Shown piece after piece: positions 1 to 64,000 of a stretch of 64,000 nucleotides of DNA. The stretch is taken from positions 1,240,001 through 1,304,000 of the forward strand of contig JAPEIS010000008.1 of assembly GCA_029531795.1 (NCBI GenBank), in the 5' to 3' direction. Each line of letters opens with the position of its first letter. Position 1 is the stretch's first letter. The stretch is from Sclerotinia nivalis. Taxonomy: Eukaryota > Ascomycota > Leotiomycetes > Helotiales > Sclerotiniaceae. Position numbers and translations under genes: made by a program. The notes beneath the pieces were generated by a model. That model was not told where the DNA came from, made no database searches, and saw only the letters and a program-made list of their open reading frames with translations.

Positions 1-2529
1 CCACTCCTGTGGTGTTAACTGAGGTGTAGGTACTTAAGGCCCAAAACCCCAATGGCAATGCAGAACCAAAAATAGTTCATAAATACGAAGGACGACTGAA
101 TAATATTCCTTTAGTGCACTCGACCATTGGTCAGTTCGCGGCAAAAGAACTCTTGTTGAATGGTATATGACGCTTCTTCCGTTTGTATCAACTGGATACC
201 GGTATCCAATTGGATGTCTTTGCCATTGCTATGCAGGCCACTCACTCTTCCAGCGTTGTTATGATGTTATATCTTTATGCAGGAAAATAGGGGTGCGTAT
301 AATAAATGGCGCACGCACGGGTATCTGCAAAGACAAAAGGACGCGGGATATCTGGAAGTCAAAATGGTTCGAAGCTTGGATCTCTATGGGATGTTGAATG
401 TTTGAATGTTGGACTTTCCAGGGTTGAACGGGCCGGCTTGATACCGGTATGAGAAGAAGAATTAAGTACCTACTCTAACTCTGTACTCTATTGGAAGCTT
501 CGTCCAACGGATCTCAATCCACTTTCGTTTCTTTAAGAGTAGCTTATCAAACGCAATCATCAGGATGTAAACCGTGTAATTAATGTCATACCTCATGGCA
601 CACCGCTCTTTTCTGCATGAAAAATCCCATCGTACAAACCGGCTACACGGTGTTTCTGTATTCATGTATATTTGACGGCTAACCGCAGAGATATTCTTAA
701 GGTTAGGGATCCTTTTTGATAGATTTAGAAGAGTGAGAAAGGTGTGGTTGCACGTACTCTGTACATCCCCTCCCCTCCCCCTGAAACTTCAATGGCTGTC
801 ATCACAGTATCACAGTATCACGAATCACGAATCACGAATCACGATGGCATTTATGATTCTACCCTTCTCTGTCCAATCTCAATCCCTGGTTAGATCCTTT
901 CTTATGCCGGCCCCCAATCCCCCCTCATGCAGTTTGGTGGTACGAACTGTGACTCCTTTTTTAAACTTCTTTCAAGGTTCGGAATGGAATCATCCAATTT
1001 AATTAAAAAATAATGGGGATGGGTTCATGGGTTCCCCAGGAGATGCAGCTGCCATGTTTTTGGTGTATGAGTTGGTAATTTACAAGCATGGCCTTTTATT
1101 AGATATGGCGACATGCATTTTGAATAAGATCTATCGAAAGAAACGAACCATAGAAACCTTGATCATTCCATGGATATAGCTCTTCAGATACGTTTCTGTT
1201 TTTGTCATCGAGACCGGGAATTCTGGTGAAGATTCTTGATTTTCTCTAGCTGTGGAGCTGGATATCGTAGATTTCATAGGTAGGTAGGAGTAGGAGTAGG
1301 AGATAGGACAGCACGGGCTTGACACAACCGTTCTTTTCGTCTATGGGGCCGGTCATGAATGATATGATGAATCAAAGCGGAAATGAATTGTAATTGTAAT
1401 TGTAAATTTTACCTATCTACGAAATATCCTTCATGACATCAGTGAGTACATTTGGTTCCTGGCGACAAATTAATCAATCAATCAATCAACCAACCAATCA
1501 TCTTGATTCGAAATCGAGTACAAACATCTTACCATGCGGAAGTACACATAAATCATATCGTGCTTTACCATATTGTACCCCCTTCATCCATTCCGGGGAA
1601 AGCTCTTTTGGGGATACCAATTTTCCCTTTATCCGTCACGACCCTTGAAGAAACGATTTCCAGAAGCCCTTTTGGGCGTTTAGAAACTCCAATCCCAGTG
1701 GTCGCCATTCTATCGGTGTCAGAAACCCTAGAAATATTGGAATATATTCTCCAAAGGGGTTAATGATTTGAGTACTAGGTACTAGGTACGAGGAGCTAAG
1801 TAGATTTGAAGACCAAAGACCGAACAAGTGACAACCCCAATAAAGTATATGCCCCATATCGAAAATCACTACTGCACGACCATATTACTCAATACCATAC
1901 CCGATTATCAACAACTGATCGTCTCTGCTTCTGCTTCTCCGCTGTTACGAAACGGATCCCACTATTCTACATCACAATCAACAAACAATCAATTCAATTC
2001 AGTTCGACGACAAACAAACGGGAACGAAAGGCAATTTGTACCCTCACCTCACCTCACCTACCAACTTCAACCACCAGCATATGCCAATCTTCAAGTCAGT
2101 CCCTACCGATTCACTCCTGAGGAAATAAATTATTCTGTAGCACGCAAGCAAACCTTCCCCGATATTTCGGCTTGTTTCGAAAAGAGATTCTGTTGCATCA
2201 ACCTCTTCTGACATTCATTGCATCAGAAAATCACCCTAGTACCTGGCCAAAATATATTACCCGCAGACAAATTATCGCAAGCGGCTGGTCGACGGGAAGT
2301 AATATAGAAATATTCAAGAAATCTAGAATACGGGACAATCGATTGAATGATTCGCATCGGCAAAGGATTGGCGCGCAATTGAAATCGAACCTTACGTAGG
2401 TATTGATCGAGGCTAGAGTCGCAGTGAGGGTGGATCTCAAAATAGGAAACAGTTCAGTATCATCATATTATCCTTTCGAACCAATTCTACAATACTTCAT
2501 ATGACGACTCAGCTGCAATTGTGGCTGCC
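1..2529. other. 5' intergenic region, no supported gene
   Basis: No reading frame here looks like a real protein; those present are short and of low-complexity or random composition. Simple repeats are visible: an AATCACG-type run near 801-846, a TAGG/GTAGGA run near 1280-1304 and CCTCA repeats near 2041-2062. The last few hundred bases are CT/CAAT-rich, as in fungal promoters and 5' leaders, and probably serve the Sec7 gene that starts at 2530. Confidence 0.5.
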
Positions 2530-5500
2530 ATGCATACCATCGAGAAGATGCCGAACGCACCGACGAAGCGACTCGGCGTTGACCTGAATGTTGATACTGG
2601 CTATAAAGGAAAAAGAAGAGAAAGTATATCTCCGCCCCAGACACCGGAGGCGCAGGCCACCACTAAAGATAATATTACTTCATCAAATCGGGCGCTTAAT
2701 GCACGGAATAGAACAGGGCATTCATTTTTAGATGACATTACACCAGCGGATCCTTCGAACAAAGAAAATGATCCTGAGAATGTACGAAGTAACCGGGATT
2801 CCCACGACCTCTCACTTTCTCCCCGACAAGTTACCCGCGATTCTTTGGTAGATCATATGCTACTTTCCCTAGATCAATTCTCCTTTGGTCAAGAAGATTT
2901 TAGTTTGCGCAATCCTACGCTCGCTGAAGATCGGTTATATTCCTCCTTCGGTGATGACGAACCACACCAATCACCTCAAAATTTCGCAGCTAGGGGTGGC
3001 AGAGGACACGCTTATTCCTTCAGTTCTGACTACGATCCTGCGGATGACTCGAGTCGATATTCGGACAAAATCTCTCGCAGTCGAAGAAGTAATAGCAGTT
3101 CCAACTTCCAAACTGGGTTGACGAGAATTAATAGTATACGCAACGACATAGGTGGATCACTCAGAGGACCTCCGATACCACAGCGCGGAGGGAGAAAGAA
3201 TACTGGCAGTAGTGTGGGAAGTAAAGGGAGCAGTGCGAATAGTTTCGACCTTGGGTACGCACAAGTTACAAGCAGTCAGAGGTGGGCGCATGGTTTGGCG
3301 GGGAGGTCCTCAAGCTTTGATTACGGCAGTGATCCCCAAGCAACTTCTCAGTCCATTGTGGGAAGACATATGAATAATATAAATGTACCTTCTACATCTT
3401 CATACGACTACGACGCGGCTCCAACACCTACAGTACCTGGCGGTCCACGACGTCCTCGACCTACATCTCCAATTCTGGTTTCACGACCCGATCCTACTAT
3501 CATCGATCCTCCAATGGAGAAGTTAGAGAGGAAAAGAAGTGCAAAATCGTCAAAGAGCGCATACAAGCCGAGGGGTTTCACAAATCCTGCCAGGCATGAA
3601 TATGGCCTTAATGATCGCAGTAAAGAATTGCCACCCATGCCGGCTTTCATAAAAGAACAATCTCCTTCAACGGGTGGGGCATATTCAAAAACGAAAGATG
3701 CTCTCCAGCACGCGCAACCTTCCGCTCAAGCGCCCAAGGAAAAACCTGGTTTCTTTAGAAGAGTTTTCGGTTCTTCCTGGAACAACAGTGTTGTGGTACC
3801 CGACCCACCACCATCGCACGGTTCCACTACCTCCACTGAAACGGCGGAACGTCCAGGTAGCAAAACTCATGTTGCTAACCAAATGAAATCTAACAACGTA
3901 TTACCATCTCGAGAAAATCCACAAGCTCCGAAAGAACACCCGCATGTACTTACCAAAAAACCATCGTCGTTCTTCCGCCGGCGCAAGAAGTCCGTGTCTG
4001 ACCCCGAACCTGTTCCCGTTCCAGCAATGCCGTTGCCATCCATGATGCTCGAGCCACACAAATTGCGACCAGACATTCCAGATTTACAGCCTGAGGCCAG
4101 TCCCGTAAGTAGCCTTCGCCAGGTTATGAACCCATATCTACACAGCCCAGGGAGACCTCCATTTGAGGTTCATCTACCAACCGCTAGCCTTGATCGGCAA
4201 ATTAATGATATTTCCGATGATGTTGAAAGCAAGCGCCATGTAAGGGGCTTTTCTCCGAATTACGATCCAGACCCAAATGCTACAATCAGACAAATACCTC
4301 CTTCGAAACCGGCGTCATCGCATGCTGGGGACAGCCGCCAATCATCTTATTCATCCATTAAACAACCGCGTAGATCCGCGAGTACTAATTTGGCTATGCC
4401 TGGTGGATTTGACGGGCAAGCCAAGGAAGACCGTGAAACATTCTTCCAAGGTTCTAATGAGAGTGACCGTGACGCAAAGTCTAATTTGACGACCACGAAA
4501 GATGTACCTGGTAGTACATTGTTACCCAGTTCGGCCTCTCCTGGTCCCTCTTCCTCAGTGGTGAGGGATATGGCTATTGTTGCGGAATATGAAAGAATAC
4601 ATTCAAAACGTTCCCCGACGATCTCCAAAAGCCCACCGGAATCAGAAGCCAATACAGTGGAGCCTCCTTTGGAGTCACCTCTAAGTACCGTGGATTCCAA
4701 GGACAGTCAGGCACTATCAACTGGTCCTGCCAAAGAAGAAGATTGGGTAGTGCTTACTCCTTCTAAGTCGGACTTGCCAGAGAAAGATCGTGTTTGGTTG
4801 GAACCTGGATCATCGGAAGAAGATCTGCCAGCAACAAATACCTTGAAACCTAAACTCGCGAACTCGATTGCGGCTACAGGATCTACCGATACCGTTTATA
4901 AATCAGCTGTTAGTCTACCACTTTTACAAGTCGAGGGACAAGAAGAAGGCCCGCCTGCTAGCCCTCCTCCAATGTCTGATAAGGAAGATATTGCGCCATT
5001 TGAATTCCCAGACTCGGAAGGAGTTGATGATACAGAACCCACAGAAGAAGACCTAATTAGAGCACAGAAGTTATACGACGGCAATGAAGATTTCATTCAA
5101 AAGGAAAAGGCGACGGCATGGATGGGAGACGAGGGAGCTGTTCGGGCAAGGACTCTGAAGGCTTACATGAGTCTTTACAACTTCACGAATATTAACATCC
5201 TCGCTTCGATGCGTGTGGTTTGTGGTAGACTGGTGCTTAAAGGTGAAAGTCAACAGGTTGACAGAATATTGGATGCTTTCTCAAAGAGATGGTGCCAAAG
5301 TAATCCCAATCATGGATTTAAAGCTACAGGTAAGTTGATGTGCAATACTCATTTTATATTAATCTAATGTGTTTAGATGTCGTGCACACAATTTGCTACT
5401 CGGTTCTTCTGCTCAACACAGATTTGCATGTTGCCGATATTGAGCAAAAGATGACTCGTAGTCAATTCATTAAGAATACAATGCCCACGATACGTCGAAG

Positions 5501-7377
5501 TGTCGCAGATTCCGCGCATGAATTTGAGCCCATCAGACCCACGGTACTCCCTGGAAAAAGCTCCGCTTTCGATGATCCCAATGTTAACGACGATAATGCC
5601 GACGCTGTGTCAATTGAAGTTTTTGAAAAACCTTCTTGGAGGTCTTCCTTCAAGCCTGCGCCACGTCAAGATTCTGATAACCCAAATGCTCCGACACCTT
5701 TAGATTATGACACCCCTATGGATGATTGTGGGCCCTTGGTTAAGGCACCCTTTCGCGGAACTTTACGTACCTGGGAAGTACAGGTTGAGATTGTTCTTAA
5801 GGACTTTTATAACTCTATCCGCAATGATCGTCTTCCGCTATTCGGTGCCAGCGATAGGTCACAAATGCCGGCTTCATCATCTAGTACTCTTTCAGTGTTC
5901 GCCAATGGTATGCTACGCCGTAGTCCTAGTGTTTTGAGCAAAGCTCCCTCAGAATCGCCCAGTTATCTTCGCGGGAGAACCGCAGAAACTGTACGCACAA
6001 ATGGAAAGTGGAGCAACAAAACTCGATCGAGACCTCGCCTATATCCCAATTCAGCCTTGGGATCTAGTCGAACTAGTTTGGATGATCAATCATCTATGTG
6101 GAGTCCTTCAGTATCATCTAGTACTTGGAGCAAGTATTCTCTTGGCAAACATACCTCGATGTCTGTAGATTCTCTTGGTTCTGTATTCCAAGGTGATTAC
6201 CAACAATCTATTGGATTTGCCAATGCTCTTAGTCAAGCAATTATTCGCGAAGAAACAGTCCATAGTTCAGGCAGCAGAGGTAGTGATCATGAAGAACTTC
6301 GTGTTGCTCCTCTACTCGATGATGAATCTTTAGAACTTGCTGGTGCGCCATGGGCAAAAGAAGGTATGGTGACGCACAAGCATCATCTGGAAGCTCTTGA
6401 CAAGAAAGCAAAGGATCGTAACTGGATCGAAACATTTGCTGTCATCGAAAAGGGTTACATGAGCTTGTTCTCATTCTCTACGAAAAGCGTGCGAAAGACT
6501 AAAGGTAAACCAAGTGGTGGAGTTGTTGGTGGTGGGAATTGGCAGGAGAATGCCGAAAACCTTGGCTCATTTCTACTCCGACAAACTATTGCTAGTGCGC
6601 TACCTTCACCAGGCTATTCCAAGGCTCGCCCTCATGTCTGGGCGCTTTCTTTACCTACTGGAGCAGTACATCTCTTTCAAGTAGGTACAGCAGATATCGT
6701 CAAGGAATTTGTCACAACAGCGAATTACTGGAGTGCTCGCTTATCAAACCATCCCCTAGTTGGTGGTATCAGCAACATCGAGTACGGATGGTCTGATGAC
6801 ATCGTAAATAACCCCCTAGTCACCGCGATCAATGAACAAAACACTAGACCATCAACTTCTGGTGCTAGACCCAGCATGCAAAGTTCTTTACGATCAAGCT
6901 TGGATCATGGTTATGTGGGTGGTATCAGGTCAAGGTTACCGGGTGATAGAATCGCCATAAATGATTGGAGTCCTCCAATACAGAGCATGAGGGCTAGTAA
7001 CTTAATGGAGCCGGATCAGCTGAAAACATTGACTGCTTATGTGCAGAGTGTCGAGGAAGAATTGCAGAGACATAATATGTTGAGGAATCCCATGCTTTTG
7101 GCTGTACGTTTTTATATTCCTCCGTTCTTGAATCCTGACTAACTTAAAACAGTACACACCGCGTCACCCTAACGCTCAAAAAGCAATGGCAAATTGGGAA
7201 AAGAAATCCTCATACTTGCTTCGCGAAATTGTGAAGTTCACAACATATATTGATAGTCTGCATGCAGCTGAGGTAGGCAGACAAAGGATATATGCCGACA
7301 GAGCGGCACATCGAGCTGTCGCTGAGAGAAAAGATGAAGATGAAGAAGCAGAGGGCAACACTACAATCACCAAATGA
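2530..7377 (+). CDS. Sec7-domain Arf guanine nucleotide exchange factor with PH domain (Syt1/Yel1-like)
   Basis: Three exons, 2530-5329, 5377-7103 and 7153-7377, separated by introns of 47 and 49 nt; both splice junctions restore one frame of 1583 residues. The first ATG in frame is at 2530; the frame is open slightly further upstream but without ATG. Residues 1-830 are Ser/Pro-rich and look disordered. The Sec7 core lies at about 835-985, split by intron 1; it contains VCGRLVLKGESQQVDRIL with the catalytic-finger Glu, and CYSVLLLNTDLHV. A PH domain follows at about 1262-1390 (begins EGMVTHKHHLEA), then a helical Sec7-PH tail. Sec7 proteins load GTP on Arf/Arl GTPases at Golgi or endosomal membranes. 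The long disordered N-terminus is typical of Syt1-type fungal Sec7 proteins. The exact yeast orthologue (Syt1 or Yel1) is not decided. Confidence 0.9.
5330..5376 (+). other. Intron 1 of the Sec7 gene
   Basis: GTAAGT donor, CTAAT branch-like sequence and TTTAG acceptor. Removing it joins ...HGFKAT to DVVHTICYSVLLLNTD, which is continuous Sec7-domain sequence. It is therefore supported by the protein family and not just by splice signals. Confidence 0.88.
7104..7152 (+). other. Intron 2 of the Sec7 gene
   Basis: GTACGT donor, CTAACTT branch-like sequence and AACAG acceptor. It joins ...NPMLLA to YTPRHPNAQKAMANWEKKS in frame, and without it the protein would stop at 7140. Confidence 0.85.
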
Positions 7378-8420
7378 AACTTACAAAATCATTTGTACGA
7401 AGAAAGATGAAGATACATTATGACGATTATGTATATACGACACGGATGACTCTGAGTGAAAAGAAACCCCGATATTGTGTTTTCCTTGACGGATGAAAAA
7501 TGGGATGATTTGTATGGGAGGGGAAATGGCAAAGGAATGGCGTTTTACATTTTTGCTTGAGGGAACTTAGAACGCTTTAATATTCCGACACGATGAGTGA
7601 CGGTCTTCTTAGTACTATTTCGCCGATTTGGCTTGCCTTGGCTTTGGCTTGGTTTGGCTCTCTTGCTTTTCAAATTAGAAATGCAGGAGGGCTCTCTCTA
7701 TTTTTGTAATTCGAATTACTCCGTTTTGGTTTACAAGTTTTGTTGGTTGGTTGTTTTTGATTGATTGAGTTTATACCCCGTTCGCTGTTGTTGCTTGCTT
7801 GCTTGGATTTTGTTTGCTTGGGGAGGAGAAAGGAGGAAAGAGGAAAGAGAAGAAATAGAAAGTAGAAGTAAGAGAAAATTCTATGGCTTAGTGAAGAAAA
7901 AGGCTGCTTTGTGATGTAGCGCTCATGAAGAGGCGGAGGGAGGAAGATGGGAAGGAAAATGGGAGGGGGAGTGGATTAAAATAGCTTAAAGCAGCTGGGC
8001 TTTGCTTTGCTTCCCTTCATGGAAAAAAGGAAGAGAGGATAATTGATTGGGATGGGAGATGGAAGATGGGAGAGGGAGAGGGAAGAAAATCGCTGTGTGT
8101 ATATATATTTATATATATATGTATTAATAATCCCACGTATTTATCTTTCTAAGGTTGGCGTAATGTAAGATGTAAGAGGTGTAAGAAGGTGAGTGAGTGA
8201 GAAAAGAGATAGCGAGATGGAGATAGAGTAATGTGGGTGTGGATGTGTATAGGTGTTGAAGGGGAAGAGATAGAATGAGAAAAATAATAAGGATATTATT
8301 GGATGGGATGTATTTGTTTGTTTTTGTTTTTGTTTTTGTTTAGTGTATATTGGAATATATTGGAATATATTTGTTGTTTGGTACATGTTGATATACGTTG
8401 GTGGTGGTATAGATTTTTGA

Positions 8421-8538
8421 TATTTTGTATTTTGTATTTTGTATTTTGTATTTTGTATTTTGTATTTTGTATTTTGTATTTTGTATTTTGTATTTTGTAT
8501 TTTGTATTTTGTATTTTGTATTTTGTATTTTGTATTTT
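8421..8538. repeat. Heptamer microsatellite (TATTTTG)n, about 17 copies
   Basis: Near-perfect head-to-tail TATTTTG units over 118 bp, ending in one variant unit (TATTTTA). The low divergence implies recent slippage. Confidence 0.95.
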
Positions 8539-8606
8539 ATTAATTAGAATATTTTTTTGGGTTTGGGTGGAGGGGTGGAATTGGGGAATTGTGGGGATGA
8601 GTGAGG

Positions 8607-8680
8607 GGGATGAGAGGGATGAGAGGGATGAGAGGGATGAGAGGGATGAGAGGGATGAGAGGGATGAGAGGGATGAGAGG
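8607..8680. repeat. Nonamer minisatellite (GGGATGAGA)n, about 8 copies
   Basis: Perfect 9-bp units over 74 bp. Because 9 is a multiple of 3 it creates open frames on both strands (DER repeats on plus, HPS repeats on minus), which I do not take to be genes. Confidence 0.95.
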
Positions 8681-9559
8681 GTGGAATGAGTAGAGGAGTG
8701 AAATCGATAGAGGAGTGGAATGGATAAATGAGTAGTAGAGGAGGGGAATTGATAAGTCTAATGTATTGGATGAATGACTTGGTTAGTGAATGGTTTGCGT
8801 GTTTGGGGACTGGGTGTTTGAGCACTGGGTTTTTGGGGTTTAATGTTGGATTTTAATTTAGGAAAGAGACTTGAAGATTTGGATGTTTTTTATGGAATAT
8901 GTGGGATGGATGGAGGTATAGGGCGAAGGGGCGAAGAGGTCCAGCTTAAATGAAAATGTGAATGGATTGAAAATTTGATGGATAGTCAGTAGTTCTGGAC
9001 TTCTTGAGGGTTCTCTGTTGATTTTCGAAGAGAAAGTGGATAATTGATGAGCGCCGACAGTTCTGGCGTTGAAGTGTGTTTTTGCTTGTTGCTGGAGCTG
9101 TTGAAGTCTTCCTATAGTTGTTGAAGATTATTCATTATAGTTACGCAGAATTTTATATATTTATTCTATAGATTTATTCTAGCAGAAGATGAAGATCTCG
9201 CGGGAGTAAATACATACACGTATTTCAGAATTCAATAGTGTGGTAATCCAACCTCCTAATCCAGACATAGGCACCCTACCCATACCCAGGGTATTTGGCC
9301 TCCTAGAGTATTTACTCTACCTATCAGATATAGCAGGGTATTTACTCTATAAAATCTACGAATACAAATAGGATACCAGATTTGATCAGATGATCATCCT
9401 ATATAATCATCCAAAGTTTAAACTATTTTAAAATCATCCAATGAATATATAACCATACGATATTCTTTGGATACCAAATAACTTATATTTATATATACCA
9501 CATATATATATACTTAACCCAATAGATTAATCTATACCCAACAATATTTTACAAAATAT

Positions 9560-10653
9560 TTACCCTATTTTATGAAAATCGAATAAGACATTTACCCAGA
9601 GAATAATACCCCGGATGACCCCGGGTATACCCCACCCTTCGCCCAACCCTGCGCTAATCTGCATACGACTCCCTATATGGCCGTTATGGTCGTTATAGCC
9701 GTTTGGCTTACTTCGATCTTTATGTGCCAGCATCGCATAAAACGCCTCTTCAGAAACAGCATGATTGATCTGGATAGAACTCCCAGAAGCTTCGTTGTCA
9801 CGAATCTCCAGATGAAAGACCTCCTCCCTCCATCCCTTTTCGCCAATTGGCCCATTGATCTGAAGGGCTTGTTCCCTTGTCACATTATTTAGGACAATCC
9901 GACCAGAAATCCACCCTGCATCTTTTGAATTTCCCTGTACATCATCACCATTTGTCGTTCTTCGTGAAAGATCTTCACTTTTGATGTGGACCAATCCATC
10001 ATCTTTTGTCTGTTAGCATGTTCTGAGAAATGGGGGACTAGCATACTCTGAGGGTGTTGGTTCTTGACTAATTCAGCAATCTTGAGGCCTCCTTCGTCTC
10101 CAAATACATTGCGAAGCAGCTCATCAACTCGATTGAGAATATCCGTATTTATAGCAAGATCATCACCAACGCCCCGCGTGACACCTACGTTGGCAACATG
10201 TAGGCTGAGACCTAAATTTGACTTTGCACGATCCAGCCGCTCCATGAGCTTGACCAGTGCCTCTTGATCTTTCGATCCCTTTGCAAGTTGGTGAGCAAAA
10301 CGACGCGCTTGACTTTTCTCCCCTGGCATTGTCAATTCCAGATGCTCAATGAGCTTTTCGGTTATTTTGCGAATGTTTTCGATTTCCGAGAGAACCGCCG
10401 CGGTTCGTAAATTGGATTCATTCTTGACGAGCTCTATGATGGTGAGGATGCCTTGGATCTCGATAACACGCGCTCCAAAGACTTCCTCGAAAGCTTTCAC
10501 GTCGCCATAAGCCTTGTTAACTCGTTCGATGATGCTTATTGCCGATTCTAATAAGCCCGATGCAGCAGAGATGGCTCCGAGAACGTCGAGTCCTGACTGA
10601 AGCTCAATGTTAATATATTATTCACGGGTATAATGCCGGAGAAAGATTACCAT
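9560..10653 (-). CDS. SesA-like cell-death effector with two C-terminal HET-s-type amyloid repeats
   Basis: Proposed exons on the minus strand: 10651-10653 (ATG only), 9979-10596 and 9560-9934; introns 10597-10650 (54 nt) and 9935-9978 (44 nt). The sum is 331 residues in one frame. Residues 2-140 (SGLDVLGAISAASGLLES... to ...RAKSNLGLSLHVANVG) are a helical domain resembling the SesA/NACHT-associated N-terminal domain of fungal NLRs and stand-alone effectors. At residues 223-242 (N...TREQALQINGPIGEKGW) and 253-272 (DNEASGSSIQINHAVSEEAF) are two repeats with the spacing and polar/hydrophobic alternation of the HET-s prion domain R1/R2. The gene is head-to-head with an NLR gene carrying one similar motif. 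Inferred role: membrane-active or death-inducing effector triggered by amyloid templating. The second intron is a prediction; without it the SesA frame stops at 9889. The last 45 residues have no recognisable domain. Confidence 0.65.
9740..9889 (-). other. Two HET-s-related amyloid motif repeats (R1, R2)
   Basis: R1 is encoded at about 9830-9889 and R2 at about 9740-9799. They align on [IL]QIN: EQALQINGPIGEKGW and SGSSIQINHAVSEEAF, each ending in an aromatic residue, separated by a short linker (REEVFHLEIR). The double-repeat-in-effector arrangement is what is known for HET-s-type functional amyloids; assignment to that family here is by eye. Confidence 0.6.
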
Positions 10654-11118
10654 TTCCTCTTGAGTATGAATTGTTTGCCAGAAGCTCAGTCCAAAACATG
10701 AATTAAATGATAAGGATTGACTTCTGCTGCGAGGTAGCAGCAGTCTGCACTATTCATGCATAGCTAAACAGCTCACGGCGGTTGCATTCAAGTGGATCCG
10801 TATTCATTGGACATCATCAGTCTATACCTGCAGCTACAGATAAGCACTATGAGGAGTAATCCATCGATTGGCCTACATGACTTCAGCCGCTGCCCATAAG
10901 CGCCTGCGACGTGTTAGCGAATGGGGTGGAAACCTCCACTTTTATTCTAGTTCTTGCACAAACCACCAGTTCACTCATATTTTTATGTTTTTCCACAAGT
11001 GATACGAGGTACAACCTGCTTGGGCCCTTTGCTTGCCTTCGGCCGTTGGAAATTCTTACCGACAGTTCAAGGACTCGTTTAATCATAACCTATACCTCTT
11101 GTTTCTAATCTGGAATAG
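10654..11118. promoter_or_regulatory. Shared divergent promoter of the effector/NLR pair
   Basis: 465 bp separate the two proposed start codons, which point away from each other. No reading frame in this interval looks coding. Divergent arrangement from one control region fits co-expression of the two partners; no specific operator could be recognised. Confidence 0.4.
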
Positions 11119-11217
11119 ATGGCTACGACTATTTCGTCGTATGTTGCAAGTGGAAACGATGTGGCAGGATGCGGGAATATCCAAATCAATGGCCCAGTAA
11201 TGGGGAATGTGAATTTT
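11119..11217 (+). other. Candidate NLR-borne single amyloid motif (r0-like)
   Basis: Encodes MATTISSYVASGNDVAGCGNI followed by QINGPVMGNVNF. The stretch VAGCGNIQINGPVMGNVNF matches the effector repeats around QIN-GP-[VI]. The most likely donor (11209) would cut after MGN, so the last three motif residues depend on the true splice site. Confidence 0.5.
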
Positions 11218-12579
11218 CCATCTACCCACTGCAAGTATCCTAAAAGACCTTGCAGAGATCAATTCTCAACCTTTTTCCAGAGGCTAATCTTCAGAATTTG
11301 GCAGTAGCCGGAGAACAAAAGAAGAGACAAGACGAATGTTTCAGTACACTCTTCCTGACGCACCCCGGAACCGATAAAGAAGGAATATGTAGTCGCAATG
11401 GTAATCCAGTGAAGAGTACATGCCAATGGATTCGGGAAGTCAAGGAAATCAAGGATTTTGAGCAAAACTGGATATCCGATTCTAAAAACTTCATTTGGAT
11501 GCACGGTGGCCCTGGAAAAGGCAAAACTTATCTTTCCATTTACTTGGCGAATTACTGGATTTCGAGTAATGACCCTCAGCAGCCCAATCATTTAGTTTTG
11601 GAGTACTATTGCGACAAGAGCAACCCTCAACGTAATACGGCCTTATGTGTGCTTCGGAGTCTGCTGTGTCAGCTTCTAAATGCAAACAACGACCTATACC
11701 AGGAGATTTTGGAGGAGTTTGATCTGTGCCGTCAGCGAAACCATGATCTTGCCAGTAATGCTTACATTGAGGATTTATGGCGAATATTCAAGTGTATGGT
11801 CAACAAGCTTTCAAAAAACATATTTTTCGTTTTGGACGGACTTGATGAATGTGATGATGACTCTATTAAATTCCTCCAATCAAAAGTGGAAGGATTCTAT
11901 GGAGCCGTCGACGCGAAATATCAAATGAAATTTAAGACAATTATCGTTAGCCGTTCATTACAAAATAAGGTTCAAGCGCAGTTGTATATCGACTTGGATA
12001 ATTTGGACCAAGAATACAGTGAAAAGCGAATGAAAGATCTCACGACATTTGTCTCTGAGAATGTCGATCGGATAAGCAGAATTCCTGACGAGTATAGGGA
12101 CAATCTAAAGCAGCTTCTACTTAGCCGTACCGGCGAAACATTTCTGTGGGTTTCTTTGGCAGTCGGTGAATTCAACAACAATACCGGAATGCTCGAAGAA
12201 GTCATCAGCCATCCTGACTCTGTTAATGCATGGCTACCAAAAGGGTTAGATCATATGTACGATCGGATTCTAATGAACATACCAGAGTGCAGGCGCGAGA
12301 TTTCTTTCAATATAATTCGATGCATTTGCATTGCCATGCGTCCTCTGACAAGGACAGAGATCGGTATGATGATTAATGTCAGTGATGTTGAGGTTGGAAT
12401 ACACATTCGAAACCTTGAGAACATCATAAGGAGTTTAGATGGTCAATTTCAGTTCATTCACTTATCGCTAAGTGATTATCTACGAAGTGTCCCGCCTCTT
12501 GCATCTCCGATACTATCTAGCCATCTTTTTAACAAACTTTTATTGGCGATAGAAATGGTTTTGAGGATACCTTATCTAG

Positions 12580-12700
12580 AGTCTGCCCTCGACTTGGCGC
12601 TTTTCGGTCTTCTTACAGTCATTATCCTTTGTTTGATTAGGGGTTTATTATTCTATGCTGGCTTTACTATTTTAACAACTGTATTCTACTATCGCTTCGG
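12580..12700 (+). other. Hydrophobic, membrane-like insertion within the NLR
   Basis: Encodes two adjoining hydrophobic segments (LALFGLLTVIILCLI and LLFYAGFTILTTVFYY) split by an Arg-Gly turn. They lie between the NACHT winged-helix-like part (FIHLSLSDYLRSV) and the EAHEELFERCL helix that normally follows it closely in this family. Confidence 0.5.
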
Positions 12701-13100
12701 CAGTCGTAATTTTCTGAAGCCACTCTTCCTCGTAAGGTCTTTCCATCAACACTTGAAAATACGAGCGTTCGGATTTAAAGAACAGGAAGCTCACGAAGAA
12801 CTGTTCGAGAGATGCTTGGTATCCATGGAGAAGTTGAGAATGAATGGATGTGAGTTGGAGCCCGGGACTTCTGTTGCGGAAGTCAACAAAGAAAAATAGG
12901 CAAATTATCTGCCACATGTCGAGTATCCATGCCGTTACTGGATGGATCACCTCCGAAAAAGCAAAGTTAAGCAGAAAGATAACGGCAACCTTCATAACTT
13001 TCTATCCAAGCATTTTCTTCATTGGCTGGAGGTTATGAGCTTGATGGAAAAGCTATCAGAGTGCATCATTGTAATAAGCGCTCTACAATCTTACATTTCA

Positions 13101-13163
13101 GTAAGCGATTGTATCTTTTTATCTCTTTCTCTTCCTGGAGAATCCAGCTAATAACCATGAAAG
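13101..13163 (+). other. Intron within the NLR gene
   Basis: 63 nt with GTAAGC donor, GCTAATAAC branch sequence and AAG acceptor. Removing it joins ALQSYIS to DIEHPTLSAFVHDAKKF in the same frame, which is the usual linker before the WD40 domain. Unspliced, the frame stops within the intron. Confidence 0.7.
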
Positions 13164-15483
13164 GACATTGAACATCCTACATTATCTGCCTTTGTTCATG
13201 ATGCTAAAAAGTTTGTCCTTCACAACCAAGCGGGAATAGAACAGGCCCCCTTTCAGATATATTCCTCTGCACTTTTCTTTGCTCCAAAAACGAATATCAT
13301 TTGGCAAACCTTTCGAACTTGCATTCCTAAATGGCTTTATGAAATATCAAAAGAACGATCATGTTGGAATCATGAAGTGCAAGTGCTTGAAGATGATGGT
13401 TGCTATAAAGATTTTGTTGGCTTTTCACTAGATGGAACAGTAATTGCTTCTCACTCTGAGATTAGATATGGCACTGCTCAAGTCCGACTTTGGGATGCAG
13501 CGACGTGTGTATTGCAAAAACGCATTTTGCTCGATACAAAACTTGAATATCATTATACACTTTCGCCGGACTTTAAAATTGTGGCTTCAAGCTCTGAATT
13601 GAACGGCACGATTCGATTCTTGGAAACAGCGACCGGCAAATTGCATGCAGCAAAGCGGCACTCTAGACATGGAGTTTTAATCGCCTTCTCGTTTGATAGC
13701 AAAGTGATTGCTGAAGCCTTTTTAGATGGAACGATCCGACTTTGGAATGCAAGAGGCAATCATACCTTTCAGCCATCCTTTGAGCTCAAAGGACATTACG
13801 AACGCGTAAGAGTAGTTATATTTTCGCCAAACAATAGGCTACTTGCTTCAAGTTCTTATGACCATACGGTCCGACTTTGGGAGCTAAGAACAGGCAGATT
13901 ATTGCATACGTTCTCAGACGTCGTCTGTAGATCAATAGCTTTCTCGCCGGACAGCACTATTATAGCCGCAGCTCTTAAGTATGGGGAAATTCACCTTTGG
14001 AATTCAACAACAGACTACCAATTGCTCTGGGCATCTGACCGTCACGGAGATTTCAAATATTTGGTTAAGTTCTCGCCGAATGGAAAGGTGCTAGCTTTAA
14101 TGTGTACAAATAGCATTCGACTTTGGGACGTAGCCAAAGGCAAGTTGTTACCGGCATTTGATAGACCATTGCGTAATTATTTATCGTGTGTCACCTTCTC
14201 GCCGAATGGAGAGATTATAGCTTCAGGGTCTATTATCAACGGGAAGATCCTACTTTGGGACGCATCAGGGAGTTTGATACAAATACTCGACGGTCATTCA
14301 AGCTCGGTACAATCCATTTGTTTCTCTCCGGATGGTACGAAATTAGCTTCAGGCTCAAGGGATGGAACAACTCGGCTTTGGAATCTCAAAATTCCGATGA
14401 ATGGATCATCACCAAGGATTACCAAGATTCGGACCCCGGTCTATTTTCAGCCAATTCATTCAATGACTTATTCGCCAAACGGTAGATTGATAGCTATGTC
14501 TTCGAGTCGCAAATTTGACAATTTGGGTCTGAAAATTTGGGATGTGAAAACTGGCAAATTGCATCACAAGCTCAAGGGACATGCAAAGCCATCTAAAAGA
14601 ACACCGTTTCTGTTTTCGCCGAATAGTAAAATAATAGCTGTAAGGCGTCGCATAGCTGTTTGGCATCGCAGAATTGCACTCTTAGATACGGCATCGGGCA
14701 AGAATTTACACATACTACAAGTTAATGAAGATCGTATCGAAGGCATGGCGTTTTCGCCAGATAGCACGATCATAATTCTATGCCAAAATGATGAATCGCA
14801 TCTCTGGAATACGCAAACGGGTCAATTGTTGCGAATAGTTAAGGTTGGTGGGAAATGTCCGGTACTTCTCGCTTTGTCATCGATAACAAAGCACTAGCTC
14901 TCTGCATTGATGCCTCGGATTCTCCACCTCACCACGGTTCCTACCGCAATACGAACAACCGCGGTTCAGTTACCAGAATTTGGGATGTAGCAACGGGCGA
15001 GCTTCTGAGAACAATGGATGATGGTCATTTAGAATTAGAATCTTTTCTTGACACAGATTCAGAATTTCGCCCGCTTGAGTTTTCATCAAACAACCATATG
15101 AATCGCTTTTGGAATAAGGCGATCGGCAAGTCAGTGCCTGTGCACGATATTAATGATGCTAAGTTCAAGACACCAACCCTTGATCTATACAGAATAAGAG
15201 AAGGCTGGCTAGTCGAAAGAACATGTGATTGGCTGTGGAGTCGTGTACTTTGGCTCCCTAGCGAATATCGAACTAAGTGGGTAAAAAATTATGGTGGAAT
15301 AATAACTTTGGGGTCAGACTCGCGAAACCCCTTTCTTTTTAGGATTGGACGTGATGAAGATGATGGGTTTATTAAAGATGTGGGGAGATGGAGAGGTGAA
15401 CCCGATACAGATGAGGAATCTGAGGAGGAAGAATTAAAAGAGGAAAACTCAGAAGATTCAGAGTCAGACAACGACTGGCGGAT

Positions 15484-15858
15484 ATGATTTCGGAGGAAGA
15501 GGAAGAGGAGACCAAGTTCCCCAAGAGAATGAAATCAAAAAGGAAATTCTCGAATCAGAAAGAAGCAGAGAAAAAACATTTGGGAGGGGAAAAAGAAGAT
15601 TCTGAAGAACAATGGGAAGATATAGAGTCTGATGAAGAGTCAGAGAAGAAAGTTCTGCTTGAATTTAAGGATAGCACAAGCGAGGACAATTTAAAAATTT
15701 CTGACAAGCTTAAAAGTGTCGAAGTCAATGGATATGGTAACGGAAGTGAGAGTGATAGCACATGTAGCTGTAGCTCATGTCGTCGTCGGTGGAGGAAGAA
15801 TCGAAGGAATCGGATAAGAAATAAGAAAACGTACATACGGAGAAAGTACGGAATTTAA
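15484..15858 (+). other. Acidic/basic low-complexity tail frame downstream of the NLR
   Basis: This frame starts with an ATG overlapping the NLR stop (ATGA) and encodes about 124 residues rich in Glu, Lys, Ser and Arg. The preceding NLR frame ends in a similar acidic run (EEESEEEELKEENSEDSESD), so this may be the original continuation of the tail after another frame change. It could equally be chance in purine-rich DNA. Confidence 0.25.
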
Positions 15859-16617
15859 AGAAGGACGCGGTGCAATGCACAAGAATAAAGTTGAAGATGA
15901 AAAGAGATAATACTATGAAGAGGCGCAATCATCGTGCATCATTTCTCGGATGCTAGCACCGCGCTAGTAATAACTATTCACTGCCAACACCCTTCTGTCT
16001 TTTCTGTGCTCCGATTTGTTTGGTAGTTGCGAAGAGCGTTTTCGACATTTCTCTGAACGTGGGATATGTAAAACTGTACAACTGGCCCGTTGTAGTCTCA
16101 GCGAACATCGTTCGTCACAAGCTTGAATGATGTCATGACTTCACTACGAACTATGGGAAATTAACTTGAGTGAGAAATAGTAGCAAGCCACATTAACTGT
16201 AATGGGTATGAATAGTAGTGAAGTCTCCTCTATATTAAAATACAACGCGCAACCCAAACGCAAATACAACGATGGTATAAAACTTAAATGACCTTTGAAA
16301 GCCATGCCATGTCCTCTGTCTGTAGTTTTGAAAACCATGCGAGATAAATTCCAACGCCAGTGATGCCAAATTTAAATACAGCGATCTATAAACAGAATGA
16401 AGAAGAAAAAAGGTGATCGCGCCGTCGTCGCATCTCATCATGAAGTCGTAAGCCGTAAAATAGTAACCTCCAATCCACCACACCATCCACCCCTGGCCAT
16501 CATCAACAGTTGAGTGCCCTAAAAGTGCCGGAGCGCGAGGATCACGGTGCGACCCGTGTCTGGCAGCTGCTAATCCACGCCGGAATCAGCCCCCATTCTC
16601 ACACTGCATCCGAGGCC
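15859..16617. other. Intergenic region 3' of the NLR
   Basis: I see no gene, RNA or clear repeat. It lies between the convergent 3' ends of the NLR locus and the minus-strand unknown gene. Confidence 0.5.
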
Positions 16618-17589
16618 CTACATCAACACTACAATATTTTCCTCATCACCACCAAGTACCCGCCCATGTCCCCACTGCTCTCCCATCTCCAATGGCGTTC
16701 CCCACGTAAACTTTCCACCCCATCCCCATCTCTCTCTATCTGTCACCACAGTGTTTAGATCCTCCCCCTCTCCGAGTTCACAGAATAGCCATTTCCAGAT
16801 TTCAACGTCTTCTCTGTAAGGTGATGATTCGCCGGTTATTCTATTCACTACAGCAAGCATTAAGGTGTCAGCATTAAGGTGTCAGCTTTGAACCTTTTTA
16901 GGGGTAGTAACGTTATGTGAAGTATTAGACGAATGTCACTTACATTGAATCTTGTCCCCATCTTGGTTCTGGACAGCTAAAGCTTCGACCCATAGTCCAT
17001 CTGCTGTATGATCCAGGAGGTGCTGGAGGTGAAGTGGCACATGGCCAGGCTTAAATCGCTGCTTAAACTCCGTAAAAAGATGAATTCTCGAAGGGCGAAT
17101 AGCTGGTCCGCTTGCCCTAACTAAATTATGATTAGCTCGAAATCTCCATTGCCTAGGAAGACTTTTTGTGCTTACTCGCGTCTGCACGATATATGGGTGC
17201 GGCAAGGACAGTGCCTCCCGCTTCCATATATTGTTTTAGAAGTTCCTATGAAAGTCAGTATATGTTACTAAGAAACCCTCATGCTTCTCTTGAATATCGA
17301 AATGCCCCATTTGACCAACTCGCACAAGCACCTTCAATGTTCAATATCAAGCCCGACAATGAACTGAATCATCAGGAAGCAAAATTTAAAAAACACTAAC
17401 CATGAACTCTCTTTGAAGCTCGACGGTCCTTGTTTGCCAATCGTAGGCTTCATGGGCTGTGACCCGCATGTGCTCCATGAGCCGGTCGGTACTTTCTATG
17501 ATTATTGATTCCATTTCGGCGCGGTTCTCAGCCAGGCAACTTTGCGTTGCCCGGCGTAGACCGGCCGTTTCCTCGTTATTGGTGGCCAT
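16618..17589 (-). CDS. Hypothetical protein, four exons, 221 residues
   Basis: Exons on the minus strand: 17401-17589, 17176-17245, 16944-17120 and 16618-16847. Introns are 155, 55 and 96 nt, with donors GTTAGT, GTAAGC and GTAAGT, acceptors CATAG, TTTAG and TGTAG, and a GCTAATC branch sequence in the second. All junctions keep one frame; the sum is 666 nt. The protein opens MATNNEETAGLRRATQSCLA with a helical, possibly coiled-coil first exon. It continues through ELLKQYMEAGGTVLAAPIYR and RASGPAIRPSRIHLFTEFKQ and ends in an acidic Trp/Gly-rich part. There is no signal peptide or membrane segment. I do not recognise the family. It lies next to the NLR pair and could belong to the same accessory locus, but nothing in the sequence shows a shared role. 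Confidence 0.5.
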
Positions 17590-18849
17590 TTCCTCTCCTG
17601 AGTGTGTTAGTGATCAGCCTAAAAGTGGTAGTGTAGGAATAAATGTGACAATAGAATTTCCATTTTCGCTTGATAAAAGGTGAAGGGGACAGTATCCTGA
17701 GGAGCACGAGAAAGTCATTGATTGGGAAGAAAGAGTAGACATACGCACTTTTAGAGAGATATATGATCTTCAGAGATTCTGTAGAAGTTGTTAGTATAAA
17801 GTCTTAAACGCCAACATCATATGGAAGCAGTGGATATCTTAAGACAAAAGTAAAAACTGACAAATGAGAGATAGGTATATTGTTTCCAACAATACATAAT
17901 TGAAATATAATCAAGAGACTCTCTTTAGCAATTGCAAGAGGTATGAAGTATAGAGTTATTGAAATTATGTGGAGTAATGAAGCTCGTCGTACGATTGGTA
18001 CCCTAACTACTCCCTACTGAGGAGATGAATTTTTAGGAATTGGATAAAAGACGACGATTACTGATGGAGATTGATTCCCCAGTGAATGTGATACGACAGA
18101 AATGAACTTTGAATTTAAGTTAGAATTATTGTGATGAGTAAAAGTTTGTGAAACTAGAGTAGGGAGGGATGGGCGATACGGTTAGAAGTTGATAAACGAT
18201 AAGTCAATGAGCAGAGATTTCTGAGGGAAAGAATGGGGTGATTTGAGGATCGTACGAGGAAATCGTTAAGGAGGAAATATTGCCCCTGTATGGTAAAATA
18301 GGAAGAAAGTCCTATGAGTTAAACGAGCTCGTAGAGACTCGGCAATTCCAGGGGCTTTATAGAGTATTTAAAACGCCGTAGCTGTTGAGTATATAGACAA
18401 CTTGGCTCGAGAAATAACTAATGGATTGTGTTGAAGCTCCACTGAGAATCGCTGTTATGGTAGAGGTGGGCTTTTTGAGGGATTTATTCTTTCGTAGATG
18501 GGAAGAAGTAAAACTTTGTGAAGCGAAACCTTGGCGTCCCAACAAGAGCTTTCGAGGAAGGGTTTTTAAAAACACTCTGGCTTCAGAACTGATTATAATT
18601 TTTGCAAGGGGTAGAAAATGTTTGGCTGAGCGTGCGAAGGAGGGGAGTCGTGAGTGAGGCTGTTGAGGCCTGGGAGGATATTCTGGTCGGGGGTAGTGTT
18701 GAGCGTGAGATGATGAGGGATGAAGTTATAGAGGAGAAAGTTGTTATTTGGTGCTTTGATCGAAAATGCCGTCGATGGTTGCTCTGACGTTAGTGGAAGA
18801 ATGAATTATTGGAAGAGTGTAGATGGGTTCTGGCTTCAGATTTGATAGT

Positions 18850-19190
18850 GGTCGTAATGTGCGGCAATAAAAAGGATCGACGGCAACCTTCGTGCGCGAC
18901 AGAAGCAAATTGATGGCAAACTTCTTCTATCTTATTTCGAGAGCAGGAACTTTTGACCAAAGCTTATCGGAGAGCTAAAAATCCGACGGCAGTATTTGCA
19001 GCGATAACTGAAAAAATCGGTAGAGGCTTGTGCGAGAAGGGAAAGATTCGATAGCAGATGCTCTTGAGCAATGGTGAGAAATAGTGACGGAAAATTATAT
19101 TGTGCGCGGGAGGTAGGATTGATGGCAGTCTTCTGGCACAAGAGGAGAGTGAGAAGAATCGACAACAATATAAGGAGTATTTTAATGTGG
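18850..19190. repeat. Diverged tandem array, period about 36 bp
   Basis: The core (G)AT(T/C)GA(T/C)GGCA recurs at about 18875, 18909, 18980, 19014, 19045, 19083, 19117 and 19156, mostly 31-39 bp apart with one double step. Flanks also match between copies, e.g. GTGCGCG...GATTGATGGCA at about 18892 and 19102. Copies differ by many substitutions, so the array is old. Confidence 0.5.
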
Positions 19191-19511
19191 CGAGTGGTGG
19201 TTTGTGGTCGTTGTAATGTTTGGTTTTGTATTACAAATGAGAGGGTTGGAGCTCAAAGTAGAATCATGCACATATGTTGAGAAAAGACACTTGCTATCGG
19301 CTGTGGCGAAGCTCATAGTGAATATACACGTCGCCGTAATGAGGCGGGGTCAAGGCCATTAAAGATGGATATTTCGGCTACGCGATGAATGACCAATTAA
19401 TGAAGAGACTTCTTGTGAATGGGATCATCACGTCTTTACCAAGGGTACTTGATTTCTTGATGTTTTTATTGCATGATATCTTAATCGAGATGCACACCTC
19501 TTTCTGCGTAT

Positions 19512-19730
19512 ATATGCAAGCCTGACTTAAGGCGACTGGCCAAAATCCGGGAACAGATTTCATATAGGCGATTGCACAGTATCACGATATAAGGCAGAAC
19601 CTTCTATGTGCATGTGTATGTGTATGCAGGCTTGTTTAAGGTGACTGTGCCGAAACCATAGAAATTATCCCACATAGTAAGACGCTGACCAAGACTGTAT
19701 GAGTGTGTGTCATCTTCATGCGCTAGCATA
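19512..19730. repeat. Imperfect tandem duplication, about 111 bp unit
   Basis: ATGCAAGCCTGACTTAAGG at about 19514 and ATGCAGGCTTGTTTAAGG at about 19624 head two similar segments (followed by CGACTGGCCAAAATCC and TGACTGTGCCGAAACC). Most differences are transitions. Confidence 0.45.
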
Positions 19731-21049
19731 GAGACTTCAGCTTGCAAGCGCAACAAGACAATGTGGAAGCGCCAAAGCAAAATAAGAAGAGACAGGCTTG
19801 TGTATAATTTGTTTATCGAATTTTCAAATCGTAGGAATGCTTTTACTACTTACTTGAACGCTATACAAGCAAATCAGTATAAGTGTAACGTAAAGGTGGA
19901 CGCAGGAGTAATACTTACAGAGGACAAAGCCATCTCGAAGGGCCAACGCGCGCAATCGCACTGCCATATATATTAGATCAATTCCTGTAGTTGGAAATAT
20001 AACAAGGGAGTGTTATTATACCGTTATATAAGTGTAAATCCTTTGTATTGTTGATTTGCGTTGAAGTGTTTGAGTCTTGGCGGCAGCGACCTTACCTGCT
20101 GAAGGACTCAAAATCGCATCAGCATCAATAATAACAACTGCAATGCTTCTAATCGAAGCAGAGAGCAAGGAGACCCTCAAAGAAAGGAGAATAAATGGAT
20201 TAACTTACGTATCTGTAGATTGAAGTTTGGTGTTGAGATCTTAATGAGATATATTGAGACATTGTTGATACAAAACAAAAGAAAATTGGGATTTGAAATC
20301 AAGCAGGAGAGGAAATTTTGTGTAAAAAACGAGACCTATTTGTGTGAGATTAATGGTACTAGGATTAAAACTTAACCTAAATGGATGTAATGCTCAAGGG
20401 TGTGTCTCGGCAGGGCATATGGTCTCTCAGTTGCTGCCTCGAAGGCCTGAGAATTTTAAGATACTGGTATTTTGAACTTGACTTCTGTTATTTGTATAGT
20501 ACTTGTAACAGTCTGAGTTTATGAGTCCTTCAAGGTCTATTTGTGGAAAAATTGGCTAGATTAGATATCTTGTCTTAAGATCTTTTGATTACACATACCT
20601 TTTAACGTCCTTTATTATCTTGCCTCAATAGGCCTTGTGCGAAAGTTCCTGTCTAATCTCACTCAGCAACAGCAGCTTCGTCTGCAGAAACAAGCTGTGA
20701 CTCCTTATTCATCAAAGGCTGTTTGCTTTGTTTAATCAATATCTCAATCCCTTATGTTTTAGGGTTTTGATCCTACTATTATCTCATTGTTAATCTGAAC
20801 ATCAGTAAAGGGGATTGGATCAAGAGAGTAATGAGTACTCACCAAATAAGGTATGAGATGTGACTGAAATCACTTTTTTACTTCTCATTGTCACTGAACA
20901 CAAAAGAACAACAACTGTTGGTATGCTGAAGGGTCTTTTTCCTACAATTGATCAACTATTGGTCTTTCAAATCAGATATTCTAACATGCAGTCCACCTCA
21001 TCAATCTAAATGCCAAAGATGTGCCGTTAACCCAAGAAAAAGAAACAGG

Positions 21050-22010
21050 CACTTACTACAACAAGATCCTCAGAGAAGTCAGATCTTCCTACTTACTTCT
21101 AGCCATTACCGAGGACTGGGGAATACTCATCACCTTTCTGCCAAGTGCTTATTTCTTTCCCTCAACAGCGGACTATGATCTTGCACGGCAGGCACAGAAA
21201 CTAGCTATTGGCACTAAAGGCAAGAAACGGTAAAATCAAGGAGATAACAGATACTTAATATATGCAGCAAGGTCTGCAGACGGTTCAGATCCTTCCTGCT
21301 GCTTCTGATCGTCGCCGCCGACTGGAGGATACCAACTAGATATCCACCATAAGCTATTAAGCTCCCTTCCACCTTTCAGCAGCTGGCCATTATCTTAAAT
21401 CGCAAATAAAAGAGCTCTTCATCAGCCTCCGTATTAATTTGGAATCAATAGACGGTATTAATCAGGGTAATAACAAATACTTACTACAAAAACAAGATCC
21501 GTAGAGTGATTTCAAATCTTCCTCTTCCTTTCGGCTATTATCAAAGACTGAATAATACCCACTGCATGTCCGCCATACCTTCTCTACCTTGGGATGGCGG
21601 AATAGAACGTTGCATCTCAGGTACAGGAGCTCGTTATCAGTCTTTGTGTCACTCTGGATGTAGGAGATATTATCTTACAGCCAATTTTCAGGAGGTACTT
21701 ACTAGAAAAAATTCTCAAAAGGATCAGTCTCTTCCTTTTATTTCTAGCCATCAATGAAGACTGAAGAATCTCAACCGCTTTTCTGCAGAGAGCGCCATCC
21801 TATCCCCATACTGAATAGTCGATTACCACCTTTTCCCGACAAATTTTTGAACTTATCTAGATTCTATTGATTTGCGCACCAGGAGAACATTGTTAGTCTG
21901 CGGGAAACTTGTTGTCCCTCACAGGTAAGTATACATAGAAGCTAAGATCAATCCTCCATTATCGACGACTGCAGAACACCCCATGTTGGTCTATTGTGCT
22001 AACTTTTCTT
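21050..22010. repeat. Five diverged direct repeats of about 220 bp
   Basis: Units begin at ACTTACTA-like motifs near 21050, 21251, 21477, 21695 and 21924. Several units share a following block: (A)AGATC...TCAGA..., CTTCTAGCCAT...GA-GACTG and then CTTTCTGC-like sequence. Units 1 and 4 are the most similar. Reading frames are not conserved between units, so it is not a multigene coding array today. Confidence 0.5.
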
Positions 22011-22326
22011 TCGTTAGACTATAGAGCTCATATAACCTTGAAAAGTCAGGGATTCCACCGACCATACGAACATAACAGGGGCAAGAGTCTAATAGGATAG
22101 GGGACAAAGGAACAGATGACGAAGGGTCAGAAGGTCAAGAAGCAAAGCTTGGGGAGCCAGAGGGTAGAGAAAGAGAGTGGAGGGGCCGGTGGTGAAAGAC
22201 TAGAAGGTGGAGGAGTAAAGGTAAAATGTCAGACGGTACGGCGGAAGAGGGGGGAAAAGATAATGGAGGAGCGGGACGTGAAAAGCCAATGGGCGGAGGG
22301 CCGGAGGATAGAGAGCTGGAGGATAA

Positions 22327-22345
22327 GGGGGGGGGGGGGGGGGGG
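22327..22345 (+). repeat. Homopolymeric G tract (about 19 G) followed by a second G run
   Basis: An uninterrupted run of about 19 G, one A, then 9 more G inside a purine-rich stretch (22110-22400). Able in principle to form a G-quadruplex; assembly length may be unreliable. Confidence 0.8.
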
Positions 22346-23510
22346 AGGGGGGGGGAGTCTAAGGGTGTTAGCGAAAATGAGAATTGAGGTAGGTAAGGAA
22401 TGAGGGAGGTGATATGTTATATTCAGCTCTTTGTACACTTCATTCTTGGTTTTGTGAAATTGTTATATGGAGATTCGTGTTATTGTAATATGTTAATGAG
22501 TTGTAACCTTCGAATCTTGATTGATGTGAAGTTTTTAAAATACGAAAGAAAAGAATTGTTTGATTAATGATGATGAGGTTTTGAGTACAGGCACGTGACG
22601 GGGCATCAAAATGAAGAAAACAAGATTAAATTTAAATATATAAAGGATATATAGAGAATGAAGATAAGTTAGAAAAAAAGGAATGAGATTTAATTATAAT
22701 ATTCATTAAAGACTTGAGCTACATTTGATTGGATGATGAAGGGCGGGAGAATAGCATATATGAAGTTCTGTGAGTATATTCAACCAAAACAACTGCCCCC
22801 TTGTCGCAATATTACAATACCTCCTTGGTGACTCCAGTCATCAGAACCATCCCTCAATATTGTTTCCATACATTGCACCATGTAATGCGACCAATGGAAG
22901 AAATGACTCACCATACCACAGCTAACTGCGCTGCGAATGGAATGCGTGGTTGAGGCTGCCAGATAGACTTACCTAGGTATGTTCCCTCCATCATAAGATT
23001 GATGATATGAAATGCGCGAGATGTCTTGTTCTGGGCTGATTTGTGATGATTGTAGGAGCACCAGGAATTGTAGGAGTCTGCCATGTATATTGATGTATGG
23101 AGGACCATTCGGAGATTCATACGGGATTACTTGAGTTGCTTTCTTTGTTTGAGGAGAAAGGCGGATAGGGAGGGGTGAAGGATTTTTCGATGAATGGGGA
23201 AAAGGCAGAGAAGAGGAAAGCGGGTATCGGCCAACGTCGCTGTGAATAGATTGCAAACTACATCACTCCTCGAGATGAACGCGCCAATTTCCTGCGATCC
23301 GAAAGCCAAGTTATATCAGAATAGCGATGGGGAGGTCACAGGCAGTTAGCAACTGCAACTGCAACTGGAAGATTACAAATAAGCAAGCTAAGCCATGGAT
23401 GGCAGTGGAAGGCGTCGAGTTGCGACAGGCAATAAGATCTGAGACTACTATTTACGGCGTCGCTGACGATGGAGAAATATATCTGAGATTGGCCAGGTTG
23501 GAGTGAAGTG

Positions 23511-23640
23511 TAGATGGAGAGTAGGTGGAGGAGTAGATGGAGGGGTAGATGGAGGAGTAGATGAGGAGTAGATGGGGAGTAGATGGGGAGTAGATGGAGG
23601 AGTAGATGGAGGAGTAGATGGAGGAGTAGATGGAGGCGTA
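23511..23640. repeat. Minisatellite, 12-bp unit AGTAGATGGAGG
   Basis: About 11 units of AGTAGATGGAGG and shorter 9-bp variants over 130 bp. It produces a SIYSSIY repeat frame on the minus strand that I regard as an artefact. Confidence 0.9.
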
Positions 23641-24295
23641 CATTCCGGATTGAGAGTGTATGATTGATAGTCTTGATTCTGCGATTACAGTCTAGTTTGG
23701 AATGAGGGGTAGGCAGGGTAATCTGAGTCCTGTAACTGCATTTTTGGTGTGCAGTTTTATTGTTAAGAGTATGAATATCTAGACTTTCACAGGTATACAT
23801 TACCCATTATTTCCACGTACGTCTAATAGGTAGCCACTTTTAACACCATTTCAGACGACTACTAGGCATGTACCAACTACCAATACATTAACAACACCCT
23901 CAAGACACAATATCTACCTACGGACGACGCCAGCCATGCCTTTATTTGTTTCCTGTTTCCTATCTTCTCACCCTCACCCTCCCTCGGACCTTTCCTCAAC
24001 CAACCACTCTTTCCGGCCTCCCAAGTAATATTGGGTGACAGTCGACAGTCAACTCATATCGATGTCATATTATTCTACCTGCAGTCTTTCTCAATTTCTC
24101 CAACGCATTCGCGAACCCGCTATTATACTCCACCCAATAAGAAATCTGCTTAGTCCAATCAAGAAGATACCGATTCCCCATCAAACCCCCCTTCAGTCTC
24201 GGTAGACTTGGAAACCAACATTCGTTTTGAGTCTGATACCATAGTACACCCCATCTCTCAGTACAATGAGCAATTTCATTTTGGAAATGATTCCT

Positions 24296-25270
24296 CTAGA
24301 TTTTCAAATCCCGACACATCGCTTGAAGTTTCTTCAATATCTCAAGTGAGGTTTCATAAGCTTTTTTCGAATCCTTCCGTCCTTTTCTCTCGAGGCGGTA
24401 TTTTCCAAGACGCATCTTTACAGAGTACCAAAGGTAGTTTTGACATCGCGGTATAAAGGCATCTTTGGTAGTGATATCGAGCAAGACTTGATTGAGGTTA
24501 CCGGTTTGGATTCGCCGCTCATATTGAATGTAGCTTATGACTCGATCTGCACTTATTTTCAAGTCCCGATGCGCTTTGTCGGCTGCATATCCTATCTGCG
24601 GAATTTGTCTGATGGTACTTATTGTGGCGTTTTCATGGGCTCGATGTAGTGATGTTATATATTCTATTTGGTTTTTTGCGAATGATTCTTTCTGCGTGGT
24701 AGTGGCTAGTCGTTTCCACCACCATTCCTTTGGGTCTGGTGGACTTTGAATAGTTTCTTCGAGACTTCGAGCAATTTTCATGATCTCGGTCGTTTTCTGT
24801 TCGGTTTCGATTCTTAATGTCGTTTTGGCTTTGTGTATCGCATCGAAAAAGTCTTCATATTGATCGCTGGCGGTATTTTCAGATTCAAGAAGTTGTTCCA
24901 GAGCTGGATATACAGTTTCGGAAAACAAACGATGGATATCTGAAAGTTGGGCTTCGATTTCTCTCCGTTGTACTAAGATTACGTTCTGCTCATCTACAGA
25001 TATTAAATTGGGAACGAGTGTATCGGCCTTGTTTTCTTGACATGTTCGGTAGTTGCCAGCTTGAGCAAAGCGTGGTGATCCGCCGGGCTGATATGAAACA
25101 ATTTTATGAGATGATGTAATAATACTTTGCGTTACTAGTACACCGATAATTATAACGAAGATGCAGGCGAGCCATGGTATGCGTGTTGTATTTTTACGGT
25201 AAGAGACCTTCGGTTTCGTTTCCCCGCTCGGCACACTGGCGTCTGCTGAAATATCTGAGGTATTTGACAT
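24296..25270 (-). CDS. Single-pass membrane protein, unknown function
   Basis: A single open frame of 324 residues from an ATG at 25268-25270. Residues 1-30 are hydrophilic with basic residues (KVSYRKNTTR) just before a strong transmembrane segment at about 31-51 (IPWLACIFVIIIGVLVTQSI). This suggests a type II signal anchor with the rest lumenal or outside. Residues 90-320 are helical and charged, with likely coiled-coil parts (RREIEAQLSDIHRLFSETV, KTTLRIETEQKTTEIMKIAR). There is no catalytic motif I recognise. Length, composition and lack of frame breaks argue for a real gene; it looks lineage-restricted. No neighbouring gene suggests a role. Confidence 0.65.
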   Translation of the reverse strand: MSNTSDISADASVPSGETKPKVSYRKNTTRIPWLACIFVIIIGVLVTQSIITSSHKIVSYQPGGSPRFAQAGNYRTCQENKADTLVPNLISVDEQNVILVQRREIEAQLSDIHRLFSETVYPALEQLLESENTASDQYEDFFDAIHKAKTTLRIETEQKTTEIMKIARSLEETIQSPPDPKEWWWKRLATTTQKESFAKNQIEYITSLHRAHENATISTIRQIPQIGYAADKAHRDLKISADRVISYIQYERRIQTGNLNQVLLDITTKDAFIPRCQNYLWYSVKMRLGKYRLERKGRKDSKKAYETSLEILKKLQAMCRDLKI

Positions 25271-27419
25271 ATTGCGAGTGGGAAATTGTCAGCGATTATA
25301 GAGAAAATATGACTTAGGGTTAGATATGGAGTGATTCGATGTTTTGTATCATTATCGTCGTTATTTCTGGTGAATGGTGGTAGCGCGTAAGTCGTTGAAG
25401 ATGGGAGAAAAATAAAGGGAACTTGGAAAGCTGAGGACGTTGAATGATTGTTGGGTGACTCATGTGAAGGAAATTTCTAACAAGTATATCTTTATTTCCA
25501 TTTGGAGCCCCAGCTAACACAGCTTTCAGAACTTATGTTTCAGGTAATGCTGTTGAATATAGCTATGGCATTGTGTGGGTGTTTCTGGGGCATTCTCTTC
25601 TTTGATTGGTTGGTTCTAGGTGGTTTGAAGTGTAGTTCTATTGTTTTATTATATTATTTTGTGGTGATCAGATTGGCTATTAGTTATCCACTTCCATTTA
25701 GTCAGTTCAGTAGTTGAATGGATTATTTTTACAGAATTTCCAGTGTTTGTTCCATCCATTGCTTCCTCGTCTCGTCACCTTATTGGTATCTGCATTAGTG
25801 AAAACTGGAGTTTATACAGGCATGTCATAAGCTGGAAAATACCAGAATTTAAATACAATTAATGAAATTTGAATATACTATTCAAAAGTACCAAGAGTTA
25901 TACACATAGCAACAACCATTTCATTGTATCCTGTTGGATCTGCGGTTGACACGAGTTATGACAGGATCTACAAAATCAAGGACAGCCCAAAATATTTTGA
26001 GGTGATAGTGTATGGGACAGCCTTCTAGAGATGGTATTCAGAACCGAAACTCACCTAGAAGTTGCTTTTCATTTCTACACTTGTTGTTACTGCCACTTCT
26101 GGTGGGGATTCTTCAACTTCCTGTATATGACACAACCTGATTTCCAATTTTGCAGATCACAGATCGTTTACTAACTTTTATTCTTATGATGAAGTTCACG
26201 ACAGATTACTTGGATAGGCGTGCCCAAGCAAACTTTGTGGGATCACTTTATATTCCCCTCCTCAGATCAGCACACCCATATCCATGGACCTCCCTTTTCT
26301 GCCCCCGCTTCTCCCCTCCTCCGCTCTGCATCCCCCAAAACTCCCTTCCCCTCTATGCTCTGCGAGTTCAATCATATCATCTGTACAAATACTACTTAGG
26401 TAAATGTGTCATACTTAGGTAGGTAGTAAATCCACTCACTTACTTATTTCGTGAAGGTTATAGTGTGAGTTTTATAATTACAACTAAATATACCATCCTT
26501 TTGGGCGGGAACAGGAATAATGACGAGGATTCTTATTTGTGATGATGAGTTCAGAAGCTCACCCAAACTTAAAGCGGCTTTCAAAATTGTTCAAATTTAC
26601 AATACGAAGCAATCTATACACCAACTATACTACATCATATCAAAGATATTAGATGAGATGTATCAAACGACTACAGCGCTCAAAACCCATTATATATTTT
26701 GAGCTCGTGATTGTCCTCGTCTGGCTCCATCAGACATCCCTTTTCTATGTTGAAAGGAACTGGGAGATCCTTGTATAATTATATTTTATCCTCTGATATC
26801 TTGATGTGCCCCAAAGTCCGAGTCAGTAAAAATATATAATATTTCGCACTTGGATAGAGGAGATACGTACTTTAATAACGCCAAGACAATCACATCACAG
26901 CTCAAGATTATTCGCACAACTTCCTGCACCGCCATCTCCAAAATCAAATGGATCAGGATCGGAGCCCAGATATAGAGGACCTGCAAAGGAGCAAGTTCCG
27001 ATAATTAACAAGAAGGCAGGTAAAAGCAACTCGGGAGGTTTGCGTATACAATCGCTGAAGACATACGACTATATATGGCATATAAACTCCATAAATGAAT
27101 GACGGATACCTTCGAGCAAAGCAACAGATCTGGTATGACTTGCCTAGAATGATTGATAGGTTGACATTCGGAGGTACCTGTTATTATAAATGCAATGAAT
27201 ATGACACTGATAGGGATGACATTTCAAGTCAACACGAGGCGCTTGAGCTCCGTGACGGAGACAAGAACAAGCGGGCTGGAAAGGGCGTTATCAAGATTGT
27301 CGCCAACGGGACCAATTCCAATTTTAAATCTCTATATCTCTACCATATCCGAAAACGTTCGCGAACAACATATGAAGCAGATTTACAGACTCAACAATCA
27401 CCTTTCGTAGTATACGGAA

Positions 27420-27545
27420 CCCCATTACTGCCACGAGACGCACCGCTTCCGCGCTCCTGGGTGGATGGAGATTGGGGGAGGGTGGGGGCGGGAGGGGGCA
27501 TTTCGAGAAGTAGGACTAGGTTGGGGATTAGGCCGGGAGAGAGTT
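27420..27545 (-). repeat. Dispersed repeat copy 1 (EMPPPA-coding element)
   Basis: On the minus strand it reads CCTAGTCCTACTTCTCGAAA then TGCCCCCTCCCGCCC, matching copies at about 38305-38345 (minus) and 30853-30890 (plus). In all three one frame encodes L(L/V)L(L/F)EMPPPA. Confidence 0.6.
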
Positions 27546-29302
27546 ACGGTTAGGCAGCAATGATAGATAGGCCTTGGAGACATCTTGATGTATGTATGCT
27601 CCAAATATGTTCAGATATTCGTACCCATTGCCGAAAATCCTCCTATCTGGGCTTTCACGGTCAAGTATTGATTTCTCGGTCAGCAGATTTGAACACTTTA
27701 TTCCCAGTTCGTTGTTTGGCAAAGTAGCTTGTCGTTACACAGGCCAATTAAGGTCATCAAGACTGCAGTCCAGTATGGGATCTTGGGTTCTGATGGATCC
27801 ATCCACCGAGATCCTGAAAGCTGACTAACGGTGTCGTGGGTGAGGTTGGAAAAGCCTGGTGTAGGGGGTAGTTAGTTTTTATACCCATGTAAAGCATACG
27901 CAAATAATGAGCAAAGTCTGGACCAAAGATTCAAAGTCTAGACCAAAGATTCAGCAGACATCGTGAATCTATGATACCGATATCATTATGCTGTGTGTGA
28001 ATCAGGAAGAATAATAAACAGAAGTTTCTACCCAACGCCCCTCCCCCCCCTCCACCGCGAGTAAATTTCATTCGTGATAGCGGCCTTTTTTAGTGCTCTC
28101 AGTGGGCAGACCTAAGAAACTCGATGGTCGAATTCGACCAGTGCCGAATTGGTGGAAGAGCATCGAGAACAGACTTAAGAACATCAGCAGTTTCACCAAA
28201 TTTGGCGGACGAGGAATCAGGGAGGAATGTCTGATTGCCTTTGCGCTCAGTGATATCCGCGGAGCTTGCGTTGATCTTTCTTGGAAGTCGCAGCTCAAAT
28301 AACAGCACATCAAATACGGTTCCGAACTACAGCAGAGGGAATTTCACATAAGTTTCATGGTGCCAATCTTCTACCGCCTTGTTCTCCGATGAAAAGATTC
28401 AAAATCATCTTTACTAATAGATCCAGCTGACGAATATGCGAATACCAGCAGGCTATAATTGGCCACCACATTCTTTGGAGAGATCGAAGGTACAGTTTTA
28501 CTGGGGGTTCGAGAAGATTGGAGAAATTTACAGGGCTAGTTGTTGCGGCTCTGGGGGTGGGAAGAAAGAAGGAATCTAGTATTTGGACAAAGGACAAACA
28601 TCTGAATACTCAACACCATGTACGACTAAAATATACGATGCACGGCTTTTTCTTACATTCGGAGTTTCTGGAAAATCCTTTTCTTGAGAAAAATAATACA
28701 ACGCGGATATGACACATAAGCATGAACTACTCTGGGTTATGAATAGTATGAATGAAGCGCGACTGAGATACCATCGTGCTTTAGGGTCTGGAGGCAGTCT
28801 AGCTCCTTTTCTAGATATTCTAGTTTCTCGGAGAGGTCAAAAGCTTCCGATTCGAGGGGGGTCCCTAGTAACGGCTAGAAGGGGCAGGAATAGTGATAAT
28901 GTAGAAAGATTATTGCTAGCGTAACATAAACACATATATACATGAGAAGTATATGAGTGGTGATAGTGTAACATGAGGCGGCGAGCCAAGCTATATATTT
29001 GCTTCAGAATTATATCATATCCTGGAAATATTGAAAGGTAGGTAAGATTATATCTCTTCTGCTGTCTTGACCCGTCCATTCTTACACAACTTTACGGCTA
29101 CTTCACGGCTTTTATTGGAGTAATACACTAACTTACAACAACCCGTATACCTCGGGATATCCTCTTCCAATTTCCCTCCCTTATCACGAAATGCTTTAGA
29201 CAATTTGGAGTCCATTTTGCTATTCTTATTAGAATCGAACAATATATTATCTACATAACAATCTATATCAACCTTGTAATTAGAAAAGTGGAAGCGATTC
29301 AC

Positions 29303-29509
29303 TTACGAATTAATATTACTACACAAAAACGCTATCACATCTACTACCTTTTCCGGTTCTCCAATCCTTCTTTGGGAATTAAATTCCACAAACGTCTTCA
29401 AAAGTTCACGCATCTTCGCAAGCATATTCAAAGTAGGTTCATTATTGAAGAAAGATATAGATGCAATGTGAATGATTAACGCCCTATAATCCATATCTTT
29501 TTCCGACAT
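29303..29509 (-). CDS. Possible small protein, first exon
   Basis: ATG at 29507-29509 opens MSEKDMDYRALIIHIASISF and runs 68 residues with a natural-looking helical composition. A GTAAGT donor overlaps the stop codon, and a TTCTAATTACAAG acceptor-like sequence follows about 30 nt on, beside a second coding-looking minus frame (to 29048). No junction I tried with the strong donor keeps the frame open, so the gene may be broken or differently spliced. Confidence 0.25.
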   Translation of the reverse strand: MSEKDMDYRALIIHIASISFFNNEPTLNMLAKMRELLKTFVEFNSQRRIGEPEKVVDVIAFLCSNINS

Positions 29510-30852
29510 TGAAATGCTGAATTGGATGTTGATGTAGATTCCTAGTGGAGGTAGTCAAGGGCGTATAAAGTAGAACGATATCTGGAGCTTATGATAGGTT
29601 TAATGAAGGAGGTGGTTGTGTATTTGATCTATTTGAATATGGTATAGTATAAGCATCTTCATCTTGAGGAATTTGCACAGTCAAGAAAGAGAAATGCGAA
29701 GGCGAAGCTGGATTATTACTAGAAGCACCTGGACTCATCACATATGGTGACATACCACTTCTTCTGGAAGTCAGTTCCTGAATAAATAGCTGAACATGAA
29801 GATTGCGGACAAGCAGTTTTCAATTATTGATCTTATTAGGTATGGAAATTTTTTCTTTTCCTAGGAGTTTAAGGGGGGAGGCGAGGAAGGAGGAAGGGGA
29901 GGAGGTTTGTTAATGGCTCTGGGGGGTTGTTTTGTATTGTTGGGAAAAAGAAGGGGGGATGGGGAATCGAGGGAGATCATATTAAAGTCCACCCCCGGCC
30001 CTGATCCACCCAGGATCTCTAGAGATCTATTTTTTTTTTGTTTCTCCCAAAGTTATCCATTAGGCAAGTAATGTCCAAACCTAGTTTTCCGTTGAAGTTA
30101 TAAGATGATGCGAAAATGATATGAATAATAAGTTTTCCCGTCAGATCTTAGTCATTTAATGTGTGATCTATACTGTGTTGCAGTTATCACTTTGCATGCT
30201 ATGTGTGGTATGAAATAATGATTTTAATTGTCGTCAATGATGCTAGCTAGACTGGTATCAAAGCAAAGAAAGATCTAGAGATAAAGATAATAATACATCA
30301 TTTTACATGTCAGAAAATATGCAGAATTGATGAACACTTATTCAACAATAACCATAGGCTGTGAAGTCCACCTAAGTAGTGGTGAGCTATTTGTTCAAAG
30401 TATATCCTCCCTCCTATCTTCCAATTCCTTTTTCTCTTACAAATCTCCACTTCATTGCCAAGCTGCATGCCCTTTGACCCAAACTATATCCAACCCCTGT
30501 AATGATCCCACAAACTTCCATTTGTCTCATTCATTCCCCCCATCCATCTTCATGGTATAGACTTGGGGTTCGAACTACTGCTCTCATTCAACCTGAAGAC
30601 CAACCTGAAGATCAACCACGATATTCACCCCCTCCACTCTCCTCACCACCCTCTTCCCATTCCTCCTCTTCACCCACACCCATACAACAAAACACATCGA
30701 CCAAGTCTACTACTACACCTGCTGCACCTATCAAACCGTGACCACGACCCCCGCCAGCTCCATCATCAGCACAACCACAACCTACACACCCAACCTCCCC
30801 TGGTCAGATCCAGATTCAGCAACAACAATCCGCTCAAACCCTCAAACCCCAA

Positions 30853-30890
30853 TCCTACTTTTCGAAATGCCCCCTCCCGCCCTCACCCAC
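30853..30890 (+). repeat. Dispersed repeat copy 2 (EMPPPA-coding element)
   Basis: ATCCTACTTTTCGAAATGCC followed by CCCTCCCGCCCTCACCCAC, the plus-strand relative of the copies at 27.5 and 38.3 kb. It lies in a plus frame encoding TPILLFEMPPPALTHLEEDG just beyond the 3' end of the minus-strand gene at 30948. Confidence 0.55.
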
Positions 30891-30947
30891 CTAGAAGAGG
30901 ACGGGGATGCTGGATTCGATGTTGGTGGAGAGGATTTGGAAAACGTA

Positions 30948-32252
30948 TCAACAAAATTTCCGATTCCTCATTACACCAATAATCTCACCAAATCTTGTAA
31001 TCGCCTCCGAAGCCGTAACCCCCGATTCCTTCAAATCTCTAATCTGATCTCTTTGAGACTTCAACCCCTGAGAGACATTCCGAACATCCTGTTGAAAAGT
31101 TGCAAATTGTTGGTTCAGAAGTGCTTCAACTTCAACCTCCTTCTCAATGTGTTGTTCAGCAAGCCAAATTTGTTGATCCCTCAGCTCATTTTGTTGTTTC
31201 CTAAGCTCCGTTTGTTGTTGATCAAGTGAGTTTTGTTTTTGAGTGAGTTTTTCTTGTGCCTTTGATAAAAGTTGTTGTTTCGAGATGATATCTCGAGACT
31301 GATTATTTCTTTGAGATAAACAAGTATGGATATTCTGAGTCCGTATCATGAGATCTTTAATTCCAGTATTGACCATCTTGCTGAGTTTTTGAGAGTCATC
31401 CAGCATTTCCCTGTTCTTGTCAAGAGATGGTTGGATCATATCATGAATAGTGATTAAGCATTTTAAAAGCATCTCCAGGAATTCCTCGGTTTGTGGTTCG
31501 GACTGGGAACTGGTATGAGAATTGACTGATGTAGTCTGTTCTGGATCAATTGGATCAGATTTGAAATCAGGCTGGCTGGGGTATCCATTAATTTTTGCTC
31601 CAGATGCCGAATAAAATGGATTAAAGCTACTTGGAACCCCCTGGTGATTGTCAGGTGTGAGTTCATGACTGTTTAATCTGCTGGATAGTGAGGATAGTGA
31701 GGATAGAGGATGTTGTTGCCGATATGGATTTGCATCCCGAAAATTCATTTCAGATTCGACCAAGCGTGTTTGGTGATATGGCAGTGAAGTTAAAGGTGTT
31801 TTCTGTGGTATGTGGGATTCGACTGGGAGGTTGACTGCCTGAGGTTGAATAGAATCATATCTAAGGGTAGAATTGAAAGAATCGGAAGAATTGGAGCGAG
31901 TTTTCCACTGGCCAGGGATGGAGGAGCTTGTTTCAAGCCAGTGAAAAATGTTTGGTTTTGGGTCATCGGAAATTGGGAAAGGAATTGATTGTGAGGCCTT
32001 GACATTGCCAGGAGTGGATGAAGAAGATTGTTGGGATTCCAATGGCTGATTGAACAAACCATCAAGATCTCGCCATGAATGATTTTCCAACTTGGGTAAT
32101 TCAGGATGGATAATATTTTCGAAATTGCGCTTGGTTTCGCTGAGTAAGAGGGAGGCTGTTACATCTTCCAAAGATGAAAGTGGTGATAGGGCTGCCTGTC
32201 TTGTGGTCAAGTGTGGTGGTGATTTTGACTTTGACCGGAGGTTCCAACTCAT
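30948..32252 (-). CDS. Glutamine-rich coiled-coil protein, unknown function
   Basis: A single open frame of 434 residues from ATG 32250-32252 (MSWNLRSKSKSPPHL). The first 230 residues are Ser/Pro/Asn-rich and probably disordered. Residues about 245-400 form a long helical coiled coil rich in Gln (e.g. KQQLLSKAQEKLTQKQNSLD, then QQQTELRKQQNELRDQQIW). There is no signal peptide, membrane segment or zinc-binding motif. The layout is reminiscent of fungal proteins of nuclear or cytoskeletal scaffolds, but I cannot name a family. The frame may end with an intron near the 3' end; no better model was found. Confidence 0.6.
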   Translation of the reverse strand: MSWNLRSKSKSPPHLTTRQAALSPLSSLEDVTASLLLSETKRNFENIIHPELPKLENHSWRDLDGLFNQPLESQQSSSSTPGNVKASQSIPFPISDDPKPNIFHWLETSSSIPGQWKTRSNSSDSFNSTLRYDSIQPQAVNLPVESHIPQKTPLTSLPYHQTRLVESEMNFRDANPYRQQHPLSSLSSLSSRLNSHELTPDNHQGVPSSFNPFYSASGAKINGYPSQPDFKSDPIDPEQTTSVNSHTSSQSEPQTEEFLEMLLKCLITIHDMIQPSLDKNREMLDDSQKLSKMVNTGIKDLMIRTQNIHTCLSQRNNQSRDIISKQQLLSKAQEKLTQKQNSLDQQQTELRKQQNELRDQQIWLAEQHIEKEVEVEALLNQQFATFQQDVRNVSQGLKSQRDQIRDLKESGVTASEAITRFGEIIGVMRNRKFC

Positions 32253-35200
32253 CTTTCCTGGAGTTGGAGTTGGAGTTGGAGATGAGAATGATGTTTGGAT
32301 AAGTCTGTTGAGATGGACTCAAGTGTGAGAAGTGTGATGATGGCAAAAGCTACACTCTGTTTAAGGATGAGATTAAAATATGAATGTGCGTGGTGGTGGT
32401 TCAATCCGTTGTAGTAAACTCAAGAGATGAACAGAACAAAGGGGGGACGAAATGGGTGAATTTGGACCACACCAGAACATAGATAGATATTCTAAACTCC
32501 ACTGCTTTGTTATTTATGCAGTATCAGAGGAGATGGAACATCGACATAACTCTGACATTATAGAAGAACTAAAAAGAAACAATATGACATTAATTCAGTT
32601 AAGTTAGAACCTATTAGAACAGCTCAAATAACTACCCCACCAGTCTAATACATCAAAAGATCAAGAGAATGAAGAAACAGCACCATCCAGATTCCATTAG
32701 CACAATCATAATAAAAAAAAGCAGTCTTGAAACACAGAACATAAAGACGGTTCAACTTCCTGAGTATAGGTATGTCCTGACAAAGCTAATATCACCACAT
32801 CCACTTGAGATCAGTATAGAATTATCATAACGATTGTTGTGGGTATAGCTATCACCACCAACTACATTTTGAATTTTAGTTCCTCATACTCTTTGTTGAA
32901 TAGATAAACACCAAACATCCAGGTAATAACAAAAGCATCTACTTGATGCAATTCACAGTAGATGCTGGGATAGATATTGACAATTAAATTTCAATACCAT
33001 TGCTTTTTTCTGGTTGGATGGACTCATTACATGTTTGTTTCTATCCCCCCTCGAAGGTCAAGTGACTTTCACAACATATTTTGAGTATATGAGAAGACTT
33101 TGTGTGGACTGTCAAGATTAATCTGAACACTGGAATTCTATAGTAACAAACAAGGTTATCTTCATTCACTTCATTCACTACTATAGAAATACAGGGAAAT
33201 CTGAAAGTGGCTGACTGACTAACATATTGATTCTTTTGTGGATGATAGGCCTTGAACTGCCAAATAGCCATCCACAAATCCTTAAGATGATCAAGTATCT
33301 TTGCCTCGTGATCAAATCCCTTCTTTTAAATATTTGCTTTGCAAGACATTGTGGATTGTTAGTTTGTTGTGGAGGAAATGTACCATGAGGATGATGAATA
33401 CATAAACTCATTGGAATGGAAGTCTGATTGTAGTCAATTATCCAGAGCCATGAATTAGTATCTCTTGGTGGGGTCTCATACTCACCTCCATACTCACCTC
33501 ACACTTGCACTAGCAATTTGAGTAACTCCTCTTAATAATTCTCAGATATTTCCCCCCAAACTACCTTTCCCCTAGTGTTTGAAATCCCGATACAAGACCT
33601 TTGTGGGCAGAAATGAGTTTTTATCACCATCTAGTACTAACACATGTGGTTTCTGTGGTGGTCCTTCGCAGCAGGAATTGAGATTTCAATTCTCAGTCTA
33701 CCACCTATTAGAGATTACCGGTTCGGTAGTTCTCGATCGGTAGTTCTCGTTCGCATCCCGTATTTCATACAATCTCGAGAAAGTAAACCGTGGTAGGCCT
33801 CTTCACTTCCCACCACAAAAGCTCGTAGGACCGCTGGGATCCTTCCGACCACCACTTCTACATAATGGGTAATCGGGACGCGTTGGTCGTTTGCGGCTTT
33901 TGTATTCTAGCCATCTTGAAATGGCTAGAGTTCGGCGCCGATGGCATTGACAATGTAAGATCAGTTGAATTTGACCACGGCTTCGCTATCAACTCGTGTT
34001 CTCGAAAACTTTACACCATTGATGCATGTTTTGATGAGATATAACTTCATCACCTCGTCTGGCATCTCAACCATGGCTTCATCGATGGAGAGGATTCGGG
34101 ACTGCGTGAACTTCGTACATTTCGAAAGTATTGTCGCGTGCTTATCGGCTTCCTCGTCTGACTGGAACTTTTGCATGTAAGTAGCGCGCGAGTTGAGATC
34201 GAATCTGAGGGGAACGGTCCAAGGGTTGTGCCAATTTCATCGTGATCTCGTACTGCGCAAAATATCCTTGATGTCTAATCGTCTCAATGCCGCGCATTGT
34301 CCATCGGACTGGGCTTCAAATGACCCGGCTCCTAAAGCGCTATTGAGATTGTCCATGAGATGCGAAGGAAACGCTGTGGCTAGCATCGCGTCTGCTTTTC
34401 TCAGTGCTATAATGGTAGTCATCATGAACAGATCTTTCTCGAAAAGACAGACTATAGTATTGGATGTTTTGTTGACACATTCCAGTTGCGCAATCTCTGC
34501 TTCGAGCAATGGCGGCCTTGAGAGATTGAACCAGTAGGACGTCCAATTCCGAATTGAAGAGTCAATAATAATGCTATTCTCGTAGAACTGCACCGTTGCA
34601 AGTGAGTTCGCAGATGGGGAGGCATCTATCTGCTACTCCAGACTATCTCCAGGCGCCATAGCAGGAATCGTCATCTGCGCATTCGCGCTCGTCCTCTTAG
34701 CAAGTGCCCTCCTCAACTCCACCCTAACAACCCCCAGCCTCCGCCGTCGCCTGCACCGATAAATTCGAATTCCTCGCCCGTATCGTCTCCGGCATTAATA
34801 ACCTTCAATTCCTCACCAACATCATCCCCCACACCATCCCCCTCAAACTCGTAAAAGCCAAAGCCTACCTACCCAAAACCCTCGCAGTTATAGCATTTCC
34901 ACGCGTAGCCGCTTTTCAACATCTATTGAAAAGGCGGAATATTCGTCGAGTGGTCGCTCGGGTTGATCAAGCCAGTTTGACATATATCAAGTGCTAAAAG
35001 AGGAGGAAGTTTTCGATGCGAGAAGAGAGAGGGCGACTTGGAGACTGGTTCGAAGACCGGAGATGCCGATACCGAGGATCAATATGTTTTGGGGCGTGGA
35101 GATTGAGGTGGAGAGGTGGTGGAAAATTGTCAGACATGGTGAGGTTGGGTTTGGGTGTTCGTTGTGTCTGGAGGGAGGTATCGAGGCAGTTGAGGGATGA

Positions 35201-36411
35201 AGGGTCGGTCGATGGTTATAAATAGGGTGGAAACTGTTGGGGAGGAGAGGAGTGTATTTGGAAGGGTGTGCCGGTGGACATATTGTGGGATTACGATGGC
35301 GGGGTATCGTATCTGCTAATAACTTCAAAATTTTGGAGATCAATTTGCCCGGATAGAGTGTGGGTCTTGGCCCAATTAATCTGATGGAAATATTGTTAGT
35401 ATAATGAGTGGTAGGTGAGATGGTGACAGTTTTTTTCTCCTGGCGTTGGAGGCGCAAAGCCGTACGCAGAAATTAATTTCATACTTTTCATCAATGTAAT
35501 TTTTTCTTGGTGTGCACGTGATTGATAGATTGTACCCGGAATCCTTTTGCTACTGTTTATTGTATTTCAATTCTAATACAATAATTCAATGATACAATAA
35601 TCTGAGATATAAATTAACCGCATCGGCGCACCTCCCCTCCAGAATACTAGGACTGCTCATCTGTCATCTTATTCTCTCGAGTCCATTCCATTCATGAAAA
35701 ATACGATATTCCTATTTCGAATCATAGTATTCTTTTGTACAGGATAGAGATATTGTCAGCCTGGAGATCCGCACGGGTTTTCTCGAAAATTGGAGCTGGG
35801 CTACAGACGAGAAAGTTGTTTGGGTTTTCAGATGGAGGATCTTTACGCCTCTGTGTGTAAATTATTTGGAAGTTTCCATGGGCTACCAATCTATCGGTTT
35901 TGCTTGAGTAAAGCACCCAATATTTTTCAATTTTCCAACTCCCATCATAATCAAAGTAGCTATTGCTCATACAAGTACCATCAGAAAGGATGGAAATCAT
36001 GGCACAAAGTGGGTATTTTTCGTGGATTCCCAATCAGACTTATTCAACAAATTGAGTCTACTTCTTGTGCGGAGGAGGTGCCACGCTTAGAATAAATTAC
36101 TAGCTATGTTATAACACCTTTGTTCTACCATCCATTATCCCCCAATATTTGAAAGTCTTTGACTCAAATATTCTTTATTTCCATTAAGTTTTATTATTAG
36201 TTTGGGGATAAAGCCGTGTACTGTGTGTCTATTCATGTCCCAAGAGAATTCTAGAACTTCTTTGATCTCCTGTTTCGAGTCATCTAAGGTTACCAAAGTT
36301 GAGTAATTTCCTCTTGATATCACCTCTGCCTCTCATACACATTTCACTATTTACTTCTGCAATAAATACGGATAAGTAAACACAATACATAAGAGTGAAA
36401 GCCAAAAAAAA
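32253..36411. other. Gene-poor region with gene remnants
   Basis: 4.2 kb. 32350-33840 shows nothing I can name. 33865-35200 holds several overlapping coding-looking pieces on both strands (see the remnant entry). 35460-36411 is AT-rich and without a supported gene, although a 103-residue minus frame at 35722-36033 has plausible composition. Confidence 0.4.
33865..35207. pseudogene. Remnants of one or two disrupted genes
   Basis: Base composition is more GC-rich than the surroundings. On the plus strand about 34650-34994 encodes a membrane-like segment (AIAGIVICAFALVLLASALL), then, after a frame change, FLARIVSGINNLQFLTNI and FPRVAAFQHLLKRRNIRRVV up to a stop near 34995. A further shift opens VLKEEEVFDARRERATWRLV to about 35200. 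On the minus strand, 34237-34593 and 33961-34176 are also coding-like (LNSALGAGSFEAQSDGQCAA; CTKFTQSRILSIDEAMVEMP). I do not recognise the families and cannot decide which strand was the gene. Confidence 0.3.
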
Positions 36412-37950
36412 ATGGAAGATCTAGACAATATTATCTTACAGTTGAAAGGAAAGGCCAAAAACAAATCAGGTTCTAAGAAATCTAGAAGAGCTAATCCAAT
36501 CTCGCAAAAATCAAGTACCTCCGCAAGACCGGCAGAAGCTTCTCTCACCCTCACCCCTCAAAAATCAAGCACTTCCACAGAACCAGGATCTCTTCAGACA
36601 CACAGGTCTGAGGATACATCAAGAAATGTTTGTATTAACCTACTAGATAAGGTAGAGAAGGAAAATAGCTAATGAAAATAGAATCTCTGTCAGGAAATAA
36701 ATCCTGAACCGTCACCACAACATGTTGAGCCGACATCTTTTGAAAATTCCATCATATGGAGAGTTATGAAATTTTTTATGAAGCTCATATATCATAAAAT
36801 GGAGATCATCATCGTCATCATCGCAGTCATTGCAATCGGTCTCTATGTTAAGAGCTATGTAGACTGGGTAGTCAACTGGTATTTCTCAACAACCTCATGG
36901 TTTGGAGGTCTTTCAATGAGCCTTCTTAATCGACTTTGGTATTCTACTACAGCTGGTCCTGAGCCATCTTATGGACCCAGAAGTTTCAAGAGACCCGATT
37001 ATGCCACCGAATATTTAGACAGTGATCTGAGTTGTCCCGACGATAATCTCGAGAAGCTTTTCTTCAACGCCTGTCAAAAAGTGGCTCTTTCTTATGTGAG
37101 CAAGAATTGGACTGGTCATTTCATACTCGAAATTAAACATATAGCCGAGTCGTTTGGGAGAGATTATCTCGGTGAAGAAGATACCAAACGTTTAGTGCTT
37201 CGTCTGAACACACTTTATACGGCTACGAAATCTGCAAAGGGTCCGATTGATATCTTCTTGGAAGTTTACAAGAAATCGCTCACGGATATATATCTTTTGA
37301 CGGATCGTCTTCTGGTTGATATACTCAAGACATGTATTATGGATGAAACCACAGGAACGGATATCAATTCCCTACATGATGAGTACATCAAGTCGATATA
37401 CTGGGCTATCGAAGGAATTATTGAGAAAGGTCGGCCGGTAATTCAACAGCTTACGAATCTGGATGAAGAGATCCTCAGTCTCAAATTATTCGTAGGTCAC
37501 TCATTTCTCCACATGATGTCGAAATTTTCCGAAACGGAGGAATTCGAACTGGGGGGTCATTCTTGGATAACACCATTATTTCAATTCTTCATTTCCAGCA
37601 GCATGGCCAAGAAAATGCATCTGGATCCCGCCATGTTCAATGTAGCTGAAGAGGCTAGTTTTGCTTTCGGACAATATCGGAGTTTGGATGATTGGGGAGA
37701 ACAAAATGAAGAAATTAAACCTTTGTTTAAATATATTGTGATGAATGGTACGAGTCTCAACACACGATGGTTTGCACCAGCATTACTTTCGGGAAATAGG
37801 GGGGATAAGGGTGAGCGCTGTTTTCCTCAGTATGTTCCAGTGGGTGCAGAGAAGGTCTCTTGTAGGGTTTTGGGGGTGGAAGTGAAGACGAGGAAGAGAT
37901 TGGCGTGGCTTAAGGGGATGATGGATAATATTGTTAGATATGATAGATGA
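36412..37950 (+). CDS. Single-pass membrane protein, 498 residues, unknown function
   Basis: Two exons, 36412-36651 and 36694-37950, with a 42-nt intron (donor GTAGAG, GCTAATG branch, GTCAG acceptor); the joined frame is 1497 nt. The first 104 residues are hydrophilic, Ser/Lys-rich and contain two similar QKSSTS blocks. A transmembrane segment spans about 116-137 (MEIIIVIIAVIAIGLYVKSY). The remaining 360 residues are a globular, mostly helical domain (e.g. NLEKLFFNACQKVALSYVS; LRLNTLYTATKSAKGPIDIF). I see no enzyme motif. If splicing did not occur, translation from the ATG at 36766 would give 394 residues that still include the membrane segment. Just after the stop is a 58-bp tandem duplication. 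Confidence 0.65.
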
Positions 37951-37954
37951 TATG

Positions 37955-38070
37955 GGATGGTGGGTGGAGGAGGTGGTGGTTAGAAATCTCTTCTTGTATT
38001 CAAACTCTTTGGGGATGGTGGGTGGGTGAGGTGGTAGAGAGAAATCTCTTCTTGTATTCAAACTCTTGGG
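37955..38070. repeat. 58-bp tandem duplication
   Basis: Two units starting GGATGGTGGGTGG at 37955 and 38013, each ending AGAAATCTCTTCTTGTATTC AAACTCTT. They lie directly after the stop of the 498-residue gene, within its likely 3' UTR. Confidence 0.85.
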
Positions 38071-38304
38071 AGGATAGGGGAGGATGGTGGCGGGAGGTGG
38101 AATATAGCTTGTTTTATGCCATTGCGGAAAGTATCATATACTTTATAGAAAGCCTAGCAATGCGTGCAACGATTCGAGCAAAAATTCGAGCAACAATATG
38201 ATTTGAAGCATGCTCCTGTGCTATGTCAATCTCTCGGGACTCGTCGATATTATCCTGTCTCCGGTACTTCCGTCTCCTCCGGATCTGTCTCCTTGGGTGG
38301 GTGG

Positions 38305-38345
38305 GGATTGGGGGCGGGAGGGGGCATTTCGAGAAGTAGGACTAG
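38305..38345 (-). repeat. Dispersed repeat copy 3 (EMPPPA-coding element)
   Basis: The minus strand reads CTAGTCCTACTTCTCGAAAT GCCCCCTCCCGCCCCCAATC, nearly identical to the copy at 27.5 kb over about 36 nt. The identity extends weakly to both sides. Confidence 0.65.
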
Positions 38346-38400
38346 AGTTAGGGGTTAGAGGTTGGAGGGATGCTTTGTTGACCGGACCCGTGTCCATCCC

Positions 38401-38575
38401 GAATCATCAATCGGTATTACCGCTAGCGCCGTAACCTCCTCACTAGAAGTCTTGCGTCTCCTCCAAACCCATCTCCATCTCACTCCCTGAATCATCAATC
38501 GGTAGCACCGCCAGCAGCGTAACCTCGTCTAAAAATCTTTTGTTTCCTCCAAACCTATCTCTATTTTGATAGTTA
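38401..38575. repeat. 88-bp tandem duplication with C-to-T differences
   Basis: GAATCATCAATCGGTA starts at 38401 and 38489. Later in the unit GCGTCTCCTCCAAACCCATC corresponds to TTGTTTCCTCCAAACCTATC, so copy 2 has T where copy 1 has C at several sites. This direction is what repeat-induced point mutation would give, but the sample is tiny. Confidence 0.6.
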
Positions 38576-39340
38576 TTCTAAATCTAAAATGATAATTTTA
38601 TTCTTTATTTTGTATCTTGTATGAATTATTTATAAAAGCATACTGCTTTATTAAATATTTTCATTAATAATTAACCTAATTTAAAAGTTCTAGAAAGAAA
38701 TATTGATAAGTTGAATTTTAATAGAATTTTGAAAGTTGTTGATTTTTGGTATAAATGTAAAGTTTTCGGTGGGGATATAAAAAGTGCTTATGCAGTCACT
38801 TGAGATGTCAACCCCTCAACCCCTCAACCCCGCAATTCAGCATTTCCACCACACTATCACGACCCAAAAAGTGAACTTGCGATTTGTAAATCTACTGAAT
38901 AGCCTTCTTCAAATAACTTGCCAATGGCTACTCGAGTAAGTCAAAAACAACACTAAAAATCCCTGGCCAAAAACCCCAGCTGACCTCGAGCATATCCATA
39001 ATCTCGTCGTAATCAAGGCTATTCATCATATTACATAGCAAGGTCATACATGTTAAGATCTTACATGCGATGTACCAAATCAAATCCCAAGCTGTATACT
39101 GTATACAGTGCAAGGAATAGCACATACAAAAAAAAAGACGAAGATGTAGCTCATCCGATATATGATGTTAGCGTAAGCCCGTTATCTCCCCGGCAGGTAT
39201 GATTCTTTGCCAGTAAGTTTTGATCTCAGTTAATTTACGACTCTGTAGATGATGAGCTTTTAAATTTTTGATGATGAATGAACATGTATATTTGGCAGAC
39301 TGGAGGAAGTTCTTTGCTTTCTCTTCAAAGAAACAATGAG

Positions 39341-39683
39341 ATGATTCACTCACTGCTCACCTTATTGAAGAAATTCAACACCACCACCGCACTCCTCGTC
39401 CACGATCCCTCCTCCTCCGTCCTTACTGGCGACATAATCCTCATAACCCCGGGTTTCCGCAACTCCAAAACAATCCACCACCACCAGCATAATCGCACCC
39501 TTCGGCACACCAATCTCCGAACGTCCATTAAACGTCCACCAACGTCCACCAACCATCAACGCCTTCCGCTCTCCACGGCTCCCTCTGCCATCCAAGCCCC
39601 AGTTCCGCGACCTCCTCCTCCGCGACCTCACTCCTCTCCGTAACCGGCACCGGCACTTTAATATTCGACTTCCCCAACACTAA
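39341..39683 (+). pseudogene. Mitochondrial ribosomal protein uS17m-like, frame-broken copy
   Basis: Frame one encodes TALLVHDPSSSVLTGDIILI TPGFRNSKTIHH, which resembles the conserved LLVHDP...GD-I-I-PG-R-SK-H block of mitochondrial uS17. A shift of frame near 39485-39490 is then required to read SIIAPFGTPISERP, the conserved C-terminal IIAPFG-P block, and on to the stop at 39681-39683. Splicing across the break would remove conserved residues, so a single-base frameshift is the simplest reading. A functional uS17m gene must then exist elsewhere in the genome. The N-terminus upstream of 39341 is not resolved. Confidence 0.55.
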
Positions 39684-41497
39684 GAAAAACCAATCCGCCT
39701 CCTTTTCATGCGCCTCTCCCAAACCTCTCCCACAATACCTCCCCCGCTACAAAAATAAACACCAGAGGTGAAAATACCATGCACGGCGCCTCAACTGTAC
39801 TCTCCGATCCCGACTCTGGAAATTTCCTCCATGAAATCGCGATTGCATTGCTACCCATCACTCTTGCAGGTTATGAAGGTTTCTAGCGCAGAATGCGAAG
39901 AGAATGACGGTGAGAGACGAAACTGCGGATTTACATGCAGGCGAGTTTGGTGATCGGTGTGGCTAATGCGGGGGATAGTAGTGGGATTGAAGGGATGCGG
40001 GAGAGTCGGGCGCTGGCGGTTGGGGCTAGGGATGGTTTAGACGGAGTTGCGCGATCCTCGAAGGGAGAGCAATTTCACATACGACAATTCCTTTCAAAGG
40101 GGCTCGCCCCCTTGCGACAATAGAAGACCTATATCGAGCCATGACAATAAGAGAAAAAGCTTGGGTGGAAATGGAATGCTGGACCGGGGTACGAGAAGAC
40201 GAGATAGTTTGTTAATGTGGATTTGATGGAGGGAAGACTGTTAAGAGGATGGCGAAGATCGAAGCGCTGGAATTTGGGACGGGATATGAGGAGGTGGTGG
40301 TGGTGGTGAATTTTTGTAGGGCGAAGAATATGAATAGTAGAGGGAATGAGAGTAGTGGGACGTTGAGTCGGAATCCTCCGTGGGAATACACAATATCGAG
40401 CGATACTAAGAAACGGTGGGAAGAGTGGCGGATAGGATATTGGCGTTGAGTGCAGTGAGGTTGGAGGAGAGGGAGAGGAGGGAGAGGGAGTTAGTGGGGA
40501 CGAGGGATGTGCCGATGGTCGAGGTGCTGAGGAGTTTGAGTAGGAGAGGCTTATCATACCTGTTTAGAATGCGGGGAAGGAGGTGGATGAGGTGGAATAT
40601 ACAAGAGAAGGAATGCATTGGGGGAGAGTACAAGATGATATGGATGATAATAAGGATATCATGTTAGACGGAGACGCGTTTGGTGGGGTCTAATGGAAGG
40701 ACAACAGAAGGAATAGGGCAGAGGAACTTGCCGTTGGTTAGATGAGTAGATGCTTAATAGGTAATAAGCATCATTTTTTATCCATCAGCCATGATCCTGC
40801 CCGCCTCCAACTTGCTGCACCAGGGCCGGCACCTTTCTCGTACTTGGGTCCAGCTTCAGCTGCAGAAATTCCATTACCATTTCTGCTTGATCCTGCAATC
40901 GCACTAGAACTCTAGTTGGATGTTCGAATGCTTTCGAAAGTTCGGGGCTGAGCAGTCATCAAGTCTGAATAAACATAGTCTCAAATGAATTCTGTACTTC
41001 TTTCATTCCCTGAACCCAGCTCAACTTCGCGACCTGACAATATTGAAAACTTTCAAATTCTACTTCAGAGTTGAGGATAATTTGGAAAGTTCTTTCATCA
41101 AAGCTTGGCTAGAAATGGGTTAAGGCTAGAAATGGGTTACGGCTGAGAAATGTCACCGAGAATTATGTATTGCCTCTGCCATTCTCAATTACTTTGTACA
41201 GCTGTAATTGGAATTTAGATGAGAAAGGAACCATAACATAAAATGTGTGGCTAGTTCCCTCTCCTTTTTCTTCTGCATCTCTTTGTGAGTTCCCTGTCTT
41301 TTTTTCTATCTTTTTGTGTTTTTAAATTTGTCCCGTTTTATTGTTTCAAGAGATCTAAATTTGGAAACTTCTACACTTCGCATGTCTTTGTTGGAATTAT
41401 GATGGATACATCAGTCCAACCCAATAATGCGAACTTCGTTTTCTCTATTAACTCATCCCCATTCTGATCAAAATTCCATCTATCTTATTCAGAAATC

Positions 41498-42520
41498 ATG
41501 TCCGATGTCAATTGTACTCCAGGGAATACCCCCTTCTTTTACAACCTTGATATATCTCCATACCGGCCTAGAGAAGAGCAACAGCAAAGACTAAAATCGT
41601 TCCTGAGATTGGTACATCCAGACAAACAAAACCACAAGAATCCCGGAGCAGTATCGAATGCGACTTCTATGTGGCAAATTTTTCCACCATATAGACACAT
41701 TCTCCGCGCGGACTATAGCTTGGAAAATTACATCAAGGATGACCTGGAACGAATACAACAATGGGACGAAGCACGCGAGAGAAGAATGCAACAACGTTAT
41801 CGTGGGATGAAACCGTGGTTCTTCCCCTATAACCCGAACCCCGAGTCGTTTCTTAATTGGGCAGTGCTGGTTAATCTCATTCATGAATTGGATGGGGTTT
41901 TACCCTTACCATCAAAGATGATCGATTCTTTTTGGAACTCGAAAGTTTTCCGTGTTTGGGAACCGGAAAAACCTATACAAGTGCTTATGTATGATCATGC
42001 ATGCAGAGAGTTCACATTAAATATAGACTCTAAAAGGTGGGATATCCCGACGTGGACATCGAGGGACTCGAGAAGCGATTTCAATCAGTATTGTGACATA
42101 GCGGCAGGGCGGGTTGAAGATCCTTTTGAGAAATATTTTTGGGTGGGTGTATTTGTTGTTTACTTTGTGATACTATCGACAATTTGGTTGCTTTTAAGGC
42201 TCTTCTGGTACTTGTTTGCTGGCAAAATCAGAGCCCTGATGAGGAGGAGAGCTTCTTATATCACCCAATCTCTGGAGAACGACACTGTGGTGGGGAAGTT
42301 GGAGGGTGGAAGTGGAGAGGATAGAAGTGAAGAGGATGGAAGTGAAGAGGATGGAAGTGAAGAGGATGGAAGTGAAGAGGATGGAGCTGAAGAGGATGGA
42401 ACTGAAGAGGATGGAACTGAAGAGGATGGAACTGAAGAGGATGGAAGTGAAGAGGATGGAGGTGAAGAGGATGGAAGTGAAGAGGATGGAAGTGAAGAGG
42501 ATGGAGGTGAAGAGGATTAG
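41498..42520 (+). CDS. J-domain-like membrane protein with acidic pentapeptide repeats
   Basis: A single open frame of 340 residues from ATG 41498. Residues 11-85 resemble a J domain: YNLDISPYRPREEQQQRLKS then FLRLVHPDKQ, with the diagnostic His-Pro-Asp at 40-42. J domains stimulate Hsp70 ATPase. A Trp/Pro-rich middle part (EARERRMQQRYRGMKPWFF) follows. A strong membrane segment lies at 214-241 (FWVGVFVVYFVILSTIWLLL), then a basic stop-transfer stretch (RALMRRR). Residues 272-340 are about 14 copies of a pentapeptide SEEDG (A/T/G variants at position 1), encoded by a 15-bp minisatellite up to the stop. The highly acidic tail could bind basic proteins or Ca2+, or just be expandable filler. It is not an ordinary DnaJ: no G/F or zinc-finger region is present. 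Confidence 0.65.
   Translation: MSDVNCTPGNTPFFYNLDISPYRPREEQQQRLKSFLRLVHPDKQNHKNPGAVSNATSMWQIFPPYRHILRADYSLENYIKDDLERIQQWDEARERRMQQRYRGMKPWFFPYNPNPESFLNWAVLVNLIHELDGVLPLPSKMIDSFWNSKVFRVWEPEKPIQVLMYDHACREFTLNIDSKRWDIPTWTSRDSRSDFNQYCDIAAGRVEDPFEKYFWVGVFVVYFVILSTIWLLLRLFWYLFAGKIRALMRRRASYITQSLENDTVVGKLEGGSGEDRSEEDGSEEDGSEEDGSEEDGAEEDGTEEDGTEEDGTEEDGSEEDGGEEDGSEEDGSEEDGGEED
42311..42517 (+). repeat. Coding minisatellite, 15-bp unit GAAGAGGATGGAAGT, about 14 copies
   Basis: The unit length is a multiple of three, so copy-number changes keep the frame of the J-domain-like protein. Variation is confined almost wholly to the first codon of each unit (Ser, Ala, Thr, Gly). Confidence 0.95.
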
Positions 42521-43054
42521 ATTGAGGGGATGAATGTTTCTTGGTCGGGTAAGAGTTGATGGGGCTAGAGTTTTATTGGATGGCGTTTGGTTCATTTTCA
42601 TTTTCGAGGGTTTAGAAGATAATTGATGGTAGATTATACTCTTGATTTCGAAACTGTGCATGTGTTTTTGATACTCAATATACGGATAAGTATTGATTGA
42701 TTTGAAGGATATCTATGTTGCTGAAGGGGCTAAAGGAGAACAGGGAGATGGATGTCAGGGAGGTGGTTAACAAGGTTCGGGTTCTCTTGAGCTCCCCCTT
42801 TTTAACCCCCATTACCACCCACCCATTTACACCCTACACTCTCTTCTCAATAAAAATATAGTAAAGAAGATAATATCATGACTCAAATCTTTTTATCTAA
42901 ATCTCCTTCCATCAAAACCTAATCTCCAAATCTCAAAAATCCAAAATTTTCTTTTCCTTTCATTTTTGCTCCTTAATCCTGACTTTTTTTTGTTGTACAT
43001 CTTTTAACTTTAAGACTTCGAGTTCAACCCAAACACAGCACAACAGACATTCAA

Positions 43055-43200
43055 TTCAGATATGCAACAAAACTCTTGAAGCAACAGATCCAAAAATCAC
43101 GAGGTTTGGGGCATGGTGGTTGGTTCGGTTGGTGGTAGAGGGGGAGGATTGTTGATCCGGGTCCGGGTGGTGGGGATTTTGTTGTGGATGGAAGGAAGGA
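43055..43200 (-). repeat. Dispersed pair, member 1 (FVAYL-coding)
   Basis: The minus strand carries CGGACCCGGATCAACAATCC, CCAAACCTCG and GTTTTGTTGCATATCTGAA in the same order and spacing as the segment at 63690-63830. One frame ends SFVAYLN-stop; the partner encodes GFVAYLKKG. It may be a shared 3' exon of a small gene family or a transposon end. Confidence 0.45.
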
Positions 43201-45931
43201 ATGTGGAATAAAATATTGTCTGATGACTAGACAACTCTTATCAAAGGTATGGATATGGATATTCTTAAGTATTCTTTCATTATGCAATATTAATAGCAAT
43301 GAAAGGCTCATACAGATTTGTTTTGGGTGTTGCTTGTGAGTACTTGTATTGATTATTTTTATTCAGAGGTGGAAGACTGGTTGAGTGGCTTTTGAGATAT
43401 ATGGTGGGGTTGGAGTTTGATGTTTCTATTCCCCTTTTCTTCCACATTTTATCCATTTTGCTAATAGAAAATGTTGATCTTTTCCAGTAATACTTGTAGT
43501 TTTGTGACCTATTCCAGAGTAGTAGAGAGGGAACAGGGAAGAAATAAAGGAAGGAAGGAACCAGTGTACCTCTACCCCCTCCCTTTTCTCACTCTTGCTT
43601 ACCTTCATAACTGTACATTCCTTTCTTCTTCCCCCTTCCCGTGTTTTGTTCCTTCACTCAACTGTTCTCATTCTTCCTACCTTGAATATGTTCTGGAAGC
43701 TTTCGTACTTTTCATCGAGTACATCTTATACTCTTGGATGACTGATTGATGAGGATGCAAAGAGCAATAATCTGGACTGATGGAATGTGCTTTTGTTCTG
43801 CAGAGCATAGTTATGCTTTGGAGTGTTGTCCTGATTGTGGAAGTTAATTTCGAAGATAGATTTATGTGTGGTGAAAGCTGAGCGGTATGGCTACATCTGT
43901 TAAAATTCTTTTGATTTTGCTAAGTGGTACCGTTCAAGTGAGAAGCCGACTCAAAAGTATGTGCGGAGCTTGCTTTGTTGAGGTTTTCCTTAGGACTCGG
44001 TACTTATGAGTTAGCATTATGTAAAGCTACATCGAGAACTGGGCATATTTAAAGAATGTGATGACTGCAAGTCACGCCGGGGGTGGCGCCTGTTGTTATT
44101 GAATCATGGAAATAGTAATCAAATCCACAATTATTTTTATAGAAATTGTGTCACTCTAGAAGAGTAGTTCATTGCGTTTGTGGGGAACTTCTGGCGAACA
44201 AACTTTTGAGATCCAGTATAAGAGCAAGGAGGAGAGACATTTGAGGATATAAATAGGACTAATTAGCCCGCCTGTACCTACCAAAGAAGCTGCAGCTACA
44301 TACCTTTTACCTTTCTCATGCTACTCTATTCTATCTGGAATTCCTAAACATCTACGTATTACCGCGCCTCAGTAGGCTCTGCTTATGGCGCCGAAGAAGA
44401 TCAGGTTAATTATGTGTTATAGGCAGGAATGGGAAACATCTCTCTATATCCCGAAGACGTACATTAGAACATTGCAATACGGCCACTTCCTTCATTTCTA
44501 TCGCATCTTTTTCAATTTCACCAAGACTTCTCGTCGCTTCCTCACATTTTAGTATTATTCATTTGTATAATTAAGAAATTAAGCAGTCCCTCCGTATCTA
44601 GCACGGAGAAAAGCTGGCAGTTTCTACTCGACCAATGGTTCCGAGTAGTAATAATATCATTTTCAAGGAATCTGGTAGAATCTGCATCTGTAGTGCGAAT
44701 GGGGCTATGTAGCCAGCCCATCAATTTACAATACAAACAGTGATAAAAACTTTTGCACGGAAAACCAAGAACTGCAGCCTGTCCGCGTCACCTCAACAGG
44801 TCCACTGTTCTTTATATCGGTATGAGTCCTTGAAGCCATACCAAACCTCGATACTTCGAGGGCAGAAGTCGTAAGCCTGTCAAACAGGCTGAATAGGGCT
44901 TCCATAAACCACCGGCTTGTGGATATGCAACACCACAATGAGTAGGAAATGGGGCGGGAAGTTTTGGAATTCTCTCTTCACAAGCCCACTAGTGTGTTGG
45001 TGTCGGTTGCTCAAATTATTGAGATCTGCGCTTCCCCACAAGATTTCAAAGACTCTACGCTTTGCTATTGTTACAGAGAAATGAAGAAATGAAGAATAAG
45101 ATAGGAGTTGAGGACTATGGTGCAATAATCGGAAAACAACAACTAAGGGAGGAGAGATCTCAGCTGCTCTATGCATTTTATTGCAACGGATATGCAATCT
45201 TTCCCCTCCGCTGTGTTCATTCCCTATTCAACATTTGTATGAATTCTCACAATGAGCAGGAAAGGGGCCAGGTTCTGCTATCGATAGAAACTGATTGATT
45301 TCCTTGTTGTGTTTCAACCTCCTATAGTAGTAGGTGGTAGTAGTATAAATTTATGATCGATTTGATTTTAATCATAGCTAATGCTACGTAGATAAATTAT
45401 TAGTCTAGCAAAAGCAAGTAGAAACGTTCTTCTTTAGCTATCGTTGGTACTTTCCTACTTCTAGGCTATGCTCTTTATCTTTGCAAGAAATTAGACATAC
45501 CTTCGCAGAGAGAAAACAGAAACCCCGGGACAGTAAGGGAGTACAGAATTTGGATTGACGTGGTGTTACTGCCCCAGCGCAATTTAACCTTCATGCTTGT
45601 GACTAGGTAGCAATTTGCACCCACGATTATCAAACTTGCCTCCAGGCCCCAGGTTCGTGTCGAAGCCGGAGTTATTACTTCCCATCCATTTTCAACTGCA
45701 CAAGTTCCAAATGTTGCTCAGAAGACAACGACAAAGATGTTGATTCAAACTACAGAACTTGGTGGGTCTGATGTGAAACTCATCGTAAATAGATTGCCTG
45801 TCTGTTTGCTCCCTCTGTTATTCGCCTCTTTATTAGTTGTTGCTCTGATATATTATCCCATATTTTATAACTCAATGATCACTATCGAAGAGCCCCGGAG
45901 AGCTCTACCGCGTTATCCTGCAAATTTAGTG

Positions 45932-45952
45932 CCCCCCCCCCCCCCCCCCCCC
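45932..45952 (+). repeat. Homopolymeric C tract (about 21 C)
   Basis: An uninterrupted C run between AATTTAGTG and AAATCACT. It could form an i-motif, or a G-quadruplex on the other strand; its length may be an assembly estimate. Confidence 0.85.
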
Positions 45953-46507
45953 AAATCACTCATTAGCCATCCCACTTAATATTTACCATATACGCCTCTT
46001 CACTTTCCCTTTCTTCATTTTTCTTTCCCTCCCTCCCTTCACTCCCCCTATCCCACTCAACTTCATTCATAAACAATCACAAGCATTCACAAACCAAAAC
46101 AAACAACTCTCCCAAATACTTACGCATGAATTGTAAAATTGTATGAATTGAGAATCATCTAAACTATAATTATGCTAAAGAAACCACACTTATTTTTGAG
46201 TTTTAGTCCAATACTTCTTTTGCATATACAAAAAGAGGTATCGGTCATATCATATCATATCATATCAAAAGCATCATATCCTATTTTATCCAAACAAAGA
46301 AGAATGAAAGAGAAAACAAAAGAAAGATATCAACAGGTATGTATGACCAACAGACTTTTATCCATCAGTCCAGTTTCCCATTCCCCTGTGTGTACCCATG
46401 ATGTCCCATCCCATTCACCCCATCCCCAGTCCCCCAATGGTATAGTATGGTATATGGAATCCAACTCCAGAAATAAAAACAATCAATCAATGGAACCACA
46501 TCATAAA

Positions 46508-48943
46508 TCAAGCAAGCATATCCAGTTCCTCCCTATTACCATGCATCTCCTGCCCCTCTCTCTCATCAGCTTCCTCTTCCTCCAAAAATCCCAATCCACT
46601 ATCATATCTTCTCTTCTTTTTCTTTCCACTAGCAGCCACACCACCACTTGATCTTCTTGTCAATCCTGCATCCAAATATTGACCTTTCCTTACAACCAGA
46701 GCTTTAACCTTCACCCTTGAAGCTTCTCCAGCTTCCGTCTCACTAGACTCATCAACATCGCTCTCCACATATCCTCTTCCGATATCCATTATACCAGCGA
46801 GTTGTCTCCTCATTCCCTCAACCACCTTCTTTCCTCTTCTCTTTTCCTTATTGACTTCTCCCTTCAATTTCTCTGCGCAATTCTCGAGATCTTCGTTTTC
46901 AGTCTTCAAATCAGAGTTTTCTTGTCTCAAATTCTCAACGGCCTTTTGGGTGTTCTTCAAAATCAATGTCGTTCTTTCAAGCTCCTCTTGAAGATCTGCT
47001 ATGCGGTCATCGCGTTCCGTTAAATCTTCACTTATTTGACGATCAGAGAGAAATATTTGCCCCTCTTTCTCATCGAGGATATTTTGAAGTATAGTAGAAG
47101 CATTCAAAGCAGCTGTTAGTCTTGTCGAAAGTTCACCAACTATCATATTCTTCCCTTCAAGTTCCACAGCAAATGCATTCGCCCTGAAAATTTCACGTTG
47201 AAGTTGATCATCCAAATTGTGTATTCCACGTTTCAGATCATCCTCGACAGCTTGATGTTCTTTTTCGATCCTCTCAACTAGATTTTCCAATCCAGAGATC
47301 TCGCTTCGGTATCCATTTAGTGCATTTTGGAGACGTGAATTTGAGATTTCATTTTCGGCTACTTCTTTACTCATCCGAGAAACAGCAGTTGAAACAGCTG
47401 ACAATTCTTTCTGTACATCATGCAAAGCATCAATACGAGCGGTTAATTGTTGGCGAAGAATGATTTCTTGCTCATGATATTGGTCGATGGTTTTATCTTG
47501 TTTCTTTGCTTTCTCAACTAGATTCTTGAGTCGTTCAAGTAACATACTGAGGAGCTTATCATTTTCAAATCCTTCAGTTACTTCTCCAGGGGTGAGATAC
47601 TCAAGCTCGATTCTCGCTTTGCGGAATTGTTCGACGATGATTTTGATAGTTGCCTCAGGGTCGGTGGAGAAACCTAGAGAGGTTACCTCTGTTGAAAGAG
47701 CATTAAACGATGCTTCCTTTTCAAGAACCTGAGCCTGCGCAATAGTAAGAGTCGTGAGAACGGAGTCAAGCGCTGAGTCGAGGGTTGAGTTATCATGAGA
47801 TTGGTCCGATGAAATGTATGACGACAACTTTTGGGAAAGACGGTATTCATGATCTTTGTTCAGTGCCAAGGCAGAAGTGAGACTCTTGATCTCAGATTGT
47901 AAGTCAAGAAGTTGTGCTTCGAGCTTTGCATTAAGAGGATCCGGAAAGTTTGCTTGTGTCGAATTTGATGAGCAGGAAGGCTTTTGGGAGGATGTATCGG
48001 CTATTGTGGCAGGTGGCGACGGGAATGAAATGTTGTGCTGAACGGACGTGTTCATTAGGTCACCGGGCTTGGAGAAGGAGCCGTCAAAATTCATCATCTT
48101 ATGGTCGTCGTATGAAGAGCCGATTACCATGCCAGTATCATCATCCTGTCTGTTCAAGGTATTGTGATCTCCATCCACGCTCATATTCATATTCTGATCA
48201 TCATCGTCATCGAAATCAAATGGATCTTGAGTTCCCGTTTGCCAGTCATGGTGAGAATCCGAACGTTCTTCCTTCTGTGATAATTCTGCCTTAAGCTCTT
48301 GAATCTCTCTTTCCATTTCTTGAAATTTCTCCAGCATAGTAGGGTTTGGAAGAATATATGTGCCAGCCTCGAATCCTAATTGGCTTGCGACGTCATGCTC
48401 ATCCTGTATGCACTGTAACTCGTAGTCCTTTTCCTCCAATTCCTTTCTAAGTCGAAAAATCTCCGATTTCCTTGCTTTCGCCTCATGTTTTTTCTCCCAT
48501 TCGATCTTATTGGTTTCCTCACTTAATCCATTTCTCTTCATACGTCTCGTAACTCTGCCATCCAAAACTTGTCGTAGTGGGGCAAACTGTAATTCTCCGG
48601 AGAATGGCTCGTTGTCCTGCCGACGATCAAGTAGTAGTTTTACTGGTGCTGAATGTCGACGATTTGATTTCGCAGAAGAAAGAGAAGTCTTTCGAAAAGA
48701 TGGAGTTAATCCAGAAGATGTTTGAAGAAGATTTGGTCCTGGGTCAGAAAACCTTACCTTCTTCTTAGGTCTTCTTGATCTGGGTGTTGCGGGAGGAGGT
48801 ATTGATACTTCTATGGAACGCGATAAAGAAGCTTGGGAATTTGATCGTGATTGTATTTCTGCCCCATTACAACTTCTTCTTTTTCTCCGAAGAGCAATAG
48901 GTTGATCGTCCTCCATGGCCATTGTCATGTCGTTCTCCGCCAT
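46508..48943 (-). CDS. Large coiled-coil protein, probably nuclear, unknown function
   Basis: A single open frame of 811 residues from the first ATG (48941-48943, MAENDMTMAMEDDQPIALRR); the frame is open a little further upstream but without ATG. The N-terminus has basic clusters typical of nuclear localisation (ALRRKRRS, RSRRPKKKVRFSDPG). Residues 150-240 and about 330-720 are heptad-rich coiled coil (EIFRLRKELEEKDYELQCIQ; EHQAVEDDLKRGIHNLDDQL), split by an acidic Asp/Asn stretch. The C-terminus has a second basic patch (GKKKKRRYDSGLGFLEEEEA). Overall it looks like a structural protein of spindle, kinetochore or nuclear periphery; that is inference from architecture, and no family was recognised. 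There is no intron signal within the frame. Confidence 0.75.
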   Translation of the reverse strand: MAENDMTMAMEDDQPIALRRKRRSCNGAEIQSRSNSQASLSRSIEVSIPPPATPRSRRPKKKVRFSDPGPNLLQTSSGLTPSFRKTSLSSAKSNRRHSAPVKLLLDRRQDNEPFSGELQFAPLRQVLDGRVTRRMKRNGLSEETNKIEWEKKHEAKARKSEIFRLRKELEEKDYELQCIQDEHDVASQLGFEAGTYILPNPTMLEKFQEMEREIQELKAELSQKEERSDSHHDWQTGTQDPFDFDDDDDQNMNMSVDGDHNTLNRQDDDTGMVIGSSYDDHKMMNFDGSFSKPGDLMNTSVQHNISFPSPPATIADTSSQKPSCSSNSTQANFPDPLNAKLEAQLLDLQSEIKSLTSALALNKDHEYRLSQKLSSYISSDQSHDNSTLDSALDSVLTTLTIAQAQVLEKEASFNALSTEVTSLGFSTDPEATIKIIVEQFRKARIELEYLTPGEVTEGFENDKLLSMLLERLKNLVEKAKKQDKTIDQYHEQEIILRQQLTARIDALHDVQKELSAVSTAVSRMSKEVAENEISNSRLQNALNGYRSEISGLENLVERIEKEHQAVEDDLKRGIHNLDDQLQREIFRANAFAVELEGKNMIVGELSTRLTAALNASTILQNILDEKEGQIFLSDRQISEDLTERDDRIADLQEELERTTLILKNTQKAVENLRQENSDLKTENEDLENCAEKLKGEVNKEKRRGKKVVEGMRRQLAGIMDIGRGYVESDVDESSETEAGEASRVKVKALVVRKGQYLDAGLTRRSSGGVAASGKKKKRRYDSGLGFLEEEEADEREGQEMHGNREELDMLA

Positions 48944-50572
48944 GCCTTCGATATACCTATGTTTATTTACCTTGATCAACAACCAAATTTCCTATTTCTG
49001 CGGAAAACAAAGTGAATACTGCACAGTGTATTGTGTATCGAATTGTAAGGAAATGCTCAATGCTTCATAGAATCATGAACAAAAAATACAAAGCAAGAAT
49101 CGAGTCGCGACATGGGTTGAAATTGTATTAAAGGGAAAAAGGTTGATGGATGGATGGATATTTTCCATTCATATATTTGTTCGAAATCAACATAAGTTTA
49201 ATTGTTTACATTCTACCGTATTAGTCTTAGCGTAGTCGTTTCTTTTTTTCGAGTACCCCACAGTATCAAAAGTTTGGTTGGATGACAGAGCGACAAGTTG
49301 ATGAACACGAAAAAAAAGCGTGATGGGATACAGCTTGGTAGCATGGTGTGTTGACTCATGAGTGGAGAGTCAAACGGCTTTTAAGGTAGCAGTCAACCCA
49401 ATGAACCCAGTGAGCCTTTAGAACTCTCTCTCCATGGTACTGTTCGTCCGTTACTACCCGTTACTACAGGGCTGCAGCTGGATCCACGATATTAGTTCAT
49501 ACGGGCTGTCGGTGTCAAGAGCATGGGGTAAAAGCTTCGATGACTCCACCGAAATTTCCGAATGTTCAATGTCTAATCCTTGTACAGGATTTTTGAAGGG
49601 TATTTCGATGTTAACGATATTGATGTCGTTGGGAATAGAAGAGAAAATGGTGAAAGGGGTTTAAATCCGACAGATTTCTACTTCTTACCCCGCTGGATAA
49701 GCTTCGGAAAATTGATTTCTAGTGAAATCCTGAACATCTGACTCTAGATTAGGTCATAATAGGAATCGGTTGGTGGGATGTCCCTTCCAATGAACTAAGT
49801 GGTTTAGGCGTACCTACATTGGCGTTGGGTATTGCCCTGCAGACATGACGCGTGTCTGCTAAAATTTCATCCAGCTGAACTCGACATGCAGCTTTGAATT
49901 ATAAAATTTTCTATTGGGGTAAATTCGTTACGGTCCAGAGGAGTCTTCGCCTCAGACCAAAGCTCTCGCTCGTAGGGCTACAATCATCTAATCACCCTCG
50001 CCCACATTCCCAGATCTACTACTTGTATATGCATCAGTACCCACAACAAAAGATCTATTTTCCTATTGAACCTTGCTAGAAGCAAGTTCAAGATCCATAA
50101 CTTTATTTGCAGTTGCTTGGGAGACTTCATTCTAGATGGTCTACATGATTCGCAATCTATGTACGCTAACATTGCCATCAGCGGCCTATTATTGGCGGCT
50201 CGCTAGATTGGTAGTGTCTCGCCCACCTCTCTCCTGGCTTTAAGATAGAGACGGTACATGTATTCTTCACTTTTGCTCTCATCCATGTTGCTGAAGAAAA
50301 AACTGTTTTGGGCTCAAGATTCGGAGTTCTCATTTTTCCTGTTTTGATTGGCGTAAAGCCCACGAATGATGAGCTAAATGATCATGATATATCATTGCTG
50401 CTCCTCTAATGTAAAGCTATCCAATACTGCAACATCTATCTATATTACACAAAGGAGGAAAACCCCCCTGTGTTAAAAAAACCGTAAGAATAACAAGAAA
50501 AAGCCAACCCATAACCACAAAACCACGAAATGACAAAATAACAAAATGAAGAAAACCCCCCTCCCTAAACCA
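48944..50572. other. Intergenic region
   Basis: It holds the 5' flank of the minus-strand coiled-coil gene and the 3' flank of the minus-strand caspase-like gene. I see no gene, tRNA or notable repeat. Confidence 0.5.
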
Positions 50573-53179
50573 TCAAACCCAACTTTCGGGCTGTTTCACA
50601 AAACCATACACCCCTAGCTGATAAGGATTCCTCTGATCGCGATACGGGAACCGACGACACAAAAACCATTTCGCGATCCAATTTGGGGAGTCCGCCAACG
50701 GCTCCCCTAAGTTCCAATAATAGGCTGTTCGTTCCGAACCGCTTTTTGCAATCGCTTTCATAGCTTGATCCTTGGATGTTTCTAGAAAATCGTTCCAATC
50801 GTAGGGTGCTGACTTGCGTATGTAATTTTTCAGATGACGTTTCTCCGATGTAAGCCATTTGTAAATTCTGTCTGCTTCTTTCTGTGTTTGGGATAAGCAT
50901 TAATTTGTTGAATGTTGGTAGAATCTGAAGTAGATACTTACATCCATCAAAGTAAAAGTTTCAGCATCCATTTTTAAATGATTCATAAGGTCTTTTTTGG
51001 TTCGAGACATCCCCAGTGGAAGCAGCGGTGCAGTTGAAGTTCGATTTCTTCCATGACTTAGTCTTTTTGTGTTTTGAGTCTCGCCATCCTTGACCTGCGA
51101 ACCCCAATTACCATGCATATTCTTTCCTGTTCCCGTCACAGACTCAACCTTTCTGCAAAACATCTCAACATCTTGTATTAATTCTTCTCTCTCTGCCGAC
51201 ATCTTTTGACATACCGTAAACCTGACATTGTCCTTTCCATGCGTCAAGCTCTTCTCTTCACCTATCTCCCAATGGCCGATTTCTGGAGCTTGATGAATGT
51301 TCTCGAATGATTCCGGTCGTGCTGGCCGTTGTGGCTTTGCTTTTAATGGCGAGTAAGAATTGTTTTCAATGGACTTCCTTTTCAATGAATTGGTTATGGG
51401 CCGCTCATTTATTCCCAGTTTTTCTCTCGTAATACCTACCAGACTGATGGCGGCATGGCGTTCTAAACAAACCCACATTGGAGTTGGAATTGCCACAAGT
51501 ATCAACGTTGAGAAGCTGCCAAACCCGGCTTCAATGGCGACGGAGTTGGCAACAATCGGCATCATGCGAAGCCAGTCGGCAAACAAATCGGCAGACAAGT
51601 CGGAGCTTAGATCTTCCTTGAGTCTAACACTTAGGAGGATCCTGGGAAATTGTTGCTCGGTGGAGAGAAGGCTGGATATAGAGGACGGGCTAGATCTTTC
51701 TCCCGAATCTGCCATTGCATTGGTCGAAAGTGAAGCGGAGCTAGCCGTTCCAGTGGATTGTATTGGACTTATTGTCGGAACTATAGATCTCGGTTTCACA
51801 GAAAGCTGTATACTGGAGGGCAAGGCTATATTCTGGGTCAGAACAATATGCAGTGGAGCTTTCTGCAACTCCCTCCCAGCAGGCATCCAATTCTGAATTC
51901 GACATAATACTCTGTTATACAGCACAGCTGCGGTAAATTTAGGATGTGAACTCAACAAACGCAGTTCTGTTGTCAGAGCATGTGTAAACGAGTGAGGTCC
52001 AACACCATTCGCAACATCATTAAACCCACAAGCCGCAATAAGCTCTGTCGTTCCATAGCCGTCTCCTGTGTTTGCAGTGCCCGAGGAGCAACAGTCAAGT
52101 AACAGTAGAACATCAGATTGTGCTTCTTCTAGCGAATTTTGAATGCCGCTCCATTTGACCATGTTGTAGCTCGGGTCTCGAGAATTTGAACGACTGCACA
52201 GGTAGTCAGCTTCCAGAATGAGGGTAGCAATAATTTCCAACTAAAATTTATAACCAAAAGGCAAATTCCGCCATCTAAGATCACCCAAAAGCCATTTTGA
52301 ATTTGACCAATGTGAGGTTTTTAGAACTTCAAGTCGAAATTCGACATGAGAAAGCAAAAATTTGTCAAACTATCAATTGAATCCATGTTTTGGCAAGAAC
52401 ATGGATACTGAAATATCACATTGTAAAATGGATTCCTCTTGAATCAAGTCCACATCACCCGAATTCAGAAACCCCTGCATTCCGGATTTGAAGGTTTTCC
52501 CTGTCTGAAAGAAACTAGAATCTTTCCAACAAATTGGATGTTCTAAGCGGTTTGGCTATCAGAAATAGATAGGATACTTCAAATAAATTAAATATCTTGA
52601 ACCAACCGAACATCGAAATGAATTGAACATTATCGAATGTTTCCAATGTAATAAGCAAATTCAACATAGACAATGGAATCAGGTATCCCTCACTGTCAGA
52701 ATGGAGCTTATAACTTACCTCGCCCAACATGACTGTCGATTCTGAGCCAACATGCCATGTCCACCATAATACACGATTTTCAAATCCTCCTTGCTGTCCC
52801 CGCCTACTTCAACAAAATCCAGAATCTTCTGATTCAACCTTTTGTGACTCCCCGTACTAGGTATGCACCAGATTTCGAGTTCAAAGTTATAGATGGAGGC
52901 TAAAACCACGCCTAATTCGTGAACCTCGATGGAAACAGGTAACTGTGGATCTTCGTCTTCCCATAAGAGGAGAAGCGCGTACACTCGAGTATATTTAATT
53001 TGTTCGTCGTTCGGATAAGCTGCATTGGCAGCTTTCTGCAACTTTTCCCCGAAATCCTGTAGTGTGATATGGTAATGTAATTGGCTCAGATCGCAAGGCT
53101 GAAATGAAGGGGCACATTTTCCACATAAGCCAGTGGTAGATGTCACACCATCTCCATCATTCACTTCAGTGTGGTCCAT
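50573..53179 (-). CDS. Caspase-like (peptidase C14 fold) protein
   Basis: Three exons on the minus strand: 52719-53179, 50942-52193 and 50573-50881, giving 673 residues in one frame. Introns are 525 nt (52194-52718, GTAAGT...GTGCAG) and 60 nt (50882-50941, GTAAGT...CACAG). The start is the first ATG in frame (53177-53179, MDHTEVNDGDG). The caspase-type core is at about 60-260: catalytic His141 in KIVYYGGHGM, and Cys189 in LLLLDCCSSGTA, equivalent to the DSCHSG motif of metacaspases. The FNDVANGVGPHSFTHALTTE stretch also fits the family. The middle (270-560) is Ser/Pro-rich with one hydrophobic stretch. The C-terminus (EADRIYKWLTSEKRHLKNY) is basic and Trp-rich. Such domains in fungi occur alone or fused to NLRs and are thought to act in regulated cell death. 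Substrate and activity are unknown. Confidence 0.75.
52194..52718 (-). other. Unusually long intron (525 nt) in the caspase-like gene
   Basis: Canonical GTAAGT donor and TGTGCAG acceptor. Removal joins NRQSCWA to SRSNSRDPSYNMVKWSGIQ in frame, which fits the spacing between catalytic His and Cys. It is about ten times longer than most introns in this window, and I see no extra exon in it. Confidence 0.6.
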
Positions 53180-53832
53180 TTTCCCATTCGTTATTGGGTA
53201 TGGAAGATAACTGATAAGATGAGTTGTATCCAGCAAAGAGAAAGAGGATTGAGATTTGTGCGGAGCCTCATCCCACGGAGCACTTAGGATCAGTAGGTAG
53301 GATTGGACCAGATCTGAATGCTGTGTATGCGTGTAACCTTAATCCTGTCGGGCATTTGAATACCTACGTATCCTTGATGCCCATGAACACCAAAGGAGAT
53401 ATAATGAAAAGAATACTGGGTGAATACAAGTGACTTGTAAATTATCAAGATTGACTGAAGGGGTCACAGTTGCGCAATATAATGCTGAATCGACGAAGGT
53501 AAACATGATGAAAAATTCTTAATTGACCTTGACAAAGTAGAGCAAAGAAGCATCGTAACTTACCTGGGAACTCGAACTAGGTATACTTGAGTATACTTGA
53601 GTTATACTTGAGTATTCATAACCTAACCCCCACTTTCCCCATACAGAATCCCCCCACCTAAGGTCCTCCCCTCCATTGAAATCAGGCTGAAGACAAATTT
53701 ACCCCTCCTTCCTCATATGACCTCACCAATTTCCTTCTCGTAAGAAAATCTTCATTTCTACGACTTTGAAATTTCTTACATTGATCTACTCCTTTATCCT
53801 CTACTCCTTAACTATCAAAATAAACCTCAAAA
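53180..53832. promoter_or_regulatory. Divergent promoter region, caspase-like gene / aldose epimerase
   Basis: The two flanking genes point away from each other. It contains an 11-bp-type tandem TATACTTGAGT (three units, 53582-53614) and a pyrimidine-rich stretch (53630-53830) like the leaders of other fungal housekeeping genes. Confidence 0.45.
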
Positions 53833-54950
53833 ATGCCTCTTGAAGCAGATTTCGAATTCCTTCCCTTGGGAGCCATCATTCAAACTTTCCTAGTCCCCAC
53901 TAAAGACAAGCCATTAAATATCGTCCAATCGTTTCCCACCGCAGAGCTGTACCAAAAATACAACCAACCATTTTTTGGTGAAACGATCGGACGAGTTGCA
54001 AATCGTATTTCGAATGCGAAAATTAATTCCTTGAATGGAAAATCCTATGCTCTTGCGCAGAATAATGGTGTGAACGCTTTACATGGAGGAATAAATGGAT
54101 GGGGTAAACGGGTTTGGCGAGGTCCGAAATTGGTTGGTACGAGACAGATTCCTGGCGTTGAGGAATTGGAGGGAGGAGAAAGTGTGCAGTTTACGTTGAA
54201 GGATGAGGATGGAGAAGAGGGGTATCCAGGCACTTTGGACGTTAGTGTGGTTTATACGACTGGAAAACAGAAGGTTGATGGCAAGGAAATTAGAGTCTTG
54301 GCTATGGAATATGAGGTTAAATTGGTGGATGATGGAAAGGGAGTTGAGGAGACGGTTGTTAATGTTACAAACCATTCGTAAGTAATTTTCATTTTCAGGA
54401 ACTAGTGTTATGATTATCGGGAAAAGAACTAATTTGATATCATAACAGGTATTTCAATCTAAGTGGCAAATCGACAATCGAAGGTACACAAGTTGCATTA
54501 TGTACAAACGAATACTTACCAGTTGACGATGGAGGAATTCCTACTTCGGGACCAAAACCATATGAGAGCATTACACCCAACAAAGAGTTCACATTGGGAC
54601 CGGAGGAGCCAAATGTTGATGATTGCTTCATCGTAGATACGAAATCCGAGTCAATTCCACTCGACACACGGTCTTCTCCTCTCACCACATTGGTAAAAGC
54701 TTCTCATCCAGAAACTGGTATTCATCTAGAAGTTTTGAGCACGGAACCCGCATTCCAATTTTATACCGGAAAATATATCGATGTACCAGCGGTTGAGGGA
54801 CTCGAGGCGAGAGGAGCAAGAAGTGGTTTCTGTGTTGAGCCAAGTCGATATGTTAATGCGATCAATGAGGATAAATGGAGAGGACAAGTATTGCTCAAGA
54901 AGGGAGAAGTATATGGCAGCAGAGTCGTTTATAGGGCTTGGTCTGAATAA
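53833..54950 (+). CDS. Aldose 1-epimerase (galactose mutarotase family)
   Basis: Two exons, 53833-54377 and 54449-54950, intron 71 nt (GTAAGT...AACAG), 348 residues. It interconverts alpha and beta anomers of hexoses such as galactose and glucose in the cytosol, feeding the Leloir pathway and general sugar use. Family hallmarks are in order: FFGETIGRVANRIS, NALHGG with the active-site His84, VNVTNHSYFNLSG with His181 (created across the splice junction), VDDGGIPTSG, and GFCVEPSRYVNA with the catalytic-base Glu at about 312. Length is normal for the family and no signal peptide is present. The start ATG is preceded by AAAATAAACCTCAAAA, a good fungal context. Confidence 0.92.
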
Positions 54951-55672
54951 GGAACTCGACTTTTGGATACCAAATGGGAGGTTTTTGAGGCAACATTCTA
55001 AGTGTAAAAGTTAAGATTTGGCTCGTACTTAATTTGAGCTTTTATCAGTACAAATACCATAGCATTATTAGTATTTTATTTCGAGTCAGTTCAAGGAGAT
55101 GCATGTCATGTGAAGGATCCGGTAAAACATAGCTCTAATTTCGAGTTTCTTGTTTGCATTCAAAGCTCACAATCGAAAGGCCGAGAACGGTCACGTGTAT
55201 CCATGTAGTGGGATGGACCTCGGCATCCGGAGTCGGCGGTAAATGCAACCGGTCAGTTCTTCACATGCTAAATACGACACAGCGACCAATCATATGTGAA
55301 GAGGTTGTAAGATCGAGTGCACATGAGGTGTTTCCAGAAGGCAGGTGATACGATTTAGATATAAAAGATGGAGAAAATCCGGGGTGAGCATAATTTAAAG
55401 GCATATTAAATTAGTTGGTAACGGAAAACGGGGTGCAGCTGAATCAAGAAATGCATGCGATGTTTGCTTAGAGTGAGTGACATGTGAAAGGGAAAACGAA
55501 AGCGAGTAGAACTCTCCGAACAATCAATAAAACATCTCATTCTCTAAACTTCACTTACTTCACTTCTTATTCACTTACTCTCTTGTTCTCTTGTTCTTCC
55601 TATACTATATAGAATCAATAAACATATTGTATAACACATAACCATACAACACAAATCAACTCATTAAGAAAT
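54951..55672. other. Intergenic region between two plus-strand genes
   Basis: 3' flank of the epimerase, then the promoter of the acyl-CoA dehydrogenase gene with a CT-rich block (55530-55610). Nothing else was seen. Confidence 0.5.
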
Positions 55673-57437
55673 ATGTCGAAGACTTTCAGTCAAAGCGATG
55701 TTGCATCGCACAATAAGCCTGATGATCTCTACATCATCGTAGATGAAGATGTTTACGATCTCACCAAATTCCAAGACGACCATCCAGGAGGCAAAAAGAT
55801 CCTCACAAGAGTCGCTGGGAAAGATGCCTCGAAGCAATTCTGGAAATATCATAATGAAGGTATCCTTAAGAAATATAAGGCAAAGCTACAAGTTGGATCA
55901 TTAGACACAAAGAAAGCCGCTGCACCACCAACGCCACCCGCCACTCCTCCACCAGCAAAAGAAGCAGTTAAACCGCAGGCCGAAAGTGGTGCGGTTGTGC
56001 CGACTCCAGCGAATGATGCTAAACAGGCCGTGGAGGAATCGGAACCGTTGGATCCGTATGGTGATTTGATTCCATTTGGAGATCCATCATGGTATCAGGG
56101 TGTAGGTTTTCCATCTTTCATGAATCTGCGAATAATACTAATGAGATAATAGTACCACTCACCATATTTCAATGAAACCCACGCTGCTCTCCGTGCAGAA
56201 ATCCGCGAATGGGTATCTGCCGAAATCGAACCAAATGTTGGTGAATGGGATGAAGCCCGAAAGGTTCCTGATGAAATATATAAACAAATGGGAACTCGAG
56301 GATATCTAGCTGGTTTGATGGGTATGCATTATCCAACTCAATATACTGAGAATAGGATCAAGAGTGTGCCACCTGAGAAATGGGATTTATTCCATGAGAT
56401 GCTTCTTACCGACGAATTGTCCCGTGCGGCAAGTGGTGGGTTTGTTTGGAATGTTATTGGAGGATTCGGAATTGGTTGTCCGCCATTGGTTAAATTCGGA
56501 AAGAAACCTTTGGTAGAGAGAATTCTGCCAGGCATATTGAATGGTGACAAGAGGATTTGTTTGGCTATTACTGAGCCAGATGCTGGTTCTGATGTTGCCA
56601 ATTTGACCTGTGAGGCAAAGTTGACAGAAGATGGGAAACATTATATTGTTAATGGTGAGAAGAAATGGATCACCAACGGTGTTTGGTGTGATTATTTCAC
56701 CACTGCTGTTAGAACTGGAAAGGAGGGTATGAATGGAGTTAGTGTTCTTCTTATTGAGAGATCGGCTGGTGGTGTTAGCACCAGAAAGATGGACTGTCAA
56801 GGTGTTTGGTCTAGTGGAACTACATATATCACATTTGAGGATGTGAAGGTTCCAGTTGAGAATCTCATTGGAAAGGAGAACCAGGGATTTAAAGGTACAT
56901 TTCATCCTCCTCCTCTCTTTAGCATCTACTAACATTATTATAGTCATCATGACAAACTTCAACCACGAAAGAATCGGTATAATTATCCAATGTCTCCGCT
57001 TCTCCCGTGTCTGCTACGAAGAGAGCGTAAAATACGCCCACAAACGTCGCACCTTTGGCAAGAAACTCATCGATCACCCGGTCATTCGTCTTAAGCTCGC
57101 TCACATGGCTCGTCAAATTGAAGCCTCCTATTCTTGGCTCGAATCCCTCATTTACCAATGTTCGAAGATGGGAGAGACAGAAGCTATGTTAAGACTAGGT
57201 GGACCAATCGCAAGTCTCAAGGCCCAAGCTACAGTCACCTTTGAATTCTGTGCAAGAGAAGCGAGTCAAATTTTCGGAGGTCTGAGTTATAGTCGTGGTG
57301 GTCAGGGTGGAAAAGTCGAGAGACTTTATAGGGATGTGAGGGCCTATGCTATTCCGGGTGGAAGTGAGGAGATTATGCTCGATTTGAGTATCAGACAGAG
57401 TTTGAGGGTAGGAAAGGCGCTGGGTATGAAGTTGTAG
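55673..57437 (+). CDS. Cytochrome b5 - acyl-CoA dehydrogenase fusion
   Basis: Three exons, 55673-56101, 56153-56894 and 56944-57437 (introns 51 and 49 nt), 554 residues. Residues 1-75 form a cytochrome b5 haem domain with both haem ligands: His37 in HPGGKK and His60 in FWKYHNEG. A Pro/Ala linker (about 80-130) follows. Residues 140-554 are a complete acyl-CoA dehydrogenase: helical N-terminal domain, FAD-binding ITEPDAGSD and KKWITNG, then NFNHERIG and the C-terminal GGLSYSRGGQGGKVERLYRD. The position of the MCAD-type catalytic Glu (usually YEGT) reads IPGGSEEIM, so the base must lie elsewhere or be one of the adjacent Glu. The family oxidises acyl-CoA at C2-C3, passing electrons from FAD; the haem domain could be an internal acceptor. 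There is no clear PTS1 (ends GMKL) and no mitochondrial presequence. Confidence 0.92.
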
Positions 57438-58887
57438 AGGGGAATATGATTTGAGGCGGGAACAGATTGTAATTTCGTCGTGGTGTTGGTAGAAGGAAGA
57501 TAAAATGAAGTTTTGTGTATATTATTGGCTTGCATCAAGATTGATGCTTTGCGTTTTGGTATTGGGATCGGTGCTTGGGATTGGAGGATTTAGGGATTTA
57601 AGGAGAATAACATTACATTATACTTACAAATTGGATTTTGATATAGTCTAGAACTTTCATTGCATCTAGAACTATACCCAGTGTCTCAGAATATAAGGTA
57701 GGGTAATGTAAGATAAGATGAGAGTTTCTCGGGAAATTTGAGTATGGTGATGTGAGGTGATAGAATAGAATAGAATAAATAGATGGAGAAGCTGGGGATG
57801 AGTGAGTGAGTGAGGGAGGGAGGGAGGTAGGTTTGGATTGTCTTTGTCTATCTGTGGTGGAGGGAAGTTTGGGAATTTGAAATTTGTTTGGTGAGAGAGA
57901 GGGAGAGAGGAGGTGCGAAATGGATATTTGGCAGATCTGCAACAAAAGATTTAGGGAGGTTAGGATGCACGTGATATGTTCTGGGAGGTTTTTTGGGCAT
58001 GGATTTTTGAGTGCCTTTTCTTTTGAGTTATGATATCTTCATCTATATATCAAGATTAAGATCAAGATCATCAATACGATGGAAAGTAGTATATTTAATT
58101 TCTGTTGTGCATTTATGATCGTGATGTTGATTGATTGTCTGTTCTTTGCTATTGATTCTTTTTTTCTAGCATGGTTCACATGTCTCGCATCAATGTGTCT
58201 GGAGAATTGGAGGACTAGTCGTCCTAGGTATACTTTACATAGCAACCTCATAATTTCTTTGTCGAATCTACATAAAATATATGGAGTATATCAGGCTTTC
58301 CTCCTGCTACTGACTAGGTTGATGTAGATCCCAGTCGGATGCTTACCAAATATACCAAGTTTTTCTTTTCTCAACAAACTTTTAGCGGAGGAAAAGAAAC
58401 TGGAACATGAATCGAGCTAATGACTTGATTTCAGTTGGAGGCAAAGCCAAGGGAAAGTACATATTCTATGTTTGTCCATTCAATATATACATTTATTAAG
58501 TTTCCCTTCATTCTTCACATAGTACATGCCGCGTTCTCGCTTCCTCACTTCCTTTCGTCGCTTGGAGGAAACTAGAGGAACGGAACATTCTCCGGTTACC
58601 TATGCAAATCTTGATATCTGTAGGAATGTTATTTTCATTCCGAGGGTACTACACAATCTCTAATGGGCTGAAGGCAAAACAAAACAGTGGCTATAGCAAC
58701 ACTTAGCTAGAGTCCAGAAGTCTCATGAGCAAATATGAAGAACATAAGAATGTGTTCTAACCCTGCCTCCCATAATCTCATTCTTCCAATTATCTTATTA
58801 TATTGCATTTTATTCAGTCACTCGTTTCTCCTCATTTCATTTTTTTTCATCTCCTTCGTTCCTTCATCCATTTGAAGATAATCCATA
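57438..58887. other. Intergenic region
   Basis: No supported gene. It contains a (GTGA)/(GGGA) microsatellite near 57799-57827, and GAGA runs around 57895. The last 150 bases are TC-rich leader-like sequence before the GH16 gene. Confidence 0.5.
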
Positions 58888-60972
58888 ATGGCAACCTCAT
58901 TACTCATTCTGAGATGCCTTACCATCTTCAGTTTCATAACTAGCATTACAGCACTCACGAAATACCAACTAGAAGAAAGATATAGTGGTAATAATTTTTT
59001 TGATGCGTTTAATTTCTTTACGGCGCCGGATCCTACACATGGTTTTGTCACGTATGTGAGTGAGAGTGCTGCTTCACAACAGGGGTTGATATCAGTGAGA
59101 AGTGATGGGGTTTATATGGGAGTGGATTCTAAGACGGTATTGAATCCTAGTGGAGCGGGGAGAAATAGTGTTAGGATTGAGAGTAAGAAGAGTTGGACTC
59201 ATGGACTTTTTGTAGCGGATTTGGGTCATATGCCTGGTGGTGCTTGTGGATCATGGCCAGCTAGTAAGTTGTTGATTCCAAAAAAAAAGGGAGGATTGGA
59301 TGTTGGGCTAATCTGTGCTTGTAGTGTGGACTGTGGGTGATAATTGGCCTTATAATGGTATATTATGTTCAGCCTATGGAAGGGATTAATTGTTGACGTG
59401 AATTGTAGGAGAAATCGACATCATCGAGGGCGTGAATGGTCAAAACCACAATCTCATGTCTTTACACAGGTTAGTCCTACAACTCACAATCCCACCCCAA
59501 GAGAGCTCGGCTGATTTATGAACAAATACAGCGGACCAACATGCTCAGTGGCCGGTTCAGGACAAACCGGCACCCTTCAAAGCGCGAACTGCAACAACTT
59601 TGCTAATCCCGTAGGCGTCGGTTGCGGTATTAGTGATCCTCGTACCAACAGCTATGGTGCAGGATTCAACCTCAATGGCGGTGGTATCTACGCCATGGAA
59701 TGGACCTCCTCATATATCCGCGTATACTTCTTTCCTGCTGGGACAGCACCGGCAGATATTAACGGACCAAACCCTGATCCAAGTAAATGGGGAACACCAG
59801 TGGCTAATTTTCAGGGTGATTGTGATATCGATAGTCATTTCAGGGAAAATAGATTGATTTTTGATACGACATTTTGTGGAGATTGGGCGAGTGCCGTTTG
59901 GTCGAGTGATGCTACTTGTGGATCAAAGGCGCCGACCTGTGTGGATTACGTTGCGGGTAATCCAGCGGCTTTTGGTGATCAGTGAGTTTGGTTTTTTTTA
60001 GTATTCTCTTCTTCGGTTTGAGAGTGAAGTCGAGAGTGCTGATAACATGAAAATAGATACTGGTTAGTCAAATCGATCAGCGTATATCAACTTGGTAATG
60101 TCGCTACTCCCGAACCATCAACCACTCCAGTTCCAGCACCATCCTCCAGCGTTCCAGCAGTACCAGAGCCCTCCCCAGTGGGCCCACAACAATCACAAAA
60201 TCCTCCTGCGCCAGCTGTCACACCCACAACTCCAATCAATACACCCGCCGCCCAACCTCCATCTGGATCGAACGGGAACCCCGCCACCCAACAGCCATCT
60301 CAGCCTAACGGCAACCCTGTTGCAGAAATCGACCCTATTTTCAGTCAAATCTCCGACTTCGCTGGAAGTATCGGAGACCTCGGAGGAGAAGGTAACTGCA
60401 ACCCCCTACCACGTCCCTCACCCACCTACGATCCCAACTATCCCAATTGTGAAAACGGAGGTAGATGTCCGCTAACCCCCGCCTTCGCCTGCGTAGGAAA
60501 CACCAACGATCTCAGCAACCTCCTCCCCACTCCCCTCGCCCTCCCTAGCGTCCTCCCCGCCGGCGAACTCCTCGGTGTCGGATCCGGCGGAATCCCAGAT
60601 TTCGACCTCGATATCAATGCGGAGAATTATCTTAATGCAGCGAAAGAAGAACTTAAAGGACAACTTCAGGGGCTGATTAAACAGGCTGTTGCTTGGAGTG
60701 GGGATGATGATGATGATGATTATGGTGTCGCGAAATCCGAGATGGATACTAAGGGTACGAGTCGTATTGTCGCGAAACCGTTTTATCCCGATGAGGCGGG
60801 GAATGGAAATGCGACGGCGGGGTCGGTGGCGAGTCCGACGCCGGTTTTGAGTTTGGGGGGCTCGGGTAATGACGGGATTGTGGCGTTTGAGGGGGGTGCG
60901 GCGGAGGTGGTTTGTGGGGGGTTGTTGGTTTGGAGTGTGGTTTTGTTTATTGGGGGGTTGGTTATGATTTAG
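58888..60972 (+). CDS. Secreted, GPI-anchored GH16 endo-beta-glucanase-like protein
   Basis: Five exons: 58888-59263, 59325-59357, 59409-59469, 59532-59981 and 60057-60972. Introns are 51-75 nt and the sum is 611 residues in one frame. A signal peptide covers about residues 1-23 (MATSLLILRCLTIFSFITSI). The GH16 domain spans about 30-385. [20 protein letters not shown] carries the ExDxxE active site (Glu138, Asp140, Glu143), assembled from three exons including one of 33 nt. The Ser/Thr/Pro-rich stalk and an Asn/Pro-rich region follow. The C-terminus has a short hydrophobic tail (LLVWSVVLFIGGLVMI) typical of GPI signals. Family members hydrolyse beta-1,3(4)-glucans and act at the cell wall. 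The stop at 60970-60972 ends the frame. Confidence 0.9.
59325..59357 (+). other. 33-nt micro-exon of the GH16 gene
   Basis: Encodes [10 protein letters not shown] plus two split codons. It is needed to restore the W-PA-W...NWP-NGEID block of GH16 enzymes. Flanked by TGTAG acceptor and GTATAT donor. Confidence 0.8.
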
Positions 60973-63900
60973 ATGGATGGTATGGGTGGGTCTGGATTGA
61001 TGGTTTGGATTATGGATTGTGGGATATTATGATGGTTTGGTTATGGTTATGGATTGTGGGATCTCATGATGATTTGGTTATGAGTATTGTTATGGTTATG
61101 AGGAGGTGGTATTACTGTCATGTTCATGTTCATGTTATATAGTAGATTTCTATCTTATGAATAGTTGATTCTGTTTCTTTTATTTGCTTGGTAGTTGTCA
61201 ATTTGATGATTTTTTTTTTCATTTTTATCAAACATATATCGATTCTTCAGATCAAACAAGTCTATTATGATCAACTCTCATTCTACGATGTGATTCCTCT
61301 CTTCGTTACTTTATATGAAGGGGATAGAAAGCCCGAAGAATGGGCAATTTTTTGATGGCTTTCGGATTTGAAAGTTGAGGTTGTGAGAGGTGGGGGTTAA
61401 TGGTGGATGGTGGATGGGTAAGAGATTTGAGAATGAAGAATTCAAGGTTTGAAGGTTTGAAGGTTTGGAGGTTTGGGTTTGTTCATCTTTATGTTTGGGG
61501 TCAAAGGTTGAGTTTCTTTGGGAATGTGTGAGAGGAGAAAGAATTAAAGTTTTTGGGATCCAGTCCCCCTTTTTCCTTATTGTTCCTTTCATATCAGTAC
61601 ATCTGTATCCTCTTCGTTTACTTCTATCTATATGTGTTCTTTTCTACTCGATCGTTTAACTTCATTCTCAGTTTTAGATATCCTTTTTATCCTCATTTCA
61701 TTTGAAATAGTCTTTAAACTGTAAAGTTGGAACTTGGGGTAGTTACTTCTTGTTCCTTGGAGATGGGGAGTGCAAAAAGTGAAGGAGATAATGATTGCAA
61801 TTTAGTTAGTACCAATAATATGATTTGCTATTATCGAAATATAAATAGTCTATGGAAGCTGGTCTTTTATGCCTTTAAAAGGGTTTTGATTGATTGATTG
61901 ATTGATTGATTTAACGTCCACACTGAGTCTAAGACTATCTAGGACGGCTAGGGGCTCTATGAGCTCCTAGTTGATGCTATGGGGAGTTGTATGCTAGCTA
62001 ATATACAGTTTGTATAGTTTGGGTTTCTTTTCAACCCTTGAAATGTTGATTGAGGGCAAGTGAAAACTAATACTGGGGAACAAAGCCCGATATCTTCATC
62101 CTCTAAGATCTTTCCTTCCTCATTCTCCCTCTACCCCTTGCTAATTAAAGCATCCCACTGATATAATCTTCTTCTTCGACCCAATCTGCTATTCCGATAC
62201 CACTTCCCACAAAGATCAAAAGTCATCTCTGTCAAGATTACCTCCAGTACAGTAAAAGGATCCTCATACTAATGAAAAGCAACTGGAAGGCACCACTCTC
62301 CTCAACTCGAACTCATTCATTAGCTCCTTTGTATACCTTTCTAGATGTAATGATCTCCAGCTTTGTTTGAATATAAATAATCGAAACCGCCGAATAGAAT
62401 ATCGGTCATTTGAATATAATGATAATAGGGCGTGGCCCTAACCCTATTCACACACACACAAAAAATATTTTCGTAAAATCGAGGAAAAGGCGTAATATCG
62501 TATCGATGCCCAGAGTATAGTATTAGTTGATAGATGATGATATTCTTTGTTTCGTAATAATCGTAGTGTTAAAATGAATATGTTTTCGATAATCGATTGT
62601 CGAAAAAAGGTATAAAATGCGAATAAAACAATAGCAAATTCTGTATCGAAAAGACCTTTCTGGAATAAAAGGGACTTACTAAACATATTATACCTTGTAT
62701 TGAAGTAATAGTCGATAGTAGATATTGAATCTAACCAAGGCTTCTGTAACCATCGTCCGTATTTTGGGTTGATATTCGTTCATCCTTTCGAAGATATTGA
62801 TGCTGTAAAATCGTAATAACCCCTTCATCGTAAATATCGTAATCGGGAAACCCTCTCTCTTTTTTCCAATGTATCCGATTCCATCAAATGACTCAATTTT
62901 AGCTCTGCAGACTCTCAATAGAGAGCTGGAGGTTCGTAGAGGGCACCACGTACAGGTGTTGAGTCTTCGCCCTCCTTAAAAGGGTTTTCTTTACTTCTAA
63001 ATATGTATGGAGTAAGACTTTCCTGGCTCATCAATTTAACTTTGGTATACCCTGAATTATTATCAACTACTATCCCCTTTATATACTCTTTGCTAATTTA
63101 GTTCTGTCTTTACATTGATATTATATCTCCTTCACTTAGACCCTTTTTTAATACATAAAACATCCCATTTGTTACTTATATTCTAGTAAATACACCACAA
63201 TCCATGGGATCAAGGTGTCCTTTCTTCATGACTCCCTCAATCATCCCCCTTCATCTACACTACTAACATCCACGCATGATCTTGCAGGTCCCAAGACTGA
63301 TATGCACGAAACTTTTCTATATCATATCATTCTGAGTCTTTAGTTCACCCATCAAACTTAAAAAAAGAACAAAGAAACAAAAGGCTATTCATCAGCTTTC
63401 ACAATACAATTATCTTCCTGAGACTTCCTCTCCTTCCCCTCCTTCCCCTCCTTCACCATCTTTAACCCCTCAAATCTCCCAAACCCAAACCCAAACCCCT
63501 ATTACATGATAATATACCATCCACCACCTACCAATCTCACAGAAAACAAAACCATCCTTATTAGCCTAAAAAAACTTACATTCATCCAGCCAAAACCAAA
63601 AATAAGCAAAAACTCCAAAATTCAAAATTTTCAAAAATCAACCTCCTTTTTGTTGCAACTCTCTTTCTGTTCTCGAAGAAAGGTTCACAGGACCCTTTTT
63701 CAGATATGCAACAAAACCTTGGGAGTGCAAGGTAGTTCTAGTCATGTGTTTTGAGGTTTGGGGAGTTGTGGTTGGAGGGTCGGAAGGGATGGTTGTTCCG
63801 GGTCCGAAGTTGAGATGGAAGGTTCCCAGTGCTTCAATCTGTTTGTATTTGTTTGATGGACATGATCTGATAATGAATACAACTTTGTAAGCAGAAGATA

Positions 63901-64000
63901 TATCTACCTAGTGGTTCTTGGAGTTCTCTAAATAATCAAAGTTTTAATTCTGGCTTCGATGTTCTTTCTTGTTATATTATTGTTTTCAATTGATCTTTCT
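60973..64000. other. 3' terminal region without supported gene
   Basis: Starts as the 3' flank of GH16 (G/T-rich). It contains a (GATT)n run near 61886-61911 and an AT-rich segment (62400-62940) with many TCGTAA-type words. CTTTAAAAGGGTTTT near 61870 and CTTAAAAGGGTTTT near 62974 flank this segment in the same orientation and could be ends of a decayed mobile element. No protein-coding frame convinced me. Confidence 0.4.
63690..63830 (-). repeat. Dispersed pair, member 2 (FVAYL-coding)
   Basis: Minus strand CGGACCCGGAACAACCATCC, CCCCAAACCTC and GTTTTGTTGCATATCTGAAA parallel the segment at 43055-43200. Roughly two thirds of positions match by eye over about 140 bp. Confidence 0.45.

Follow-up and report, generated by a model that had tools for sequence, protein, structure and literature searches.

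Among the systems in which a fungal NLR shares a short amyloid motif with an adjacent effector, the closest described counterparts of the locus studied here are HET-S/NWD2 (HRAM1) from Podospora anserina and the other HRAM pairs, where an effector with a helical domain and two C-terminal repeats is encoded beside a NACHT-WD40 NLR that carries a single N-terminal copy. The HRAM signature consists of a Gly at position 19 and hydrophobic residues at positions 5, 8, 10, 16 and 18, the NLR-side copy is reported to be poor in charged residues, and only 38 of 155 HRAM proteins match PF11558 (PMC4518210). An original prediction had placed a pair of this kind at 9560..15487 of the window, that is, the 64,000 nucleotides of Sclerotinia nivalis DNA analysed here, with a SesA-like effector domain and a QINGP-type motif that might form its own subclass.

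The divergent effector and NLR genes

The effector/NLR pair with shared short repeats is real. The effector gene (minus strand, 9560-10653) and the NLR gene (plus strand, from 11119) lie head-to-head, as had been predicted, and are separated by a presumed shared promoter. Two copies of the repeat are found on the effector and one (r0, in frame from the ATG at 11119) on the adjoining NLR, which is the HRAM layout and bears out the HET-S/NWD2-type arrangement that had been proposed.

9560..10653, minus strand: effector gene, 331 residues, three exons (10653-10651, 10596-10047 and 10002-9560, the last with the stop)
10597..10650, minus strand: effector intron 1 (GTAATC...TTCAG), yielding the N-terminus of P0001
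10003..10046, minus strand: effector intron 2 (GTATGC...AAAAG), yielding P0001 exactly
10066..10653, minus strand: SesA/HeLo-like helical domain, residues 1-178 (AlphaFold2 and hhalign)
9830..9907, minus strand: repeat R1, residues 217-242, core LQINGPIG
9740..9817, minus strand: repeat R2, residues 247-272, core IQINHAVS
10654..11118, no strand: inter-start region, 465 bases between the start codons at 10653 (minus) and 11119 (plus)
11119..11244, plus strand: first coding stretch of the NLR, with a provisional 3' end
11149..11217, plus strand: NLR N-terminal motif r0 (SGNDVAGCGNIQINGPVMGNVNF), kept in the Ciborinia protein P0017
11418..11954, plus strand: NACHT / NPHP3_N nucleotide-binding domain (PF24883, E 3.7e-29; NACHT, E 8.6e-9)
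12594..12650, plus strand: hydrophobic, transmembrane-like segment (Kyte-Doolittle mean 2.59 over 19 residues)
12897..12899, plus strand: in-frame stop TAG, where four relatives have an open reading frame
13101..13163, plus strand: probable NLR intron, 63 bases (GTAAGC...AAAG), after which homology picks up again in the same frame
13164..15720, plus strand: WD40 sensor region, followed by an acidic C-terminus; two frame changes

The spliced effector product is identical (331/331) to P0001, the S. nivalis protein OCU04_007594. This sequence requires the intron at 10003-10046, and the one previously placed at 9935-9978 is therefore rejected. Both repeats are in frame within one exon and are present in P0001. 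The protein begins with a SesA-like helical domain, which is followed by a linker that varies and by the two conserved repeats. AlphaFold2 predicted residues 2-178 to be mostly helical, with pLDDT values of 60-88 in most 10-residue blocks, and hhalign related this domain at 97% (E 9e-11) to the SesA-class domain of a locus of the same genome (L033), located just upstream of an NB-ARC frame and itself under the Pfam cut-off for SesA (E 1.9e-4), and at 88.6% to a PF17111-type domain (L029) that matches PF17111 at its cut-off. By this homology to NLR N-terminal domains, the effector domain falls within the SesA/HeLo-like superfamily, in agreement with the original assignment, although the direct Pfam SesA match (PF17107, cut-off 26.3 bits) of the exon reading frame remained at 12.6 bits (E 0.15), the full-length P0001 gave none at E 1, and 1 of 21 relatives gave one (E 0.0028). 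Four other sites in the genome resemble the domain (E 3e-5 to 0.7), and the three that were examined all lie on the N-terminal side of NLR-type frames. Profile searches of the PDB found no relatives. HET-S HeLo did not figure among the matches listed, which does not count against a relationship.

On the NLR side, homology to the Ciborinia orthologue, which keeps r0, covers 42 residues (62%, E 3e-11) and continues to 11244. An intron at 11209-11255, as initially drawn, is unlikely because it would be interrupted by this homology and would remove the 'VNF' that the prediction itself quoted. The gene has the NACHT/NPHP3_N domain and WD40 region of a fungal NACHT-WD40 NLR, and segments like its hydrophobic stretch occur in P0016, P0017, P0018 and P0022; in this genome, however, the reading frame is interrupted. 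In addition to the stop, one frame change falls between about 14830 and 14978 and the other between about 15478 and 15589, and each may be either an unrecognised intron or a lesion. The last piece (15589-15720), an acidic stretch, resembles a single relative (45%, E 3e-6), and this weak homology carries the locus to about 15720, beyond the predicted end. The genes and segments first described stand, but of the two introns one is wrong and the other unlikely, and the in-frame stop and both frame changes had been overlooked. The NLR copy in this genome appears damaged and may be dead; therefore, the pathway may be inactive here, the effector staying intact.

Conservation of the repeats and their likeness to r0

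R1 and R2 share a Q-[IV]-N core, and both are present in 20 of the 22 effector proteins found, which range from Sclerotiniaceae (Botrytis) to Massarina and include two JGI proteins; the Ciborinia effector gene model has no repeats. Among 21 aligned effectors, the mean pairwise identity is 0.73 in the R1-R2 region, 0.60 in the domain, 0.49 in the tail and 0.37 in the linker. The Smith-Waterman score of R1 against R2 was reached by 76 of 20,000 shuffles, and neither repeat profile found the other repeat above shuffles. Charge complementarity between the repeats received no support (31 opposite and 20 same, against 33 to 2 when slid by two columns). In two AlphaFold2 runs, two strand pairs spaced by 29-30 residues were predicted within the repeats, but with low confidence (pLDDT about 48-62; pTM 0.28 for the repeats alone), and a fold search with the repeat model gave no significant match to solved structures. 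R1 and R2 may fold as amyloid.

Within this single pair, the likeness of the three segments is moderately above chance (p 0.004-0.02), as alignment scores indicate, so that the similarity originally noticed holds, but modestly. Specifically, the effector C-terminus against NLR exon 1 scored 34, a value reached by 105 of 20,000 shuffles, and for the whole effector the corresponding figure was 359 of 20,000. The comparison is firmer once relatives are included, given the R1-R2 identity above and the r0 kept in Ciborinia. With the R1+R2 profile, NLR exon 1 came third of 121 N-termini (E 0.0024); at least 5 of 20,000 shuffled versions of exon 1 score as high. The core Q and N never vary among 19 selected segments of r0, R1 and R2. 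As described for HRAMs, the NLR-side copy is poor in charge: charged residues make up 6.3% of r0 (9 segments) versus 23.5% of R1 and 22.8% of R2 (20 segments each).

Among the proteins searched, the string is confined to NLR N-termini: the 120 NLR-search hits (140,268 residues) contain seven copies of [ILV]Q[ILVF]N[AG]P, each of them within the first 70 residues, which represent 6.0% of the sequence; with looser core patterns, confinement falls to 8/11 and 7/16. The motif is also found at the N-termini of distant NLRs from Fusarium, Beauveria and Dactylonectria. A profile of seven distant NLR motifs, which had been selected by the core pattern, had its best match at R1/R2 in 20 of 21 effectors, mostly at scores that many shuffles reach. 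In Ciborinia the two genes seem to be linked, since the tags of the NLR (NHQ30_008134) and of the effector relative (NHQ30_008135) follow each other and their contigs are of equal size; they are probably linked in Botrytis cinerea, where both proteins list contigs of equal size (227,709).

Genome-wide, one core DNA pattern gave 14 sites against 18 for its control, and the other 10 against 1. For the pair's own two sites, the distance to a NACHT match is 236 and 1,569 bases; the other 22 are at least 21 kb from one or on contigs that have none. A core match at L010 in a six-frame scan led to a different, longer motif with an LQFNAP, LQFNAS or variant core in five paralogous NLRs (L007-L011), of which L007, L008 and L010 showed no Pfam motif. 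Because of these similar cores, the borders of the family are not sharp.

Proposed mechanism and alternative explanations

The pair is likely to represent a receptor and its executioner that signal by copying a short fold, in the manner of NWD2 and HET-S. The effector would consist of a SesA-like, helical death domain, whose first helix is hydrophobic, and a flexible tail bearing the two repeats, and the NLR, which lacks an effector domain, would contribute the single N-terminal copy. Ligand binding by the WD40 part would cause the NACHT part to oligomerise, the clustered r0 motifs would stack as beta-arches, and this template would convert R1-R2 into a two-layer stack, freeing the helical domain for an attack on membranes that kills the cell. 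A role in non-self recognition may be envisaged for such a pathway.

Could the motif be a diverged HRAM that kept its ancestral beta-solenoid while its sequence was altered? The two-plus-one layout, the cores spaced 29-30 residues apart and the charge-poor r0 would fit. Furthermore, in one register the r0 region of this NLR satisfies every position of the HRAM pattern (shuffle rate 0.03), and 7 of 20 R2 segments reach four of five positions, with shuffle rates of 0.07-0.09 for three. Yet these registers stop short of the conserved Q-h-N core, the one that suits r0 lying outside it; the r0 of five NLRs scores from 2 to 5 of 5, this NLR giving the 5 and the Ciborinia orthologue a 2. R1 scores 1-2 and R2 1-4 of 5 across the 20 effectors, Asn occupies the position expected for G19 after the hydrophobic pair of the core in 19 of 19 aligned segments, and neither side of the motif matches any Pfam family up to E 10, although PF11558 itself misses most HRAM proteins. 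HRAM membership by pattern is thus rejected in the conserved register, and HRAM ancestry seems unlikely. We consider it quite improbable, in turn, that the R1-R2 region serves another purpose, as a conserved tail for binding or a small domain, and that its likeness to the NLR is convergence of a short string: the single-pair significance is modest and the beta-arch models are weak, but the string is restricted to N-termini (7/7 in the 120 hits), is kept in Ciborinia, and belongs to genes that seem linked there and probably in B. cinerea.

A different matter is whether the pair still works in S. nivalis. Its NLR could be a pseudogene, with the effector being lost or answering another NLR, such as an LQFNA-core paralogue, and we give this close to an even chance. 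The in-frame stop and two frame changes speak for it, as do the longer motifs of L007-L011 and the lack of a second match to r0, both in a search for the motif and in a six-frame scan of 30 of the 54 NACHT matches (best E 1.9), the next best relative of the NACHT half (18 matches at E 1e-10) being 30% identical. Against it, the effector is intact, an r0-NACHT product may still arise since only the sensor half lies beyond the stop, and the defects may be assembly errors or unrecognised introns.

Comparison with known motif families

If the motif is a further family with both a receptor and an effector side, orphan NLR N-termini in Fusarium, Beauveria and others would gain a predicted type of partner. 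The specificity of amyloid cross-seeding would become testable across families, and it could be asked whether effectors with two copies evolved on two occasions or whether intermediates join HET-s-type and RHIM-type motifs.

The pair shares with HET-S/NWD2 and other HRAM pairs the adjacent genes, the helical effector domain, the repeat numbers and the charge-poor NLR copy; it differs from them in its Q-[IV]-N-[GA]-P core, which departs from the HRAM spacing of glycine and hydrophobic residues in the conserved register, and in having a SesA-class rather than HeLo effector and a motif with no Pfam match. The predicted layout and SesA-like domain are supported, while membership of the QINGP-type motif in HRAM is not.

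The RHIM core is a glutamine flanked by hydrophobic residues. A glutamine-centred hydrophobic core and an NLR-to-effector logic are shared with RHIM and the PP motif (PNT1/HELLP), but the PP effector bears a single copy (PMC4518210), and PP membership by pattern is rejected since NxGxQxGxN, or a G-h-Q-h-G core, was absent from 20 effectors and 9 r0 segments. PUASM 1-2 likewise place a motif at the NLR N-terminus and the effector C-terminus; their effector, however, is PNP_UDP (PMC9815663), and the signature FxGxGxQxxGxGxF was found in none of the same effectors and r0 segments, which rejects membership by pattern. Sigma (SESA/SESB/HET-eN, Nectria haematococca) shares a SesA-class effector beside a motif-sharing NLR and is described as spanning about 40 residues with threefold submotifs (PMC5485727). 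Orphan NLR motifs such as NLR34 (29 ascomycete NLRs, effector not found; Wojciechowski et al. 2022) could equal the NLR-side motif. The strings QVNAP, IQVNA and VQVNAP did not occur in the literature searched, supplements and figure logos aside. PMC9815663 gives no motif string in its main text, nor do PMC8086366 and PMC7889193 in theirs, as far as accessible.

Judged by the published signatures of HRAM, PP and PUASM and by Pfam, the motif is probably a separate family, for which its presence at the N-termini of distant NLRs also argues. A motif-detection study of 2025 (PMC12261475) puts the fungal motif families at four and works with five sets (HRAM, sigma, PP and PUASM 1-2). Tentatively, and with somewhat less than even confidence, we propose an amyloid-signalling family beyond these five, with an invariant Q-h-N core, a two-copy effector side spanning Leotiomycetes to Dothideomycetes and a receptor side also present on Sordariomycetes NLRs. 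Such a family would unite the paired effector repeats so far typical of HRAMs and a glutamine-centred core resembling those of RHIM and PP.

Gene models of the pair and state of the receptor

The layout of the pair, its sequences, their conservation and their domain relations are matters of direct observation: in an assembly of 31 contigs (50.3 Mb), a SesA-like effector gene with two C-terminal repeats (R1 and R2) lies head to head with a NACHT-WD40 receptor (NLR) gene bearing a single N-terminal motif copy (r0).

Features of the effector/NLR pair (window positions)
10653-10651, 10596-10047, 10002-9560, minus strand: effector exons; 331 residues, matching S. nivalis OCU04_007594 at 331/331 positions
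10003-10046, minus strand: effector intron, used by the annotated relative
11119, plus strand: NLR start, 465 bases from the effector, on the opposite strand
11149-11217, plus strand: r0 motif, within the NLR start frame
12897-12899, plus strand: in-frame stop in the NLR; four relatives are open there
about 14830-14978 and about 15478-15589, plus strand: intervals that each contain an NLR frame change, which may be an intron or a lesion

The original prediction had the last reading frame of the repeats right, but its effector intron (9935-9978) is incorrect, that of the annotated relative being 10003-10046. Among the frame-keeping donors of NLR exon 1, those at 11197 and 11209 would cut r0, the latter belonging to the intron first proposed (11209-11255), while that at 11235 spares it; same-frame homology with the Ciborinia NLR reaches 11244 (62%, 42 residues, E 3e-11). 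Provisionally, we take r0 to be kept whole.

In this genome the receptor is probably non-functional or cut down to r0-NACHT, because it carries the stop and the frame changes, the next best genome match to its NACHT half is 30% identical, and no second r0 copy was found in the genome search nor in a six-frame check of 30 NACHT loci. The effector is intact, and NLR relatives with open frames exist in other species. The acidic NLR C-terminus (15487-15720) seems to run on in a third frame beyond the end first assigned, with 45% identity to Ciborinia (E 3e-6). Between the NACHT and WD40 parts lies a strongly hydrophobic, transmembrane-like segment (12594-12650), with similar segments in P0016, P0017, P0018 and P0022, and some 19-mer of hydrophobicity at least 1.8 in 23/116 other NLR-search matches; a membrane-anchored NLR, if true, would be unusual. 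The surroundings include genes at 2446-7142 and 56153-56932 (Sec7/PH-domain protein, acyl-CoA dehydrogenase) and tandem arrays at 8415-8681 and 42302-42517 (7-base unit x17.6, 9-base x8.9, 15-base x14.4).

Conservation of the repeats and of the receptor motif

Sequence searches with the effector domain (15 proteins) and the repeat region (20) gave a union of 22 relatives, 20 of which carry both R1 and R2: proteins of Sclerotinia, Botrytis/Botryotinia, Monilinia and Massarina eburnea (Dothideomycetes), and two JGI proteins. The deposited models of P0010 (Ciborinia) and P0015 are without both repeats. Mean pairwise identity among 21 aligned members (P0015 excluded) was 0.60 for residues 1-180, 0.37 for 181-216, 0.73 for 217-273 and 0.49 for the tail, and the R1-to-R2 core distance was 29-30 residues, one computed value of 15 being read as a pattern artefact. 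AlphaFold2 placed effector strands at 220-223/231-234 and 249-252/261-264 (pLDDT about 48-62), with the same layout when residues 205-285 were folded alone; the predicted arrangement is compatible with two beta-arches, without being proof of them, and a Foldseek search with the repeat model returned no significant match. Beyond R2 (9560-9700), three effectors end in a hydrophobic stretch that may be a tail anchor: the two Sclerotinia proteins (1.51, 1.63) and P0003 of Botrytis cinerea (2.23). At 1.3 no such stretch was called in the tails of the other 18 effector models scanned.

On the receptor side, a read-through search gave 184 proteins. Among the 120 matches listed, partly bacterial WD40 proteins, the core [ILV]Q[ILVF]N[AG]P occurred seven times, always within the first 70 residues, which make up 6.0% of the 140,268 residues of these matches. 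It is borne by P0017 (Ciborinia camelliae NHQ30_008134, motif at residues 11-33), by three Fusarium proteins and by single proteins from JGI, Beauveria and Dactylonectria; judged by their names, four of these seven belong to Nectriaceae, so not all are independent. The Fusarium protein P0119 has a variant, and looser core patterns were less confined (8/11 and 7/16 in the first 70 residues). NHQ30_008134 and the effector relative NHQ30_008135 have adjoining tags and contigs of equal size. The gene model of the Botrytis cinerea NLR P0018 lacks the first exon; its contig and that of the effector P0003 are both given as 227,709, and this equal figure suggests linkage.

Strength of the likeness and motif family

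Taken alone, the similarity in the single pair is modest: it was reached by 105/20,000 shuffles for the effector C-terminus and 359/20,000 for the whole effector, and that of R1 to R2 by 76/20,000. With an R1+R2 profile, the pair's NLR exon 1 came third of 121 N-termini, at 10.0 bits (E 0.0024), whereas 12,100 shuffled N-termini scored 8.6 at most; at least 5/20,000 shuffles of exon 1 itself reached 10.0. Profiles of R1 against R2 and of R2 against R1 gave no match above shuffles. A profile of seven non-Sclerotiniaceae NLR motifs, which were chosen by core pattern, had its best match within R1/R2 in 20/21 effectors, with mostly low scores. Conservation, position and gene adjacency carry more of the case for the motif than any single score does.

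By the definition in PMC4518210, position 19 of an HRAM is a conserved glycine and positions 5, 8, 10, 16 and 18 are hydrophobic, and the screen described there took in SesA proteins up to 310 residues; 6/22 effector models are longer. At the best glycine in all 20 effectors, R1 matches 1-2/5 of the hydrophobic positions and R2 1-4/5, and the 4/5 registers listed for R2, like the 5/5 register of r0, lie upstream of the core. The original assignment to HRAM is therefore not retained: judged by sequence, the published pattern is missed in the core register. The fungal motif sets used in PMC12261475 are HRAM, sigma, PP and PUASM 1-2; a pattern search of the motif sequences found no PP or PUASM signature. 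PMC9815663 describes unassigned NLR motifs, including NLR34 (29 NLRs, no effector).

The genome also has five paralogous NLRs (L007-L011) whose short N-termini before NACHT carry GNFTNA[DS]GLQFNA[SP]N-N-GGG..ININ or a variant, with the LQFNA[SP] core embedded in a longer N-/G-rich stretch ending SININ/PININ. In the six-frame check of the 30 NACHT loci, L010 reads LQFNAP upstream of NACHT; the core is LQFNAS in L007, L008 and L011, and L009 has a variant. No Pfam motif was named in that stretch on L007, L008 and L010, the three searched. Similar to the r0 core, it may be another amyloid motif, candidates being sigma, some further family or a motif akin to r0. An identical 17-base string, potentially coding IQVNAP, occurs in five copies on four contigs (C19-C22), perhaps as part of a repeated element; no NACHT match was found on these contigs. 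Elsewhere, L028 and L029 (contigs C6 and C4) are two NLR genes of closely similar sequence with a PF17111-type N-terminal domain.

Proposed mechanism

By analogy with HET-S/NWD2, as described in PMC5485727 and PMC9815663, a ligand would induce oligomerisation of the NLR, r0 would template R1-R2, the helical domain would be set free to act on membranes, and cell death in non-self recognition would follow. The pair probably works like HET-S/NWD2.
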